Assembly: GCF_003691365.1 (NCBI RefSeq)
Contig: NZ_CP033087.1
Span: forward strand, 1,832,001-1,896,000
Direction: 5' to 3'
Source of the DNA: Commensalibacter melissae
Lineage (GTDB): Bacteria; Pseudomonadota; Alphaproteobacteria; Acetobacterales; Acetobacteraceae
Length of the DNA stretch: 64,000 nt
Under the pieces are notes generated by a model. It had not been told where the DNA came from and did not search any database. It saw only the letters and a program-made list of their open reading frames with translations. Position 1 is the stretch's first letter. The number at the start of each line of letters is the position of its first letter. This document shows, one piece after another, positions 1-64,000 of the stretch. A program made the translations under genes and the position numbers.

Positions 1-702
1 GTGGTTCCAGAGGTTAATCCGGAAGATTTAAAGAAAATCAAGCGGAATATTGTTGCAAATCCAAACTGTTCAACCATTCAGATGGTTGTTGCCTTAAAAC
101 CTTTGCACGACCTGTTCAAAATTAAAAGAATTGTTGTTTCGACATATCAAGCCACAGGCGGGGCAGGCAAAAAAGGAATGGACGAATTATATATCCAAAC
201 CAAATCATCATTGGTTGGGGATTCCATTTCAATAAACAATTTTACCAAGCAAATTGCCTTTAACTGTATACCTCATATTGATAAATTCATGCCAGACGGA
301 TCGACAAAAGAAGAATGGAAAATGAATGTGGAAACCAAAAAAATTCTTGATCCAGATATCAATGTTTTTGCAACCTGTGTTCGGGTTCCTGTTTTTATTG
401 GACATGGCGAGGCAATTACCATTGAATGTGAACGCCCCGTTGATCTTGCCAAGGCACAAAAAGCCTTACGCAACGCTGAAGGTGTCATTCTATTCGATAA
501 ACAGGAAGATGGCGGCTATATTACCCAGATTGAGGCGGCAGGAGAAGATGCCTCCTATGTTTCACGACTCCGTATCGATCCAACAGTTCCAAATGGCTTA
601 GGACTATGGTGCGTTTCCGACAATTTACGTAAGGGCGCAGCATTGAATACAGTACAGATTGCCGAAAAATTAATAGAAATGAATCTAATTTCTAAACGGT
701 AA
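1..702 (+). CDS. asd: Aspartate-semialdehyde dehydrogenase, C-terminal part
   Basis: Reduces aspartyl phosphate to aspartate semialdehyde with NADPH, the branch point to lysine/diaminopimelate, threonine and methionine. The frame is open from base 1, so the GTG there is an internal Val and about 110 N-terminal residues lie outside the window. The catalytic cysteine sits in the motif PNCSTIQM (visible residues 21-28). A GGAGKKGMDEL segment and the conserved IGHGEAITIE stretch with the active-site His follow, and the protein ends normally at TAA 700-702. A stem-loop lies directly behind the stop. The family call is firm. Confidence 0.95.
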   Translation: MVPEVNPEDLKKIKRNIVANPNCSTIQMVVALKPLHDLFKIKRIVVSTYQATGGAGKKGMDELYIQTKSSLVGDSISINNFTKQIAFNCIPHIDKFMPDGSTKEEWKMNVETKKILDPDINVFATCVRVPVFIGHGEAITIECERPVDLAKAQKALRNAEGVILFDKQEDGGYITQIEAAGEDASYVSRLRIDPTVPNGLGLWCVSDNLRKGAALNTVQIAEKLIEMNLISKR

Positions 703-708
703 TTTTTA

Positions 709-743
709 ACCAACAGATCATAAAATTGATATGATTTGTTGGT
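709..743 (+). terminator. Stem-loop after asd
   Basis: Two 14-base arms (709-722 and 730-743) pair completely if one G-U pair is allowed, around a 7-base loop. No clear U-run follows, so this is either a weak intrinsic terminator or a 3'-end stabilising hairpin for the asd transcript. Confidence 0.5.
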
Positions 744-1053
744 ATCGAAATTAAAAACATAAATAAATTAATGATTACCAATTTCACGTTTCTATAGCCA
801 TTAATCCAATTTATACAAATTAATTTGATATTTATTTTATTATCCTGAAAATTGTTATTATCATATTCTTATTGTTACTTTAGAAATAAAACAAAAAACT
901 GTTTAGTCATCAAATAACAAAGACCCCGAATACTTCATACACAATCAATTGAATGTCCAAAAATTGACTGGATCAATCTTTTAGTGGGGTATAAAGTGCA
1001 ATTAACTTAAATCGGTATCAGCCGTGTTATAAGGATTAATTAGGAAATCAAGA
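744..1053 (+). promoter_or_regulatory. Intergenic leader upstream of sdhCDAB
   Basis: This AT-rich gene-free stretch must carry the sdh promoter. A TTGACT at 964-969 and a TATAAA at 990-995 resemble -35 and -10 boxes, but the 20-base spacer is long, so the assignment is weak. The purine-rich AAGGATTAATTAGGAAATC just before 1054 supplies the sdhC ribosome-binding site. No ORF or RNA gene is recognisable. Confidence 0.35.
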
Positions 1054-1506
1054 ATGTCGGATATACGCAAAACTTTTTATGTAGGTTACAAAAGTGACGG
1101 ATCATATCGAAACCGACCAATGTCGCCCCATTTACAAGTTTACAAACCCATTTTATCAATGGTCTTGTCAATCAGTAACCGCATTACAGGCGGTGCACTT
1201 TCCGCAGGAAGTGCATTAATGGTTGCTTGGCTGGTTTCAGCCGCAAAAGGACCAAAATCTTTTCAAAAAACTCAAAAATTTACAGGAAGTTTTCTAGGAC
1301 AAATTATTTTATTTGGTTTTTCATCAGCATTCTTTCTCCATTTTATTGGCGGTATTCGTCATTTTATTTGGGATTTAAGTGGCAAACGTCTTGAAAAACC
1401 TGAAATTAATCAAGACAGTAAATCAGAGGTTATCGGTGTCGCTGCTTTAACTTTAGCTTTATGGACCATTATTCTTGGTAAAAAAATCAAAAAAAGAAAA
1501 AAATAG
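1054..1506 (+). CDS. sdhC: Succinate dehydrogenase cytochrome b556 subunit
   Basis: Membrane anchor of complex II, which binds heme b and ubiquinone with SdhD. The 150-residue protein has the family's RPMSPHLQVYKP N-terminal motif (21-32), three hydrophobic segments (about 44-64, 82-100, 124-142) and the LHFIGGIRH motif with the probable heme ligand His96. The quinone-site motif, normally S-x-x-H-R-x-(S/T)-G, reads SISNRITG (39-46): Ser39 and Arg43 are kept but the usual His is Asn42. It is the first gene of sdhCDAB, with 64 bases to sdhD. The lysine-rich C-terminus is cytoplasmic by the positive-inside rule. Confidence 0.93.
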   Translation: MSDIRKTFYVGYKSDGSYRNRPMSPHLQVYKPILSMVLSISNRITGGALSAGSALMVAWLVSAAKGPKSFQKTQKFTGSFLGQIILFGFSSAFFLHFIGGIRHFIWDLSGKRLEKPEINQDSKSEVIGVAALTLALWTIILGKKIKKRKK

Positions 1507-1570
1507 ACAACCTTCGTATTGATTAAAAAATATCAAAATAATTTTCTATAAACAATTAGGAGAAACTCCA

Positions 1571-1984
1571 ATGAATACCTCTGTAGAACGCCCCACCATT
1601 CTACGATCTTACCTTGGACGTATGCGTGGATTAGGGACAGGACACAATATTTTCGAACATTGGTGGACCGAACGCATAACCGCGGCAGGCAGTGCCCCTT
1701 TATCAATCTGGTTTATTATCCAAATGCTAAGATTGGGTGATGCAGATCATAAGGATGTTGTAAAATGGGCTGGAAAACCTACGAATACAATTTTATTACT
1801 CACACTTGTCTTGCTAACATTCCGTCATATGCAACTCGGCTTGGAAGTCATTACATCAGATTACGCACGTGAAAGAAAAAGATTGGCTCTTAATTACTGT
1901 ATTAAAGGTGGGGCCTTATTTTTAGGTATTCTATCCGTAATTTCTATATTAAAATTATTTTTTACTGCATCCGCCAGTAAATAA
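1571..1984 (+). CDS. sdhD: Succinate dehydrogenase hydrophobic membrane anchor
   Basis: Second membrane anchor of complex II. The 137-residue protein has the GTGHNIFEHWWTERITA start typical of alphaproteobacterial SdhD and three transmembrane segments (about 41-53, 72-90, 110-131). The motif RHMQLGLEVITSDY contains the predicted axial heme ligand His86 and the Asp97-Tyr98 pair of the quinone pocket. ATG 1571 follows an AATTAGGAGAAACTCCA ribosome-binding site. It lies between sdhC and sdhA in the usual order. Confidence 0.93.
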   Translation: MNTSVERPTILRSYLGRMRGLGTGHNIFEHWWTERITAAGSAPLSIWFIIQMLRLGDADHKDVVKWAGKPTNTILLLTLVLLTFRHMQLGLEVITSDYARERKRLALNYCIKGGALFLGILSVISILKLFFTASASK

Positions 1985-2011
1985 TTCAGCATTTAAAGGA
2001 TATATATCGTA

Positions 2012-3823
2012 ATGACTGATACTACTTTATCATTAAAAGATACGTATCGTATCGTGGATCATGCCTATGATGTCATTGTCATAGGGGCTGGCGGTTCTGG
2101 CTTGCGGGCAACATTGGGAATGGGTGCGGCCGGTTTTCATACAGCCTGTATCACAAAAGTATTTCCAACCCGCAGTCATACAACAGCAGCCCAGGGGGGA
2201 ATTGCGGCTTCACTTGGAAATATGGGAGAGGATCACTGGCAATGGCACATGTACGATACCGTAAAGGGCTCTGACTGGCTTGGTGATCAGGACGCAATTG
2301 AATATTTATGCCGTGAAGCGGTTCCTGCCGTTTATGAACTGGAACATATGGGAGTTCCCTTTACCAGGAATAAAGATGGTAAAATCTATCAACGTCCATT
2401 TGGTGGACACATGCGCGACTTCGGAAAGGAACCCGTTCAACGCGCTTGTGCGGCGGCAGACAGAACTGGTCACGCTATATTGCATACACTTTATCAACAA
2501 TGCTTGAAACACAATGTTGAATTCTTTGTTGAATATTTTGCTATTGATCTTATCATGGATGAAAATGGCACATGTCGCGGTGTTACGGCATGGTGTCTGG
2601 AGGATGGCAGTATACACCGTTTCCGTGCAAATCTGGTTGTTCTGGCGACAGGAGGATATGGACGCGCTTTTCAATCCTGTACTTCTGCCCATACTTGTAC
2701 AGGTGATGGAAATGCCATGGTCATGCGTGCTGGCATCCCAACACAGGATATGGAATTCGTTCAATTCCATCCAACCGGTATTTTCCCAGCCGGCTGTTTG
2801 TTAACAGAAGGATGTCGCGGAGAAGGCGGCTATCTGACAAACAGTGAAGGTGAACGTTTCATGGAACGTTATGCGCCACATGCAAAGGACCTTGCTTCTC
2901 GTGACGTTGTCTCTCGTGCCATGATTGTGGAAATCAATGAAGGACGCGGATGTGGTCCCAATAAAGATCACATCATGTTACATCTTGAACATCTGGGGGC
3001 AGACCTTTTACACGAACGTTTACCTAGTATTGTTGAAACATCGCGCATTTTCTCCGGAATTGATGTAACCAAGGAACCCGTTCCTGTATTACCAACTGTC
3101 CATTATAATATGGGTGGTATCCCAACAAATCTTCAGGCCGAAGTTATTCGACCTACCAAAGACAATCCAGATGCAACCGTTCCGGGATTAATGGCAATCG
3201 GTGAATGTGCCTGTGTTTCCGTTCATGGTGCAAACCGCCTTGGTACGAATTCATTACTTGACTTGATTGTATTTGGTCGTGCAGCTGCCTTACGTGCAAA
3301 AGATATTCTTAAACCTGGCGCTCCTGTTGCTCCATTCCCTAAAAATGCCGGGGAAAATGCACTTGGCCGTTTAGATAAACTAAGATTTGCCAAAGGTGGA
3401 ACCCGTGTGGCTCAAATGCGTGACACCCTGCAAAGAACCATGCAACGTCATGCAGCCGTTTTCCGGAACACTAAAAACATGGAAGCGGGCGTTGAAAAGA
3501 TTAAGGATATCTGGTCTGGTCTGGGGGACATCTCTGTTTCCGATCAATCCCTGATTTGGAATACAGATTTAATGGAAGCCTTGGAATTCGAGAATCTATT
3601 GGCAAATGGTACCGTAACCATGGTAAGTGCAACCGCACGTCATGAAAGTCGTGGCGCACATGCCCATGATGATTATCCTGAACGTGACGATAAAAACTGG
3701 TTGAAACATACTGTTTCATATCTTAATGACAAGGGAGAGGTTTCACTTGATTATCGCCCAGTCCATATGAGAACTTTAACCGATGAAGTTCAGGTTTTCC
3801 CTCCTAAAAAACGGGTATATTAA
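2012..3823 (+). CDS. sdhA: Succinate dehydrogenase flavoprotein subunit
   Basis: Catalytic subunit that oxidises succinate to fumarate at a covalently bound FAD. The 603-residue length is standard. The dinucleotide fold [13 protein letters not shown] (21-33) is followed by [10 protein letters not shown], with the FAD-linking His56. The substrate-binding segment around HPTGIF and the capping-domain motif [18 protein letters not shown] are intact. It is separated by 27 bases from sdhD and 19 from sdhB, so all four genes form one transcription unit linking the TCA cycle to the ubiquinone pool at the inner membrane. Confidence 0.97.
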
Positions 3824-3842
3824 TCAGAGAAGGTGATGACTA

Positions 3843-4625
3843 ATGGTTGAATTAAGACTACCCAAAAACAGTAAAATTGGAATTGGAAAAGTATTTTATG
3901 CCTCTTCACAGGCAAAAAATATTAAGAAATTTAGAATCTATCGTTGGAGCCCTGATGATAACAAAAATCCAGTTATCGACACTTACGAGGTGGATCTGGA
4001 CAAAATCGGCCCAATGGTTTTAGACGCGTTAATTCATATTAAGAATGAAATTGATCCGACTTTATCATTCCGTCGTTCTTGCCGTGAAGGGGTTTGCGGA
4101 TCTTGTGCCATGAACATTAACGGATTAAATACCTTAGCCTGTTCAAAACACATTAATGAATATGAGGGGGATATTGCAATTTATCCTCTCCCCCATATGC
4201 CCGTCATTAAGGATTTGATACCTGATCTTAATGGTCCATATGCACAATTAAGGGAAATTGATCCATGGCTTAAAGCTGATACCCCTCCCCCCCCCGATAA
4301 AGAACGGTTACAATCCATTGAGGAGCGTAAAAAACTGGATGGTTTATATGAATGTATCCTGTGTTTTTGCTGTTCAACCTCTTGCCCTTCATATTGGTGG
4401 AACGGGGACCAATATTTAGGCCCATCCGTTTTATTGGCTGCCATGCGTTGGGTTGCTGATAGCCGTGATGAGTATAAAGGCGAACGCCTTGATGAATTAG
4501 AGGATTCAATGCGTTTGTATGCATGCCGTACTATTATGAACTGTACACAGACATGTCCAAAAGGTCTTAATCCAGCTCATGCAATTGCTGAATTGAAAAG
4601 ATTACAAATTGAACGTAAACTTTAA
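3843..4625 (+). CDS. sdhB: Succinate dehydrogenase iron-sulfur subunit
   Basis: Electron-transfer subunit of complex II. In order it shows a plant-type [2Fe-2S] domain with Cys80, Cys85, Cys88 and Cys100, then ferredoxin-type motifs [12 protein letters not shown] (171-182) and [17 protein letters not shown] for the [4Fe-4S] and [3Fe-4S] clusters. The 260-residue length is normal. ATG 3843 is preceded by AGAGAAGGTGATG. A phosphatase gene begins only 20 bases past the stop and is probably reached by read-through. Confidence 0.96.
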
Positions 4626-4632
4626 ATAAGCT

Positions 4633-4677
4633 AAAAGATGAGTCATGAAAAAGAAATATATTTTTGACTCATCTTTT
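4633..4677 (+). promoter_or_regulatory. 13-bp hairpin spanning the phosphatase start codon
   Basis: Arms 4633-4645 and 4665-4677 are perfectly complementary over 13 bases, with a 19-base AT-rich loop. The left arm holds the purine-rich AAAAGATGAG that would serve as ribosome-binding site and the A of the ATG at 4645. The right arm encodes the first residues after the start. It could terminate the sdh mRNA, block translation of the next gene, or do both. Confidence 0.6.
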
Positions 4678-5322
4678 CCAAATCGTCGGGACTATCATAT
4701 CGCATGGCTCAACAGCCTATTTGTTGATCATGCGATTTTTCGTTTATTATGGTCAAATTTTCAGACGGTTATTCCCGGTAAAGTGTATCGCAGCAACCAT
4801 CCCACTCCAACCAGATTATTGAATTTAACAAAAAAATATCATCTTAAAACAATTATCAATTTACGGGGGAAAAGAAATTGTGGTTCTGATGCGCTATCCC
4901 GCCATATCAGTCATAAATTAAATTTAAAACATTACGACCTCCCTTTTGAAAGCCGTGGAGCACCACATACTGATCGAATTCTAAATCTTGCAAATATTTA
5001 CAAAACTATTGAATTCCCTCTTTTAATCCACTGTAAATCTGGAGCTGATCGTGCAGGTTTAGTTTCCGCATTAATTCTTCTATTTGAAAACTACGATATT
5101 CATTCTGCAATGCGACAGCTTTCATGGAAATACGGTCATTTTAAATATTCCAGAACAGGAATTCTTGATGCTTTTTTTACCCAATATCTTCAGCAAACGC
5201 ATGGAAAAGTGAAATTTTTATATTGGCTTCAATCCCAATATAATGAAAAGCAATTAAAAGACTCTTTCAAATCGAAAAAAATCTCCTCTTTTATTACAGA
5301 TAACGTTTTACATAGAGAATGA
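4645..5322 (+). CDS. Dual-specificity / tyrosine phosphatase family protein
   Basis: Cytosolic phosphatase of the Cys-X5-Arg class. The signature HCKSGADRAG (129-138) supplies nucleophile Cys130 and phosphate-binding Arg136, preceded by the strand FPLLIH and by a KTIINLRG segment typical of the fold. It is 225 residues with no signal peptide or membrane segment. The substrate cannot be told: protein phosphotyrosine, phosphoinositide-like or nucleotide ligands are all possible. It sits 20 bases behind sdhB. Its start is fixed because no other in-frame ATG precedes the catalytic domain, so translation must begin inside the stem-loop at 4633-4677. Confidence 0.8.
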   Translation: MKKKYIFDSSFPNRRDYHIAWLNSLFVDHAIFRLLWSNFQTVIPGKVYRSNHPTPTRLLNLTKKYHLKTIINLRGKRNCGSDALSRHISHKLNLKHYDLPFESRGAPHTDRILNLANIYKTIEFPLLIHCKSGADRAGLVSALILLFENYDIHSAMRQLSWKYGHFKYSRTGILDAFFTQYLQQTHGKVKFLYWLQSQYNEKQLKDSFKSKKISSFITDNVLHRE

Positions 5323-5335
5323 AATATTTTTTAAA

Positions 5336-5839
5336 TCATTCTGCCATAACCTTAATAAGATGTAGCAACTTTTTCCTGATTTCCTTATCTTTAATATGAT
5401 AATACGCCTTTAACAAATCAACCGTTTCCTTATTATTCATAACATTCAAATCTGTAATTTTAATTTCCTCCTTAATGGCATTTTCCTTATCCTTGGTAAT
5501 TAATATTTTTTTAACATCTAATGCCGTTGAAAATGATGGAGGAACCTGACTTTTATTTTCTTCGTTTCCGGTCAAAAACTCATCAAAGAAAAAATTAATC
5601 GGAACTTGCAAAAACTGTGCTATATAATAAAGTCTCGAAGCACCAACACGATTAAATCCTTTTTCATATTTTTGAATCTGTTGAAATGATAAACCTAAAG
5701 CTATAGCAAGTTTTTCTTGGGAAAAGCCCAATAACTTTCTTCTTAATCGGATACGGCTTCCTACTCGTTTATCTATAGGATTGGGAGGAATTTTTTTTTC
5801 TTTTGAAATACAGTTTGATAGCAATTCATTTGCTTTCAT
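5336..5839 (-). CDS. XRE-family transcriptional regulator
   Basis: DNA-binding protein with an N-terminal Cro/CI helix-turn-helix: VGSRIRLRRKLLGFSQEKLA followed by LGLSFQQIQKYEKGFNRVGASRL, the highly conserved form seen in an alphaproteobacterial chromosomal regulator family and not in phage repressors. The remaining ~90 residues are charged and probably mediate dimerisation or signal input. ATG 5839 is preferred. An in-frame GTG at 5857 would add six residues, and neither has a clear ribosome-binding site. It converges with the phosphatase gene, with 13 bases between stops. Target genes are unknown. Confidence 0.82.
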   Translation of the reverse strand: MKANELLSNCISKEKKIPPNPIDKRVGSRIRLRRKLLGFSQEKLAIALGLSFQQIQKYEKGFNRVGASRLYYIAQFLQVPINFFFDEFLTGNEENKSQVPPSFSTALDVKKILITKDKENAIKEEIKITDLNVMNNKETVDLLKAYYHIKDKEIRKKLLHLIKVMAE

Positions 5840-5857
5840 CAAATAATAAACTTTCAC

Positions 5858-6320
5858 AATAAAATACTTGTAAAATCATATCCACAATAAATATTTATAT
5901 TAAATAACTCTTTCAAAACATTATATATTACTAGACAAATATGATTGTTTACATTATTCTAAACTAATAAATATATATATATTTACATTCAGCCATAAAA
6001 TATAATTTTAATTCAACACCATTATCTCTAATTGCATAATTTTTACCTAATTTATAAATATTAATAAATAATTAAATTGTTTACCTAAAATTAGCAAATA
6101 AATTTTAAATTTTGGTATATCAATCCTTTTTTAAGTATTATTCAGCTTACAAATCTATCTATTCAATCCAGTAGTTCTAGTAAAATTTTAATAATAAATT
6201 ATATTTGATTTAATAATTTTGATTGATTAAAAAAGAAATTAATTAAACTAAAACAATATTGTTTATATGTTGCGTAATGTTTATAATTAATGAAATCTGT
6301 ATAATTGCCGAGAACTATTT
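5858..6320. other. AT-rich intergenic region between the XRE gene and nadK
   Basis: About 460 bases of very high A+T with many TTAA and poly-A/T runs and an (AT)n stretch near 5970. It separates two divergent genes and so should contain both promoters, but the composition makes any box assignment arbitrary. No ORF of note, hairpin terminator or RNA gene was recognised. Confidence 0.4.
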
Positions 6321-7103
6321 ATGAGGTTTTTTGATAATCCACCCACAAAGTTTCATTTTTTATCCATGGATAAACCCGAGGCAATTCAATATAAAAATGA
6401 CCTGGTAAAACAATATGGAAACGCAAGTATCGACCAAGCCGAAGTCATTATCTGTATTGGTGGTGATGGTTTTGTTCTAGAAACACTTCATACTTATATT
6501 AATTATCAGATTCCCATTTATTGTATCAATTTCGGTTCTGTTGGTTTCCTTACAAATCCCAAGATCAAGAAGGATCTTCCATCACTACTTCAAAAAACCC
6601 AACCAACTTGTCTTCATCCTTTGGCCATGTCAGCTAAAACAGTTGATGGTAAAACACACACAGCCCTAGCTTTTAATGATATATTTTTATACCGGCAAAC
6701 CAGACAGGCAGCCAAAATAAAGGTGATAATTAATCATAAGATCAGGTTATCCGAACTGATTTGCGACGGTATCATTCTTTCAACACCCGCAGGATCGACA
6801 GCCTATAATTTATCAGCACATGGTCCAATCGTTCCCTTAAATTCTGATTTGTTACCCTTAACTCCTATTTGTCCTTTTCGGCCACGCCGATGGAGAGGCG
6901 CATTACTTCCTTCAACAACTCTTTTTCAATTCTTGACCCTGGAAGAAAATAAACGCCCTATAGCAGCTGTAGCCGATTTCACAGAGATACGTGACGTTGT
7001 CGAGATTACTGTCAAAGAAAACAAATCTATAAAATCTTGTTTACTATTCAATCCAAATCAAAGCTTGTCAGAACGGATTATTTCAGAACAATTTTCCGAA
7101 TAA
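6321..7103 (+). CDS. nadK: NAD kinase
   Basis: Phosphorylates NAD to NADP in the cytosol. The GGDG nucleotide motif is at 47-50 (ICIGGDGFVLETLH), followed by the NFGSVGFLTNP segment and the second conserved block DGIILSTPAGSTAYNLSAHGPI. The 260-residue length matches alphaproteobacterial NadK proteins, which have a short N-terminus. It is monocistronic, with a long AT-rich upstream region, and converges with the CtrA-like gene 26 bases away. Confidence 0.95.
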   Translation: MRFFDNPPTKFHFLSMDKPEAIQYKNDLVKQYGNASIDQAEVIICIGGDGFVLETLHTYINYQIPIYCINFGSVGFLTNPKIKKDLPSLLQKTQPTCLHPLAMSAKTVDGKTHTALAFNDIFLYRQTRQAAKIKVIINHKIRLSELICDGIILSTPAGSTAYNLSAHGPIVPLNSDLLPLTPICPFRPRRWRGALLPSTTLFQFLTLEENKRPIAAVADFTEIRDVVEITVKENKSIKSCLLFNPNQSLSERIISEQFSE

Positions 7104-7129
7104 AGATTGGTGAAACATAATATCTATTT

Positions 7130-7819
7130 TCATTCACTATCCATTGTTGATTTACGGAAGATATAACCTTGTCCCCATATTGTTGAAATAAAATCTTCCG
7201 CACCAGCATCTTGTAATTTTTTTCTTAATTTACATACAAAGACATCAATAATTTTAATATCGGGTTCTACATTGCATTTGTATAAATGGTTTAAAAGTGC
7301 CGCCTTTGTAATTAAAGTGCCCCGTTGTAAAATAAGCAATTCCAAAATAAGATATTCCTTGCCTGTCAAATGAACCAATGCTTTATTAACGAATACTTCA
7401 TGTGTTTCCAAATTGATACTTAATGCATCAATATGAATAATTTTTTTGGAAAATACTTTTTGGACACGTCTCAAAACCGCCTTGCATCTTGCAATCAGCT
7501 CATCCTCATAAAATGGAATTAACACATAATCATCCACACCTGCCTGAAAAGCTTTTATCTTATTTTCCAGATTATTTTGTCTGGAAACAACAATAATAGA
7601 AATCTTTTCATTTAATGCGCGCAATTCTCTAATGGTCGAAAAAAACAATTTATCCAAATTATTTCCTTCAACTATAATAAGATCATATTCATACAGATGA
7701 GCCGTTGATAATACCTCAATATCAAACGATACCCTATCGATAGAAAAATCTGTTACTTTAAGTTTTTGGTAGAATTCATGCTCTAAAAAAAAGATTTCTC
7801 CCATAAGAAGAACGTGCAT
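7130..7819 (-). CDS. CtrA-like response regulator with degenerate, Glu51 receiver
   Basis: OmpR/PhoB-type regulator: receiver domain about 1-115, winged-helix DNA-binding domain about 125-222. The C-terminal half matches Caulobacter CtrA very closely (VHLTGKEY, NHLY, KIIDVFVCKLRKKL, WGQGYIFR). Aligned without gaps to CtrA as I remember it, the phosphoacceptor Asp51 is Glu51, the acidic pair Asp8/Asp9 is Glu8/Ile9, and the essential Lys of the K-P-F motif is Ile101. Phosphorylation is therefore unlikely, and Glu51 is the change used experimentally to mimic phospho-CtrA. ATG 7819 follows a GGAG site. It may be a constitutive cell-cycle or envelope regulator. Confidence 0.85.
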   Translation of the reverse strand: MHVLLMGEIFFLEHEFYQKLKVTDFSIDRVSFDIEVLSTAHLYEYDLIIVEGNNLDKLFFSTIRELRALNEKISIIVVSRQNNLENKIKAFQAGVDDYVLIPFYEDELIARCKAVLRRVQKVFSKKIIHIDALSINLETHEVFVNKALVHLTGKEYLILELLILQRGTLITKAALLNHLYKCNVEPDIKIIDVFVCKLRKKLQDAGAEDFISTIWGQGYIFRKSTMDSE

Positions 7820-8000
7820 ACTTCTACTCCAGGTTATAAAATGAATTTAAAATACTACTATAAAGTGCATAAGTTTATAAAAAAAATCAACAAAAACTTA
7901 ATAATGATAATGATAAATTTGGAAAAACAATTTTTTTTCAACAACTTCGTAAATAATGTTGAAGTATTTATTATAAAAACCCCAACATTATAAATAAAAT

Positions 8001-8438
8001 CTATTCAGATTTTTTTCTAAATTTCTTTTTAATAAACTGCCATATAAAACTTCGTAAATATCCACCCAACGGCCCTGTAAGTGCAGTAATTAAAGTTGTC
8101 AGGGCAATTGAATCACGCAATTGCTTTAAATTATGGTTCCGAATCACCTTGGCTTCTATCTCTTCTTCACCAATTTTTGCCTGCAAGGCCAGATAGAAAA
8201 AGATACCAGCACACAAAATATCAAAAATTAGGATAATTAATGATGATCCCAAAAAACCAATATGAAACAACCAGCAACACAGCGCCGCCAAAACAGCATG
8301 CAAGGAAATTAAAACAAATAATCCAAATACTGCCCCTATACAGCATAACAGGATTTGCTTGCTTACTCTAATTGACTTTTTTTTCAAAAGCAGGAGCTCT
8401 GCATTCACTGCTGCTTTGCCAAATTCAACAATCTTCAT
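8001..8438 (-). CDS. DUF1469 / phage-holin-superfamily-III-like membrane protein
   Basis: 145-residue integral membrane protein with two strong hydrophobic segments (about 28-52 and 58-85), followed by a charged linker and a lysine-rich C-terminus (IKKKFRKKSE). Size, topology and the EVIRNHNLKQLRDSIALTT-like region after the membrane part fit the DUF1469 (YqjE-type) family. The gene pairs with the DUF883-like gene just upstream, as yqjE and yqjD do in enterobacteria, where the pair is stress-induced and ribosome-associated at the membrane. The function here is an inference from that pairing. Confidence 0.65.
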   Translation of the reverse strand: MKIVEFGKAAVNAELLLLKKKSIRVSKQILLCCIGAVFGLFVLISLHAVLAALCCWLFHIGFLGSSLIILIFDILCAGIFFYLALQAKIGEEEIEAKVIRNHNLKQLRDSIALTTLITALTGPLGGYLRSFIWQFIKKKFRKKSE

Positions 8439-8468
8439 GTATATAGACCATTTCTACAACAAATATTA

Positions 8469-8726
8469 CTAGCGCGTCATCCGACCCAGTACAAAACCTA
8501 TAATCGTGGAGATCAAAACCGCTTTGATCGGTTTGGATTGAACTTTTTTAGAAAGCTGCTCTACTTGTTCTTCTGCAACATCCTTCATATCATCCTTAAT
8601 CTTATCTGCTTTATCTGCCATTTCAGCCAGAGCAGGATTAAGCTGTTCTTTTGAAGCCATGACATTATTTTGAACCTGATTTTTATTTTGCTTTAAATTT
8701 GTTTTTTTTTTCTTGCAAAAAAACAT
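8469..8726 (-). CDS. DUF883-like (YqjD/ElaB type) membrane-anchored protein
   Basis: 85-residue protein: a basic N-terminus, a long amphipathic helix rich in Asp, Lys and Glu (NPALAEMADKADKIKDD...), then one C-terminal membrane segment ending in GFVLGRMTR, the layout of YqjD/ElaB proteins that hold ribosomes at the inner membrane in stationary phase. ATG 8726 is chosen because GAAGGA lies seven bases upstream. A TTG 39 bases further up has no such site. It is probably co-transcribed with the DUF1469 gene 30 bases downstream. Confidence 0.65.
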   Translation of the reverse strand: MFFCKKKKTNLKQNKNQVQNNVMASKEQLNPALAEMADKADKIKDDMKDVAEEQVEQLSKKVQSKPIKAVLISTIIGFVLGRMTR

Positions 8727-8765
8727 TTTAATTCCTTCTACATATCCGATAAAACTTGTTTCCAA

Positions 8766-9394
8766 GTTTAATATATATTTAAATTAATAATAATAAAAAA
8801 AGACAAGAAATATTATTTATTTTACTTTGAATAATGTAATAAGACTTAATGACAAGATCTAAACATACAATTAGATTTATTACTAATAAATGATATAACT
8901 CATAAAATGCTTTTTTTATCTATAATTGCATATTAAAATTACTTGATTTTAATATGCAATTTAATTTTTTCTATTCAAATTTTCCAATTATGGACCAAAT
9001 ATTTCCTTTCTATTTTAACCTAAATTTTATTTACTGCAAAACGCATTGTAAAATAAAATTAATGTACATATACAATGAAAATATCTTGACTTGAAAATAA
9101 TTTAGGCATAATCCGCACGGAGAGCATTTAATAATTCTTGATTTATTTCCTTACTTAAATATGTTTTAAATGCTATCCATATCATTATCCGTTTCTATCA
9201 TAAATGGATTATATTATAAACAATATTAGAGTTAATTTTTTAAATCAAATTGATTGATTCATGTTTTGTGCTTTAAAGAAAATTTTGTCCATAAAAAAAA
9301 CAAATTTATATTACTCTTTTTTATTTTTCTGGGAATTTACAAACTATCCATTAAAAATTAGTAAAAATGTTTCCTTTTTTCTGAGTGCAACAAG
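8766..9394. other. 629-base gene-free AT-rich region
   Basis: No ORF of convincing quality on either strand. It holds the promoter of the DUF883 gene at one end, the leader of the DUF1656 operon at the other, and one strong stem-loop with a T-run at 8924-8970 (listed separately). A short CATTGTA/TACAATG inverted pair near 9045-9075 is too weak to name. Confidence 0.4.
8924..8970 (+). terminator. Intrinsic terminator without an upstream gene
   Basis: A perfect 16-bp stem (8924-8939 with 8946-8961) and six-base loop are followed on the plus strand by TAATTTTTT. On the minus strand the trailing sequence would be A-rich, so the direction is plus. No plus-strand ORF ends nearby, so it may end a small RNA starting between about 8780 and 8900. 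Confidence 0.6.
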
Positions 9395-9589
9395 ATGATC
9401 GCAGAATTTGATTTTTTTGGTGTCTATATCGCCCCTTTTGTTGTTTATGCTTTATTTGCATTCGCCTTAACTGTTATTATCCGTTCTTTCCTGTGGAAAA
9501 CAGGTTTAATAAAATTATTTTGGCATCTTGCTTTATTTGAAGTAGCTTTATATTTCAGTATCCTATGTTTGCTTATCTTATATGTATAA
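9395..9589 (+). CDS. DUF1656 family small membrane protein (AaeX-like)
   Basis: 64-residue hydrophobic protein with two membrane segments (about 9-30 and 40-63) and the DFFGVYIAPFVVYAL opening typical of DUF1656/AaeX proteins. These are encoded next to aromatic-acid efflux adaptors and FUSC pumps. Their own role is unknown. It starts 30 bases before the HlyD-family adaptor and should be co-transcribed with it and the outer-membrane factor. Confidence 0.82.
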   Translation: MIAEFDFFGVYIAPFVVYALFAFALTVIIRSFLWKTGLIKLFWHLALFEVALYFSILCLLILYV

Positions 9590-9619
9590 CTTCTGACTTT
9601 AAGAATTTGTTTTTCAATC

Positions 9620-10531
9620 ATGGCACCCATTAGTAATATCATCCGCATCATCTTGACCCTAATCATTGTAGCCATGGCTATAATTCTAGGGGTAGCCTTG
9701 TGGGACACTTACATGATTGCCCCATGGACCCGTGATGGTCGTGTCAGAGTATACGTCGTTAAAATCGCCCCGGAAATTTCGGGCACCATTGTACAGGTTC
9801 CTGTCAGGGACAACCAGTTTGTTCGCAAGGGTGATCCCCTTTTCGTAATTGACCCTTTACGTTTTAAAATCGCCATTCAACAGGCAGAGGCAAATTTGGA
9901 AAATGCGGAGGCCAATCTTGCCTTACAACGTCGTAATGCAATGCGTCGCAAAGGATTGGAAGGCATTGTTTCAACAGAAGAAAAAGAAGATTTCAATACA
10001 AAGGTTAGAACCGCACAGGCAAGTGTAGATACAGCAAAAGCAGCCCTGACAGAAGCCAAGTTAAATTTGCAGCGTTCCATACTTTATTCACCTGTCAATG
10101 GCTATATTACAAATCTAAATTTACGGGTTGGTGATTACGTCAATACAGGCAATTCATATTTATCCGTTATTGATGCCGATTCTTTCTGGGTCTATGGCTA
10201 TTTTGAAGAAACCAAAATGTGGGGCATTCATGTCGGCGATGTCGCCCGGATCAAGTTAATGGGATATAAACAGATACTGCCCGGACATGTTGTCAGTATT
10301 GCCCGTGGTATCAATGACTCTAATGCCAACGCTGATAATTTTGGTTTGCAAAATGTTAATCCCATTTTTACCTGGGTTCGTTTGGCTCAACGTATTCCCG
10401 TAAGAATTCATATTGATCATATTCCAGACACGATCCATCTTTCCGCCGGCATGACCGCAACAATCAGTGTCGGCCCACAAACAAGTGGCAGAAAAGGAAA
10501 ACTGGCCACCTGGTTACAAGATCATCTATGA
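9620..10531 (+). CDS. HlyD-family efflux periplasmic adaptor (AaeA/EmrA type)
   Basis: Periplasmic membrane-fusion protein. An N-terminal anchor helix (about 7-29) is followed by the DTYMIAPWTRDGRVR motif characteristic of AaeA-like adaptors. Next come a first lipoyl half (ISGTIVQVPVRDNQFVRKGD), an alpha-helical hairpin rich in Ala/Glu (about 87-150), the second lipoyl half (SPVNGYITNLNLRVGDYV) and a beta-barrel. At 303 residues it is complete. Its stop overlaps the start of the outer-membrane factor by four bases. AaeA partners normally work with a FUSC-type inner-membrane pump, and none is encoded here. Confidence 0.9.
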   Translation: MAPISNIIRIILTLIIVAMAIILGVALWDTYMIAPWTRDGRVRVYVVKIAPEISGTIVQVPVRDNQFVRKGDPLFVIDPLRFKIAIQQAEANLENAEANLALQRRNAMRRKGLEGIVSTEEKEDFNTKVRTAQASVDTAKAALTEAKLNLQRSILYSPVNGYITNLNLRVGDYVNTGNSYLSVIDADSFWVYGYFEETKMWGIHVGDVARIKLMGYKQILPGHVVSIARGINDSNANADNFGLQNVNPIFTWVRLAQRIPVRIHIDHIPDTIHLSAGMTATISVGPQTSGRKGKLATWLQDHL

Positions 10532-12057
10532 GTATTTCAAACATGTTCCGTCTAAAATCTATCTTGCAGAAAGCAATTACATTTTCCTTGATTGGATTGA
10601 ATGCCTGCACGGTTGGCCCCAATTTTCATCGGGATCACATGAAAATTCCGGAACAATGGACTGAAAAAGTATGGAAAAGACCAGCCACAGCCCAAGAGAT
10701 TGTCCAGGCAGCGAACAACATGCGTCGTTGGTGGGAACAGTTTCATGATCCATTGTTAAATCAACTTGTTGAAAAAGCCATCCAGAACAATTATGACCTT
10801 CAGATGGCGGGACAACGGATTTTGGCCGCTCAATCCTTGCGTGATCAGCAGGCGTCTAAATGGTATCCCCAACTGGATGGTTCTGGCGGATTTGGATATC
10901 AGACATCTTCCAATACCTTATCCAGCAATATCTCGATATCAAAAGGAAATCCAAATAATGCCGTTATACGTCGTTATGGCGCGACATTCAGCTGGCAACT
11001 GGATACATTCGGTTTGATCAGACGAATGGTTCAATCCCAAGAAGAGGCTGTAAAGGCCTCGATCGAGGATAGAAGAGCCGTTCTTTTAGCCATGCTTTCT
11101 CAACTGGCCAATAACTATGTAACCCTCCGCACCATGCAGCTACGGTTACGCATAGCGGATGAAAATGTTGCAATCGCCCAGTATATCTATAATCTGGCAC
11201 AAAAACAGTATATTGAGGGTACAGGCACGACTCTAAGCACTGCCCAGGCAGAAGCCGAGCTTGAAACCCAGCGAGCAAGTCGAGAGCCCTTGAAAACCAG
11301 CATTACCCAGATTACCCATACAATTGATGTTTTGCTGGGACAAACGCCGGGAACCACAGAAACACTTCTTAAGATAGAACAGCCTTTACCAGACTTACCC
11401 CCATTTCCACCCTCCATTCCTTCCATTGCCCTGGCCAATCGTCCAGACATACGTATGGCCGAAAGGCAATACGCCATGGCAACGGCAAATATCGGTGTTG
11501 CGGTTGCAGAACTCTATCCACAATTCACCATTGACATGAGTGCGATGCCAACGACTTCTTTTACCAGTCAAATGGCCAATATTGCCAGTCTGGTATCCAG
11601 CAGCTTTATCAATCTTTCCATTCCAGGTCTGCATGGTGGCCGCCTTAGTGCCGCAGTTAAGCAAGCGCAGGCTCAGGCAGAAGAGGCACGGTTAAATTAC
11701 CGTCAAACAATCCTGACATCCCTGAAAGAAATCGAGGATGTTATCGCGGCCTGGGGTGATGATTCCGAACATGTTGATCTGTTGCACAAATCCAAAGTAA
11801 GCAGCCAGACCGCCCTTATCCGTGCCCAAAAACTCTATAAGGCAGGACTTACAGGATATCTGGATGTCCTGACCGCGCAACGTACAGCCACAAATGCCGC
11901 CAATGAAGAGGCTGTGGCCATTTTGGAACGTTTCCAGGATTCCATCAATTTGTTCACGGCCCTTGGAGCCGGCTGGCAGGGTGTGGATATAACAAAAACG
12001 GAACTTCCCATGACCATCGAACAACAAAATCTGTTAGCGAAACTGGTCAAACAATAA
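10528..12057 (+). CDS. NodT/OprM-type outer-membrane efflux lipoprotein
   Basis: Trimeric outer-membrane channel subunit of a tripartite efflux system. A type II signal peptide ends in the lipobox LNAC (Cys27), followed by TVGPNF, the family's usual mature start. Two repeated OEP domains (about 60-260 and 275-480) contain the long coiled-coil helices and LANRPDIRMAERQYAMA, a hallmark of the second repeat. At 509 residues it is full length. The ATGA overlap with the adaptor gene implies translational coupling. The substrate is unknown, and aromatic acids are a guess from the AaeA-like partner. Confidence 0.92.
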   Translation: MSISNMFRLKSILQKAITFSLIGLNACTVGPNFHRDHMKIPEQWTEKVWKRPATAQEIVQAANNMRRWWEQFHDPLLNQLVEKAIQNNYDLQMAGQRILAAQSLRDQQASKWYPQLDGSGGFGYQTSSNTLSSNISISKGNPNNAVIRRYGATFSWQLDTFGLIRRMVQSQEEAVKASIEDRRAVLLAMLSQLANNYVTLRTMQLRLRIADENVAIAQYIYNLAQKQYIEGTGTTLSTAQAEAELETQRASREPLKTSITQITHTIDVLLGQTPGTTETLLKIEQPLPDLPPFPPSIPSIALANRPDIRMAERQYAMATANIGVAVAELYPQFTIDMSAMPTTSFTSQMANIASLVSSSFINLSIPGLHGGRLSAAVKQAQAQAEEARLNYRQTILTSLKEIEDVIAAWGDDSEHVDLLHKSKVSSQTALIRAQKLYKAGLTGYLDVLTAQRTATNAANEEAVAILERFQDSINLFTALGAGWQGVDITKTELPMTIEQQNLLAKLVKQ

Positions 12058-12203
12058 ATCTTCCTTTTCTCTCCATTATCCAGCAATTGTCTGAATCTAT
12101 AAAAGAAAAGTCAGATCAAACAATTTTCATTTTTATTATTCAACAATATGTTTAATATTCCAAAGATATTTTAACCATCTTTGATATAAATCCATGTTCA
12201 ATT

Positions 12204-13883
12204 ATGACAAGTGAAAATTTATTTGAAATCCCTGTACCTCTTATTATTGACGAGACCAACAAGAATGATTCCCTTAAAATCACTTTAAATAAAGGAAAAA
12301 CAATTTATATTGTTGGAGCGAATGGTTCCGGCAAAACCCGTCTGGCACGATTTATTGAAAAATATATCATCAAAAACAACGATAAAAATAAAATATATCG
12401 TATCAACGCACACCGTGCGATATTTTTAAATTCTTCCCAAATTCAAATAACAGAAGAAAAAGCAAAACAAACTTTGCTAGATAATTTTAAAAAAAATCGA
12501 CCTCAAATATTAACTCATGAACATACTAATCAACTAGAATTTTACAATGATAGTGATATTTTATTACAATACCTATTTTCAGAATTTGATAAAGTTGCCA
12601 AAGAATTTTATAATGATTACAACTCTAATCGTCCTCCTGAACAAAAACCGACAAGCAAACTAGCACAACTAAAATCCATATTTGAAAAGATCCTCCCTAA
12701 TAAACAATTAGAATACACCCTAGATACAATTCGAATTAAGGACACCGATAAAGAAGATTATTACCCCATTATAGAAGCAAGTGAGGGAGAACGTTCTGTT
12801 TTTTATTTAATCGGTCAAATCCTTTTTCCGGATCCTGGTACCCTGATTATTTTTGATGAACCTGAACAACATTTACATCCTTCCATCTTAACACCACTAT
12901 GGAATGAACTGAAAAAAATACGTCCAGATTGTGCTTTTATAACCATTTCACACGATTTAAATTTTATCGCCAATCAGGCAGGAAAAAAATATATTCTCAA
13001 AAAATACCAAAGAAATTTTCCTGAATCTGATAAATGGGATATAAAACCGCTTCCAGATAATATGCCGTTATCAGAGGAAATTGTTACTTTGATTTTGGGT
13101 AGTCGTCGTCCCATCCTATTTGTTGAGGGACAAGAAAACAGTTTAGATCAAGCTGTTTACCGCGCATGTTATCCAGAATGGACAATTATTCCAAGCAATT
13201 CATGTACAGAAGTTATTCATGCGGTTAATTCGCTTAACAACCATCCATCTTTAACTCGTATTAATTGTGCGGGTATCGTGGATGCTGATTATCGTGGTAC
13301 AGATGAAATACAAAAACTGAATAATCAAAATATTTATGTGCTCAACGTCCTTGAAATTGAAAATCTTTTCTTATTATATGATGTTCTCGAGATTATTGCT
13401 GAACTAGAGCAATATAACGATAAAACGAAAAAAGACAATCTGATTCAAGAGATAACCTCTCAACTTCTCGATACTATCAATAAAAATAGAAATTCGTATA
13501 TCGTGGAATATGGAAAATTACAATTAAGCAGATCATTTGCTAGACTTTCACCTTCTGATGATAAAATCAAGAAGCAGGAATCTTTAATTGAATTTTTTAA
13601 CAAAAGCTTTGATGAATTAAAAAATTCTTTTCAAGAAGATCTACAAAAAACTGAATACAATATTAACAAAGCAATTGAGGAAAAAAATATAAAAGAGCTA
13701 TTAAAATGGTATAATGGCAAAGGTGAAGGATTATCAATTATCAGCAAAATCTTGAAGAAACAAAAAAAGGAAGATTTTCTTAAATGGATAAAACGCTTAC
13801 TAGAAAATAGTAATGAAAATTTGATTGATGTATTAAAAAAACATTTACCAGAAATAAAAAATAATGCCAGAAATAAAAAATAA
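12204..13883 (+). CDS. ABC-type ATPase fused to DUF4435 TOPRIM domain, candidate phage-defence protein
   Basis: 559 residues in two modules. Residues 1-290 form an SMC/ABC-like ATPase: Walker A GANGSGKT (38-45), signature-like SEGER (193-197), Walker B TLIIFDEPE (213-221) and H-loop His250. From about 302 a TOPRIM-type DUF4435 domain follows: LFVEGQ with Glu309, GIVDADY with Asp360/Asp362 and LEIEN (383-387). OLD-type nucleases and the PARIS proteins AriA (ATPase) and AriB (DUF4435) use the same parts, and here they are in one chain. The C-terminal ~170 residues are Lys/Asn/Glu-rich helices of unknown role. The gene stands alone beside tRNA-Leu and looks richer in AAA codons than its neighbours. 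The defence role is an inference. Confidence 0.75.
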   Translation: MTSENLFEIPVPLIIDETNKNDSLKITLNKGKTIYIVGANGSGKTRLARFIEKYIIKNNDKNKIYRINAHRAIFLNSSQIQITEEKAKQTLLDNFKKNRPQILTHEHTNQLEFYNDSDILLQYLFSEFDKVAKEFYNDYNSNRPPEQKPTSKLAQLKSIFEKILPNKQLEYTLDTIRIKDTDKEDYYPIIEASEGERSVFYLIGQILFPDPGTLIIFDEPEQHLHPSILTPLWNELKKIRPDCAFITISHDLNFIANQAGKKYILKKYQRNFPESDKWDIKPLPDNMPLSEEIVTLILGSRRPILFVEGQENSLDQAVYRACYPEWTIIPSNSCTEVIHAVNSLNNHPSLTRINCAGIVDADYRGTDEIQKLNNQNIYVLNVLEIENLFLLYDVLEIIAELEQYNDKTKKDNLIQEITSQLLDTINKNRNSYIVEYGKLQLSRSFARLSPSDDKIKKQESLIEFFNKSFDELKNSFQEDLQKTEYNINKAIEEKNIKELLKWYNGKGEGLSIISKILKKQKKEDFLKWIKRLLENSNENLIDVLKKHLPEIKNNARNKK

Positions 13884-13914
13884 TGTCTGACAGATCATTC
13901 AAATATGATTCAGG

Positions 13915-14001
13915 TGGTGCGAACTGTGGGACTTGAACCCACACGTCCAAAACGGACACAAGATTTTAAGTCTTGAGCGTCTACCATTCCGCCAAGCTCG
14001 C
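13915..14001 (-). tRNA. tRNA-Leu(TAA)
   Basis: Read on the minus strand, an acceptor stem GCGAGCT/AGTTCGC is followed by discriminator A and an encoded CCA. The anticodon loop is CTTAAAA, giving anticodon TAA. There is a long variable arm as expected for Leu, and a T-loop TTCAAGT closed by GTGGG/CCCAC. Total length is 87 bases. Its 3' end faces the ATPase/DUF4435 gene 32 bases away. Confidence 0.95.
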
Positions 14002-14164
14002 CCATATTTTGTAAAAGGATTAATAGCATGAAGAACGAAAAGGTCAAAGAGTAAATTTAAAAAAAATTAATTATTTGAAAAAAGATTTCAAATCCATGTA
14101 AAATTCTCCAATACAAGTAAATATACAGCCTACAATGAAGAAAGAAAACCGCTCATTGTGTTTT

Positions 14165-14602
14165 TCAATCGATCCACTCCACTATATAATCCTCCAATTC
14201 CCCTGCATCATGTTCACTCACAACCTTTCCCCGCACGGAAATACCGACTTTATGCATGGCTTCAAAATTACCGGCAATCAAATAATGCCAAGAATAAAGT
14301 GTCTTGCCTTCCGCTATTAAACGATATGCACAGGTGGAGGGCAGCCAGTCAATCCTTGATAAATTCTTTCGGGTCAATTGGATACAGTCCGGAATCCTGA
14401 TTTTACGATGACAGTAATCCGAACATTGCCCTGTTTTTATATCCAGCAACCAACAGGCAACATTTGTATAATAAATTTCATTCGTATCATCATCCCGCAA
14501 TTTATGCAGGCAACACCGACCGCAACGGTCACATAAAGCCTCCCATTGCTCCTTGTTCATTTCTTGAAGTGACAAGTTTTCCCAATAACGATCCGTAACC
14601 AT
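14165..14602 (-). CDS. YcgN/UPF0260 family cysteine-cluster protein
   Basis: 145-residue protein with the motif CDRCGRCCLHKL near the N-terminus, plus further cysteines in CWLLD, CSDYC, DCIQL and STCAYR, the pattern of the UPF0260/YcgN (CxxCxxCC) family, thought to bind zinc or iron-sulfur. The conserved block NLSRIDWLPSTCAYRLIAEG confirms the family. ATG 14602 is taken as start. An in-frame TTG nine bases upstream is the alternative, and neither has a good ribosome-binding site. The molecular function of the family is not established. Confidence 0.88.
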   Translation of the reverse strand: MVTDRYWENLSLQEMNKEQWEALCDRCGRCCLHKLRDDDTNEIYYTNVACWLLDIKTGQCSDYCHRKIRIPDCIQLTRKNLSRIDWLPSTCAYRLIAEGKTLYSWHYLIAGNFEAMHKVGISVRGKVVSEHDAGELEDYIVEWID

Positions 14603-14759
14603 AACAACCAATATAATATTCTGATCAAAAAAATGATTTACAATATTTCAAAATTCAATTTTTCAATAAATCAACATTCATCTCAATTTATATAATTCAG
14701 GTTACGATTTAATTAAATTGAATAATTCAACAGGATTGATTATAAACCGTTTAATTAAT

Positions 14760-16211
14760 TTACAGATCAAAACTTTCCTGACGGTTTTCCTGCCGCTTCA
14801 AAACACGCACGTCTTTCTGCCCATCATAAAAAGTTAAGATCAAATCAGATCCAGCCCTCAATCCTCTTGCTTCAGTTACAGCCTGACCTTTCTTATTCTG
14901 TACCAAGACATATCCCCGTGCCAATACAGCCTTGGGGGAAAGGGCTTCCAATCTTGCCGTGACACTTTCCAATTTCAGCTGCCTTTCTCTCAATAAATTA
15001 CGTACATTCGATATGGAGAACAGGGGTAAATTATTTTCCAGCTGACGCATGTAATGCAGCCAAGAAATTGCATATTGTTTTTCATTAAAGGCCAGTTGTC
15101 TCTTGAAACGATCAATCAGTCCCAAAAGATATTGATCAACAGCCTGAATGGAAGAAAGCTGATGTCTCCTTTTCAGAACCAATGCTGGAAGCGCCAAATC
15201 CAGACGATAGGAACGGTCATCCAGGCGCATACGGTTTTGCGCCAATAGAGTGGGAACGTCCGGCAATCTGGTAATGGCCTTGTTCAAACGCAGTTGATAA
15301 GATTGAATAACCTGTATTAATGCTTTATTCAAACGCGTAACCAGCTGCATTATTCCAGCAGCAAGATCAACCTGCGAAGGAACAGCCATTTCCGCAGCTG
15401 CAGTTGGAGTCGGGGCCCGACGGTCAGATGCGAAATCAATCAAGGTTGTATCTGTTTCATGTCCAACTGCTGAGATCAGGGGAATTTTCGACTCTGCTGC
15501 GGCCCTTACAACAGCCTCATCATTAAAGGCCATCAAGTCTTCCAGTGATCCACCCCCTCGTGCAACAATCAAGATATCAGGACGTGGAATTTTACCATTA
15601 ACAGAAAGGGTGTTAAATCCAATAATAGCCCTGACAATCTGTTCACTTGCCCCCTCTCCCTGAACCGCCACTGGCCAGACCAGGATATCCCTGGGAAAAC
15701 GTCGTTGAATTGTTGTGCGAATATCGTGCAAAACCGCGCCTTTAGAGGATGTAATCACACCTATTACTTTTGGCAATAGAGGAAAAGGACGCTTTTTTTC
15801 CTGGTCAAATAAACCTTCAGCTTCCAATCTCTTTCTTAATTTTTCGATACGGGCCAATAAAGCCCCTTCGCCGGCATAATCAATCTGATCAACAATAAGC
15901 TGATATGATGAACGTTCCCCATAAGAAGAAATCTTGCCTGTTGCAATAACCTCAATACCGTTTTCGAGTTTTATAGTAAGTTTTGCCGCCTTGAACCGCC
16001 AGATAATTGCTGTCAGTTTTCCATTTTCATCTTTTAGGGAAAAATAAATATGTCCAGACGGATACTGTTTTAACTCGGTAATTTCCCCCCTCACTTTAAT
16101 CCGAGAAAAATTTCCTTCCAAAACTCGCTTAATCGCTGTAGAAATATCCCCTACACTAAATTCTGGTATATTATCCGTCATTCGATCAGAAAGTTGCTCA
16201 TCTATCGACAT
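14760..16211 (-). CDS. xseA: Exodeoxyribonuclease VII large subunit
   Basis: Catalytic subunit of the single-strand-specific exonuclease VII. An N-terminal OB-fold (about 15-115, with VRGEITELKQYPSGHIYFSLKD) precedes the catalytic domain with GVITSSKGAVLHDIRTTIQRRFP, ILIVARGGGSLEDLMAFNDE and SAVGHETDTTLIDFASDRRAPTPTAAAE, all typical. A long helical region and a short C-terminal strand segment follow. The 483-residue length is normal. It is divergent from purD with 53 bases between starts, so the two promoters overlap. The small subunit xseB is not in this window. Confidence 0.96.
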   Translation of the reverse strand: MSIDEQLSDRMTDNIPEFSVGDISTAIKRVLEGNFSRIKVRGEITELKQYPSGHIYFSLKDENGKLTAIIWRFKAAKLTIKLENGIEVIATGKISSYGERSSYQLIVDQIDYAGEGALLARIEKLRKRLEAEGLFDQEKKRPFPLLPKVIGVITSSKGAVLHDIRTTIQRRFPRDILVWPVAVQGEGASEQIVRAIIGFNTLSVNGKIPRPDILIVARGGGSLEDLMAFNDEAVVRAAAESKIPLISAVGHETDTTLIDFASDRRAPTPTAAAEMAVPSQVDLAAGIMQLVTRLNKALIQVIQSYQLRLNKAITRLPDVPTLLAQNRMRLDDRSYRLDLALPALVLKRRHQLSSIQAVDQYLLGLIDRFKRQLAFNEKQYAISWLHYMRQLENNLPLFSISNVRNLLRERQLKLESVTARLEALSPKAVLARGYVLVQNKKGQAVTEARGLRAGSDLILTFYDGQKDVRVLKRQENRQESFDL

Positions 16212-16264
16212 AAATATGATACAGCCTTATCCCAAAAAAAGAAACATCAGTAAAGGAAATCTCT

Positions 16265-17539
16265 ATGCGCGTTTTACTCGTCGGTTCTGGGGGAAGAGAA
16301 CACGCCCTTGCCATGGCTCTTGCTTGCTCACCCAATCTTACCGAGCTTTTTATCGCACCAGGAAACCCAGGTACTGCACAATATGGTAAAAATATAAACA
16401 TTAAGGTAGATAATATTACCGATTTAGTAAAATTTGCACAAGACAATCATATTGATCTTGTTATTCCCGGACCAGAATTACCTTTGGTTAAAGGATTAAC
16501 CGATGCTTGCGAGCACGCCGGGATCCTCTGTGCAGGTCCCAGCCAAGCGGCTGCACAGCTGGAGGGAAGCAAGAGTTTCACAAAAATGATCAGCGATGCC
16601 GCCCGGATCCCAACTGCAGCATGGAAAGAGTTTTCAGATAGTGAACAAGCGGTTGCTTATTTGAAAACCCAATCTTTTCCAATTGTCATCAAGGCAGATG
16701 GTTTGGCGGCAGGAAAAGGCGTTATTATCGCCTATACCTTTAAGGAAGCTGAAGAAGCGATCGAAACAATCCTGCAAGATAACCGTTTTGGCGAAGCAGG
16801 CAATAAAATCGTTATCGAGGAATTTCTGACAGGAGAGGAAATTTCCCTATTTGCCTTTTGCGATGGAGAACATGCGGTTTTAATCGGAGCGGCTCAGGAT
16901 CACAAACGCATTGGCGATAATGATACAGGACCCAATACTGGCGGAATGGGTGCAATATCCCCACCACCCTTTTTTGATCACGCAGCCCAAGAGAAAGCGT
17001 TGGATATAACAGTCAGACCCATGCTGCGCGAAATGGTAAAACGTGGAATTCCTTTCCGTGGCATCATTTTTGCCGGATTGATGATTACAAATGATGGGCC
17101 CTATCTAATTGAATATAATGTTCGTTTTGGAGACCCGGAAGCAGAAGTTCTGCTTCCTCGACTGGAAACAGATTTGTTAGATATTCTCTATAATCTCAGT
17201 CAGGGAAAATTAAAAAAATCAGAAATCAAATTCTCTGATCAAGCAGGGATTTGTATTGTTATGGCGGCAAAAGGATATCCGGGAACACCAGTTGTAGGCG
17301 GAATTATCAAAAATATTGACCAAGCTGAATCCATACCCCATGTAAAAGTCTTTCATGCTGGAACCAATTATAACGCTCAACAAGAACTTTGTGCAGCAGG
17401 AGGTCGTGTCTTATGCATTGCCGCTTTTGATAAAACACTCAAACAAGCACAGACAACCGCATATAATGCCGTTAACAAAATTAACTGGAAAGATGGTATC
17501 TGGCGCACGGATATCGGTAATAAAGCTTTAAAACAGTAG
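16265..17539 (+). CDS. purD: Phosphoribosylamine-glycine ligase (GAR synthetase)
   Basis: ATP-grasp enzyme joining phosphoribosylamine and glycine in step two of purine synthesis. Clear blocks are LLVGSGGREHALA at the N-terminus, PIVIKADGLAAGKGVIIA (ATP-binding), GPNTGGMGAISPPPF and IEYNVRFGDPEAEVLLPRL, which carries metal ligands. At 424 residues it is full length. ATG 16265 follows AAAGGAAATCTCT. A strong terminator hairpin lies behind it at 17572-17605, so it is probably a single-gene unit. Confidence 0.97.
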   Translation: MRVLLVGSGGREHALAMALACSPNLTELFIAPGNPGTAQYGKNINIKVDNITDLVKFAQDNHIDLVIPGPELPLVKGLTDACEHAGILCAGPSQAAAQLEGSKSFTKMISDAARIPTAAWKEFSDSEQAVAYLKTQSFPIVIKADGLAAGKGVIIAYTFKEAEEAIETILQDNRFGEAGNKIVIEEFLTGEEISLFAFCDGEHAVLIGAAQDHKRIGDNDTGPNTGGMGAISPPPFFDHAAQEKALDITVRPMLREMVKRGIPFRGIIFAGLMITNDGPYLIEYNVRFGDPEAEVLLPRLETDLLDILYNLSQGKLKKSEIKFSDQAGICIVMAAKGYPGTPVVGGIIKNIDQAESIPHVKVFHAGTNYNAQQELCAAGGRVLCIAAFDKTLKQAQTTAYNAVNKINWKDGIWRTDIGNKALKQ

Positions 17540-17571
17540 AATAATACAAAAACGATATTTCAAAACAGGTT

Positions 17572-17605
17572 AAATTGAATGTATCTTAAAATACGTTCAA
17601 TTTTT
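17572..17605 (+). terminator. Intrinsic terminator of purD
   Basis: Arms 17572-17584 and 17591-17603 pair over 13 bases with one G-U, loop of six, followed by a run of T. It sits 32 bases behind the purD stop. Confidence 0.8.
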
Positions 17606-17703
17606 ACAATTCAGCAAATATGCATTTTATTTTCTAAAAATTATAGTAAAAAATATTGCTATTTAATTTAACTCTATCTTCATACTCTAAATAATGATTA
17701 AGA

Positions 17704-18738
17704 TCAAAAATCAACATTTTCAATAAAAGACTTCATTAGATCTGGCGCTTCCATTTTTTTAATTTTTGAAACCTTTGATCCTGCCCAAAATGCGGCATAT
17801 TGAGGCTGTCTAGTATATTCGTAAATTTTCTTGGCAAAATAATAAGTATAAGGATAAGGTGGTGTTAAAGGCCGATCTGGTGAATCAATTTTTAAATGCC
17901 AATCATTGACCAACCCCCTGGCAGGTCGACCAGAAATGGTCGCGGTAATTTGCGTAACTTTTGAATTAAATAATGATTGTCTATAGGTTTCACTCGCTTT
18001 TGACGAACTGCATTGGACGAATGCTGTTCCTAACTGAACACCATTTGCCCCCACACTAAGACAATCATGAATATCTCGCGCATCCATAATACCACCGGCA
18101 GCCACAACTGGTATTGATAAATTATTTTTAATCAGAAAAACCAGTTCTAGTGTTGGTATCGCCGAATCAATATTTGGATTAAAAACACCCCGATGACCAC
18201 CCGCTTCTATACCCTGCGCTATTATTATATCTATACCAGACCTTGCTATGTATGAAGCCTCTATCAAATTTGTCGCAGAAGCCATCGTAACAATATTGGC
18301 TTGTTTCAATCTGTAAATTTGACTTTTGCTTGGGATTCCAAAATGAAAACTAACAGCGGGAACTTTTTCTTGAATTACTAAATCCAGAAAATTGTCATTC
18401 TCTAAAAAACTGGAATAAAGACAGGAAAAAGCCTGACTAAAATTATTCATCAGATCTATCCTGCCAAATTTTGAACAGCAATATTGAACCCACTGATTTT
18501 CAAGTGTAGCGTCTGATTTCTCTGGTTGATGACAGAAAAAATTGACCTGAAAAGGTAAGGAGGTCAGCTGTTTCAGCTGTTCAATTTGCTTTTTCGCCTC
18601 TTCATGATTGCAGGATCCCAGTCCCAATGATCCCAATCCACCAGAATTTGAAACCTCAGCTGCCAGTTTTGGTGTTGATACACCCGCCATTGGTGCAAGA
18701 AAAATAGGATATTGAATATTCAAAAATTTTCGTAACAT
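17704..18738 (-). CDS. Nitronate monooxygenase family flavoprotein
   Basis: FMN-dependent TIM-barrel oxidoreductase of the 2-nitropropane-dioxygenase family, which detoxifies propionate-3-nitronate and similar nitronates. Seen are YPIFLAPMAGVSTPKLAAEVSNSGGLGSLG at the N-terminus (FMN and active-site loops), IIAQGIEAGGHRGVF with the catalytic His, VVAAGGIMDARD and GANGVQLGTAFV, which binds the FMN phosphate. The 344-residue length is usual. It is a single gene, divergent from the FAD/NAD(P) protein across a very AT-rich 183-base spacer. Confidence 0.88.
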   Translation of the reverse strand: MLRKFLNIQYPIFLAPMAGVSTPKLAAEVSNSGGLGSLGLGSCNHEEAKKQIEQLKQLTSLPFQVNFFCHQPEKSDATLENQWVQYCCSKFGRIDLMNNFSQAFSCLYSSFLENDNFLDLVIQEKVPAVSFHFGIPSKSQIYRLKQANIVTMASATNLIEASYIARSGIDIIIAQGIEAGGHRGVFNPNIDSAIPTLELVFLIKNNLSIPVVAAGGIMDARDIHDCLSVGANGVQLGTAFVQCSSSKASETYRQSLFNSKVTQITATISGRPARGLVNDWHLKIDSPDRPLTPPYPYTYYFAKKIYEYTRQPQYAAFWAGSKVSKIKKMEAPDLMKSFIENVDF

Positions 18739-18921
18739 TTTTTATACACTTAAATACTAATAATATACTTCTTAATAAAACCAATTAAATTATAACTTTA
18801 TTAGTTATTTTAATTTGTATTATATTTCGTTTCAATGTGTTATTTATTATAAAATAATAATTATATTAATAATGCATTAATTTTATTTAAAAATATTAAT
18901 ATATTAATAGAAGAAAAAATT

Positions 18922-20712
18922 ATGAATAATGATTATAATAAGATTAAGATATCTATAATAGGATTGGGATCAAGAGGCCTCAACGTACTTGAAAGAATTA
19001 TATCCCATTGTATTTGGGATGAGAAACTAAAAGATAGGCAGATTATTTTACAACTATTTAACGAAAATAAAGATTATGGTGCCGGTTGTCATGATATCAA
19101 TCAATCAGAAAATTTATTAGTTAACACTATTTGCAGTCAGATCACTGTTTTCCCTGATGATACGGTTAAAAACTACAAATATGCAATCCGGGGACCAACC
19201 TTTTATGAATGGTTAAAAATCAAATATAAATCACAAGATAAAACAATCAACCCTTTAAACTATTATTCACGAAAGGATCTTGGCGAATACCTATGCTGGG
19301 TCTTTAATTATTTATGTTCTATCAAGGTACAAAACCTTCAGATCATCAAAATACAGGAAAAAGTTATAAACATTTTCGGAAGTGATAAAAAAAAATGGAG
19401 TATCGTTACGAAAAATAATACTTACTCATCTGATATTATTTGTATAACCACCGGTCACGATACCCAAAATTGCGAATTTCCAAATAAGAAAAAAATATAT
19501 GCTTATCCTTTGGAAAAATTAGACCATATCATTACGAATAAAGAAACCGTTGCAATACAGGGACTTGGCTTGACCACATTTGACGTTATTTCCAAATTGA
19601 CTGAAGACAGAGGGGGGAAATTCATTAAGGAAAAAGATCACCTAATCTATCAACCCTCTGGAAAGGAACCTAAAATTATAGCCTTTTCCAGATCAGGATT
19701 GCCCTTGAATGCACGGGGGAGAACGCAAAAAGAATTAAGAGAACAATACAAGCCCCAAATTTTTACCAAAGAAAAAATAATTGAGTTAAAAAACAATAAA
19801 AAAATTGATTTTGAAAAGGATTATCTCCCGTTATTGATTGAAGAAATGGAATGTGTTTACAGCTTTACCTATCTCAAGAATCAGGACATAATCAAGGCTT
19901 ATAATTTCCTTAATGACTATCTAAGAAACAAATCACAAAGAAACGCGATTGTAAAAGCCTATATTCCCGATGAAAAAGAAAGATTCTCATGGGAAAAAAT
20001 TAGCGATCCGCTTGCCCATACTTCCTTCAAAAGTCAAGAAGAATTTCATGACTGGCTTTTAAACTATTTACAGGAAGATATACATAACGCTTTACAGGGC
20101 AATATAGACAATCCCACCAAGGCAAGCACTGATATTTTAAGGGATGTACGTGATTGGATTAGATTAACCGTTGACCATTGTGGCCTGTCGGAAAAAAGTG
20201 CTATCTGGTTCAATGAAGTATTTAAACCTATCATGATCCGAATTTGTGTTGGTCCACCCCTTGAGAGGATTCAGCAAATGATCGCTTTAATCAAGGCCAA
20301 CATATTGCGCATAGATTTGGGACCGAATGTTAAAGTAGAAGAAAAAGAGGAAAGCTTTTACCTAACAACACAATTTAACGAAGTCATTCGTGCTGATTAT
20401 TATATTGTTGCCATGGTCAATGCACCCATTGCAAAGGAAAGCAAAGACATTCTTTTTCAAAATATCCTGAAAAACAATATAGGCTGTCAGTTCCATATTG
20501 GCAATTATGCTCTAGGAGAATTTAATGTCAATGCAAACTTCAATTTGATCAATCAAAACAATCAGATAATCAAGTCTATTTATGCTCTAGGTGTTCCCAC
20601 TGAAGGCAGTAAATTTTATACTTATATTTTACCAAGACCTTTTGTTAATTCGACAGCTTTATTTGATGCAGAAGTCTGTACCAATAATTTGTTATCGCAA
20701 ATTGCCGAATAA
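18922..20712 (+). CDS. FAD/NAD(P)-binding protein (COG4529-like)
   Basis: 596-residue protein with an N-terminal dinucleotide fold ISIIGLGSRGLNVLERI (10-26), the GxGxRGLxVLERL form of the NAD_binding_9 family. A second glycine-rich site, VAIQGLGLTTFDVISKL, lies near 212-228. The last ~150 residues return to the fold (IYALGVPTEGSKFYTYILPRP). These proteins occur near siderophore or secondary-metabolite genes and resemble N-hydroxylating monooxygenases, but no substrate can be assigned here. The gene is unusually rich in Lys, Asn and Ile and in AT compared with purD or pnp, compatible with transfer. It converges with the next flavoprotein gene. Confidence 0.75.
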   Translation: MNNDYNKIKISIIGLGSRGLNVLERIISHCIWDEKLKDRQIILQLFNENKDYGAGCHDINQSENLLVNTICSQITVFPDDTVKNYKYAIRGPTFYEWLKIKYKSQDKTINPLNYYSRKDLGEYLCWVFNYLCSIKVQNLQIIKIQEKVINIFGSDKKKWSIVTKNNTYSSDIICITTGHDTQNCEFPNKKKIYAYPLEKLDHIITNKETVAIQGLGLTTFDVISKLTEDRGGKFIKEKDHLIYQPSGKEPKIIAFSRSGLPLNARGRTQKELREQYKPQIFTKEKIIELKNNKKIDFEKDYLPLLIEEMECVYSFTYLKNQDIIKAYNFLNDYLRNKSQRNAIVKAYIPDEKERFSWEKISDPLAHTSFKSQEEFHDWLLNYLQEDIHNALQGNIDNPTKASTDILRDVRDWIRLTVDHCGLSEKSAIWFNEVFKPIMIRICVGPPLERIQQMIALIKANILRIDLGPNVKVEEKEESFYLTTQFNEVIRADYYIVAMVNAPIAKESKDILFQNILKNNIGCQFHIGNYALGEFNVNANFNLINQNNQIIKSIYALGVPTEGSKFYTYILPRPFVNSTALFDAEVCTNNLLSQIAE

Positions 20713-20760
20713 TATTTTAACAAATAATCAATAGTTTTTTTAAAAACTAGTTTAATACAA

Positions 20761-20795
20761 AAATTCTAAATTATTTGAACAGTAATTTAGAATTT
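20761..20795. terminator. Bidirectional stem-loop between convergent genes
   Basis: Arms 20761-20773 and 20783-20795 are a perfect 13-bp inverted repeat with a nine-base loop, placed between the ends of the FAD-binding gene (20712) and the minus-strand flavoprotein (20823). T-rich flanks are short, so strength is uncertain. Confidence 0.6.
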
Positions 20796-20822
20796 AACAT
20801 TCGATACTGGATAAATTTATCA

Positions 20823-22241
20823 TTAATATCCGGTTATAATTCGATCAACCAACTGTTTAACTGTTGGAATAAACCCATTATCATAAAATGGGTCAGATCC
20901 AAATCGCCACCCTGTGGTTCCACTAAACATCAAATTATGATCAACCACCTCTTTTGCGTCAGGACCATTCGCATGAGCTATTGCCTGTAATGTTTTCTGG
21001 ATACAAAAAGAGCGGGGATCGGGTCGATTTCCTGTCGTATAACTGGGACCAACCTGTGACCAATTTGAAAACTGGCACATTGACAGGCATCCCATGCAGT
21101 TATTCTGATCCTGTTGTATCTCTCCTGCTTTTTCAGGAGTTACAAAAATAAATGTATGATCTGGAGTCTGGAGAGGCTGAGTAAACCCCTCGCTTTCCCA
21201 TTTCTTAATATTTTCAAAACTCGTCTGGGTAACATAAATCAAACGTTTTCTAACCCCATATTCATATGGAACATTCATCATTTCTGTAGCTTCCCTTGAA
21301 AAAGGAACTTGCCTTTGAGACCGTTCCCTCAATTCATTAAGAAAACTATTTTGAACTGCCGATGAATAAAAACCTGTAGGAGAGAAATGATTAAGATATA
21401 CATCACCCTTTTTCAATGTCCGCAAACGATCTTTCCAAGCTTGAGGGATTTGGCTTTCCCTCGTTAACAAAGGTCTTGTACCGAACTGAAATGCAATCAT
21501 ACCCAAATCTGGATTATCAATCCAATCTTCCCATTCAGAAAGCCACCAGACATTACCTGCCATAATGATTGGAACATGATCCAGTCCATATTGGCGCATG
21601 ACTCTTCTCAACTCTACAACGCGTGGAAAAGGATCCTGCGGTTCTAATGGATTTTCACTATTTGATAACCCATTATGCCCCCCAGCCTTCCATGGATCTT
21701 CATAAACCACCCCACCAAGCCATTCTGGCGTTTTTCTATAAGATCGACGCCATAACGCATTGAATGCACGTCCAGAGGAAACAATGGGATAGTAATATAA
21801 TGCATGTTTTGCAGCAATTTCTGATAAACGATAGGGCATTCCCGCTCCACAGGTAACACCATTAATCAAGCCTTTCGATTGTTCCAAAACCTGAGATGCA
21901 ATCAATTCACTTGCTGCCATTTCCCACATAATATTGACATGAAGAGGCACTTTTGGCCCCGCAATATCACGGGCAACCCTTATTTGGGTTATTCCGCCCT
22001 TAATTGCATATTGAATGAGTTCTTCATGTCGTTCACGCCGTGTTTTTGCATGATAGATCTGGGGAATAACATTGCCATTTTCATCATAACTATCAGCATT
22101 TACAATGGAAATGGTTCCAATTCCACCCGCAGCAGACCAATGACCAGCAGATACTCCTGTAGAAACAGAAACCCCTTTACCCCCTTCAATCAAAGGGAGG
22201 ACTTCTTTATTTCCCATACGAATTGAATTAACTGCTTTCAT
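20823..22241 (-). CDS. Nitronate-monooxygenase-like flavin oxidoreductase with Cys cluster
   Basis: 472-residue member of the NAD(P)H-dependent flavin oxidoreductase/2-nitropropane-dioxygenase superfamily. The N-terminal half shows GGKGVSVSTGVSAGHWSAAGGIGTIS, GVTCGAGMPYRLSEIA, HVPIIMAGNVWW and IAFQFGTRPLLT, the barrel segments that hold FMN. It is about 130 residues longer than the classical enzyme at 17704. Residues 382-413 form CX2CX3CX23C (CMGCLSMC...FC), which looks like an iron-sulfur or metal site. The substrate is unknown. Its stop faces the end of the FAD/NAD(P) protein. Confidence 0.8.
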   Translation of the reverse strand: MKAVNSIRMGNKEVLPLIEGGKGVSVSTGVSAGHWSAAGGIGTISIVNADSYDENGNVIPQIYHAKTRRERHEELIQYAIKGGITQIRVARDIAGPKVPLHVNIMWEMAASELIASQVLEQSKGLINGVTCGAGMPYRLSEIAAKHALYYYPIVSSGRAFNALWRRSYRKTPEWLGGVVYEDPWKAGGHNGLSNSENPLEPQDPFPRVVELRRVMRQYGLDHVPIIMAGNVWWLSEWEDWIDNPDLGMIAFQFGTRPLLTRESQIPQAWKDRLRTLKKGDVYLNHFSPTGFYSSAVQNSFLNELRERSQRQVPFSREATEMMNVPYEYGVRKRLIYVTQTSFENIKKWESEGFTQPLQTPDHTFIFVTPEKAGEIQQDQNNCMGCLSMCQFSNWSQVGPSYTTGNRPDPRSFCIQKTLQAIAHANGPDAKEVVDHNLMFSGTTGWRFGSDPFYDNGFIPTVKQLVDRIITGY

Positions 22242-22372
22242 TATTACTCCTGCTCTATATGCAGTGGACTAAACAATCTAAACCAAAAAAACTTTGAATA
22301 GCCCACTTATATTTATTCCAATAAAAAAATCAAGAATCATCTTTTTATTGAAAAAATGATACACATAAAAAC

Positions 22373-24541
22373 CTATGAGCGTTTGGACTGGTTATCATTG
22401 CGATTACGAGATGACGAGCTGTTTTTGACTCCAACGACCTCACTGATGTCAGTACCTGTTTCCTGATCTACCTCACGCATGGAAAGCTTGATTTTTCCTC
22501 GATCATCAAAACCTACAACCTTTACCTTGACAGTATCCCCCATTTTGACAACGTCACTTGTACGACCGACACGCCCGGCTGATAATTCAGAAATATGAAC
22601 TAGCCCGTCACGAGCCCCCATAAAATTGACAAATGCTCCGAAATCGGCAACCTTTACAACTTTTCCTGTATAAATGCGGCCAACTTCTGGTTCAGCAATG
22701 ATTGCAGTGATACGCTCCTTGGCTTTTTCCGCCTGTTCATTCGATGTAACAGCAATTTGTATTGTACCATCATCATCAATATCAATTTTACAACCTGCAT
22801 ATTCAACAATTTCACGAATTGTTTTACCGCCAGATCCAATAATATCCCTGATCTTTTCCTTGGGCACATTCATAATGATTACATGTGGTGCATTCTCTGC
22901 AATGTCATTACGGCTTTCTGTCAAGGCTTTTGCCATTTCACCCAAAATATGAATTCTTCCTTCACGAGCCTGTTCCAAGGCCTGTTCCATAATTGCTGGT
23001 GTAATGGATGTAATTTTAATATCCATTTGTAAAGCGGTGACACCAACTTCAGTACCAGCAACTTTAAAATCCATATCTCCCAGATGATCTTCATCACCAA
23101 GGATATCACTCAATACAGCAACACCCTTTTTCTCCTTGATCAATCCCATGGCAATTCCCGCTACAGGACGTTCCAGTGGCACACCTGCATCCATCAGGGA
23201 TAAAGAGGTTCCACAAACCGTAGCCATAGAGGACGAACCGTTACTTTCCGTAATTTCAGAAACTACACGCATGGTATATGGAAATTTTTCCTTGCTTGGC
23301 AACAGAGGATGAATAGCTCTCCATGCCAGTTTTCCATGACCAATTTCACGACGCCCAGGTGAACCCAACCGTCCACATTCCCCCACAGAATAAGGAGGAA
23401 AATTATAATGCAACATGAAATTAGAACGATATTCCCCTTCTAACGCATCCACAACCTGTTCATCTTGAGTTGTACCTAAAGTTGTCACAACCAGAGCTTG
23501 CGTTTCACCCCGGGTAAAAAGAGCGGATCCGTGTGTTCTAGGTAAAACACCAACCTCACTGATAATGGGTCGAATCGTGGTTAAATCACGTCCGTCAATC
23601 CGCAATCCTGTCTTTAACACTGAATTACGAACAATATCGGCTTCCAATTTATCAATCAAGGAACCCGCCTTGGCTGTATCAAATTCTTCCTCAACAAGCT
23701 TATCAATAATTTTGGTACGTGCCGCATTCAGTAAAGTGTAACGTTTTTGCTTTTCCTTTTCCTTATAGGCTTCCGCCAAAGGTTTGCGTCCAATCTTGTC
23801 AATACGAGTTTTTAATTTCTTCTCTTCTGCAGTAGGTTCAGACAATTCCCAAGGTTGACGGGCAGCATGCTCGGCCAAAGCGATAATTGCATCAATAACA
23901 GGCTGACAGGCCTCGTGACCAAAATTAACAGCCCCCAACATTGCTTCTTCACTTAATTCCTGGGCTTCGGATTCAACCATCAGAACCCCTTCGGAAGTAC
24001 CCGCCACAACCAAGTCCAATTTGGTTTGATCCATTTCCGCCAAAACCGGATTTAGAACATATTCATTATCAATATATCCAACCCGGCAACCCGCAATGGG
24101 TCCAAAGAAAGGAATACCGGACAGGGTCAGCGCTGCAGAACAGCCAATCATGGCAACAATGGCAGGATCATTTTCCATATCATGACTTAAAACAGTCGCT
24201 ATAACCTGCACTTCATTACAAAAATTATCAGGAAATAATGGACGAATAGGCCGATCAATAAGTCGAGAGATCAATGTCTCGATTTCAGAAGCGCGCCCCT
24301 CACGTTTGAAAAAACCGCCAGGAATTTTTCCAACTGCAAAAGCCTTTTCCTGATAATGCACGGTTAATGGAAAGAAATCCTGATCTGGATTGGCTTTCTT
24401 ATTTCCAACAGCTGTACATAATACTGTAGTCCCGCCATAAGTGGCCATCACTGCACCATCTGCCTGACGCGCTATTTTACCTGTTTCCAGAATAAGAGGA
24501 CGTCCCCCCCATTCAATTTCCTTACGATAATATTTAAACAT
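22373..24541 (-). CDS. pnp: Polynucleotide phosphorylase
   Basis: 3'-5' phosphorolytic exoribonuclease and degradosome component. Two RNase PH domains are visible ([17 protein letters not shown]... and [13 protein letters not shown]...), with the catalytic [30 protein letters not shown] region. They are followed by a KH domain ([19 protein letters not shown]) and an S1 domain ([20 protein letters not shown]). At 722 residues it is full length. It lies last in truB-rpsO-pnp, separated from rpsO by a terminator and from its own start by a long hairpin (24609-24676), an arrangement like the autoregulated E. coli pnp leader. Confidence 0.97.
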
Positions 24542-24608
24542 TTTTTATCCTATGAAGTTATACGCAAGAAAATTTTTTTAACCATCATTACATTCAATGC
24601 TGTAAATA

Positions 24609-24676
24609 ACAGCGTTTCGGACGGCATGGAGCATTTATATTTTGTTATTTTCACACCATGTGGCCTGAAACGCTGT
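24609..24676 (-). promoter_or_regulatory. Long irregular hairpin in the pnp leader
   Basis: Bases 24609-24618 and 24667-24676 pair perfectly (ACAGCGTTTC/GAAACGCTGT), and an inner CATGG/CCATG pair extends the stem around an AT-rich loop. It lies 68 bases upstream of the pnp start on the minus strand. In E. coli an RNase III-cut hairpin in the same place drives PNPase autoregulation. The same role here is inferred. Confidence 0.55.
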
Positions 24677-24743
24677 AAAGCTGGATTTCAAAAAACTTTC
24701 CTGTTTTGATTATAATATACTCAATATTCTTAATTTATAAAAT

Positions 24744-24774
24744 AAAGACTGGTTTAATAGATAAACCAGTCTTT
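24744..24774 (-). terminator. Terminator/attenuator between rpsO and pnp
   Basis: A perfect 13-bp stem (24744-24756 with 24762-24774) with a five-base loop lies five bases behind the rpsO stop and is followed on the minus strand by ATTTTATAAATT. Both flanks are T-rich in their own direction. In other bacteria the rpsO terminator leaks into pnp. Confidence 0.8.
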
Positions 24775-24779
24775 ATTTT

Positions 24780-25049
24780 TTAACGACGCAAACCTAGACG
24801 CTTGATCAGGTTTTCATAACGGCTTTTATTAACCCGACTGATGTAGGCCAGCAAACGACGACGTTGACCAACCAATTTCAATAACCCACGCCGGGAATGA
24901 AAATCCTTGGCGTGTTCTTTCATATGTTCAGTTAAATTATTAATTCTTTCTGTTAACAAAGCAATCTGAACCTCAGGAGACCCTGTATCATTTTCTTTGG
25001 TTTGGTATTCTTTAATTAGCTGGGTACGACGATCCGGTGTAATCGACAT
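24780..25049 (-). CDS. rpsO: 30S ribosomal protein S15
   Basis: Binds 16S rRNA early in assembly of the 30S platform. The 89-residue protein is typical: [16 protein letters not shown] at the start, [24 protein letters not shown], and [20 protein letters not shown] with the rRNA-binding basics. ATG 25049 is preferred over an upstream in-frame codon because AAAGGA precedes it at good spacing. Gene order truB-rpsO-pnp is the widespread bacterial arrangement. Confidence 0.97.
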
Positions 25050-25068
25050 CGTATATCCTTTCATCAAT

Positions 25069-25995
25069 TTAAATATTAAAAATACGAACAGGACGCAGCC
25101 ATTTATTGTTTAAATGGCACAATCCTATAAAATGCTCCTTTTTCATTGCACGAACAATGCCATCATATGAATTCACATCCAGTGCAAAACGATTCCGTAT
25201 CTCGGTCAGATCAATAGATTTGCCAAAATTCAGGGATTCAGCCTCCTCTTCAGTCATAGCTAGAGCCGGGATGTCGTCCAGCGCAGTTTGAACGGGAAGA
25301 AGCATATCTAAAGAAACAATTCCTTTTTTGCCATTTTCAACGAGTTTGTCCAGTAAAAAAGCATTTGCAATATCAAATGGACCCACGCGAAGGCGGCGTA
25401 ATTCAGAAACATAACCAACTGTATTACAGGCAACCGCCAAATCCCTGGCTAAAGAACGCATATAAACGCCTTTACCAGAAACAACTTCAAACTTTGCACG
25501 ATCTTTATCAATCCGTTCTATCATTCGAAAAGAATCAATACGTGCCAACCGTTCTTTTAGTTGAGGTTTTTCCCCTTGACGTGCTAAGTCATAAGAACGT
25601 CTACCTTGCACCTTTACCGCTGAGTAAATAGGAGGTACCTGATATATTTCTCCTTGAAAGGACTGTAAAGCCTTATTGATTTGTTCATCACCCGGTCTGA
25701 ACTCTGAATGGTCAAGAACCTCACCTTCAGCATCATCCGTTGTACGAGATTCTCCAAAAGTAAGTTCAAAATGATAAACTTTTGTCTTATCCATAATGTA
25801 AGGGATTGTTTTGGTTGCCTGGCCAAAAGCGATGGGTAACAACCCTGTCGCCAATGGATCCAAGGTACCACTATGCCCTACCTTACAGGCATTAAAAGCA
25901 TATTTCACCCTATTTACAACGTAAGCAGATGTCACATTTAATGGTTTATCAACAAGAAGCCATCCATCCAACTTCTGTTTACGTTTTGTATGCAT
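25069..25995 (-). CDS. truB: tRNA pseudouridine-55 synthase
   Basis: Makes pseudouridine in the T-loop of tRNA. The [13 protein letters not shown] opening and catalytic motif [19 protein letters not shown] (Asp46 from ATG 25995) are clear, as are [21 protein letters not shown] and [13 protein letters not shown]. The 308-residue length with a C-terminal PUA-like part is normal. ATG 25995 is used. The preceding codon is an in-frame TTG. It lies 20 bases before rpsO. Upstream, the usual neighbour rbfA is 3.7 kb away because a Mla cassette intervenes. Confidence 0.95.
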
Positions 25996-26214
25996 CAATC
26001 AATCAAAAATCCTAATTCTCTGAAAAGTAACTTTTATATTACCAATACTTCTCTTTTTTACATAGTTACTTTTTACAAAAAAAACCATATTATATAAAAA
26101 ATTAAAATGATAATAAATTCACCTACATTTCATATAAGTATATAATGTTTTATATATTTACCTTTTTAGTATAATTTTATGAAATAAAATTATTCAACAT
26201 TATTCAGACAAAGC

Positions 26215-27354
26215 ATGAGCGATATAAATTCAGATCAGCAGCCTCAGTGGAAACTAGAGCAGCAAGAAAATCATTATGTTATTTCCTTAAGTGGGCAATG
26301 GTTAGCAAAAAACAATAACATTCCCCGATTTTCTCCAAAAAATCTAGAAAGGATCCCTGCTCATCAAACGCTTTATTTTGATGCTAGAAATCTTAAAAAC
26401 TGGGATAGTGGATTGATTGTCTTTCTTTGGGATATCAAATGTCAGGCCACCAAACATTCCATAAAATTCTCTGACAAGGATCTGCCTGCTTCCGCACAAG
26501 AACTTCTTTCCCTGTTGCATGAAAGCAAAGATGAGGCACCTGTTAAACATTCATCTCCCTTTCGTCCGTTATATATGATTGGTGAATGGACTATCAACGG
26601 ACTGACCAATCTTGGCATAACTGTCCAGATGCTTAAGGAAGTTATTATTGGTATTTTAAAATCCCTCACCGGCCGTTCTTACATGCGAATTGTGGATTTG
26701 ATTTCTGATGTCCAGAACGCTGGTCCGTCTGCCCTCTTAATCATCAGTGTTGTTAATTTTCTAGTCGGGGCAATTCTTGGTTTTGTCGGTGCAGTACAAT
26801 TACGCAGGTTTGCAGCTGACGCTTATGTGGCAAACTTGGTCAGCATTGCAACTGTTCGGGAAATGGCTGCCGTCATGAGTGCTATTGTTATTTCAGGCCG
26901 AACAGGTGGGGCCTATGCAGCCCGTATTTCAACAATGCAGGGCAATGAGGAAATCGATGCGTTAAAAGTCATGGGTGTTTCCATTATGGAATATCTTATT
27001 CTTCCATCAATGCTCTCACTTGTAATCACCATGCCGATTTTATATCTTTATGGCTGTTTTATGGGAATTCTTGGCGGATTGATTGTTTCCATTTTCATGT
27101 TAAAAGTTTCAATCATAGGATTTTTACAACAAAGTTTCGGAGCGGTTGCTTTCAACCAATTTGTGTTTGGTGGTCTCAAAACCATTTCATTTGCAATATT
27201 TATAGGGGTAAGCAGCTGTTACATCGGGTTAAAATCAGGACGAAGTGCGGTTGATGTCGGCTTGGCTGCGACCAAAGCTGTGGTTACTGGCATTGTAGGG
27301 GTGATCGCTATTGATGCCATATTTGCCGTTATTGCTGACATGATTGGAATATAA
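26215..27354 (+). CDS. Mla-type ABC transporter permease with N-terminal STAS-like domain
   Basis: Inner-membrane permease of a phospholipid-trafficking (MlaFEDB-like) importer/exporter. Residues 1-110 resemble a STAS domain (LYFDARNLKNWDSGLIVFLWDI), so MlaB appears fused. From about 115 the MlaE fold follows: GRSYMRIVDLISDVQNAGPSALLIISVVNFLVGAILGF, then VREMAAVMSAIVISGRTGGAYAARI and the NEEIDALKVMG coupling helix, and several C-terminal membrane helices. Length 379. It is first of four tightly packed plus-strand genes; no periplasmic MlaC carrier is encoded among them. They lie between rbfA and truB. Confidence 0.9.
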   Translation: MSDINSDQQPQWKLEQQENHYVISLSGQWLAKNNNIPRFSPKNLERIPAHQTLYFDARNLKNWDSGLIVFLWDIKCQATKHSIKFSDKDLPASAQELLSLLHESKDEAPVKHSSPFRPLYMIGEWTINGLTNLGITVQMLKEVIIGILKSLTGRSYMRIVDLISDVQNAGPSALLIISVVNFLVGAILGFVGAVQLRRFAADAYVANLVSIATVREMAAVMSAIVISGRTGGAYAARISTMQGNEEIDALKVMGVSIMEYLILPSMLSLVITMPILYLYGCFMGILGGLIVSIFMLKVSIIGFLQQSFGAVAFNQFVFGGLKTISFAIFIGVSSCYIGLKSGRSAVDVGLAATKAVVTGIVGVIAIDAIFAVIADMIGI

Positions 27355-27357
27355 ATA

Positions 27358-28149
27358 ATGAGTAACCAATCCAGCAATATACTTCTATCCGTTAAAAATC
27401 TCACCATTGGTTACGGTACAAAGGTTATCCAGAAAAACATTAATTTTGACGTTAAGCAAGGCAGCATTTTTGCCCTAATGGGTGGTAGTGGATGTGGAAA
27501 AAGTACACTTCTTAAATCCATGATAGGGCTTTTAGAACCAATAGCGGGTGATTATCTTGTCAAGAATGAAAATTACTGGAGAGTTTCGAGAAAACATCGC
27601 ATAAAAATCGCGCATAATTTTGGTATTTTGTTTCAAAATGCTGCTCTATGGAGCTCTATGACAGTAGGTGAAAATGTTGCGCTTCCATTGCAACTTTTTA
27701 CCAACCTTTCTCCAGAAATGATTCATCGATTGGTAGAATTAAAACTGGGGCTGGTTGGAATGGAATATGCCATTAACCTGTATCCCTCTGAATTAAGCGG
27801 AGGAATGAGAAAACGGTGTGGCTTGGCTAGAGCTCTTGCCCTTGATCCAGAAATCCTATTTTTTGATGAACCCTCAGCCGGACTTGATCCCATCACTTCT
27901 AAGAGACTTGATGATTTAATTCTCACCTTACGAAATGGATTGGGAACCACAATCATCATAGTCAGTCACGAATTATCAAGTTTATTTACAATTGCAGATG
28001 ATGGTATATTCCTTGACGCGGAATCAAAGACACCCCTTGCCCATGGTTCACCACAAGAAATGCACGATCATCCATCCTGTCAATTGGTATACGATTTTAT
28101 GCATAGACAACGTTATGAAAATGCAGAAGAGAAAGAAGAACAAAGATGA
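27358..28149 (+). CDS. Mla-type ABC transporter ATP-binding protein
   Basis: Cytoplasmic ATPase that powers the lipid transporter. Visible are Walker A GGSGCGKST, the Q-loop in FGILFQNAALWSSMTVGENVALP, signature LSGGMRKRCGLARALA, Walker B EILFFDEPSAGLDPI and the H-loop IVSHE. The 263-residue size matches MlaF. The start is three bases behind the permease stop, and its own stop overlaps the MCE gene start by four bases. Confidence 0.93.
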   Translation: MSNQSSNILLSVKNLTIGYGTKVIQKNINFDVKQGSIFALMGGSGCGKSTLLKSMIGLLEPIAGDYLVKNENYWRVSRKHRIKIAHNFGILFQNAALWSSMTVGENVALPLQLFTNLSPEMIHRLVELKLGLVGMEYAINLYPSELSGGMRKRCGLARALALDPEILFFDEPSAGLDPITSKRLDDLILTLRNGLGTTIIIVSHELSSLFTIADDGIFLDAESKTPLAHGSPQEMHDHPSCQLVYDFMHRQRYENAEEKEEQR

Positions 28150-29096
28150 CCATTAATAAACAAACCACAATCGGGGCTTTTGTATTAGGAGGAATAATTC
28201 TTGCTCTTTGTGCTGTTATTTTTTTCAGTAATTTTAATCTTTTTTCAAAAAAAGAGCATGCCATAATCGTTTTTCCAAGCTCAATATCAGGATTATCCAT
28301 TGGAGCGCCTGTTACGTTCAGAGGAGTACAGGTAGGAACCGTTGATTCCATTAATCTCCAATTCGATCAAGGTAGTCACAAAGCCTATATCCCTGTAGTA
28401 ATCAATATTGATCCCAGAAAAATCCGCATAGGATATAAATATAATAATTTTAAAAAACTATTGGAAAAAATGATAGAAAATGGACTTTGTGCAGAAATTA
28501 GCACAGAAAGTTTTGTTACCGGTACGTCCAATATTTTTCTTGATTTTGATTTGCAGAATGCCCCTCACTTTCATCCTGTGATTGCAAAAAATCTTACAGA
28601 AATACCTTCCCGTCCCTCTACGTTTCAAAAAATCAAATCCGAATTAATGAATCTACAACTTGAACAACTTTCCAGAAACCTAAATGACACTGCGCAAAAA
28701 ATAGGACAACTTGCCGAAACTTTAAACAAGCAAACCCCTGATCTTATTAATAGCGTCAAGAAAACATCAGATAGTACAAATATTCTGGTGACTCATATCA
28801 ACAAAAACATAGATGGTTTATTGAAGAACTTTAATAAATTGCTTGTTGATGGAGATGTCCAACTTCGTTCACGCGGAAAAGAGCTTCACATTTTATTAAA
28901 CAATTCAAACAAAGCCGTGTCATCAGCATCAGAAATGATTGATAATGTGAAAACGCTTACCTCATCCCGTTCACCTTCACGAAACAATCTTGAAATTATC
29001 CTGAAGAACCTTGCTGATGCTTCCACTTCACTTCGAGGATTTTCGCGGGAAATAGAACGTAATCCTAAATTATTACTGATTGGTCGAAAACAATGA
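28146..29096 (+). CDS. MCE-domain (MlaD-like) periplasmic lipid-binding protein
   Basis: Single N-terminal membrane helix (about 8-29) followed by one MCE domain (IIVFPSSISGLSIGAPVTFRGVQVGTVDSI and the FVTGTSNIFLDFD end). The last ~140 residues are helical and polar, with repeated coiled-coil-like segments (LNDTAQKIGQLAETLNKQ, NSNKAVSSASEMIDNVKTL). At 316 residues it is longer than E. coli MlaD, as in many alphaproteobacteria. Hexameric MlaD rings shuttle lipids between permease and periplasm. Overlaps of four bases on both sides show a tight operon. Confidence 0.9.
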   Translation: MTINKQTTIGAFVLGGIILALCAVIFFSNFNLFSKKEHAIIVFPSSISGLSIGAPVTFRGVQVGTVDSINLQFDQGSHKAYIPVVINIDPRKIRIGYKYNNFKKLLEKMIENGLCAEISTESFVTGTSNIFLDFDLQNAPHFHPVIAKNLTEIPSRPSTFQKIKSELMNLQLEQLSRNLNDTAQKIGQLAETLNKQTPDLINSVKKTSDSTNILVTHINKNIDGLLKNFNKLLVDGDVQLRSRGKELHILLNNSNKAVSSASEMIDNVKTLTSSRSPSRNNLEIILKNLADASTSLRGFSREIERNPKLLLIGRKQ

Positions 29097-29686
29097 ATAA
29101 ATTCATCGCTTTATCCTCATTAATTACCTTATTTATTCTCGGGGGATGTAGTGCTCCCCCTCTTAAATATTACACTTTCAATGAAAATATTATAAATCAG
29201 TCGACAAACAAAATTACACAATATTCTGAAACTTCCCCCACAATTATCATTACACCGATCACAGTACCGGATTACCTTGACACAACCGATATTGTTACCC
29301 GAGAAAACAGCAGTCTTTATCATAGTGTCAACGGAAGAATGAGTAGCGTTTTATCCGTTGCCGTAACCGATTATGTTACACATTTGCTATCCATAAAAAA
29401 TCCAACTCTATTCATAACCAATCAAAGACAGGTTGGTATGCCAACAAGTCAGATCCTGATCAATATCAGCCACTTGGATGTACAAAATCTGGGGAATCAA
29501 AATGGCTCAGCAATCTTGGAAGCTGATTGGTCCATTATTCCCAGAAATGAACATCTACCCATCAACAAACAAAAAGGAACCTTTTTTGCATCGGGGTCCA
29601 TTGCTTCTGACAGTGATGTAATCAAAATAGAACAGGCTCTATTAATCCAACTGGTTAATCAAATCAGTAAAAATCCTTTGTACTAA
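29093..29686 (+). CDS. ABC-type transport auxiliary lipoprotein (PqiC-like)
   Basis: 197-residue outer-membrane lipoprotein. A short signal peptide ends with lipobox LGGC (Cys19), then SAPPLKYYTFNE, the usual start of the ABC_trans_aux domain. The rest shows TIIITPITVPDYLDTTDIVTRE, resembling PqiC, which binds MCE proteins and links them to the outer membrane. Its place as last gene of the Mla cassette agrees, and it may stand in for the missing MlaC/MlaA path. It converges with rbfA, with five bases between stops. Confidence 0.82.
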   Translation: MNKFIALSSLITLFILGGCSAPPLKYYTFNENIINQSTNKITQYSETSPTIIITPITVPDYLDTTDIVTRENSSLYHSVNGRMSSVLSVAVTDYVTHLLSIKNPTLFITNQRQVGMPTSQILINISHLDVQNLGNQNGSAILEADWSIIPRNEHLPINKQKGTFFASGSIASDSDVIKIEQALLIQLVNQISKNPLY

Positions 29687-29691
29687 CTTGA

Positions 29692-30117
29692 TTATTGATT
29701 TTCTTTTTCAAGGTCTCTCAAAACTTCCGGACTATTCAGCACTGCATCAATCTTAGCTGCATAGTCCAAAGTTGTATCAGGCTGAAATCTCAAATCAGGT
29801 AAAAATTTAAGTCTAATTTTTTGTGACAGCTGGTTTCTCAAATAAGGTGCAACTCGTTTTAACGCAGGTAAAAAATCCCCTACATCACTTTTCCCTAAGT
29901 GAGAAATATATACAATTGCATGACGCAAATCAGGCGTCATGCGCACTTCCGTTACTGTAAATTTCTGTCCCTGAAGTTCAGGCACACGAAATTCGATCCG
30001 GATGAATAAATCTGCCAAAATATGCCTGATTTCTTCAGCAACGCGCAATTGCCGTTGAGAAGGGCCTTTTGAATCCTTTTTCAAAAAATCCTTCCCAGTT
30101 ACTATAAATTTATCCAT
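29692..30117 (-). CDS. rbfA: 30S ribosome-binding factor A
   Basis: Cold-adaptation and 16S 5'-end maturation factor. The single KH-like domain is recognisable: SQRQLRVAEEIRHILADLF, VTEVRMTPDLRHAIVYISHLG and KIRLKFLPDLRFQPDTTLDYAAKID. ATG 30117 overlaps the infB stop by one base (TGATG), a coupled arrangement. An in-frame TTG just before it is a less likely start. The 141-residue length is normal for alphaproteobacteria. Confidence 0.94.
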   Translation of the reverse strand: MDKFIVTGKDFLKKDSKGPSQRQLRVAEEIRHILADLFIRIEFRVPELQGQKFTVTEVRMTPDLRHAIVYISHLGKSDVGDFLPALKRVAPYLRNQLSQKIRLKFLPDLRFQPDTTLDYAAKIDAVLNSPEVLRDLEKENQ

Positions 30118-32933
30118 CAAGCCTGTACTGTTTCAATTTCATAACATTCAACAACGTCTCCCTCTCGCAAGTCATTGTATCCTGCAAAAGAAAGTCCACA
30201 TTCATAATCATGTGCCACTTCTTTGACATCATCCTTGAAACGTTTAAGCTGGCTTAAATTACCCTGATGAATAACAACATTGTCACGCAACAACCGAACA
30301 CCGCAACCTCGACGAACCACCCCCTGTGTTACGTAACATCCTGCAACCTTACCAGTTTTACTGATGGTAAAGACTTTACGAATTTCTGCATAACCCAAGA
30401 ATTTCTCACGCTGTTTTGGTGCAATACGTCCTTTAATAATCTGTTCAATATCATCAACGACCTGATAAATAATTGAATAATAATGAATATCAACACCTTC
30501 ATGCTGTGCAAGTTCTCTAGCCTGCGTTGTTGCCCTTACATTAAAGGCGATAATGATAGCCTGTGATGCTTTGGCAAGTTGAACATCACTTTCCGTAATC
30601 TGACCAACTGTTGCGGATAAAACGCGAACTTTAATTTCCTCATGTTCAAGTTTCTGAACTGTTGCCTGAATAGCCTCAGCAGATCCCTGAACATCAGCCT
30701 TGATTAAGACAGCAATTTCTTTTTGCTCATTTGCTTGAATACGCGCAAGCATCTGATCCAAGGTTCCACGTGCAGCCATTCTAACCGCTGCCTGTTTTTC
30801 ACGAGCCTTACGTTGCCTAAATTCAGAAATTTCACGAGCTTTACTTTCACTATCCACAACAACAAAAGGCTCACCAGCACGAGGTACACCCGTTAAACCC
30901 AAAAGCTCTACGGGTGTGGAAGGTCCAGCTTTTTTCATATTCTTGCTTTTATCATCCAGCATCGCACGAACACGACCCCATTCAGAACCAGCGACAATAA
31001 CATCTCCTTTATTCAAAGTTCCTTTCTGAACCAATAAAGTCGCAACAGGTCCACGTCCCTTGTCCAAACGGCTTTCAATAACAGCACCCTCTGCCACTCT
31101 ATTCGGGTTTGCTTTTAATTCCAACAATTCAGCCAGCAAAATGATTGCTTCTTCCAGTTTGTCCAAGCCGATATGTTTTTTAGCCGAAACTTCAACATCC
31201 TGAGTATCACCGCCCATTTTCTCAACGACGATTTCATGATTCAAAAGCTCCTGTCTTACACGGTCAGGATTGGCCCCAGGCAAATCACATTTATTAATGG
31301 CGACAATAATTGGAACATTTGCAGCTTTAGCATGTTTAATTGCCTCAATTGTCTGAGGCATGACCCCATCATCCGCAGCAACAACAAGAACAACGATATC
31401 CGTCACTGACGCTCCCCTAGAACGCATCGCCGTGAATGCCTCATGACCAGGCGTATCTAAAAAGGTGATTTTAGCACCTGACTGCATTCTAACCTGATAG
31501 GCGCCAATATGCTGGGTAATCCCACCAGCCTCCTTATGCGCAATATCCGTTGTCCGCAGAGCATCCAGCAAAGAGGTTTTACCATGATCAACATGTCCCA
31601 TCACCGCTACAACAGGTGGACGGGGCAATTTATCCTCATCCTTATCCTCTACACCTTCAATACCAAGTTCAACATCACTATCGGCAACCCTATGCACACG
31701 ATGACCAAATTCCTCGATAATCAATTCGGCCGTGTCTGCATCCAATGACTGATTAACTGTTGCCATCACACCCATTTTCATCAGGGCTTTAATAACGACT
31801 CCTTGGCGTGCCGCCATACGATTGGCAAGTTCTTGTACGGTAATTGTTTCTGGAAGAGTGACATCACGAACAACCTTTACCTGATCCGTACGTAATTTCT
31901 CCAACTCTGCTTGACGGCGTTCACGTTCTCTTTGACGACGTACCGAAGCCAACGAACGAATTTTATTATCATCCTCGCCCTCAATCGCTGCCTGAATATC
32001 TATTTTACCAGAACGTCGACCATCCCCCTTGCCTCGACTACTGCTTTTACGATTTACACCGCTTCCACGACGGGATGAACCACGACGACCTTCCCCTTCA
32101 TCAGAATCCATATCATCCTGAACATTAATCCTGCGTGAAGATTCAACAGATTTCTTATTTATTTTTCCATCTTTTTCAGATGTTTTGACATTGAGAACAG
32201 ATTCACTTGAATTTTTTACTGAGGTTTTACCAGAAACGGATTCTCCATTCTTAACAGACTCACTCACCACAGGTTTTTCAGGCAAAATAGCTCTTTTTGC
32301 CAAAGGTTCCACAGGAACAGGCTCTGGTGCCAAGGTAATTTCACCAGGAATAGGAACCTTGGAAACCTTGACCCGACGTAATGGAGGTTCAGATGCAATT
32401 TTCGTTTTTTTAGATTTTATAGTTTTTTTAGATTCTTCTATCTCAGATACAGCAATTTTTTCCTGCTCAACAGTTTCTTTACCTTCTTCCTGCGCAGCCT
32501 TTTCAGCCTCTGCCTGTGCCTTGGCTAGAACTTTCTCTTCTTCCTGTTTTTTACGTAATCTCTCCGCTTCTGAAAGAATAGATATTTTTTCCTGTTCTTG
32601 ACGTTCAAGATTTTTACGCTGCTGTTCAAGCTTTTGTTCTTCCAGAACACGCTGTCTGATGGCTAATTCTGCAGCTGTCAAAGAGCGTTTACTCGAACCA
32701 GCAGATGCTTTTTTTGCCGCAGGTTTACGGACACTATTAACCTGTTTTTCCTTACTGCCAGGCGCACTACGCTTTTTACGCACTTCAACCTGGACAACCT
32801 TGCTGCGTCCATGGCTAAAACTTTGCCTAATAGATCCGGCATCGACAGTCTGCCCCACGTCCCTTTTTACTGATGAACGTAAAGATAAACGTTTTTTACC
32901 CTGTCCTTGTTCTTGATCGTTGCCTTCGCTCAT
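30117..32933 (-). CDS. infB: Translation initiation factor IF-2
   Basis: GTPase that delivers fMet-tRNA to the 30S subunit. An N-terminal region of about 430 residues is charged and coiled-coil (KLEQQRKNLERQEQEK, Lys/Ser-rich linkers). The GTPase has G1 GHVDHGKTSLLDAL, G2 GGITQHIGAY, G3 DTPGHEAF, G4 NKCD and G5 SAKKH, then the beta-barrels and the fMet-tRNA-binding C-terminus. ATG 32933 (MSEGND) is chosen because GGCAGG precedes it and because acetic-acid-bacterium IF-2 proteins begin this way. A start 24 bases upstream is possible. 938 residues. Confidence 0.96.
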   Translation of the reverse strand: MSEGNDQEQGQGKKRLSLRSSVKRDVGQTVDAGSIRQSFSHGRSKVVQVEVRKKRSAPGSKEKQVNSVRKPAAKKASAGSSKRSLTAAELAIRQRVLEEQKLEQQRKNLERQEQEKISILSEAERLRKKQEEEKVLAKAQAEAEKAAQEEGKETVEQEKIAVSEIEESKKTIKSKKTKIASEPPLRRVKVSKVPIPGEITLAPEPVPVEPLAKRAILPEKPVVSESVKNGESVSGKTSVKNSSESVLNVKTSEKDGKINKKSVESSRRINVQDDMDSDEGEGRRGSSRRGSGVNRKSSSRGKGDGRRSGKIDIQAAIEGEDDNKIRSLASVRRQRERERRQAELEKLRTDQVKVVRDVTLPETITVQELANRMAARQGVVIKALMKMGVMATVNQSLDADTAELIIEEFGHRVHRVADSDVELGIEGVEDKDEDKLPRPPVVAVMGHVDHGKTSLLDALRTTDIAHKEAGGITQHIGAYQVRMQSGAKITFLDTPGHEAFTAMRSRGASVTDIVVLVVAADDGVMPQTIEAIKHAKAANVPIIVAINKCDLPGANPDRVRQELLNHEIVVEKMGGDTQDVEVSAKKHIGLDKLEEAIILLAELLELKANPNRVAEGAVIESRLDKGRGPVATLLVQKGTLNKGDVIVAGSEWGRVRAMLDDKSKNMKKAGPSTPVELLGLTGVPRAGEPFVVVDSESKAREISEFRQRKAREKQAAVRMAARGTLDQMLARIQANEQKEIAVLIKADVQGSAEAIQATVQKLEHEEIKVRVLSATVGQITESDVQLAKASQAIIIAFNVRATTQARELAQHEGVDIHYYSIIYQVVDDIEQIIKGRIAPKQREKFLGYAEIRKVFTISKTGKVAGCYVTQGVVRRGCGVRLLRDNVVIHQGNLSQLKRFKDDVKEVAHDYECGLSFAGYNDLREGDVVECYEIETVQA

Positions 32934-32992
32934 ATACCTGCCTGTTCTTAAATCCATTTTCGATGGGTTGACTTATTCCATCGATTTATACC

Positions 32993-33577
32993 CTAATTTA
33001 TTATTCCTGATAACCGTTTATTATCAAAAAGAATTTGTTTTACAAACGGTCCCCTGTAAATTGCTGCATGAACTATATATTCTCGACCAAAAATCATTCC
33101 CAATTCTTTTGCCGTAAAAACTGCCATGACAGGTAAAAGACCCGTTCCTGATAATATACGCTTTTTTTCTTCTTCACTACCATCTATAGCCTGTATAATC
33201 AATCCAGCAATATTCTGAGAAATCTTTTCTCTTACTTTTACAAAACCGTACGTAATCTGTCCAGCACGTCTTGCAAAACCAAATGTATCCTTAATTTTAT
33301 TCCGCAAACCATCCCTAACTATTGACACCAAATTTTCCGGAACCGTAACCTGACATTGCATTGCACGTGAGAACGAACGCATTTCTATCGCCTTATGTAT
33401 GATATTTTTATCGGCTTTCAACCACATCCCTCTTCCAGGAAGCCGTTCTGTCAAATCTGGAACAATATATCCATCTGGCGACAAAACAAAACGAATTAAA
33501 TTTTCAGGATCATCTCTTTCCCTTGTAACCACACAGAAACGTTGACGATTCGCCGAGCTATCAGGCCTTTTATTCAT
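32993..33577 (-). CDS. YlxR (DUF448) RNA-binding protein with L7Ae-like domain
   Basis: Small nucleic-acid-binding protein always found between nusA and infB. The YlxR domain (about 10-85) shows RFCVVTRERDDPENLIRFVLSPDG and LPGRGMWLKADK. The second part (about 100-190) with FGFARRAGQITYGFVKVREKI resembles the L7Ae/L30e-fold extension found in alphaproteobacteria. The exact role is uncertain, and regulatory RNA binding is suspected for the family. It lies 59 bases upstream of the infB start and is separated from nusA by a hairpin. Confidence 0.88.
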   Translation of the reverse strand: MNKRPDSSANRQRFCVVTRERDDPENLIRFVLSPDGYIVPDLTERLPGRGMWLKADKNIIHKAIEMRSFSRAMQCQVTVPENLVSIVRDGLRNKIKDTFGFARRAGQITYGFVKVREKISQNIAGLIIQAIDGSEEEKKRILSGTGLLPVMAVFTAKELGMIFGREYIVHAAIYRGPFVKQILFDNKRLSGIIN

Positions 33578-33617
33578 TAGCGTAAACTATTCAAAATTAA
33601 AAGAAAATAATAAATCA

Positions 33618-33651
33618 AAATGATTAGGCCTCCCATGAAGCCTAATCATTT
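33618..33651 (-). terminator. Hairpin between nusA and ylxR
   Basis: A perfect 12-bp stem (33618-33629 with 33640-33651) with a ten-base loop lies 19 bases behind the nusA stop. The minus-strand sequence after it is T-rich but interrupted (TTGATTTATTATTTT). It would act as a leaky terminator or a processing site within the rimP-nusA-ylxR-infB unit. Confidence 0.6.
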
Positions 33652-33669
33652 AAATATCATTATCAAATT

Positions 33670-35199
33670 TTATTCTTTATTTTGACTTTCCTCGCTTCCC
33701 TCTTCTTCAAACCAATGTTCTCTGGCCTGCATAATAATTGCATTGGCTGTTTCTTCATCAATTGCATCTGCACCAAGAATCTCGATCAATTCATCACTGG
33801 CAAGGTCAGCTAAATCATCAAGCGTTTTCACCCCTTTTTCACCCAATAAGATCAACATTTGTGGTGTAAAGCAATCAAGTTCCACAAGCTCATCCGAAAC
33901 CCCAAGAGCCTGCCTTTTTTCATCCAGAGAACGATGTTGTTTTTCCAAACATTCTTCTGCCCTCTGGACAAGCTCTTGCGCGATATTTGCATCAAAACCT
34001 TCAATTTCAGCCAATTCCTGAGGATCGGCGAAAGCAAGCTCCTCAATAGTATGAAAACCTTCTGTAACCAACAGGCCGGCAATCACATCATCAACATCCA
34101 GCTCTTCGGCAAAAATAGCGGATCTGCGACGGAATTCTTCTTGTCTACGATCTGATTCTTCTGTTTCGGTCAGAATATCAATGTCCCATCGTGTCAATTG
34201 ACTGGCCAAACGAACATTTTGTCCACGACGTCCAATAGCTAAACTCAATTGATCATCTGGAACCACAACCTCCACACGCCCAGCTTCCTCATCCATGACA
34301 ACTTTTGTAACTTCCGCCGGTGCCAAGGCATTCACGACAAAGGTGGCCGCCTGACCGCTCCAAGGAATGATATCAATTTTTTCCCCTTGCAATTCCTGTA
34401 CTACAGCTTGTACGCGAGATCCCCTGACCCCAACACAAGCACCAACAGGATCAATGGTACTGTCTTTTGAAATAACAGCCATTTTCGCTCGGGAACCCGG
34501 ATCTCTGGCGACTGCCTTAATCTCGATAATACCATCATAGATTTCAGGCACTTCCTGTGCAAACAATTTCGCCAAAAATGCGGGGTGCGTCCTAGATAAA
34601 AAGATCTGTGGACCACGTGGCTCCTTACGGACATCACAAATATAGGCTCTTACACGCTCTGAATTCCGAAAGTTTTCTCTTGAAATCAATTCATCACGCC
34701 TTAACAAAGCTTCGACACTGCCAATTTCCACCAACAAATTACCATATTCAGTTCGTTTCACTGTTCCGTTCACAATTTCACCAATACGATCCTTGAAATC
34801 CTCATATTGACGATTCCGTTCACATTCACGAACACGTTGCACGATAACCTGCTTTGCAGTCTGTGCAGCGATACGGCCAAAATCTATGGGTGGCAATGGA
34901 TCAATAAGATATTCACCAACCTTAATATCAGGCTGTATCTTGAGCGCAATTTTATATGGAATTTGTGAAGCCTCATTTTCAACTTCCTCCACGACTTCTG
35001 TCCATCGGGAAAGGCGCACCTCTCCCGTCTTACGATCAATTATCGCACGAATGTCTTTTTCATGACCATATTTAGCGCGTCCAGCCTTTTGAATGGCCTG
35101 TTCCATCGCTTCGAGAATCTCTTCCCGGCTAATGGCTTTTTCACGAGCAACAGCATCAGCAACCAATAACAATTCAGGACGAGCAACAGACGTATCCAT
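33670..35199 (-). CDS. nusA: Transcription termination/antitermination factor NusA
   Basis: RNA-polymerase-associated factor controlling pausing, termination and antitermination. Domain order: N-terminal polymerase-binding region (1-125), S1 (GEIVNGTVKRTEYGNLLVEIG), two KH domains (VGACVGVRGSRVQAVVQELQGEKIDI and LSLAIGRRGQNVRLASQLTRWDIDI), then two acidic helix-hairpin-helix repeats as in proteobacteria, ending in an Asp/Glu-rich tail. 509 residues, complete. It follows rimP by 61 bases. An intrinsic terminator in front of rimP suggests feedback on the operon. Confidence 0.96.
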   Translation of the reverse strand: MDTSVARPELLLVADAVAREKAISREEILEAMEQAIQKAGRAKYGHEKDIRAIIDRKTGEVRLSRWTEVVEEVENEASQIPYKIALKIQPDIKVGEYLIDPLPPIDFGRIAAQTAKQVIVQRVRECERNRQYEDFKDRIGEIVNGTVKRTEYGNLLVEIGSVEALLRRDELISRENFRNSERVRAYICDVRKEPRGPQIFLSRTHPAFLAKLFAQEVPEIYDGIIEIKAVARDPGSRAKMAVISKDSTIDPVGACVGVRGSRVQAVVQELQGEKIDIIPWSGQAATFVVNALAPAEVTKVVMDEEAGRVEVVVPDDQLSLAIGRRGQNVRLASQLTRWDIDILTETEESDRRQEEFRRRSAIFAEELDVDDVIAGLLVTEGFHTIEELAFADPQELAEIEGFDANIAQELVQRAEECLEKQHRSLDEKRQALGVSDELVELDCFTPQMLILLGEKGVKTLDDLADLASDELIEILGADAIDEETANAIIMQAREHWFEEEGSEESQNKE

Positions 35200-35260
35200 T
35201 TTAACCTCACAATCTATTGTACCGGATTAAACCGGTTTTGATTTTATTTTCACTTATGCT

Positions 35261-35803
35261 TTATTCGGTTTCCGACCCAGATAAAACATTGACCATATGA
35301 CTGCATGCATCAATTAAAGAATCAGTCAGCACCAATTTAGCCTTGCGTATTTCTGACAAAGGTAATTCAACTTCAGAACCTGTATCTAAACGCATACGCG
35401 CATTCTGTTCATCCGCTCCCAAGGCAATCCCGGAAAAGCGTCTTCTGCCTTCAATTGGAATCATCATTTCCACTTTGGTAAGATGACCCGCAAAACGGTT
35501 CCAATCTTTTACACGCACCAAGGGGCGATCGATTCCGGCGGAGGAAACCTCCAATGTCCAGGCACCTTCCATAGGATCATGAACATCCATTACAGCACTT
35601 ACAGCATGACTGATCTGTTCACAATCCTCAACATTAATCAGACTACCATCAGCCCGATCCACCATAATCTGTAAGGTCAAAGCTTGTTTGCCCAACAAAG
35701 CCACTCTAACCAACTCATATCCCATATCAATCAAAATGGGTTCAACCAAAGCGATAACACGTTGTTCAATACGTAAATCAGAAATATTTTCTACGGATTC
35801 CAA
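35261..35803 (-). CDS. rimP: Ribosome maturation factor RimP
   Basis: Needed for 30S assembly. The N-terminal domain shows [24 protein letters not shown], and the second [38 protein letters not shown] with the conserved D-R-P-L; the Sm-like C-terminal domain follows. 180 residues. The start appears to be TTG 35803: an in-frame TAG lies 21 bases further up and no ATG occurs before the conserved domain. There is no visible ribosome-binding site, and the T-run of a terminator abuts the start, so initiation may be inefficient or controlled. Confidence 0.9.
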
Positions 35804-35832
35804 AATAAAAAAGGCGGCCGACTAAGGCCACC
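35804..35832 (-). promoter_or_regulatory. Intrinsic terminator/attenuator directly before rimP
   Basis: On the minus strand GGTGGCC, a six-base loop and GGCCGCC form a GC-rich 7-bp stem (one U-G pair) followed by TTTTTTATTT, which runs into the TTG start of rimP. acnA has its own terminator further upstream, so this hairpin looks like an attenuator of the rimP-nusA-infB operon. A -35-like TTGGAT and a -10-like TTATAA lie within 35850-35915. Confidence 0.65.
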
Positions 35833-35959
35833 CCCCACATCAAACGGAAGACAATTTTGTATTAATTTAACAATCTTATAAATGCTTTACAAGTAACAAA
35901 TCCAAATATTTATAATTCCATGATAATGACACGTTATGTTTGGACATATTACAAATGAA

Positions 35960-35992
35960 AAGTGACCTGTTTAACAAATAAACAGGTCACTT
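35960..35992 (-). terminator. Intrinsic terminator of acnA
   Basis: A perfect 14-bp stem (35960-35973 with 35979-35992) and five-base loop lie 24 bases behind the acnA stop, followed on the minus strand by TTCATTTGT. Confidence 0.8.
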
Positions 35993-36016
35993 ACACTTTA
36001 AAACGGATTTTAAGAC

Positions 36017-38701
36017 TTAGGCCATTAATCTGAGAACATAAGGTAAAATGCCACCATTACGATAATATTCTACCTCTTCTTGTGTATCAACACGACAGAT
36101 TACAGGAATATCCTGATGTGAACCATCATTGCGAGTTATTCTCATAATCATTTTTTGACGCGGTTTTAAAGTTTCTATACCCAAAATATCGATTTTTTCA
36201 TCACCCTTCAATCCCAACGTTTTACGTGTTGTACCCTCTTCAAATAAGAGTGGCAATACACCCATTCCAACAAGATTAGAACGATGAATACGTTCAAAAC
36301 TTTCAGCAATAACGGCTTTTACACCCAACAACGTCGTACCTTTTGCCGCCCAGTCACGGGAGGAACCCATTCCGTATTCTTTACCGCCAAAAACAACCAA
36401 TGGTGTATTTTCTTTTTGGTATTCCATGGCAACATCATAGATTGCCCCTTCCTTACCATCAGGATAATGCTTGCTATATCCACCTTCAACCCCTGGAACC
36501 ATTTCATTACGAATACGGATATTGGCAAAAGTGCCACGCATCATGACTTCATGATTACCACGACGTGAACCATACGAGTTAAAGTCCTCCACCCTGACTC
36601 CATGTTCAGTCAAATATCTGCCGGCAGGGGAATCTTTACGAATGGAACCAGCTGGAGATATATGATCTGTTGTAACATTATCCCCTAATAACGCCAATAT
36701 TCTTGCCCCTTTAATATCATGACGGGCTTCAGGATGCTGCTTCATTCCTTCAAAATAGGGAGGATTACGAACATAGGTTGATTTTGAATCCCAATCATAA
36801 GTCTGAGATCCAGTTGCCACAGCCAATCTCTGCCATTCAACCGTACCTTTACTGATATTATCATATCCCTTACGGAATTCTTCACGCGTAATCGCTGCTG
36901 CCATTACCTCTTTGATTTCCTCTGTTGAAGGCCAAATATCATGTAGATAAATTTCCTTACCATCCTTGGAAACACCAATAGGATCCTTTGTAATATCCTT
37001 ACGCAAGGTTCCCAATAAAGCATAAGCGACTACCAACGGTGGACTTGCCAGATAGTTTGCGCGAACGTTTGGAGAAATACGTCCCTCAAAGTTACGGTTT
37101 CCCGAAAGAACCGCTGTTGCCACCAAATTGTTATTTTCGATAGTGTCAACAATTTCTGGTGCCAGGGGACCAGAATTTCCGATACAGGTTGTACAACCAT
37201 ATCCAACAATATTGAATCCAAGCGCATCAAGAGATGGAATTAACCCGGCCTTTTCTAAATATTCAGTAACAACTTTTGAACCAGGTGCAAGAGACGTTTT
37301 AACCCAAGGCTTCCGCTTCAATCCCAAAGCATGTGCTTTTTTCGCCAATAAACCAGCAGCAATCATCACTTCCGTATTAGAGGTATTGGTGCATGAAGTA
37401 ATTGCCGCAATTACAACTGAACCATGTTCGAGTTTGAAATCTTTACCGGCAACGGCACAAGCGGCATCTTGATCTTTACCTTCAACATGGAATCCTGAAG
37501 ACAGCTCTTTGACGAATGCAGAGGTTGCATCGCTGAGGCTGATACGATCTTGTGGACGACGAGGACCTGAAATAGAGGGAACAACATTACCAATATCCAG
37601 TTCCAAAGTATCAGTAAATTCTGGCTCTTCCGCATTCGCTTCACGAAACATACCCTGTGCTTTAAGGTAAGCTTCCACCAACTTAATCTGATGATCGTCA
37701 CGACCGGTTAATTTGAGGTAATCCAAAGCTTGCTGGTCAACCGGGAAGAACCCACATGTTGCGCCATATTCGGGTGCCATGTTTGCAATTGTAGCCCGTG
37801 TATAAAGTGGTAAATGATCCAAAGCCGGACCATAAAATTCAACAAACTTGCCAACAACACCCTTCTTACGTAACATCTGTGTAATCGTTAGAACAAGATC
37901 TGTTGCAGTTACACCCTTTGCCAATTTTCCTGTTAACCGGAAGCCGATAACATCCGGTATTAACATTGTAATCGGTTGCCCCAACATGGCTGCTTCAGCT
38001 TCGATACCTCCAACACCCCAGCCAAGGACACCCAATCCGTTGACCATTGTTGTATGGGAATCTGTTCCAAAAAGAGTGTCTGGATAGGCATAGGTTTTTC
38101 CATCTTCATCACGAAGCCAAACAACCTTGGCAATATGTTCCAAATTAACCTGATGACAAATTCCAGTATCAGGTGGAACAACGGAAAAACCCTTGAACGC
38201 TTCTTGTCCCCAACGAAGAAAAGCATACCGCTCAGCGTTTCGTTCAAATTCAAGCGTTATATTTTCTTTCAGTGCCGCATCAGATCCAAATTTATCGACC
38301 ATTACAGAATGATCAATCACCAGATTTACCGGAATTAGTGGATTAACCTTTTGCGGATCACCTTTTAACTGGGTCATTCCTTCACGCATGGCAGCCAAAT
38401 CGACAACAGCTGGAACCCCTGTAAAATCCTGCATCAAAATACGGGAAGGACGAAAAGGCACTTCGGACTGGCTATGATGATTCTTTTGCCATTCTATAAT
38501 TGCCTTGGCATTGTCTACCGTAAAAGATTGACCATTTTCAAAGCGTAAAACATTTTCCAGCAATACTTTTAAGGTATTTGGTAAACGACGAAAATTACCC
38601 AATTTTTTCTCTGCTTCAACCAGTGAAAAATAATGATAGGTTTTTCCATCGACTTCCAACGTTTTACATGTTTTTAAATTATCCTGACCAATCAGTTTCA
38701 T
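36017..38701 (-). CDS. acnA: Aconitate hydratase A
   Basis: [4Fe-4S] enzyme interconverting citrate and isocitrate in the TCA cycle. The 894-residue length and order fit AcnA: RILMQDFTGVPAVVDLAAMR, the SHTTMVNGLGVLGWGVGGIEAEA segment, Fe-S cysteines in SCTNTSN and GYGCTTCIGNSGPL, the swivelling domain with GDNVTTDHISPAGSI and the substrate-binding GSSRDWAAKGT. It stands alone between the ccm genes and the rimP operon, with its own terminator. AcnA also binds RNA when it loses its cluster in other bacteria. Confidence 0.97.
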   Translation of the reverse strand: MKLIGQDNLKTCKTLEVDGKTYHYFSLVEAEKKLGNFRRLPNTLKVLLENVLRFENGQSFTVDNAKAIIEWQKNHHSQSEVPFRPSRILMQDFTGVPAVVDLAAMREGMTQLKGDPQKVNPLIPVNLVIDHSVMVDKFGSDAALKENITLEFERNAERYAFLRWGQEAFKGFSVVPPDTGICHQVNLEHIAKVVWLRDEDGKTYAYPDTLFGTDSHTTMVNGLGVLGWGVGGIEAEAAMLGQPITMLIPDVIGFRLTGKLAKGVTATDLVLTITQMLRKKGVVGKFVEFYGPALDHLPLYTRATIANMAPEYGATCGFFPVDQQALDYLKLTGRDDHQIKLVEAYLKAQGMFREANAEEPEFTDTLELDIGNVVPSISGPRRPQDRISLSDATSAFVKELSSGFHVEGKDQDAACAVAGKDFKLEHGSVVIAAITSCTNTSNTEVMIAAGLLAKKAHALGLKRKPWVKTSLAPGSKVVTEYLEKAGLIPSLDALGFNIVGYGCTTCIGNSGPLAPEIVDTIENNNLVATAVLSGNRNFEGRISPNVRANYLASPPLVVAYALLGTLRKDITKDPIGVSKDGKEIYLHDIWPSTEEIKEVMAAAITREEFRKGYDNISKGTVEWQRLAVATGSQTYDWDSKSTYVRNPPYFEGMKQHPEARHDIKGARILALLGDNVTTDHISPAGSIRKDSPAGRYLTEHGVRVEDFNSYGSRRGNHEVMMRGTFANIRIRNEMVPGVEGGYSKHYPDGKEGAIYDVAMEYQKENTPLVVFGGKEYGMGSSRDWAAKGTTLLGVKAVIAESFERIHRSNLVGMGVLPLLFEEGTTRKTLGLKGDEKIDILGIETLKPRQKMIMRITRNDGSHQDIPVICRVDTQEEVEYYRNGGILPYVLRLMA

Positions 38702-38884
38702 AATGATATCCTTAAATTATGTCGTTAGATAATCGTGTATAAACAACATTTTATATTTGTTATCTCGCCAATTACACTATACTTATTATATCTTGAATAT
38801 CATAAAAGCAATTATTCATGGGCTTTTACAATTTCACTAAACAGTGTACTTTTGTAACTTAAAATCATTTTTGAAACCCTTTTC

Positions 38885-39505
38885 ATGACCGTATCTATTG
38901 TCAATCTAACCACATTTCGAAATGAAAAACTGGTCCTGAACAATATCAATTTTTCTCTATCTGCAGGGGAAAGTCTCTGTATCCGTGGTCCAAATGGCGT
39001 TGGCAAAAGTACGTTATTAAGAATTCTCGCAGGGTTTAGAAAACCAGATTCAGGTAATGTTTTATGGAACTCCAGAAACATCTTTGAACATCATGAAACT
39101 TATGAAAATTATCTTCAAACTATTGCCTGGTTGGGTCATTCAAACGCCTTAAAACCGATTATGACTGTGAGAGAGAACCTGCAGTTATATTCAAAATTTT
39201 ACAAAACCAATCTTCACGATTGTTTGAAAAAATTTAATTTATACCATTTAATTGATACTCCCGTTCGATTATTATCCGCTGGTCAAAAACGTCGCACAGC
39301 CCTGGCTCGCATTTTGCTTAAACCTGCAACAATTTGGTTGCTAGATGAACCAACCGTTGGATTGGATAGAGAAAACATGATCAATCTTGCTGAAATATTT
39401 ACCTCTTTTCAAAAAAACGGTGGCATGATTTTAGTCAGTACACATACAGATCTTCCATTGATCAACACAAAATCTCTTAATCTTTCACTTCCTTCCTTAC
39501 ATTAA
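38885..39505 (+). CDS. ccmA: Cytochrome c biogenesis heme-exporter ATPase
   Basis: ATPase of the CcmABCD complex that releases holo-CcmE during cytochrome c maturation. The 206-residue protein shows Walker A GPNGVGKST, signature LSAGQKRRTALARIL, Walker B IWLLDEPTVGLD and H-loop VSTHTD, with the NALKPIMTVRENL region typical of CcmA. It is followed after 12 bases by ccmB. ccmC, ccmD and ccmE are not adjacent, unlike in most proteobacteria. Confidence 0.9.
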   Translation: MTVSIVNLTTFRNEKLVLNNINFSLSAGESLCIRGPNGVGKSTLLRILAGFRKPDSGNVLWNSRNIFEHHETYENYLQTIAWLGHSNALKPIMTVRENLQLYSKFYKTNLHDCLKKFNLYHLIDTPVRLLSAGQKRRTALARILLKPATIWLLDEPTVGLDRENMINLAEIFTSFQKNGGMILVSTHTDLPLINTKSLNLSLPSLH

Positions 39506-39517
39506 GATATCTTTCCC

Positions 39518-40180
39518 ATGCCTTTCATTCTTCTTTTACAACGAGAAATATTACTTTCTTTCCGGCATGCCAGTGATACCATTGGAACAATCCTGTTTTT
39601 TATTTTGACAGCGACTCTTTTCCCGCTTGCGCTTGGACCAGAACCTCAAAGACTTCAGCAAATAGCCCCTGCCATTTTGTGGGTTTGCGCCCTGTTGGCC
39701 GCTTTGTTGCCTATGGAACGCATATACCAGCAAGATTATGAGGATGGGTCCCTAGATCAATTTTTTTTGCTTGGAATATCTCCCTCTACCTTGGCTTTCA
39801 CCAAAATGACAGGTCACTGGTTATGTACAGGAATCCCTCTTCTCTGCGCCAGTATCCCCTTAACAATTTTATATAACTTACCCATATCAATCCTGCCCAT
39901 TTTTATTATCAGCCTTTCACTTGGAACCGCCTGTCAATCTCTTGTCGGGGGAATGACAAATTCTATTGCCCTTGGAGCCAAGAAAAACTCTTTTTTGCTC
40001 CCTTTATTAACTTTTCCCTTGTTAACCCCCGTCCTTATTTTTGGCACCATGCTTATTGATGCAAAATTAAATAATCTCGCATTCCTACCCAATCTTCAAT
40101 TACTCGGGGCATGTTTTGCTATTGCTTTACCTTTTTGCCCACTTGCTGCTGGGGCAGGTTTACGATTGGCAATAGAATGA
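39518..40180 (+). CDS. ccmB: Cytochrome c biogenesis heme-exporter permease
   Basis: Inner-membrane partner of CcmA. The 220-residue protein starts with LLQREILLSFRHASDTIGTILFFILTATLFPLALGPEP, the recognisable CcmB opening with its short cytoplasmic helix and first membrane segment. Six hydrophobic segments in all are visible, with LLALLPMERIYQQDYEDGSLDQFFLLG between the second and third. It ends six bases from the stop of the convergent CopC-fold gene. Confidence 0.9.
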   Translation: MPFILLLQREILLSFRHASDTIGTILFFILTATLFPLALGPEPQRLQQIAPAILWVCALLAALLPMERIYQQDYEDGSLDQFFLLGISPSTLAFTKMTGHWLCTGIPLLCASIPLTILYNLPISILPIFIISLSLGTACQSLVGGMTNSIALGAKKNSFLLPLLTFPLLTPVLIFGTMLIDAKLNNLAFLPNLQLLGACFAIALPFCPLAAGAGLRLAIE

Positions 40181-40186
40181 ACAAAA

Positions 40187-40552
40187 TCAGGGATTAACAG
40201 CCTCAAAAGGAATTTCACCTGTACTTTCCTCCCCCTTCCAATTCCAAACATGCCATTGCAAGATATATTGCCCCGCCTTTAACGGATATGATGTTTTGAC
40301 TTCCCTGTGATTTAATGCAGTTGTTGCGGGAATCAAATCAGGTTGTCCAGATTGATTTATCAATAACAAACGACTGCGGAAAGGATCAAATTCATGGTCA
40401 TAAATCAAATGAATTTCTTGATTCCCAGCCTTAATTTTCTGATGTGGCTGAGGATTGGAAAACTTTAAACCGATTGCATTAGCTGTACCAGTCGATAATA
40501 ACAAGACAGTGCAGCAAGCCATAAATATTAATTTATTTTGTTTTTTACTCAT
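40187..40552 (-). CDS. CopC-domain periplasmic protein lacking copper ligands
   Basis: 121-residue secreted protein: signal peptide to about Ala26 (TGTANA), then a CopC-like beta-sandwich (LKFSNPQPHQKIKAGNQEIHLIYDHEFDP ... YPLKAGQYILQWHVWNWKGEESTGEIPFE). CopC proteins bind Cu(II) with the mature N-terminal His and a His in the W-x-V-S-x-D-G-H motif. Here the mature chain begins Ile-Gly-Leu and the motif reads WHVWNWKGEEST, so both usual ligands are absent. It may bind another ligand or act structurally. It converges with ccmB. Confidence 0.7.
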   Translation of the reverse strand: MSKKQNKLIFMACCTVLLLSTGTANAIGLKFSNPQPHQKIKAGNQEIHLIYDHEFDPFRSRLLLINQSGQPDLIPATTALNHREVKTSYPLKAGQYILQWHVWNWKGEESTGEIPFEAVNP

Positions 40553-40683
40553 TTTGAAAGTCCTTATTAAATTTATTCTTTCAAATCTTTCAAAAAAAAC
40601 TATAGCCCTATAAAATGGTTAAAACCAGTCCTTACAATAATGACTGCGATCACTTACCTAATTAACCTCAACTGGAAAGATAA

Positions 40684-41046
40684 ATGATCTTTCATCTGCG
40701 CTCTTTGGCTGTAACCATAATTGCTGGAATTAGCCTAAATATCCTGTTTACCTATAAAGGTGTCGCCCAATATAAACGATGCTGGCTGGAAAATGGTGTT
40801 GTTACTATCAACTGCGCCCCTGCTGATGGTTATTTTTTCATAAATAAACAAAATATATATAAAAAATGTCCAATAGTTGCAGGTATTTTAAAAAAATCCT
40901 GCAATATAGAAGATGGTTATGGGTTATTTTATAAAAATTATCATTGGTATCAATGTCCCGTACAACAAGGTAAAAAATTGGATCATTGCACTTTGGCTTC
41001 CGGATACCAGATTGTTAAACTACATCAAACTTTTTTAAAAGACTAA
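40684..41046 (+). CDS. Secreted protein of three 29-residue cysteine repeats
   Basis: 120 residues. A hydrophobic signal peptide occupies about 1-29. The mature part is three exact 29-residue units with consensus Y-x-x-C-(P/W)-x9-C-x4-G-Y: cysteines 33/44, 62/73 and 91/102, and Gly-Tyr at 49-50, 78-79 and 107-108. The paired cysteines probably form one disulfide per repeat in the periplasm or outside the cell. I do not recognise the family. The ATG is preceded by a purine-rich AAAGATAA. Neighbours give no functional clue. Confidence 0.7.
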   Translation: MIFHLRSLAVTIIAGISLNILFTYKGVAQYKRCWLENGVVTINCAPADGYFFINKQNIYKKCPIVAGILKKSCNIEDGYGLFYKNYHWYQCPVQQGKKLDHCTLASGYQIVKLHQTFLKD

Positions 41047-41131
41047 CAATCTTTCAACGTTTTGAACATTCAAAAGTCAAATATGACGGCTGTTATCTCT
41101 TCTTACTGCTTATATAAACTCTAAAAATGAT

Positions 41132-41165
41132 AACTGTATGGCTTATATTAAGATACCATACAGTT
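41132..41165. terminator. Stem-loop between convergent genes
   Basis: Arms 41132-41141 and 41156-41165 (AACTGTATGG/CCATACAGTT) pair over ten bases between the Cys-repeat gene and the end of the tricorn-like gene. It could serve both directions. There is no strong U-run. Confidence 0.55.
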
Positions 41166-41171
41166 TGAACC

Positions 41172-44100
41172 CTATTTCCTGTTAAAGGGGATACCGTTCT
41201 CAGGATAAGCGGTTTTCCAGGAAGGAGACTGAGGCATAGATACAGGATGATCTCTTAACTCTTTTAGCAAATAATCTATTGCCGTTTCCAATTGTCTATC
41301 ATGCCCATGCTGTAATTCATCTGGAGTATTCTCAATTTCAATATCTGGATCGACCCCGTGATTTTCAATAATCCATTCTGATTGTAATCCATACAAGCTT
41401 TCTTCTGGAATAGTAATATATCCTCCATCCCTTAGCGACCAAAAACCGCGAATACCACGTACGCCACCCCAGGTTCGCTTGCCAATCAGTTTACCCAAAC
41501 CATATTTACGAAAATAATAAGGAAAGATATCACCATCAGATGCAGAATACTGGTTGATTAACGTGACCTTAGGTCCAACAATCAACTGTTCAGGCAAGGA
41601 ATGAGTCATTTTTTCACGGTTTGTGGTCATTCCCACCAAGATTCTCCTTAAACGCTCAAGAAGAATTTCATCGATAAAACCGCCACCGTTCCAGCGATCA
41701 TCAATAATAACGGCCTGTCTATCCAGCTGGGCATAAAACTGACGGATAAACTGCTGCAATCCAAGCTCTTCCATATCTGAAAGATAGATATAGGCTATTT
41801 TCCCACCTGATAAACGATCAACCAGTCGACGATTATGTTCAATCCAGTCTTTCTCTCTTAATGACAGTTCACTTTTAATCGTATTGACTGTTACATTTTT
41901 CACGGCTTTTGTTTGCCGATCCTCAAAAGAGAGTTGGACAGGATTTTCGAGCCCGACAAAAAACCGGTAAGGGTTGGTATCACTCTTTACCTCTTGACCA
42001 TTTACCCTTAACAGATAATCACCTGCATGAATATTAAATCCGGGTTCGGATAAAGGACTGCGATAGGCTTTGCGGCTATTATCCCCGGAATATATTTTTG
42101 CCAAATAATAACGCTGCTTCTGTGCATCATAGGCAAAGTCAACCCCCAATAAGGCTGTGGGAACTGTTTTTATCAAATTCTGTTGATCTCCACCTCCAAC
42201 ATATGTATGTGAATTACCGATTTCTCCAACCATCTGACCAATAAGATAATTGATATCCGACCTTGATCCAGCCAATGGCAATAATTTGGCATAACGGTCA
42301 TGAATTTCATGCCAGTTCTGTCCATTCATTTGGGGATTAACGAAAAGATCACGCTGTAGACGCCAGGCATTATCAAACATTTCCCGCCACTCTTCAGACG
42401 GAATGACAAAACTTGTTAAGGATTCAAGCTTTAATGATTTATCTTCCGTATGTTTTTCCTTGGCATCACTAATAACCCACTGGTTATTCTTGTTATATAA
42501 AAATTTCTGACCGTCATACGAAAGACTATAATTCTGAATACCCTGTTCAATTATAGTATCTTTCCTCTGTTTAACGTCATAAACATGCAACGCAGGTTTT
42601 TCACCCGGAAATTCACTAGAAATCGTTTGTGGAGGACTCATCAAGTAATAAACCTTATCCCCTGCAATCTGCATATCTGTAATCATGCCACCTTCAATTG
42701 GTAGGGGAACAATTCGATCTTCCAATCCTTTTTCATCGATCTGAATTGAAGAGATCGTTTTTCCATCCTTCTCTCTTATAACCCTATCTTTATCTGTAAT
42801 TCCCTCATCAGAACGAGGGGCGAATAAGGATGGGGTTGCAACCTGTAGGGTTGCCACATATATTCCCGCGCTTTTAACCGTCAGGGCGTTCATTTCGTTG
42901 TCAGCAAAAACAGTATTTTCATGACGATTGGAAACAAAATATAAATATTTTCCATCAGCAGAAAATAGTGGCAAATAATCATTATTGTTTCCAGATGTTA
43001 GCTGAACAAACTTATTCGTAGCAAAGTTATAAGCCCAAATTGCCCGTTGCTGATTGGATTGAGTTAAACTATAAACCAACCAATGACTGTCAGGAGAAAA
43101 ACTAAAATCATGTATTTCCGCATGAATATCGGTGGCAATTTTTTTTACGGATTTACCCTCAAAATCAACTGTCCATAAATTATGGTTGCCATCTGAAAAG
43201 GCAAGCTGTTTTCCATCGGGAGAAAAACGCGGAGCATAATAATAACCTGACTTGAAATGGGTTAAAAGCCGTTCGGCCCCTCCCAGAGATGGACGAACAG
43301 CAATATTCTGTTCACCATCACTATCTGTTGTATAGGCGATCCATTTCCCATCCGGTGACCAGACGGGATGATCTGCATCTACATTACTTGCATTAATCAA
43401 ATTTCGGATAGCTCCATTTTCAACAGGAACGGTGAATATATTTCCCCTTGCGGCAAAAGCGGCCCGTTTTCCATTTGGAGCAATCGAGAAATCAGGTTGT
43501 TGGGCAGAATCAGTTTTACGTACATCATCAGTCAAAAACACATGATGACGCATGATTTTTATACCATCATCCGGTACAATAACATGGATTTCATGCAGGT
43601 GCTCCGATGGAAGATCAAGCACGTATAAATGACCGCCCTGTTGAAAGACAATGCCTTGATCACCCAATGACGGAAAATCAATATCATAATCGGTGAAATG
43701 CGTTACCTGGCGTTTTTTTCCTGTCGTCTTGTCATAAACCCATAAATTAACGCGTCGATTTGCATCCCTGTCAGATAAAAAATAAATTTTGTCCTGATAC
43801 CACATCGGAATGGTATCTGTGCCTTTCCAATGAGTTATTTGTTCCAGTTTTTTTGTATCAAAATCATAAATATAAATATCCTGTGCCAGACCACCATCAT
43901 AACGTTTCCAGGTTCGAAAATCACGATAGATACGGGTATAAGCAATTTTTTTTCCATCAGAATCATAACTTAAAAATCCAGAACGATCCAGGGGAAGCGC
44001 TTTTGGCAATCCACCTTTTATGGATACGGAAAACGGCAAACTCATCCAGCTGTTCCACGCATTGCGACGAGATAAAAATACGATTGATTTCGAATCAGGT

Positions 44101-44537
44101 GTCCAGGTGACAACCATATTATCAGGTCCCCAACGTTCCGGTGCAGAAGCAACAATGTCAGAATGATAGGTTAATCGTTTGACCTCTCCACCCGCAGCGG
44201 GCATAAGATAGACGTCTCTATTGCCTTGATAGCTTCCTGTAAAAGCTAGCCATTGACCATCCGGTGAAAATCTCGGCATCAAATCCTCCCCCTGTTCGGA
44301 AGTCAACCGAACGGCCATTCCACCTGATTTTGAAACCTGCCAAAGATTACCCCGTGCCGAAAAAACAATTTTATTCCCATGTAAAGTTGGATAACGCATG
44401 AGAACTTGATTGTTTAAAGTTTGACTTTCCTGGGCAAGACCTGGAAAAAAAGTTCCTGCACAACCGATCATTCCGACATGAAACAATATCGTATTTACTA
44501 TTAACCTATTCCATCTGTTCATGCCAAATCCACGCAC
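41172..44537 (-). CDS. Tricorn-like S41 protease
   Basis: Large secreted peptidase (1121 residues) of the tricorn family. A signal peptide at 1-35 ends near GLAQ. WD/TolB-type beta-propeller repeats fill about 45-640 (repeated FSPDGQWLAFTG, WSPDGKWIAYTT, FSPDGKQLAFSD). A PDZ-like region follows (HAGDYLLRVNGQEV), then the C-terminal S41 domain with SHTYVGGG (His) and NQYSASDGDIFPYYF (nucleophile Ser), ending in GVDPDIEIENTP. It probably cleaves peptides in the periplasm. GTG 44537 has GGAG upstream. An ATG five codons later lies in a 15-base duplicated segment. Confidence 0.88.
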   Translation of the reverse strand: MRGFGMNRWNRLIVNTILFHVGMIGCAGTFFPGLAQESQTLNNQVLMRYPTLHGNKIVFSARGNLWQVSKSGGMAVRLTSEQGEDLMPRFSPDGQWLAFTGSYQGNRDVYLMPAAGGEVKRLTYHSDIVASAPERWGPDNMVVTWTPDSKSIVFLSRRNAWNSWMSLPFSVSIKGGLPKALPLDRSGFLSYDSDGKKIAYTRIYRDFRTWKRYDGGLAQDIYIYDFDTKKLEQITHWKGTDTIPMWYQDKIYFLSDRDANRRVNLWVYDKTTGKKRQVTHFTDYDIDFPSLGDQGIVFQQGGHLYVLDLPSEHLHEIHVIVPDDGIKIMRHHVFLTDDVRKTDSAQQPDFSIAPNGKRAAFAARGNIFTVPVENGAIRNLINASNVDADHPVWSPDGKWIAYTTDSDGEQNIAVRPSLGGAERLLTHFKSGYYYAPRFSPDGKQLAFSDGNHNLWTVDFEGKSVKKIATDIHAEIHDFSFSPDSHWLVYSLTQSNQQRAIWAYNFATNKFVQLTSGNNNDYLPLFSADGKYLYFVSNRHENTVFADNEMNALTVKSAGIYVATLQVATPSLFAPRSDEGITDKDRVIREKDGKTISSIQIDEKGLEDRIVPLPIEGGMITDMQIAGDKVYYLMSPPQTISSEFPGEKPALHVYDVKQRKDTIIEQGIQNYSLSYDGQKFLYNKNNQWVISDAKEKHTEDKSLKLESLTSFVIPSEEWREMFDNAWRLQRDLFVNPQMNGQNWHEIHDRYAKLLPLAGSRSDINYLIGQMVGEIGNSHTYVGGGDQQNLIKTVPTALLGVDFAYDAQKQRYYLAKIYSGDNSRKAYRSPLSEPGFNIHAGDYLLRVNGQEVKSDTNPYRFFVGLENPVQLSFEDRQTKAVKNVTVNTIKSELSLREKDWIEHNRRLVDRLSGGKIAYIYLSDMEELGLQQFIRQFYAQLDRQAVIIDDRWNGGGFIDEILLERLRRILVGMTTNREKMTHSLPEQLIVGPKVTLINQYSASDGDIFPYYFRKYGLGKLIGKRTWGGVRGIRGFWSLRDGGYITIPEESLYGLQSEWIIENHGVDPDIEIENTPDELQHGHDRQLETAIDYLLKELRDHPVSMPQSPSWKTAYPENGIPFNRK

Positions 44538-44562
44538 TTTATTATCTCCATCTGTTCATGCC
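44511..44562 (-). repeat. 15-base direct repeat duplicating the tricorn-gene start
   Basis: GGCATGAACAGATGG (minus strand) occurs at 44562-44548 and again at 44525-44511, a 37-base shift. The first copy opens a five-codon ORF (M-N-R-W-R-stop) and the second is the in-frame ATG of the protease. It looks like a small local duplication. Confidence 0.8.
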
Positions 44563-44670
44563 CTTTTCAGCCATTAAAATCTTCAATAGCAAAATTGCTT
44601 GTCAGGCCGAATCCTTTTTTTGTAATAAGTTAAAAACTTATCGCTAAAATCACAACAAGGAAACCTAAAA

Positions 44671-44913
44671 ATGACAGACGCACTTCCCGATCGCCTTTCT
44701 GCCGATCCGCAAAGCCCATACTATAATGAAGAGCTTTTAAACCGTGGAGTTGGTATTCGCTTTAAAGGAGTGGAAAAAGATAATGTTATTGAATATTGTC
44801 TGAGCGAACAATGGGTCAAGGTATCCATCGGCAATACATTGACACGCAGTGGCAAGCCCATGAGCATGAAACTCAACGGTCCTGTTGAAGCATACCTCAA
44901 AGAGGAAAAATAA
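44671..44913 (+). CDS. DUF3297 family protein
   Basis: 80-residue soluble protein matching DUF3297 along its whole length: LPDRLSADPQSPYYNEELLNRGVGIRFKG, then VIEYCLSEQWVKVSIGNTLTRSGKPM and KLNGPVEAYLKE. The family is small, highly conserved in proteobacteria and of unknown function. ATG 44671 follows ACAAGGAAACC. A strong hairpin closes the gene. Confidence 0.88.
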   Translation: MTDALPDRLSADPQSPYYNEELLNRGVGIRFKGVEKDNVIEYCLSEQWVKVSIGNTLTRSGKPMSMKLNGPVEAYLKEEK

Positions 44914-44924
44914 TATTAAAAATT

Positions 44925-44963
44925 AAAGTAACGTAAATTTAAATATCATTCATACGTTACTTT
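44925..44963. terminator. Bidirectional terminator, DUF3297 / dienelactone hydrolase
   Basis: Perfect 11-bp arms (44925-44935 and 44953-44963) lie between two convergent genes, with A/T-rich flanks on both sides suited to intrinsic termination in either direction. Confidence 0.7.
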
Positions 44964-44977
44964 ATATCGACATCAAT

Positions 44978-45715
44978 CTAAAAAGAATCCCTTAAAAACC
45001 GAATGACAAGCCCCATACAGGTTTGAAACAGGGCGGGATCATAGCGTGGCCCTTCATCCCTTAAAAAAGCGTGCTGGGCATTGAATTCATGCCATTCGTA
45101 CTGAACCTCTGCTTTTTCCAGGGCTTCACGAATCAATTGCCGACCCGCAAAAGGGATATGGGGATCCTGTTTTCCCCATGTAAACATAACCTTTCCCTTG
45201 ATATCCTGAAATCGTTTCAAGGTATCATCCCTTTGCCCCTTACCAAGGGTGGCATCATGCACATTGGTGGCATAAAAACAGACAGCTGCTGATATTTCAG
45301 GGTTCAGGGCAGCTCTTAACGCTAAATGCCCTCCTAGACATACCCCCATTGATCCAATCTTGCCATTAGAATAAGGATAGGTTTTTAACCATTCAATAAC
45401 TGACGTCGTATCGGAATCATAAGCGGAAACAGGTTTTTCAAATTTCAAACAGTTACCCCGATCCGTCCCTTCCTTATCATATTCAAAGGCAACACCTGGA
45501 TTTTCATATTCATGATAGACTTCTGGAACAATAACAATATAACCCTGCCCTGCTATATAAGATGCCAAACGACGAATTGGCTGAGTTACCTGATAAATTT
45601 CGGAGTAAAATATGATCGCTGCATATTTTCCCTCTTTGACAGGTCGGAAAATATGACAACGCATCAAGCCTGTTGGCGTGTTAAGATCCTCTGTCTCATT
45701 CGAATAAATAATCAC
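44978..45715 (-). CDS. Dienelactone hydrolase family protein
   Basis: Alpha/beta-hydrolase of 245 residues. The nucleophile elbow is GVCLGGH with Cys, as in dienelactone hydrolases, and the other triad members are the Asp in WGKQDPHIP and the His in AQHAFLRDEGPRYDP. The N-terminal GLMRCHIFRP and IIFYSEIYQVTQPIRRLASYIAGQGY also fit. The true substrate is unknown; lactone or ester hydrolysis is likely. It lies 21 bases from the META-domain gene upstream. Confidence 0.9.
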   Translation of the reverse strand: MIIYSNETEDLNTPTGLMRCHIFRPVKEGKYAAIIFYSEIYQVTQPIRRLASYIAGQGYIVIVPEVYHEYENPGVAFEYDKEGTDRGNCLKFEKPVSAYDSDTTSVIEWLKTYPYSNGKIGSMGVCLGGHLALRAALNPEISAAVCFYATNVHDATLGKGQRDDTLKRFQDIKGKVMFTWGKQDPHIPFAGRQLIREALEKAEVQYEWHEFNAQHAFLRDEGPRYDPALFQTCMGLVIRFLRDSF

Positions 45716-45736
45716 CCATTCATCCTTTTGTTATCA

Positions 45737-46183
45737 TTATTTAAAATATTTTGCGGTTATTAATATCTTATTATTTTCATCAAGCAACCTTAGATATTTT
45801 CCACCAATGGAAACTGATTTAACCAATTTTAACTTGTCAAAGAAAAATTCATCCTGCGCATTAACCTGGGGATCCAAACAGGTATTTTGCTGACGTTCAA
45901 TTTTACTGATTGTAATCTGGTTTCCATTGTTTTGAAAAAATCCAAGAAATTTATTACATAAACCACTTCCATTAATTCGATGTGTATAAGGATTAAAACT
46001 TAAATATGTGAATTTCTGATCATTTTGATAGGATTTAATAAATGTTTTTTGATGACTTAAATGTTCAACACGCCATATTGATTCATCAAAAGGAGCTTTA
46101 CTTTTTGAATCTTGGGCAAAAGCTGAATTTATTCCTGCCCCCAATAACCCCATACCGAAAATCATTACAATAATTTTTTTCAT
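45737..46183 (-). CDS. META-domain (HslJ-like) secreted protein
   Basis: 148 residues with a signal peptide to about Ala23 (NSAFAQ). The mature part fits the META/HslJ fold: a Trp-containing first strand (IWRVEHL), then INGSGLCNKFLGFFQNNGNQITISKIERQQNTC with the two conserved cysteines. HslJ is a heat-inducible outer-membrane-associated protein linked to novobiocin resistance in E. coli. The role here is unknown. It precedes the dienelactone hydrolase gene. Confidence 0.78.
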   Translation of the reverse strand: MKKIIVMIFGMGLLGAGINSAFAQDSKSKAPFDESIWRVEHLSHQKTFIKSYQNDQKFTYLSFNPYTHRINGSGLCNKFLGFFQNNGNQITISKIERQQNTCLDPQVNAQDEFFFDKLKLVKSVSIGGKYLRLLDENNKILITAKYFK

Positions 46184-46274
46184 TTAAATTTATCCTTCTA
46201 TTGCGCTTTCCCATTCAAGTAAATCTACCTAATCATACGAATGAGTTGAAGTAAACAAAATGAATGCAAAACAA

Positions 46275-46661
46275 TCAATGAAAACAAGATCTCATCATAT
46301 AAACCGTTGCAATTCCGAGAATGGTCAATCCTATTGAACAAATAAGATGCGTAAACACTATAATTCCTGCCCACATAAAACGCCCTTCTTGCATGGAAAG
46401 AACAACTTCTGCAGAAAAAGATGAAAAGGTTGATAAACCACCCAAAAAACCCGTAATAATGAAGAGGCGCCATGGTAGCAGGACTGGAATTACCACAAAA
46501 ATTGCCACGGCAATACCAATAAAATAACCAGCAAGACAATTGGCAGCCAAAGTTCCAAGGGGCAAATAAGGAAAAAAAGCGTTCAAGGCAATCCCCAACC
46601 ACCAGCGCAACAGACAGCCCAAAGCCCCACCTATACTGACCATCATAATTGAATTGATCAT
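46275..46661 (-). CDS. crcB: Fluoride channel CrcB/Fluc
   Basis: Small dual-topology fluoride exporter. 128 residues with four hydrophobic segments and the conserved blocks GGALGCLLRWWLG, GTLAANCLAGYFIG and GFLGGLSTFSSFSAEVV, the latter holding the Phe/Ser/Thr pore lining and the central sodium site. A single copy implies a homodimer. No fluoride riboswitch could be recognised in the short upstream region. Confidence 0.93.
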   Translation of the reverse strand: MINSIMMVSIGGALGCLLRWWLGIALNAFFPYLPLGTLAANCLAGYFIGIAVAIFVVIPVLLPWRLFIITGFLGGLSTFSSFSAEVVLSMQEGRFMWAGIIVFTHLICSIGLTILGIATVYMMRSCFH

Positions 46662-46772
46662 TCATTTACCTTGTTCATACAATTTATTGAATCAATCCTA
46701 TAAATAAATCATTCAAAATATTAATAATAATTTGATAATCATAAATAAAACTATTCATCAAATTGATATAAT

Positions 46773-48068
46773 TTATTTTTTTATTATCATATTATTACTT
46801 ATTTCAATTAACTGATCATAAAAATCATGAATATTAACAATATCTTTTATATTAGTTTCAAAGATATTTCTCTCCACTTTTTTTCCCTGTATATTTGAAT
46901 AGGCCTCAACAAATACCTTTAGATGACCATCCCATGATAATCTAAGCATAAATTGACCGACAAATCTATTTACTGATATTTTCCTTTGATCCGCCTCTTC
47001 AACCTGAAGATCCTGTAAAAAAAATAACTTGTCATTATTTGGCAAGGTCTTACACAACCTTCTTAAATTCACCCAATCACTATCATTTAAAAATTCTCTC
47101 TCTTTGAAATCCTTTGAAAGATAAGGGGTATCGAATGTATTGCGAATTTCCACTTTAGAAGCATTATAATCCTTAACAAGCCTATTAAATAAATCTGGCA
47201 ATTCTTTCACGTTGGACTGATATGCCATGATTATAAATTGTATTCTAATTGGATGAACAGATGTCAGGACCGCTTTTTTCAACTTCTCCATATTTTCCAA
47301 AAAAATATGTTGTTTGGCACCTTTTCTCAATTGTTCATAAATTACAGAATCAAAGGATTCAAGGGAAATATTGATATGATCTATCCCGGAATTAACAAGC
47401 CAATTAAAAAACTGATCTGACATTCTCTTGGCCAGATTAGTTGTAAAAAAAATTTTATTTCTATAAATTTCAGGAACCTTCTCTATATAATCCTTTAATT
47501 TGGGATGAAGAGTAGGTTCATGCAGACATGAAAACCAAAATTCACTGTTCCGAATATAAGGCAAAAAACGTAAAGCTGACTCTATAACCTCTTCACTCAT
47601 AAAATATGTTTTATTTGTCGAGGTATAATCATACAAACAGAATGGGCAGCGTAAGTTACAATTATTAACAATATCCATTGCCATATGTACAAATGGTTGA
47701 AATTCCAATCTAATATTTGATGCAAAAGGTATTTTATAATTTGAATTTTTTACTCGAATAACAACATTTTCATGCTCTTTCACACTGATTACACGTGGGA
47801 ATTTCATATAGAATGCATAATAACAGCTCCCATCTCCAATTTCTTTAATCGTTTCATAATGCAATTTATCAGCTACAGAAGAGACCAGTATTTCATTTGT
47901 CTTCTGCAAAATTGCTTCACAAATCAAACGCTGATTAGGAAAATCCTGATTGCATACCCAACCATATGCATATGAATCACTCAATTCATCTACAAATCCT
48001 ATAAAAGGCTCATGAACTGTAAATAAGGATTTTAATTTCTTTAATAGTTTTTTAGAAATATTATACAT
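46773..48068 (-). CDS. Radical SAM protein with N-terminal glycosyltransferase-associated domain
   Basis: 431 residues. The radical SAM core starts at NNCNLRCPFC (Cys137, Cys141, Cys144) and contains FTTNLAKRM and INISLESFDSVIYEQLRKGA, typical barrel strands. A C-terminal SPASM-like cysteine set is not evident. Residues 22-115 (FVDELSDSYAYGWVCN ... ADKLHYETIKEIGDGSCYYAFYMKFP) match a beta-sandwich domain common at the ends of acetobacterial glycosyltransferases (GWA...ADx2Rx2L...GxGDGxxGF). The product may be a modified sugar or envelope peptide. The gene is single, flanked by AT-rich spacers. Confidence 0.75.
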   Translation of the reverse strand: MYNISKKLLKKLKSLFTVHEPFIGFVDELSDSYAYGWVCNQDFPNQRLICEAILQKTNEILVSSVADKLHYETIKEIGDGSCYYAFYMKFPRVISVKEHENVVIRVKNSNYKIPFASNIRLEFQPFVHMAMDIVNNCNLRCPFCLYDYTSTNKTYFMSEEVIESALRFLPYIRNSEFWFSCLHEPTLHPKLKDYIEKVPEIYRNKIFFTTNLAKRMSDQFFNWLVNSGIDHINISLESFDSVIYEQLRKGAKQHIFLENMEKLKKAVLTSVHPIRIQFIIMAYQSNVKELPDLFNRLVKDYNASKVEIRNTFDTPYLSKDFKEREFLNDSDWVNLRRLCKTLPNNDKLFFLQDLQVEEADQRKISVNRFVGQFMLRLSWDGHLKVFVEAYSNIQGKKVERNIFETNIKDIVNIHDFYDQLIEISNNMIIKK

Positions 48069-48399
48069 TATGCAGATTCATAAAAATGAAGGCTGGCTTT
48101 ATATAATACATATTCGAAAAAATTACGATAAATAAAATATATTTGTACAGAAATAAAATTGGTGAGCCATAAAAAACAATAAATTATTTATAAAATTTCA
48201 TGAACGGTTATATATGATCTTCAATTTGATTGATCAATCCTGTACAAAACCAGTAATAATTTCATAATGTTTATATTTATAATATGCAATATTTATGATT
48301 GAAATTCAATAAAAGAACCGCTATTAAAAACCCGTAATTAATTTATTAATAAATAATTACATATTTTAGTACTTATTTTAATATATTATTGGATTTATA
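48069..48399. other. AT-rich spacer upstream of the TRL lipoprotein
   Basis: About 330 bases between two divergent genes, with no ORF, hairpin terminator or RNA gene that I can defend. It should hold both promoters. Confidence 0.4.
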
Positions 48400-48707
48400 A
48401 TGAAAAACTGTTTTTTTTACTAGCAACCACGGGATTACTAGCCGGATGTGCGGGTGGTAAATCACCCGTGGGACTAGCTTTAATCAGTAATGTAAAAGGC
48501 TCTATTTCAGCAACTGATCACACTGTCACCTCAAAAAAAGGCGCAAGTTGTGCCCACAATCTACTAGGTATTGTTGCAAGCGGGGATGCATCAATTGATT
48601 CTGCCAAAAAGAAGGCAGGCATAACAAAAGTTTCTTCTGTTGATTATAAAACCACAGGTATTTTCCCTTTTTATGGAAAAACCTGTGTCAATATAAAAGG
48701 GGAATAA
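48400..48707 (+). pseudogene. TRL-like lipoprotein with a frameshift in its signal peptide
   Basis: From ATG 48400 the frame reads M-K-N-C-F-F-Y and stops at 48421. One extra base in the A5 (48403-48407) or T8 (48411-48418) run would restore a lipoprotein signal, MKKLFFLLATTGLLAGCAGG, continuing into the open frame to 48707. The mature part fits the TRL family: PVGLALISNVKGSISATD, then CAHNLLGIVASGDASIDSAKKKAGITKVSSVDY. Within the intact part GTG 48468 could start a protein, but without export. It is a pseudogene, a sequencing error or a phase-variable gene. Confidence 0.75.
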
Positions 48708-48849
48708 CTTCCTTTATATAAATAATTAACTTTTTTGGAAGTTGTTTATGAATTATTAATATAAACAATTTCTAAAAAGTGTTTTTTTCGCTTTATAAAT
48801 AAGAAACAACACTTTGCGATCACTTTTAACTTACTGATAATCATGCGAT

Positions 48850-50403
48850 TTAATCATTATCTCCGAGTGTGACAGCGATAAATATGGACTGGCCATCTCT
48901 TAAAATCCTCAATAAAACAGTTTTGTCTGTTTTTAGAGATGAACTAATCAACCGGTTCGCCATTTCCGGTTTATCAACATCTTGGTTATTAACGGATACA
49001 ATGACATCACCGTTCTGCAATCCGGCATGATCAGCTGGGGAATCGTTTTTAATCGAGGTAACAATTACCCCCTTGATTTTTTCATCAATACCAGCCTGTT
49101 GCCTTATTTCAGGGGTTAATAATGATAAGGAGACACCCAAACTGCCAGGAGCAGGAGCTGGTGTTTTTTTACTCTTGGTATCCTCGTTTAGATTACCTAC
49201 CTGAACCTTTACAACTTTCCGCGTGCCATTTCGCAAAATATTCAGATCAATCATTGTATTTGGAGTAATAGCCGCAACCTGGTTGGCAAGATCCCTCGGA
49301 TTTTCAACCTTTTTATCATTCAAAGAAAGAATGACGTCCCCAACCTTCAATTGGGCCTTTTCAGCAGGACTATTGTTTGCAACAGATGCAATCAAAACCC
49401 CTTTTGGTGGAATACCATGCTCAGATGGAGGCAATTTTAACATTTTCACCATTGAAGGTGTGATCATCTGGCCCATAACCCCTAAATAACCACGGGTAAC
49501 ATGTCCTGTCTTTTCCAATTGAGTAACGACATTTTTCACCGTATTTGATGGAATGGCAAACCCGATACCGATTGATCCTCCTGATGGAGATAAAATTGCT
49601 GTATTAACACCGATAACCTTACCATCTTGAGAAAAAAGAGGCCCTCCCGAATTTCCACGATTGATTGGAGCATCAACCTGGATAAAGGAATCGTAAGGAG
49701 TATCACCGATATCCCTTCCCCGGGCAGATACAATCCCTGCGGTAACGGTACCCCCCAAACCATATGGATCTCCAACTGCAATTACCCATTCACCAGGTTC
49801 AATACCATTTGAATCTCCAAGCTGGATAAATGGCAAAGGTTTTTCAGACTGGATTTTTAACAACGCCAAATCTGTTTTTGAATCCCTTCCAATAATTTTT
49901 GCCTGATATTTCGCACCAGTCTCCAGGGCAATCGTTATTTTCTTCGCCCCTTTAACAACATGATTATTGGTTACGATATAACCATCAGGCGAAATGATAA
50001 ATCCTGATCCACGTGCCTCAGCCACCTGCTTGGGCATTTGTTGTGGAAACATGGGAAAGGGAAAAGGAAACGGAAACGGATTCATATTATCATCGCCATT
50101 GGGAAATCCATTTCCCATCATTGAATCATCATTGTCTCCGACAACAACCCGTGAGGTAATGGATACAACGGCAGGTTTGACCTGTTTAACCAAATTTACA
50201 AAATTAGGCAGATTTTGCGTTGAGGTTACCGGCTTGATCGCATCAGAATGATCCTTTAACAAATCTGTTGCCTGGGCTGAATTATAACCTGTGACTGCAC
50301 TGCCCAGCACTAAAGAAGCCAATAAACCCTGTTTAATTTTTTTTCCACAAACATGATTTATAAGCTCTAGAACCGTTTGCTTTTTTTTAGAATATTTATC
50401 CAT
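48850..50403 (-). CDS. Periplasmic serine protease, Do/DegP family
   Basis: 517 residues. A signal segment at about 24-45 ends near AQA. The trypsin-like domain has the triad His148 (VTNNHVV), Asp178 (TDLALLKI) and Ser252 (NRGNSGGPLF). Two PDZ domains follow (about 300-400 and 420-510). A Pro/Phe-rich insert (about 108-120) lies in the region of the regulatory LA loop. Such proteases degrade or refold damaged envelope proteins. It is a single gene, with tadA upstream on the same strand 90 bases away. Confidence 0.93.
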   Translation of the reverse strand: MDKYSKKKQTVLELINHVCGKKIKQGLLASLVLGSAVTGYNSAQATDLLKDHSDAIKPVTSTQNLPNFVNLVKQVKPAVVSITSRVVVGDNDDSMMGNGFPNGDDNMNPFPFPFPFPMFPQQMPKQVAEARGSGFIISPDGYIVTNNHVVKGAKKITIALETGAKYQAKIIGRDSKTDLALLKIQSEKPLPFIQLGDSNGIEPGEWVIAVGDPYGLGGTVTAGIVSARGRDIGDTPYDSFIQVDAPINRGNSGGPLFSQDGKVIGVNTAILSPSGGSIGIGFAIPSNTVKNVVTQLEKTGHVTRGYLGVMGQMITPSMVKMLKLPPSEHGIPPKGVLIASVANNSPAEKAQLKVGDVILSLNDKKVENPRDLANQVAAITPNTMIDLNILRNGTRKVVKVQVGNLNEDTKSKKTPAPAPGSLGVSLSLLTPEIRQQAGIDEKIKGVIVTSIKNDSPADHAGLQNGDVIVSVNNQDVDKPEMANRLISSSLKTDKTVLLRILRDGQSIFIAVTLGDND

Positions 50404-50492
50404 AAAATTCCTCGTAATTTCTTTATTTTTACATAAAATTAATTATTTAAGAAATAATATGATGATCAATTATGGCAAAAATTAAAAATTTT

Positions 50493-50960
50493 TTACCGTA
50501 AATTCATAAAAAAATTTCTTAATAATTTTTGACAGGCATGCTCCCGAACACCTCCAATTATTTCGGGATGATACATCGTTTGCTGGTGTGAAAATATACG
50601 CGCCCCGTGCTCTATTCCCCCACCTTTTGAATCATATGCTCCAAATACAATTCTTGCGATCCGAGCATGCATTGCAGCAGCGGCACACATAGGACAGGGT
50701 TCTAATGTAACGACCAGACTATATCCCATAAGCCGTTTACTCTTGACTTTTAGACAAGCTTTTTTCAAAACGATCATTTCAGCATGCGCCAAAGGATTTT
50801 GATGCGCCTCTACCTGATTAAAAGCCTGCGCAACAATCTTGTTTTCCGGTGATAAAACAAGCGCTCCAACCGGAATCTCTCCCCGCTGATATGCTTTCCT
50901 CGCAAGATGCAGAGCCTGATCCATTCTCCAGTAAGATTGTTTAGGATACAATGATATCAT
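50493..50960 (-). CDS. tadA: tRNA-specific adenosine deaminase
   Basis: Zn-dependent deaminase converting A34 to inosine in tRNA-Arg(ACG). The motifs are HAEMIVLKKA (Zn-His and catalytic Glu) and EPCPMCAAAAMHARI (two Zn-Cys). The IPVGALVL and FGAYDSKGGG blocks fit TadA. ATG 50960 is used, and an ATG at 50924 (MDQALHLARKAY) is the better match to homologue lengths but has its GGAG too close. 155 residues. Confidence 0.92.
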   Translation of the reverse strand: MISLYPKQSYWRMDQALHLARKAYQRGEIPVGALVLSPENKIVAQAFNQVEAHQNPLAHAEMIVLKKACLKVKSKRLMGYSLVVTLEPCPMCAAAAMHARIARIVFGAYDSKGGGIEHGARIFSHQQTMYHPEIIGGVREHACQKLLRNFFMNLR

Positions 50961-51157
50961 ATCTTAAAATTAATACATGTTATAATTCTATAGTAAATTT
51001 TGAATATAGAATATGTCATCTAAATCACCAATTCTTTCAATTAGAAGAACTATTTTCATCTTTAGTTAAAAGATACTTTGACAAAAATATCTTTTTCTTA
51101 TTAAAAACGTCTATCCAATATATTCCCCTTAATATTCACCGTCTCCATGATTCTTGT

Positions 51158-51859
51158 ATGACAAATTCTTCTTTACCCTTGATTGGCATCACGCTGGATA
51201 GTAGTACAATTCCCTTTACAGATAATCACAACATTTGTTCCTATATTCTAGACAGAAACTTAAAAACAAGTGTTCTTGAGGCAGGTGGAATTCCGTTGGG
51301 TATTTTTCCAGTCAATCAAAAGAATTTATCAATGATTCTTGACAAAATGGATGGGCTTGTCCTTTATAAAAATAAATTTTCCGACTCTTCAAAAAATCAT
51401 GATCCCTTTGAACAAAATCTTCTTCAATATGCTTGGGAAAAAAACATTCCCATTCTGGCCATTGCAGGTGGGGCCTGTCACATGACCTTTTTTCTCCAAG
51501 GGGAATTATATAAAAATATTCAAACGGAATTGCCTGAAAGCCTTCCCCATATTCAAATAAATTCTCCCTATCAAGGAAGTCACTGCATTCAACTTCAGCC
51601 AAAAAGCTGTTTATATTCTTTAACCAAACGAACAAAATGGATGGTAAATTCTTTTCATCAATCTGGAATAAAATCTGCAGGAAAAGGGATCCCAAGTGCC
51701 CTTGCCGAAGATAGCACTATCGAAGCAATTGAAGATCCTTCAAGGTTTTTTTTTGTTGGTGTACAATGGCATCCTGAATTTGCTGTTGATTATACTGATC
51801 GCAAATTATTTTCAGCACTAATTGCCAAGGCCAGAACCTATGCCCAAAACAGATCCTGA
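51158..51859 (+). CDS. Class-I glutamine-amidotransferase-like (peptidase C26) protein without nucleophile
   Basis: 233-residue protein of the gamma-glutamyl-gamma-aminobutyrate hydrolase (PuuD) fold: PLIGITLD at the start, LEAGGIPLGIFPV, DGLVLYKN, VNSFHQSGI and GVQWHPEF with His205/Glu207. In active enzymes the elbow reads G-I-C-R-G, but here it is AIAGG with Ala103 (GCA 51464-51466), so hydrolysis is not expected. ATG 51158 is chosen because homology begins there, although the frame is open further upstream to 50951. It overlaps the next gene by 20 bases. Confidence 0.8.
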   Translation: MTNSSLPLIGITLDSSTIPFTDNHNICSYILDRNLKTSVLEAGGIPLGIFPVNQKNLSMILDKMDGLVLYKNKFSDSSKNHDPFEQNLLQYAWEKNIPILAIAGGACHMTFFLQGELYKNIQTELPESLPHIQINSPYQGSHCIQLQPKSCLYSLTKRTKWMVNSFHQSGIKSAGKGIPSALAEDSTIEAIEDPSRFFFVGVQWHPEFAVDYTDRKLFSALIAKARTYAQNRS

Positions 51860-52616
51860 TTCTCCCAATCTCTCATTTTCAAAAGGAGAACGCATTGCCA
51901 AATGGCTTGCACGTGCAGGTGTGGCATCCAGAAGAGATGCTGAGAAACTGGTTTCGGAAGGTAAAGTCTTTATTAACCAACAGCAAATCACCCAACCCGC
52001 CACCTTTGTCTCGAATAATGACAATGTCTATGTTAATGGAAAACTCATTGCTTATCCAGAACATTCTCGTTTGTGGCGATATCACAAACCTGTTGGCCTG
52101 ATAACCACCCACAAAGACCCAGAGGGACGACCCACTGTTTTCGGTGCACTCCCGCCCAACATGCCGCGTGTTATCAGTGTAGGTAGATTGGATTTAAATA
52201 GTGAAGGCCTTCTACTACTCACCAACGATGGCTCCCTGGCAAGGCAGCTGGAACTTCCCTCCAATCACTGGGTGCGTCGGTATCGGGTCCGGGTATTTGG
52301 TCATATCGTACAAGCAAAACTGGATCAGCTAAAATATGGCATTACAGTTGAAGGAATACACTATTCCCCAATCATTGCCAAAATCGATTCACAAAAAGGA
52401 ATGAATGCTTGGCTTACAGTTTCATTACAAGAAGGTCGTAACCGGGAAATCAGACGTGTTATGCAACATTTTGATTTACAAGTTAATCGTCTAATCCGAA
52501 TTGCCTATGGACCTTTCCAGCTGGGTTCATTACCAAAAAATAGTCTTGATGAGGTTTCAGGAAAAGTCATTAAAGAGCAAACGGGTAAACACATACCTTT
52601 ATCCAGAAATAAATAG
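51840..52616 (+). CDS. rRNA pseudouridine synthase, RsuA/RluB family
   Basis: 258 residues. An N-terminal S4 RNA-binding domain (ERIAKWLARAGVASRRDAEKLVSEGKVFINQQ) precedes the catalytic domain with RLWRYHKPVGLITTHKDPEGRPTVF, the Asp-containing GRLDLNSEGLLLLTNDG and LQEGRNREIRRVMQHF. Length and S4 domain suggest the 23S rRNA U2605 enzyme RluB. ATG 51840 is used, with an in-frame TTG 18 bases upstream. The start lies inside the previous gene, so the two are coupled. rsmD follows after four bases. Confidence 0.9.
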   Translation: MPKTDPDSPNLSFSKGERIAKWLARAGVASRRDAEKLVSEGKVFINQQQITQPATFVSNNDNVYVNGKLIAYPEHSRLWRYHKPVGLITTHKDPEGRPTVFGALPPNMPRVISVGRLDLNSEGLLLLTNDGSLARQLELPSNHWVRRYRVRVFGHIVQAKLDQLKYGITVEGIHYSPIIAKIDSQKGMNAWLTVSLQEGRNREIRRVMQHFDLQVNRLIRIAYGPFQLGSLPKNSLDEVSGKVIKEQTGKHIPLSRNK

Positions 52617-52620
52617 ATAT

Positions 52621-53178
52621 ATGCGAATTATTGCCGGTAAATATAAGGGTACACATTTGTACCCCCCTGCTGGTCTGGAAACCCGTCCAACGGCCGATCG
52701 TGTAAGACAAACATTATTTGACATGCTTATACATGCAGAATGGGGAGGACAATATTTTTTGCAGGACAGCCTTGTTCTCGATGCTTTTGCCGGAACGGGT
52801 GCCTTGGGTATTGAAGCTTTGTCCAGGGGGGCAAGAAAAGGTTTTTTTTGTGAAAAAAATAAATCAACTCGTCAGATTTTAGAAAAAAACTTGACCCGTT
52901 GTCATTGCCATTTGAATAGTGTAATTTACAGTGATTATCAGGCCCTGCCAATAACTGAACACCACTGCAACCTGGTTTTCTTGGATCCCCCATATCGAAA
53001 AAACCTTATACCTTATACACTCAAGACGCTAGAAAATAAAAATTGGCTTTCCACCCGATCCATTATCATTACAGAAATTGCACAAGATGAAAATCTTATG
53101 CTAAATGATAATTATCATATGTTAGCTGAACGAAATTTCAAAAATACATGCCTAAAATTTTGGGTAAAAAGAAAATAA
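52621..53178 (+). CDS. rsmD: 16S rRNA (guanine-966-N2)-methyltransferase
   Basis: S-adenosylmethionine-dependent methyltransferase acting on the 30S subunit. The 185-residue protein from ATG 52621 starts with MRIIAGKYKGTHLYPPAGLETRPTADRVRQTLFDML, the diagnostic RsmD opening. SAM motif I is VLDAFAGTGALGIEALSRGA and the catalytic motif is FLDPPY. It follows the RluB-like gene with a four-base gap, forming a small rRNA-modification operon. Confidence 0.95.
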   Translation: MRIIAGKYKGTHLYPPAGLETRPTADRVRQTLFDMLIHAEWGGQYFLQDSLVLDAFAGTGALGIEALSRGARKGFFCEKNKSTRQILEKNLTRCHCHLNSVIYSDYQALPITEHHCNLVFLDPPYRKNLIPYTLKTLENKNWLSTRSIIITEIAQDENLMLNDNYHMLAERNFKNTCLKFWVKRK

Positions 53179-53248
53179 CCAAGGGTATATTTCAGTTTTA
53201 TAACCATATAAAAATAAATAAACCCCTGTAAGGATTTGGATAATTACT

Positions 53249-55933
53249 GTGCCTAACCAGAATAAAATTGGAAAAAACACGACTTCAAAATTTCAATCTT
53301 CATTCAGTAAAAGGCTGATACAGGCAAGCGGCTGGATTCTATGGATATTTGCCTTGTTACTTATGCTGGCATTGATCAGTTACAATCCTTATGACCCTTC
53401 ATTCAATACCTCGTCAAACCAGCCTCCCAGCAACTTGCTCGGTTATATTGGATCCCATTTGTCAGATATTTTAATTCAATGGGTTGGAATAGCCAGTTTT
53501 TTCCCGGTGCTCGTTTTTATTGCATGGGGTTGGCGCATCATACGATTTCAATATTTAAAAGGGATAATTATCCGTTTTATAGCCATGATTATTGCCATAC
53601 CAGTCATGGCTGCGCTAATTGTGGCAACCATCCTACTATTTTCAGGCAACAAAGTTCCTACGCTTGTTATTCCACCTGGATTGGGGGGATCAATTGGTTA
53701 CGTGATCGCGAGAACATCTTTGATAGCGGCTCAGGATACACTTGGCATTATGGGAAAAATCTTGATCTGGGTTTTAAGCGCCATATTTTGTTTGCTGTTA
53801 ATCCCTCTAACAATGGGATTGTCAAAACAGGAATGGAAAAAAATCATAGGTTTTTTCAAAAAGATCTTTCAATTTTTCTATTATACTTTACTCAGGAAAT
53901 CTAAACCTGCCGAACCAGAAACTGATCATTATATCAATAATTCTTATAATGTCCCTCCACGAACCTACAACCATTCGCCTTTTAAATCCAATCCAGATAT
54001 CCTGAAGGAAGAACAAACCTATACCCCTCCCGCCTATCAGGATTCTGTCAGGGAAACAACCCATGCCATTCAGCCTTATGCAAAAAAACAGAAACCCTCT
54101 TCACTGGCACCAGACAACACACCTATTTTCAACCCGGAGGACGATCAGGAAGATGCCCAGAATAATTATCGGCCGGCATCGCAGTCCTTGATAACAAAGC
54201 AAGAAACAACAGTATCCACCACAGTTAATAAAAATGAGCAACCTCTGAGAGAATTAACAAAACCCACCGAATCAATAGAATATGGAGATACCCGGCAACC
54301 TGACAAACCTTATGAAAAAAGGGAAACTACGCCCATAAAAAATAAAGGTATTTTTTCCCTGCTCCATAAACCTCTTAAGGAACACTTTGTATCTTCCAAT
54401 AATGCATCTGAATCTCACCCTCCCTCATTTGAAGAACAATCAGGAAACAGTTGGTCTTTTCCTTCCCTTTCCCTGTTAAAACCCAATTTAAATCACGAAA
54501 GCAATAAACCTACACCTGAAATGCTTCATGCCAATGCTCGCATGCTGGAAACCATTTTGGATGATTACGGGGTAAAAGGCACTATAGGTAATATTCTACA
54601 TGGCCCAGTAGTAACTTTATATGAATTGGAACCGGCTCCAGGTATCCGGTCTGCTCGTGTCATTGGCCTGTCCGATGATATCGCCCGCTCTCTTTCCGTT
54701 ATATCAGTGCGCATTGCCACCGTTCCAGGCAGAAATATCATCGGGATTGAGGTTCCCAATAATATTCGTGAAATTGTATATTTTTCCGAACTGCTTAATA
54801 CAGAAAACTGGTACAGAAATTCTGCACGTTTATGTCTGGCTTTGGGGAAAAACATTTTTGGTGAGCCAATTTATGCAAATCTTGCAAAAATGCCACATCT
54901 ATTAATTGCTGGAACCACCGGTTCAGGGAAATCAGTGGGCGTTAATGCCATGATTCTATCCTTATTATATCGCCTGTCTCCTGATGAATGCCGTTTGATC
55001 CTAATTGATCCAAAAATGCTAGAGCTTTCTGTATATGAAGGTATTCCCCATCTTTTGACCCCTGTTGTCACCGATCCGCACAAAGCCTTGTCTGCCTTGA
55101 AATGGGCGGTAAGGGAGATGGAAAGACGTTATCGTCTTATGTCCCAGCTTGGAGTCAGGAATATTGATGGTTATAACCAGCGCATAACCAATGCAAAAAA
55201 TCAAAGCAAGGTCATGACAAGACGCATACAAACAGGCTTTGATCCTGAAACTGGTAAACCAACATTTGAGGAACAGCAAATTCCCCTTGAACATTTTCCC
55301 TATATCGTTATCGTCATTGATGAAATGGCTGATCTCATGATGGTGGCCGGCAAAGATATCGAAGCTGCCGTTCAACGTCTTGCGCAAATGGCTCGAGCTG
55401 CCGGAATACATGTTATCATGGCAACACAGCGTCCTTCCGTTGATGTAATTACCGGGACCATTAAGGCCAATTTCCCCACTCGTATCTCTTTTCAGGTAAT
55501 CAGCAAATTTGACAGCCGAACTATTCTTGGTGAACAAGGAGCCGAACAATTATTGGGACAGGGAGACATGTTATTCATGCAGGCGGGTGGACGTATTGAA
55601 CGCATTCATGGTCCCTTTGTCTCTGATGAAGAAGTTGAACGGGTTGTTCAGCATTTACGCACACAGGGTGAACCGATTTATGTTGAAGATGTTACCGTTG
55701 ACCCTGTGGAAGATAATAATGGACGTTCAGGCGGTAATAATGATGAATTATATAACCAGGCAATCAATCTTGTTTTAAGAGAGGGAAAGGCTTCCACCTC
55801 ATTTATTCAACGTCATTTATCCATCGGGTATAATCGAGCAGCCAAAATTATTGAACAAATGGAAAAAGAACGGATTGTCAGTCCTGCCAACCATGTTGGT
55901 AAACGTGAGATCCTTATTAAAAGATCAGAATAA
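53249..55933 (+). CDS. ftsK: DNA translocase FtsK
   Basis: Septal DNA pump that moves chromosome termini and activates XerCD at dif. 894 residues: an N-terminal membrane domain (about four helices within 25-195), a Pro/Gln/Asn-rich linker (about 215-420), then the motor with Walker A AGTTGSGKSVGVNAM (about 555) and Walker B YIVIVIDEMADLMM, and a gamma winged-helix domain at the end (STSFIQRHLSIGYNRAAKIIEQME) that reads KOPS sites. The start is GTG 53249 with TAAGGATTTGG upstream. An RluA-like gene follows after 17 bases. Confidence 0.95.
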   Translation: MPNQNKIGKNTTSKFQSSFSKRLIQASGWILWIFALLLMLALISYNPYDPSFNTSSNQPPSNLLGYIGSHLSDILIQWVGIASFFPVLVFIAWGWRIIRFQYLKGIIIRFIAMIIAIPVMAALIVATILLFSGNKVPTLVIPPGLGGSIGYVIARTSLIAAQDTLGIMGKILIWVLSAIFCLLLIPLTMGLSKQEWKKIIGFFKKIFQFFYYTLLRKSKPAEPETDHYINNSYNVPPRTYNHSPFKSNPDILKEEQTYTPPAYQDSVRETTHAIQPYAKKQKPSSLAPDNTPIFNPEDDQEDAQNNYRPASQSLITKQETTVSTTVNKNEQPLRELTKPTESIEYGDTRQPDKPYEKRETTPIKNKGIFSLLHKPLKEHFVSSNNASESHPPSFEEQSGNSWSFPSLSLLKPNLNHESNKPTPEMLHANARMLETILDDYGVKGTIGNILHGPVVTLYELEPAPGIRSARVIGLSDDIARSLSVISVRIATVPGRNIIGIEVPNNIREIVYFSELLNTENWYRNSARLCLALGKNIFGEPIYANLAKMPHLLIAGTTGSGKSVGVNAMILSLLYRLSPDECRLILIDPKMLELSVYEGIPHLLTPVVTDPHKALSALKWAVREMERRYRLMSQLGVRNIDGYNQRITNAKNQSKVMTRRIQTGFDPETGKPTFEEQQIPLEHFPYIVIVIDEMADLMMVAGKDIEAAVQRLAQMARAAGIHVIMATQRPSVDVITGTIKANFPTRISFQVISKFDSRTILGEQGAEQLLGQGDMLFMQAGGRIERIHGPFVSDEEVERVVQHLRTQGEPIYVEDVTVDPVEDNNGRSGGNNDELYNQAINLVLREGKASTSFIQRHLSIGYNRAAKIIEQMEKERIVSPANHVGKREILIKRSE

Positions 55934-55950
55934 GGGGAAGATTCTTTACC

Positions 55951-56616
55951 TTGCTTCCTTTTAGAATTCTTTATCAAGATAACTATTATATTATCATTGA
56001 CAAACCTGCTGGAATGCCTGTGTATTCGAGCGATAAAAATGATTCCATTCCCTCTGTCGAAAAATTTTTTCCCCTGTTATCAAGACGAAAGGAAGGGCCA
56101 TGGCTAGTGCACCGTTTAGACCAGGATACAGCTGGATGTTTATTAATAGCCCTACGCAAGCAAGCCCTAATCAAGGCCCAAGCCTGTTTTGCGCAACATA
56201 AAGTAAATAAAGTCTATTGGGCCATTGTTCAGGGTAGACCGAAAAAATATTCCGGTATCATTACATCACCCCTTTTAAAAATAACACAAAAGGGCCAATG
56301 GAAAATGATACAAGATAATAAGGGTCAGAATGCACTGACAAAATGGAAATTTTTGAAAGGCGATAATACATGCAGTTTAATTGAACTTAATTTACAAACG
56401 GGTAGAACCCATCAGGCCAGAGCCCATTGTTCCATTATGGGACATCCAATTATCGGTGATACAATATATGGTGCCAAGAAATATTCATCCATTCCATTAT
56501 CATTATTGAGTCGAACCCTAACGCTTCAATTGGAAACAGCCATTTCTGCTACGGCTCAGCCACCACAACATATGCTACATTACATAAATAAATTCAGCAT
56601 ATATAAAAAGTCTTAA
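55951..56616 (+). CDS. RluA-family RNA pseudouridine synthase
   Basis: 221 residues. The opening ILYQDNYYIIIDKPAGMPVYSSD and the catalytic motif VHRLDQDTAGCLLIALRKQ mark the RluA family, with LQTGRTHQARAHCSIMGHPIIGDTIYG completing it. There is no S4 domain, so it is one of the short single-domain members. The target RNA cannot be assigned. The start is TTG 55951, preceded by AAGGGGAAG. The C-terminus lies in a bidirectional terminator hairpin. Confidence 0.9.
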   Translation: MLPFRILYQDNYYIIIDKPAGMPVYSSDKNDSIPSVEKFFPLLSRRKEGPWLVHRLDQDTAGCLLIALRKQALIKAQACFAQHKVNKVYWAIVQGRPKKYSGIITSPLLKITQKGQWKMIQDNKGQNALTKWKFLKGDNTCSLIELNLQTGRTHQARAHCSIMGHPIIGDTIYGAKKYSSIPLSLLSRTLTLQLETAISATAQPPQHMLHYINKFSIYKKS

Positions 56617-56636
56617 CCCTCAAGATCAAGACTTTT
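56606..56636. terminator. Bidirectional terminator between RluA-like gene and rmlD
   Basis: AAAAGTCTT (56606-56614) and AAGACTTTT (56628-56636) form a 9-bp stem whose left arm includes the last codons of the plus-strand gene. T-rich sequence follows in both directions. Confidence 0.6.
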
Positions 56637-56647
56637 ATATTTAAATT

Positions 56648-57526
56648 CTATGTCGAGAAAATTTTTTTAATGACATTATCAACACTTTTATGCCAATCCG
56701 GTAACCGTATGGCAAAAGTTTTATAAAGCTTGTCCGTATTCAACCTTGAATCCTGCGGTCTTTTTGCAGGAGTTGGCCAATCTTCAGTTTTTATAGAAGT
56801 AATGGAAGGCATTTTTTGTCCATAACGCTCTGCCTGTCTCAATGCATATACAGCCAAATCATACCAGGTCGCATCACCCGTTCCAACAGCATGATAAATA
56901 CCGCTCCAATTATCCTGCCATTTTTGACCGACAATCCGATCTGCTATTTTCATAATCGTCCAAGCCAAATCATCAGAACAGGTTGGATTTCCCTTCTGAT
57001 CCCCTACAACACGAAGCGCTGGATTTTTGGCTCCCGCATTAATGATAGTACGAACAAAATTTTTTCCGTGTTCCGAATAAACCCAAGCTGTCCTCAATAT
57101 AATTGCATGAGGATGAGCCTGTAAAATAGCCTTCTCTCCTGCAACCTTACTTGCCCCATATACTGTTTCGGGAGAAATTGGATCCGTTTCAACATAAGGA
57201 GTCCCCTTTTCACCAGAAAATACATAATCTGTTGAAATATGAATCATGGGAATATTACATCCTGCACATAATTCAGCTAAATAGGCAGGCCCATCGCTAT
57301 TGACCAAATAGGCTTCATCTCGATGATCCTCTGCCGCGTCAACAGCCGTCCATGCTGCCGTATTTACAACAAGGTCAGGTCTATCTTGCTCAAAAACTCC
57401 GCAAATCGTATTATGTTGTGTAAAATCAAACTGTGGACGGCCGATGAACTTTAAGCGTTTATCATGCAAATTCCGTAAAGATTCTGCCAATTGTCCATTT
57501 TTCCCGCCAATTACTAGAATTGTCAC
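56648..57526 (-). CDS. rmlD: dTDP-4-dehydrorhamnose reductase
   Basis: NAD(P)H-dependent last step of dTDP-L-rhamnose synthesis. The 292-residue SDR protein has ILVIGGKNGQLAESL (glycine motif), ISTDYVFSGEKGTPY, the YGASKVAGEKAI Tyr/Lys pair, and the substrate segment RPQDSRLNTDKL at the end. It is last of the minus-strand rmlBACD operon, 12 bases after rmlC. Confidence 0.95.
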   Translation of the reverse strand: MTILVIGGKNGQLAESLRNLHDKRLKFIGRPQFDFTQHNTICGVFEQDRPDLVVNTAAWTAVDAAEDHRDEAYLVNSDGPAYLAELCAGCNIPMIHISTDYVFSGEKGTPYVETDPISPETVYGASKVAGEKAILQAHPHAIILRTAWVYSEHGKNFVRTIINAGAKNPALRVVGDQKGNPTCSDDLAWTIMKIADRIVGQKWQDNWSGIYHAVGTGDATWYDLAVYALRQAERYGQKMPSITSIKTEDWPTPAKRPQDSRLNTDKLYKTFAIRLPDWHKSVDNVIKKIFST

Positions 57527-57538
57527 CAGTTTATCCTT

Positions 57539-58099
57539 TTATGAATATGAAAACCAATTCTTTGCTGCTGAAAATGATGGATTTTGCATATCTTTTTCTG
57601 ATAAAATCGCATCATTTCCAGCGATTGGCCATTCAATGCCAATTTCTTTACAATTCCATAAAACAGCACGCTCACTGGCTTTATTATATAAATTTGTACA
57701 TTTATATTGTACCATAACGTTTTCTGTTAACGTACAAAAACCATGTAAAAATCCTGGTGGTATCCACAATTGAGACCAATTGTCAGCTGATAATTCCGCA
57801 GCAACCCATTTCCCATATGTCGGAGAACCCGTTCGCGCATCAATAGCCACATCCCAAATCGAACCTTGCGTACATCTTACCAACTTCCCTTGTTCATAAG
57901 GGCCTAACTGACAATGCAAACCCCTCACAACACCTTTCTGAACAGAAAGGCTTTGATTATCCTGCACAAAAGGCAAATCAATCCCGACTTCTTTTAATCG
58001 CTGTGCATTATAGGTTTCTGAAAAAAATCCGCGATTATCCTGAAAGCGAGGAGGTGTTATCAATAATACTTCTGAAATGGCTAATTTTTCTATTTTCAT
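57539..58099 (-). CDS. rmlC: dTDP-4-dehydrorhamnose 3,5-epimerase
   Basis: Cupin epimerase of the rhamnose pathway. The 186-residue protein shows LLITPPRFQDNRGFFSETYN, VVRGLHCQLGPYEQGKLVRCTQGSIWDVAIDAR with the catalytic His, WIPPGFLHGFCTL and the C-terminal NDAILSEKD block. It follows rmlA by 29 bases. Confidence 0.95.
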   Translation of the reverse strand: MKIEKLAISEVLLITPPRFQDNRGFFSETYNAQRLKEVGIDLPFVQDNQSLSVQKGVVRGLHCQLGPYEQGKLVRCTQGSIWDVAIDARTGSPTYGKWVAAELSADNWSQLWIPPGFLHGFCTLTENVMVQYKCTNLYNKASERAVLWNCKEIGIEWPIAGNDAILSEKDMQNPSFSAAKNWFSYS

Positions 58100-58128
58100 G
58101 ACAAATATTTCTTACTTTTAATAATTAA

Positions 58129-59034
58129 TTACTTTTGATTAAAACCTTCGTTTGCAACATCCATCAACATTCTCCCAAGGTCTGTTTTATTCAATTTTTT
58201 TGCAATTGCACGTAATTGCTCCGCATTAATAAATCCTCTATGATAGGCCACCTCAGCAGGAGATCCCACCAAAATCCCTTGTCTTGCCTGAATCATTTGC
58301 ACAAAATTTCCCGCCTGCATCAAACTGGCGGGAATACCGGCATCCAACCAAGCACAACCCCGACCCAGACGCTCTACATGTAAATTGTTATTTTCAAAAT
58401 AAATTTTATTTAAATCCGTGATTTCATATTCACCACGTGCTGATGGTTTAATTTTTTTTGCATATTCTGTAACCCTTGAATCATAAAAATACAGTCCTGT
58501 CACAGCCCAGTTTGAAGGAGGATCTTTCGGTTTCTCTACAATCTGGGTTACCTTGCCATTTTCATCAAATGTCACAACACCATACCGTTCAGGATCACTA
58601 ACCTGATAACTGAATATCGTTGCACCGGATTTTCGTTGAACCGCCTTTTGCAACAGCTGACTTAAATGTGAAGCAAAGATCAAGTTATCCCCCAGCACCA
58701 GGGCACAAGGGGAAGCATCCAACCACTCTTCAGCTAAAACAAAGGCTTGTGCAATACCTTCAGGTTTGGGTTGAACACAATAGTCAAATTTCATTCCAAT
58801 ATCAGAACCGTTTCCCAATAATCTTTTGATTTGTGGTATATCATGAGGGGTAGAAATAATCATGATTTCCCGAATACCCGCCAGCATTAATGTTGTCAGC
58901 GGATAATAAATCATGGGTTTGTCATATATAGGCAATAACTGTTTACTGGAAACAGCTGTCAAAGGATATAACCTTGTACCTGATCCACCAGCCAGTAATA
59001 TACCCTTTATTGATTTTTCATGCTGATTTGTCAT
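58129..59034 (-). CDS. rmlA: Glucose-1-phosphate thymidylyltransferase
   Basis: First step to dTDP-rhamnose. The nucleotidyltransferase motif [14 protein letters not shown] and [32 protein letters not shown] are clear, as are [12 protein letters not shown] and [15 protein letters not shown] 59034 (MTNQHEK) overlaps the rmlB stop by four bases and is preferred over a start 57 bases upstream inside rmlB. 301 residues. Confidence 0.95.
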
Positions 59035-60086
59035 TGTTTTATTCCCAACCGTTGTCCAGCATAATGTTTTTGACGAATATTTTTCCACCAATCCTCATGA
59101 TTCAAATACCATTGAATCGTTTTACGAATTCCTTCTTCAAAATTGTGTTTTGCTTTCCATTTTAATTCGGTTTGTGCATGGACTGGATTTATTTCATATC
59201 TAAAATCATGACCTGGACGATCCGTCACAAAATGAATCAACCGCTCATATTTTCCCTGAGGATCAGGCTTCAGTTCATCAAGAATATGACAAATCGTTTG
59301 CACAACCTCCAGATTAGTTCTGGGTTGTTGGGCACCAATTGCATAAGTTTCTCCCGGAATTCCAAGCTCTATAGCTTTTACAAGCGCTTCAGCATGATCC
59401 TCAACATACAGCCAGTCTCTTATATTATCTCCCTTACCATAAACTGGTAGAGCCTTGCCTTCCAAGGCATTGATAATCATTAACGGGATTAACTTTTCTG
59501 GAAAATGCCAAATGCCATAATTATTTGTTGTGTTTGTCACAAAAGTTGGAAGTCCATATGTATGAAACCAAGCCCTAACCAGATGATCTGAAGCTGCTTT
59601 TGAAGCAGAATAAGGACTGCGCGGATCATAAGGGGTTTGTTCTGTAAATGGGGGATCTCCAGACTGTAAAGTACCAAAAACTTCATCTGTTGAAATGTGA
59701 TGGAAACGGAATTTTCTTTGTCTATCTACTGACATTGCTCTCCAATATTCATAAGCAGCCTGTAATAAACAATATGTTCCATGAATATTGGTCCGAATAA
59801 ACACTTCAGGCCCATCAATCGAACGATCTACATGAGATTCTGCAGCCAGGTGCATTACTGCATCAGGCTTGAATTGGTTAAATATTTTTTTTAATGAAAT
59901 AAAATCAGTAATATCAGTTTTGCAAAAAGAATACCGGCTATTTCCAGCTATTTCTGCCACATTATCAAGAGAAGCCGAATACGTTAGGATATCGATATTA
60001 ACCACTTCATGCTGCGTATTTTTTATAAGATGTCGAATCACAGCTGAACCAATAAAACCACATCCTCCAGTGACTAAAATCAACAT
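59031..60086 (-). CDS. rmlB: dTDP-glucose 4,6-dehydratase
   Basis: Second enzyme of the pathway, an NAD-dependent SDR of 351 residues: [50 protein letters not shown] with Thr-Asp-Glu of the active site, [15 protein letters not shown] and [17 protein letters not shown]. It is first in the operon; order B-A-C-D with overlaps or short gaps shows co-transcription. Rhamnose from this set would feed lipopolysaccharide or capsule, with a flippase gene nearby on the other strand. Confidence 0.96.
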
Positions 60087-60244
60087 TATTAATGTACCTT
60101 AAATAATTTTTTTGTATTTTATATTATAAATTTATTGAATATCTTCAAAATATCTTAAAAATTTATAATAATTAAATCAAACCAATTTGCAATTTATGAT
60201 ATAAATACCCATATTTTTTGACTATATAAAGTATATCATTGCTT

Positions 60245-60904
60245 ATGTCTAACAATAATTTTAGTTTCATAGACCATCCTGATTCTATTGGTGATACGAC
60301 ACGTTTCTGGTTTATTCGTCATGCAATTGTTAATGAAAAGGATCGTTCTTATCTTTATGGTACTAAAGATGTTCCAATCTGTCCTACACATTTAAAAAAA
60401 CAACAAACATACTATCAGTTTCTGGCCAAGAAATTACCCAAGACACAACTTTGGTTCATTACCAGCCTTTCCCGTACAAGAGATACGGCCTTACAAATTC
60501 AAAAGGCGGGTTATGGATCTGAGAATTTACAAATCGAAAATGCTTTTCTGGAACAGAATCTTGGAGCCTGGCAGGGTCTATCACATGTTACAGTTGAAAA
60601 ACACCGAAAATTTTCTGCGCATCCTTTTTGGCCCTTCTCAGCCGAAGAAACTCCACCCAAAGGTGAAAACATGAATGATGTCCATCAAAGAGTCAGTTGC
60701 AAAATGGAGGAATTTAGCAGAATATACACAAATAAAGATATTATTGTCATATCTCATGGCGGGGCTATTCGGGCTGCCCTTGCCTATGCTTCAAAAATCC
60801 CGGTTAATTCAGCATTATCCTTTGCCATTTATAACCTTTCCATTACTCTGATAGAAAAAACACGTGAACATTGGCATATTATTACGGTAAATGATATGAT
60901 TTAG
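60245..60904 (+). CDS. Histidine phosphatase (phosphoglycerate-mutase-like) family protein
   Basis: 219 residues. The phosphohistidine motif is FIRHA (His26, RHA in place of RHG), with Arg in SRTRDTALQIQ and the second His in VISHGGAIRAALAYA. A Glu-rich AFLEQNLGAWQG region fits cofactor-independent phosphatases such as alpha-ribazole phosphatase (CobC) relatives. The substrate is unknown. ATG 60245 is used, with a TTG two codons earlier. It is divergent from rmlB. Confidence 0.82.
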   Translation: MSNNNFSFIDHPDSIGDTTRFWFIRHAIVNEKDRSYLYGTKDVPICPTHLKKQQTYYQFLAKKLPKTQLWFITSLSRTRDTALQIQKAGYGSENLQIENAFLEQNLGAWQGLSHVTVEKHRKFSAHPFWPFSAEETPPKGENMNDVHQRVSCKMEEFSRIYTNKDIIVISHGGAIRAALAYASKIPVNSALSFAIYNLSITLIEKTREHWHIITVNDMI

Positions 60905-61033
60905 CCTTTTATTTTTCTAAAAAAAATTACTATATATTTTAACTTAAAAAAAAATTGCTAAGGCATTATCTCTTTAATGCCCTGAAAAACTGAAAATAAC
61001 AAAATCTGTTTACTTGAAACTATGGAATAAAGA

Positions 61034-62362
61034 GTGCCAAAGAATAAAATCCCTTCCTATAGAGGCAGTTTAAGGCGGTCAGGATATAACGTATTAAAAT
61101 TATTAAGCGGAAAGATCATCAATGTTCCTCTTGGTTTAGCCCAAATTTATTTAACAACCCGACTCATTGGTGATAAAGGATACGGTTTTCTGGTTCTTAT
61201 ATACGCTTTTGGCCAGCTTGTGGGCGATGTGGCAGAATTTCAATCATGGCAGACTGTCTTGCATTACGGTCTTAAACCCTATCAAAATAAAGATCTTCCC
61301 CTTTTTCAACGAGTGTTGCGATTTTCTTTTTTACTTGATGCATGCAGTGCTACCTTTGCCTTGGTCGTCAGTGTTCTGATTGCCATAAATTTCAGCAATA
61401 TTTTGGGGTGGCCACCTGAATGGCATTATCTGGGTATCATTTTCAGTTTTTCTGTTTTATTTACGACAAGTGCAACAGCCAATGGCGTTTTATTATTATT
61501 GAACCGTTATGATTTACTGGCCATTCAAGGGACAACAACAACAACAGTTCGGTTCTTGGGCATCGCTTTTCTTACCCTTATTCATGGTGGTATGTTGGGA
61601 GCAGTTATTGTCTGGACTTTTGCCACTTTCATGAATTTCATTACTATTTTGGTCACCGCTTTGTACCAACTTTACAAGCAAGGTTTTTTAAAAGGATTTT
61701 TCAATCGTATTAATGATGGGCTTACCAAAGATTTACCCGGGATATGGAAATTTGCCTGGAATACCAATATAAACATGACTTTTTCCCTTGTTTCCGCCCA
61801 TATAACCGCTCAAATTATTGGAAGTATGCTTGGTACTGTTCAAAATGCACGCTATTCGATTGCCAATAAAATTTCAGAAGCGATTGCAAAACCTGTCATT
61901 ATGCTACAATCTACATTATATCCGGAAATGACCCGCTCATGGCAGGGCAGCAAACCATCGCACCTTTATAAAATGGCCTTGCAAATCACTCTTTTAACCG
62001 GCGGTATCATTTCCGTTATTTTTCTCATTCTACCTTATATTGCACCATATATCATTTCATTATTACTTCATAAATCCACCACACCTGAAACCCTTCATTT
62101 ACTATATTGGTTGGCTGGTGCAAAAGCAGTTATCCTATGGGGGATTTCCTTGGAACCCATTTTAATCACAACAGGAAATACCAAAGGGGCATCCATTTCT
62201 CGTGGAATAAACAGTTTCATTTATATACCAATGTTGATTATTTTTATTCAAAAATGGGGGATACAGGGGATTGGACCAGCCACCCTAATTTCATCTGTAT
62301 TACTGGTTATTTCCCAAATCCTTTTTGTTATAAAATATAAAAAGAAAACTATAACACAATAA
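61034..62362 (+). CDS. Wzx/MATE-like polysaccharide flippase
   Basis: 442-residue integral membrane protein with about 12 hydrophobic segments and the LLSGKIINVPLGLAQIYLTTRLIGDKGYGFLVLIYAF opening typical of lipopolysaccharide O-unit flippases (polysacc_synt/MVF-like). It would move undecaprenyl-linked sugar units across the inner membrane. Proximity to rmlBACD suggests a rhamnose-containing glycan. GTG 61034 is preceded by GGAATAAAGA. Helix ends are approximate. Confidence 0.82.
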   Translation: MPKNKIPSYRGSLRRSGYNVLKLLSGKIINVPLGLAQIYLTTRLIGDKGYGFLVLIYAFGQLVGDVAEFQSWQTVLHYGLKPYQNKDLPLFQRVLRFSFLLDACSATFALVVSVLIAINFSNILGWPPEWHYLGIIFSFSVLFTTSATANGVLLLLNRYDLLAIQGTTTTTVRFLGIAFLTLIHGGMLGAVIVWTFATFMNFITILVTALYQLYKQGFLKGFFNRINDGLTKDLPGIWKFAWNTNINMTFSLVSAHITAQIIGSMLGTVQNARYSIANKISEAIAKPVIMLQSTLYPEMTRSWQGSKPSHLYKMALQITLLTGGIISVIFLILPYIAPYIISLLLHKSTTPETLHLLYWLAGAKAVILWGISLEPILITTGNTKGASISRGINSFIYIPMLIIFIQKWGIQGIGPATLISSVLLVISQILFVIKYKKKTITQ

Positions 62363-62556
62363 TAAATCCTGCATTATTATGAATAATATTTTTATTAAAT
62401 ATTATAATATTGTTTAATGCTCATTAATTTTTTTATTATTTAAATAACCAAAATTCTAAAACATGAATTTTAAACTCATAATATGGGGCTTTTAACTTAA
62501 AAATACATATTTCTCAAAATTATATTTGATAAATAAAAATTTCTGTATCAAGAAAA

Positions 62557-62632
<76 letters not shown>

Positions 62633-62709
62633 CACACAGAACTTTTATCAAGAAGCGATCAAAAATACAAGATGAATTCAGTAATTAGACTGAACTTTCC
62701 TTATAAAAT

Positions 62710-63183
62710 TTAAAAATTAAATTCTCCGCTTTTCCCACCCTTTTTAAAAACAAGATGAATGTTATGCATGACCATTCTTTTATCTACCGCTTTAAGCATA
62801 TCATAAACGGTTAACAATCCTACAGAAACCCCTGTCAACGCTTCCATTTCAACTCCTGTTTTGCCCTCTGTATCAACAGTAACCCGCATATGCACAATAT
62901 GTTTGCTTTCTTCCAATTCAAATTCCACTTTTAGATGATTTAGCGATAATGGATGACATAAAGGGATCAAATTTGAAGTCTGTTTGCTGCCCTGTATGGC
63001 GGCAATTCTTGCTATACCTAGTATGTCACCCTTATGACTGTTTCCTTTTTTCAAAAGTTCAAAAGCTTCCTGAGACATCTGGATTGACCCCCCAGCCATG
63101 GCAGTTCTTTTCGAGATTTTCTTATCTGCGACATCAACCATGTGAGCTTGCCCAGACTCATCAAAATGCGTCAATTTACTCAT
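62710..63183 (-). CDS. moaC: Cyclic pyranopterin monophosphate synthase
   Basis: Forms cPMP, the first stable intermediate of molybdenum cofactor. The 157-residue protein shows [63 protein letters not shown] with catalytic Asp/Lys, and the C-terminal [10 protein letters not shown]. It is divergent from moaD with 56 bases between starts. moaA is not in the window. Confidence 0.96.
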
Positions 63184-63239
63184 GATATTCTTCCTATATT
63201 AATCTTTAAACTCATTCTAGCAGATGCTATATATATAAT

Positions 63240-63488
63240 ATGATAAAAATCCGTTATTTTGGTTTTCTTAAAGATATTTTACAAATTGAAGAGGAAGAAA
63301 TTACCTGGGACAACGGTAATTCACAAGATTTACTCAATTTTTTAAGAAGCCGCAATGCCTCTTGGTCGGACGCCTTGGCAGAAGAAAACATTTTCCGCCT
63401 GGCCATTAATCAACGCATTATCTATCAACCCACTCCCCTTCATCCTGATGATGAAGTTGCCATTCTACCTCCTGTTACAGGAGGTTGA
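63240..63488 (+). CDS. moaD: Molybdopterin synthase sulfur-carrier subunit
   Basis: Ubiquitin-fold protein whose C-terminal Gly-Gly is thiocarboxylated and donates sulfur to cPMP. 82 residues: IKIRYFGFLKDILQIEEEEI, LAINQRIIYQPTPLHPDDEVAILPPVTGG. The final Gly81-Gly82 codons GGA GGT also form the ribosome-binding site of moaE. First gene of moaD-moaE-mobA. Confidence 0.94.
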   Translation: MIKIRYFGFLKDILQIEEEEITWDNGNSQDLLNFLRSRNASWSDALAEENIFRLAINQRIIYQPTPLHPDDEVAILPPVTGG

Positions 63489-63489
63489 A

Positions 63490-63948
63490 TTGTTCTCTGT
63501 CAAAATACAGACCCAACCTTTTTCACAAGAGGAATTTCGAAAAAAGATTCACGCTTTCAATTGCGGCGCAATTGTCAGCTTTACCGGTATCGTCAGGGGG
63601 TTTGATGAAAAAGAACCGCTTGATTATCTTTATCTTGAACATTTTCCGTCTGTAACTGAACAAGAAATTGAACGAATAATTCATTTGGCAAAAAAACGAT
63701 GGGATATACAGGGTTGTCAGGTTATACACCGCGTGGGGAATTTACGGGTAGGAGAAGAAATCGTTTTGGTTCTGACAGCGGCCAGTCATAGAAAGGCTGC
63801 ATTTGAATCTGCTGAATTCATAATGGATTATTTAAAATCAGAAGCTCCATTCTGGAAAAAAGAATTTTTTAGAAACGGACAGTCAAGATGGGTCAGGGCC
63901 AAATCATACGATTTAAAAGAAAAAGAACGATGGTCCAGTCATGAATGA
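63490..63948 (+). CDS. moaE: Molybdopterin synthase catalytic subunit
   Basis: Large subunit that inserts sulfur into cPMP. From TTG 63490 it is 152 residues: CGAIVSFTGIVRGFDE, LEHFPSVTEQEIERII, VIHRVGNLRVGEEIVLVLTAASHRKAAFESAEFIMDYLKSEAPFWKKE with the conserved Lys/Arg of the active site. TTG is chosen because AGGAGGT lies five bases upstream. The longer open frame overlaps moaD and is not needed. Its stop overlaps the mobA start. Confidence 0.92.
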   Translation: MFSVKIQTQPFSQEEFRKKIHAFNCGAIVSFTGIVRGFDEKEPLDYLYLEHFPSVTEQEIERIIHLAKKRWDIQGCQVIHRVGNLRVGEEIVLVLTAASHRKAAFESAEFIMDYLKSEAPFWKKEFFRNGQSRWVRAKSYDLKEKERWSSHE

Positions 63949-64000
63949 TAAAAATATTGCCGCCTTTATTCTGGCAGGTGGGGAAGGTCGGCGTGTAGGA
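63941..64000 (+). CDS. mobA: Molybdenum cofactor guanylyltransferase, N-terminal start
   Basis: Cut by the window end after 20 codons. ATG 63941 gives MNDKNIAAFILAGGEGRRVG, the LAGGxGxRxG nucleotide-binding loop of MobA, which attaches GMP to the molybdenum cofactor. The start overlaps the moaE stop by eight bases, and the position after moaDE fits. Other sugar-nucleotidyltransferases share this loop, so context carries part of the call. Confidence 0.75.
   Translation, partial: MNDKNIAAFILAGGEGRRVG

Follow-up and report, generated by a model that had tools for sequence, protein, structure and literature searches.

The ctrA Gene and Its Product

The window considered here is a stretch of 64,000 nucleotides from Commensalibacter melissae, which contains at 7130..7819, on the minus strand, an intact open reading frame with an ATG start, coding for an atypical response regulator of the OmpR/PhoB family of 229 amino acids, assigned as a ctrA ortholog by NCBIfam models and by a CtrA tree. 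CtrA is the textbook cell-cycle regulator controlled by a phosphorelay, and the acetic acid bacteria (AAB) are important both in industry and as symbionts. The product comprises a receiver domain (residues 1-118; 7466..7819, minus strand), whose strand-helix order is reproduced in the AlphaFold2 model and which Pfam Response_reg recognizes with 31.9 bits, barely above the 30.2 cut-off, and a winged-helix DNA-binding domain (residues 125-223; 7151..7447, minus strand), which is well recognized by Pfam Trans_reg_C (67.8 bits) and contains the conserved stretch EPDIKIIDVFVCKLRKKL. The best of 48 NCBIfam families is the CtrA model NF045991 (RespRegCtrARhodob), with 215.7 bits; this score does not reach the equivalog cut-off of 350 bits of a model that is named for Rhodobacterales.

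A phmmer comparison with the CtrA receiver of PDB entry 4qpj aligned residues 2-118 without gaps, as an earlier note on this DNA had proposed, and BLASTP against an alphaproteobacterial CtrA (L229) agreed at the pocket positions. In the 4qpj alignment Gly7, Glu8 and Ile9 lie opposite Glu-Asp-Asp, Glu51 lies opposite the acceptor Asp, and Ile101 opposite the Lys of the KPF motif. Codon 51 (7667..7669, minus strand) is GAA, coding for Glu where the phosphoacceptor Asp is expected; residues 8-9 (7793..7798, minus strand) are Glu-Ile, replacing the metal-binding Asp-Asp, and residue 101 (7517..7519, minus strand) is Ile, replacing the conserved Lys. The same note had read these residues, and the codon, exactly as found here; the proper alignment, which might have brought an Asp into the acceptor column, has Glu51 in that place. 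The combination of Asp51, acidic pair and Lys101 of the canonical CtrA pocket is thus absent from the ctrA product. Glu51 is not a sequencing accident, since the same residue is found in a second genome of the species (G122), in G040, in Commensalibacter papalotli and in C. intestini; the congener G173 has Asn51, and the open reading frame is intact in all six Commensalibacter sequences examined.

The alpha4-beta5-alpha5 face (residues 87-118; 7466..7561, minus strand) retains Lys87, Asp96, Asp97, Glu107, Arg111 and Arg118 in the alignment, so that the ctrA product displays the combination that marks atypical regulators, i.e., acceptor or pocket lost and dimer face kept. The C-terminus (...MDSE; 7133..7147, minus strand) is devoid of the small hydrophobic, Ala-containing end that is typical of most relatives outside the AAB. 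Individual domains are modelled with confidence by AlphaFold2 (mean pLDDT 85) but their arrangement is not (pTM 0.52), and for this reason no inference is drawn from the model on an open or closed state of CtrA; its Foldseek matches are spread over OmpR/PhoB regulators at large, with the HP1043 structure 2hqr at rank 30.

Orthology and Genomic Setting

The host genome (2.02 Mb) gave 12 receiver matches, only one of which, the gene at 7130-7819, carries by eye a CtrA-type DNA-binding half; a second, canonical ctrA, which the earlier note had advised looking for, is not present among them. The nearest named CtrA relatives, among the best 80 named loci, are those of C. papalotli (65%) and C. intestini (61%), and in both species the NAD kinase, the ORF at 8001-8438 and other neighbours are found around ctrA. 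Acetobacteraceae bacterium KSS8 (L219), in which CtrA has Asp51, likewise has ctrA flanked by NAD kinase and a relative of ORF 8001. The gap-free receiver, the CtrA-type DNA-binding domain and the common neighbourhood place the gene in the CtrA orthologous group, in line with the first description of it as a CtrA homologue; judged by these sequence features, it represents the ortholog of CtrA in a genome of Commensalibacter type. The tree was made up of CtrA rows only, and the branch of the window gene is long; due to long branches and skewed composition the position of Commensalibacter in the tree is unsure.

The CckA-ChpT Relay in the Host Genome

A check of the genome for chpT, cckA, divK and cpdR had also been recommended. 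ChpT (PF10090) gave no match in the host, with a positive Caulobacter control, and DivK- or CpdR-like proteins were not recognized by eye among its stand-alone receivers. The 12 HATPase matches of the host comprise, by eye, eight histidine kinases, the remainder being GyrB-, ParE-, MutL- and HtpG-like. Against the CckA model NF046020, whose cut-off is 1000, the two kinases nearest to CckA reached 220.4 and 183.3 bits; the top one had an E value of 1.8e-64, and of 4.2e-64 against a CckA profile of the family. A C-terminal receiver is missing in one of the two and weak in the other, where it scores 24.8 bits and falls short of the Pfam cut-off. When the top kinase was compared reciprocally, other kinases were matched ahead of CckA in four of five CckA-bearing genomes, and in the fifth (G083) the two were almost level. 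No CckA-level kinase was therefore detected in the host genome by NF046020, the family profile or the reciprocal comparison, and the pair of ChpT and CckA that defines the canonical relay was not found there; GcrA is present. Elsewhere in the same genome (L138/L008; G000:C1, about 1457337-1459520, minus strand), a histidine kinase whose N-terminal receiver is degenerate precedes a stand-alone receiver of 135 amino acids with an intact acceptor pattern, a pair that by eye resembles a split hybrid kinase.

The host CtrA is similar to the canonical CtrA of the Caulobacter, Brucella and Rhodospirillales type in its gap-free receiver, conserved dimer face and matching DNA-binding stretch; it differs in lacking the acceptor Asp, the acidic pair, Lys101 and the Ala-containing end, and its host differs in having neither a ChpT match nor a CckA-level kinase. 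With no ChpT match, no CckA-level kinase and no usable acceptor pocket in CtrA, there is good support for the view that the host CtrA operates independently of the CckA-ChpT kinase route. The gene had been suspected to encode an “always-on, kinase-independent” CtrA: the second half of this description stands as far as CckA and ChpT are concerned, whereas the first is plausible but unproven.

Residue 51 and the Receiver Pocket in Acetic Acid Bacteria

A CtrA match was present in 198 family genomes, and the protein was read from 110 of them, namely the 30 best matches and 80 fetched ones; the remaining 88 matching genomes, some with too weak a best match, lie outside this sample, and the fractions given below are those of a sample biased towards similarity. 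The AAB side is defined as the 41 of 110 tree rows beyond a branch with support 100/99, where named records place the acetic acid bacteria. Residue 51 is Glu in 28 of these rows, Asp in 10, and Asn, His and Ala in one each, so that Asp51 is absent from 31 of 41; in the other 69 rows it is Asp in 67 and Glu in two. The alignment of receivers across Acetobacteraceae, proposed as a check on the initial observation, thus modified its scope: the residue loss was correct, but what had been described as a property of a single gene is a clade-wide trait of the AAB. A complete canonical pocket, with acids at both 8 and 9, Asp51 and Lys101, occurs in one of 41 AAB-side rows versus 64 of 69 others, and of the ten AAB-side rows with Asp51, nine are altered elsewhere in the pocket (8, 9 or 101). 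The single AAB-side row with the whole canonical pocket belongs to a genome (G013) with no detected ChpT.

Among the best 80 named loci, Glu51 is found in eight genera (Acetobacter, Acidomonas, Asaia, Commensalibacter, Gluconacetobacter, Gluconobacter, Komagataeibacter and Novacetimonas); the tree of named loci omits those named rows that are identical to an unnamed AAB row across 224 residues. In this set Glu51 is present in 8 of 11 Acetobacter rows, the others having Asp, His and Thr (His51 in A. pomorum, Thr51 in A. syzygii), in all rows of Gluconacetobacter (4/4), Novacetimonas (2/2) and Commensalibacter (2/2), in the single rows of Gluconobacter, Asaia and Acidomonas, and in 2/5 Komagataeibacter rows, the other three having Asp. 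The pockets of Commensalibacter have Ile, Thr or Asn at position 9 and Ile or Ala at 101, with Asn51 in one species. In Komagataeibacter (L180, L200, L207, L209, L231) both Asp and Glu occur at residue 51, together with Pro8 and Arg101, and the same alternation within one genus, again with Pro8 and Arg101, is seen in genus g60 (L065 and L070 compared with L059); in both genera, as read from the residues, an acid at 51 is retained and the phosphorylation pocket apparently is not.

Two rows outside the AAB side (L054 and L055, from G081 and G146 of genus g81) have Glu51 and His8 and are nested among Asp rows; this Asp51-to-Glu change is placed by the tree as a second, independent origin. Neither ChpT nor CckA was detected in these two draft genomes, which are 93% and 81% complete.

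Relay Components and Asp51 across the Family

Asp51 is present in every one of the 57 rows that have a clear ChpT; the 53 rows without a clear ChpT comprise 20 in which it is kept and 33 in which it is lost. When counted at E <= 0.001, ChpT matches fall on 59 Asp and 2 Glu rows; those of G009, G099, G130 and G192 (E 2.7e-4 to 9.8e-4) were classed as not clear, and the entropy comparison reported below is still based on 59 rows. A clear ChpT was found in none of the 41 AAB-side rows, and a CckA of at least 400 bits in none of them versus 43 of the 69 other rows; the CckA profile was built from 11 family members and the 400-bit line was set by us where the scores of other kinases start, a line that misses orthologs, as 16 of the 57 clear-ChpT rows fall under it. 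Some ChpT absences are likewise misses, since G087 and G164 have CckA without a ChpT match. The top AAB scorer inspected as a CckA candidate, a kinase of 757 amino acids in G025 (368 bits), was rejected and taken as a paralog, because other hybrid kinases were matched before CckA in five of five CckA-bearing genomes; the reciprocal comparison covered this one AAB genome and the host genome.

Fisher tests gave tiny p-values on rows that are related, and were set aside; the three to five independent pairs on supported branches have no statistical power for the link between relay and Asp51, which is therefore an association at the level of the clade and falls short of statistical proof. Eight rows outside the AAB side keep Asp51 with neither relay part clearly detected; two of these eight, G039 and G041, have a canonical pocket. 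A Rickettsia-labelled CtrA (L211) also has Asp51, ChpT not having been found in part of the Rickettsiales according to PMC2877005. These cases indicate that Asp51 can persist after ChpT is lost, provided that the relay loss there is real. Two genomes of genus g30 (G029 and G116; 1.9-2.1 Mb) gave no CtrA match and only weak matches to CckA models, an apparent loss of the pathway.

The absence of chpT in the AAB group was already published in 2010. Brilli et al. (PMC2877005) reported relay members missing to a varying degree in the Rhodospirillales of their cluster D, which had no chpT ortholog and had cckA by a best-hit search; in a 2021 survey of Rhodospirillales genomes (PMC8116508), ctrA, gcrA and ccrM were present in 72-82%, and chpT, cckA and divL in 27-36%. 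The accessible parts of these two articles make no mention of a changed CtrA acceptor, and no publication on a lost CtrA acceptor in AAB was found in a search of titles and abstract openings, whose coverage leaves out most subscription journals.

Dimer Face, Selection and C-Terminus

In the AAB-side rows the charges of the dimer face are conserved at 96, 97, 111 and 118 in 41/41 and at 107 in 40/41, with Lys or Arg at 87 in 40/41; here we assume that residue 87 has a role in this face and that the numbering of KdpE and CtrA is equivalent. The mean entropy of these six positions is 0.13 on the AAB side versus 0.05 in the 59 ChpT-matching rows outside it (E <= 0.001), while that of pocket positions 8, 9, 51 and 101 is 1.73 versus 0.12. 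Across the whole receiver the corresponding means are 1.62 and 0.87, and the ratio of receiver to DNA-binding divergence is 1.62 on the AAB side versus 1.30 in ChpT-matching rows. Roles of positions 96, 97, 107, 111 and 118 in KdpE are described in PMC4773095.

The dN/dS between C. papalotli and G040 is 0.04 for the receiver and 0.06 for the DNA-binding domain, and between C. papalotli and C. intestini it is 0.10 for both; where measurable, in these congener pairs, the receiver is under purifying selection. Between the window ctrA and C. papalotli, C. intestini, G040 or G173 the synonymous sites of the receiver are saturated, and the DNA-binding domain, where measurable against other species, gives values of 0.16 to 0.23; against G122 of the same species the values are 0.13 for the receiver and 0.26 for the DNA-binding domain, with one replacement in each. 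The small hydrophobic, Ala-containing C-terminal end, which we take to be the CtrA degron in Caulobacter, is present in 61 of 69 other rows and in 15 of 41 AAB-side rows; this departure suggests that ClpXP control of CtrA may be relaxed in AAB.

Regulon Motif, Flagella and SciP

The sites TTAA-N7-TTAA, the Caulobacter motif, had been named as those where binding of this CtrA should be sought. In 464 kb of the 2.02 Mb genome (20 segments of 20 kb plus the window) no excess of this motif was found, with 22 non-coding copies at spacing 7 and 15-30 across spacings 0-18, and the TTAAC form gave no peak at spacing 7 either; a regulon of this motif is unsupported in that portion, from which a small one would escape. 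By eye, no TTAA-N7-TTAA occurs upstream of ctrA (7820-8000). Flagellin gave no match in the four genomes of the genus of the window, but it is present in Glu51 genomes of the AAB side such as G022, G025 and G085, so that motility loss does not account for Glu51. SciP (PF06627) gave no match in 196 of 200 family genomes, and its absence is thus not clade-specific.

Proposed Mode of Action

The data above suggest that the host CtrA is probably phosphorylation-independent and uncoupled from CckA-ChpT, and that it would bind DNA as a phosphate-free dimer, in the manner of ChxR or HP1043. CtrA would have been uncoupled from the phosphorelay in the AAB lineage; once the relay was gone, the phosphoacceptor and the pocket could have varied freely, with Glu51 as the most frequent outcome, while the active-dimer surface and the DNA-binding domain would have been retained as the pocket drifted, an order of events (relay loss, then pocket change) that we infer. 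A variable pocket combined with a fixed dimer face and DNA-binding domain is indeed expected if the active dimer needs no phosphate, and the output of CtrA would then be set by its amount, by partners or by other allostery, and not by a kinase. ChxR of Chlamydia and HP1043 of Helicobacter are atypical OmpR/PhoB regulators that act free of phosphate and dimerize via alpha4-beta5-alpha5 (PMC3960148); unlike CtrA of the window, whose dimerization is predicted and whose ancestor was a phosphorelay output, they are not CtrA orthologs. Extended to the whole AAB clade, the reading comes close to an even chance without reaching it: CtrA would have become a kinase-free, constitutively dimeric factor, with Glu51 arising first, as nature's equivalent of the D51E allele made in the laboratory, pocket drift following and the dimer face remaining fixed, and with a separate Asp-to-Glu change in genus g81.

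A frozen phosphomimic, in which Glu51 imitates Asp-phosphate and keeps CtrA permanently on, as intended with the D51E allele, is a somewhat doubtful possibility. Glu is the commonest replacement (28 of 31 non-Asp rows of the AAB side), and in several Acetobacter sequences (L163, L164, L169, L172, L176, L178), as well as in G009, it occurs with Asp8-Asp9 and Lys101 intact; in such Acetobacter pockets Glu could act as a D51E-like phosphomimic. The laboratory allele is the identical substitution at the identical residue, and it is described as phosphomimetic in Caulobacter (PMC12186491) and Rhodobacter (PMC6363796); however, it resides in an intact pocket and relay, whereas the pocket of the window CtrA is otherwise altered and its relay undetected. 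Overexpressed D51E moreover slightly lowered gene transfer in Rhodobacter (PMC6363796), so that it is not a universal on-switch. The exact chemistry of Glu is not needed clade-wide, as indicated by the Asn, His and Thr variants (G173, A. pomorum and A. syzygii), by the Glu/Asp alternation with Pro8 of Komagataeibacter and by the altered pocket of Commensalibacter, in which the loss of Lys101 and of the second acidic residue, together with Asn51 in a congener, weakens a simple phosphomimic reading. Since positions 9 and 101 are altered and one species has Asn51, the active state of the Commensalibacter CtrA would have to be stabilized otherwise.

Decay, with a relic receiver and a CtrA heading for loss in a host with neither a relay nor flagella to control, is unlikely. 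The missing flagellin of the genus, the two g30 genomes without a CtrA match, the higher entropy and divergence ratio of AAB-side receivers, the lack of motif excess and a receiver dN/dS that is unmeasurable beyond the species in the window lineage agree with such decay; the intact reading frame in 6/6 Commensalibacter sequences, the receiver dN/dS of the two congener pairs, as low as that of the DNA-binding domain, and the near-invariant charges of the dimer face in 41 rows argue against it.

Asp56 is found in 40 of 41 AAB-side rows, but ChpT-matching rows conserve it just as well (58 of 59), and to our knowledge it is not an acceptor in known receivers. Phosphorylation of CtrA at another residue, or by an unrecognized phosphotransferase fed by a remaining kinase, is very improbable: substitutes for ChpT were proposed by Brilli et al. 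(PMC2877005) and the host has a kinase adjoining a stand-alone receiver, but the metal-binding acid at 9 and Lys101 are absent from the ctrA product.

If phosphate-free dimerization is correct, AAB keep CtrA minus its acceptor and seemingly minus the relay, so that a central switch would have been hard-wired by evolution; this would also answer the question raised by Brilli et al. in 2010 of how CtrA functions without chpT, in that phosphate may be dispensable. The natural variants of residue 51 (Glu, Asp, Asn, His, Thr, Ala) represent material for probing the requirements of receiver activation.

Other Feature in the Window

At 12204-13883, on the plus strand, the window codes for a protein of 559 amino acids with AAA_21 and DUF4435 domains, which gave a strong PADLOC match (365 bits) to the fused AriAB model, presumably corresponding to a PARIS-type anti-phage defence.
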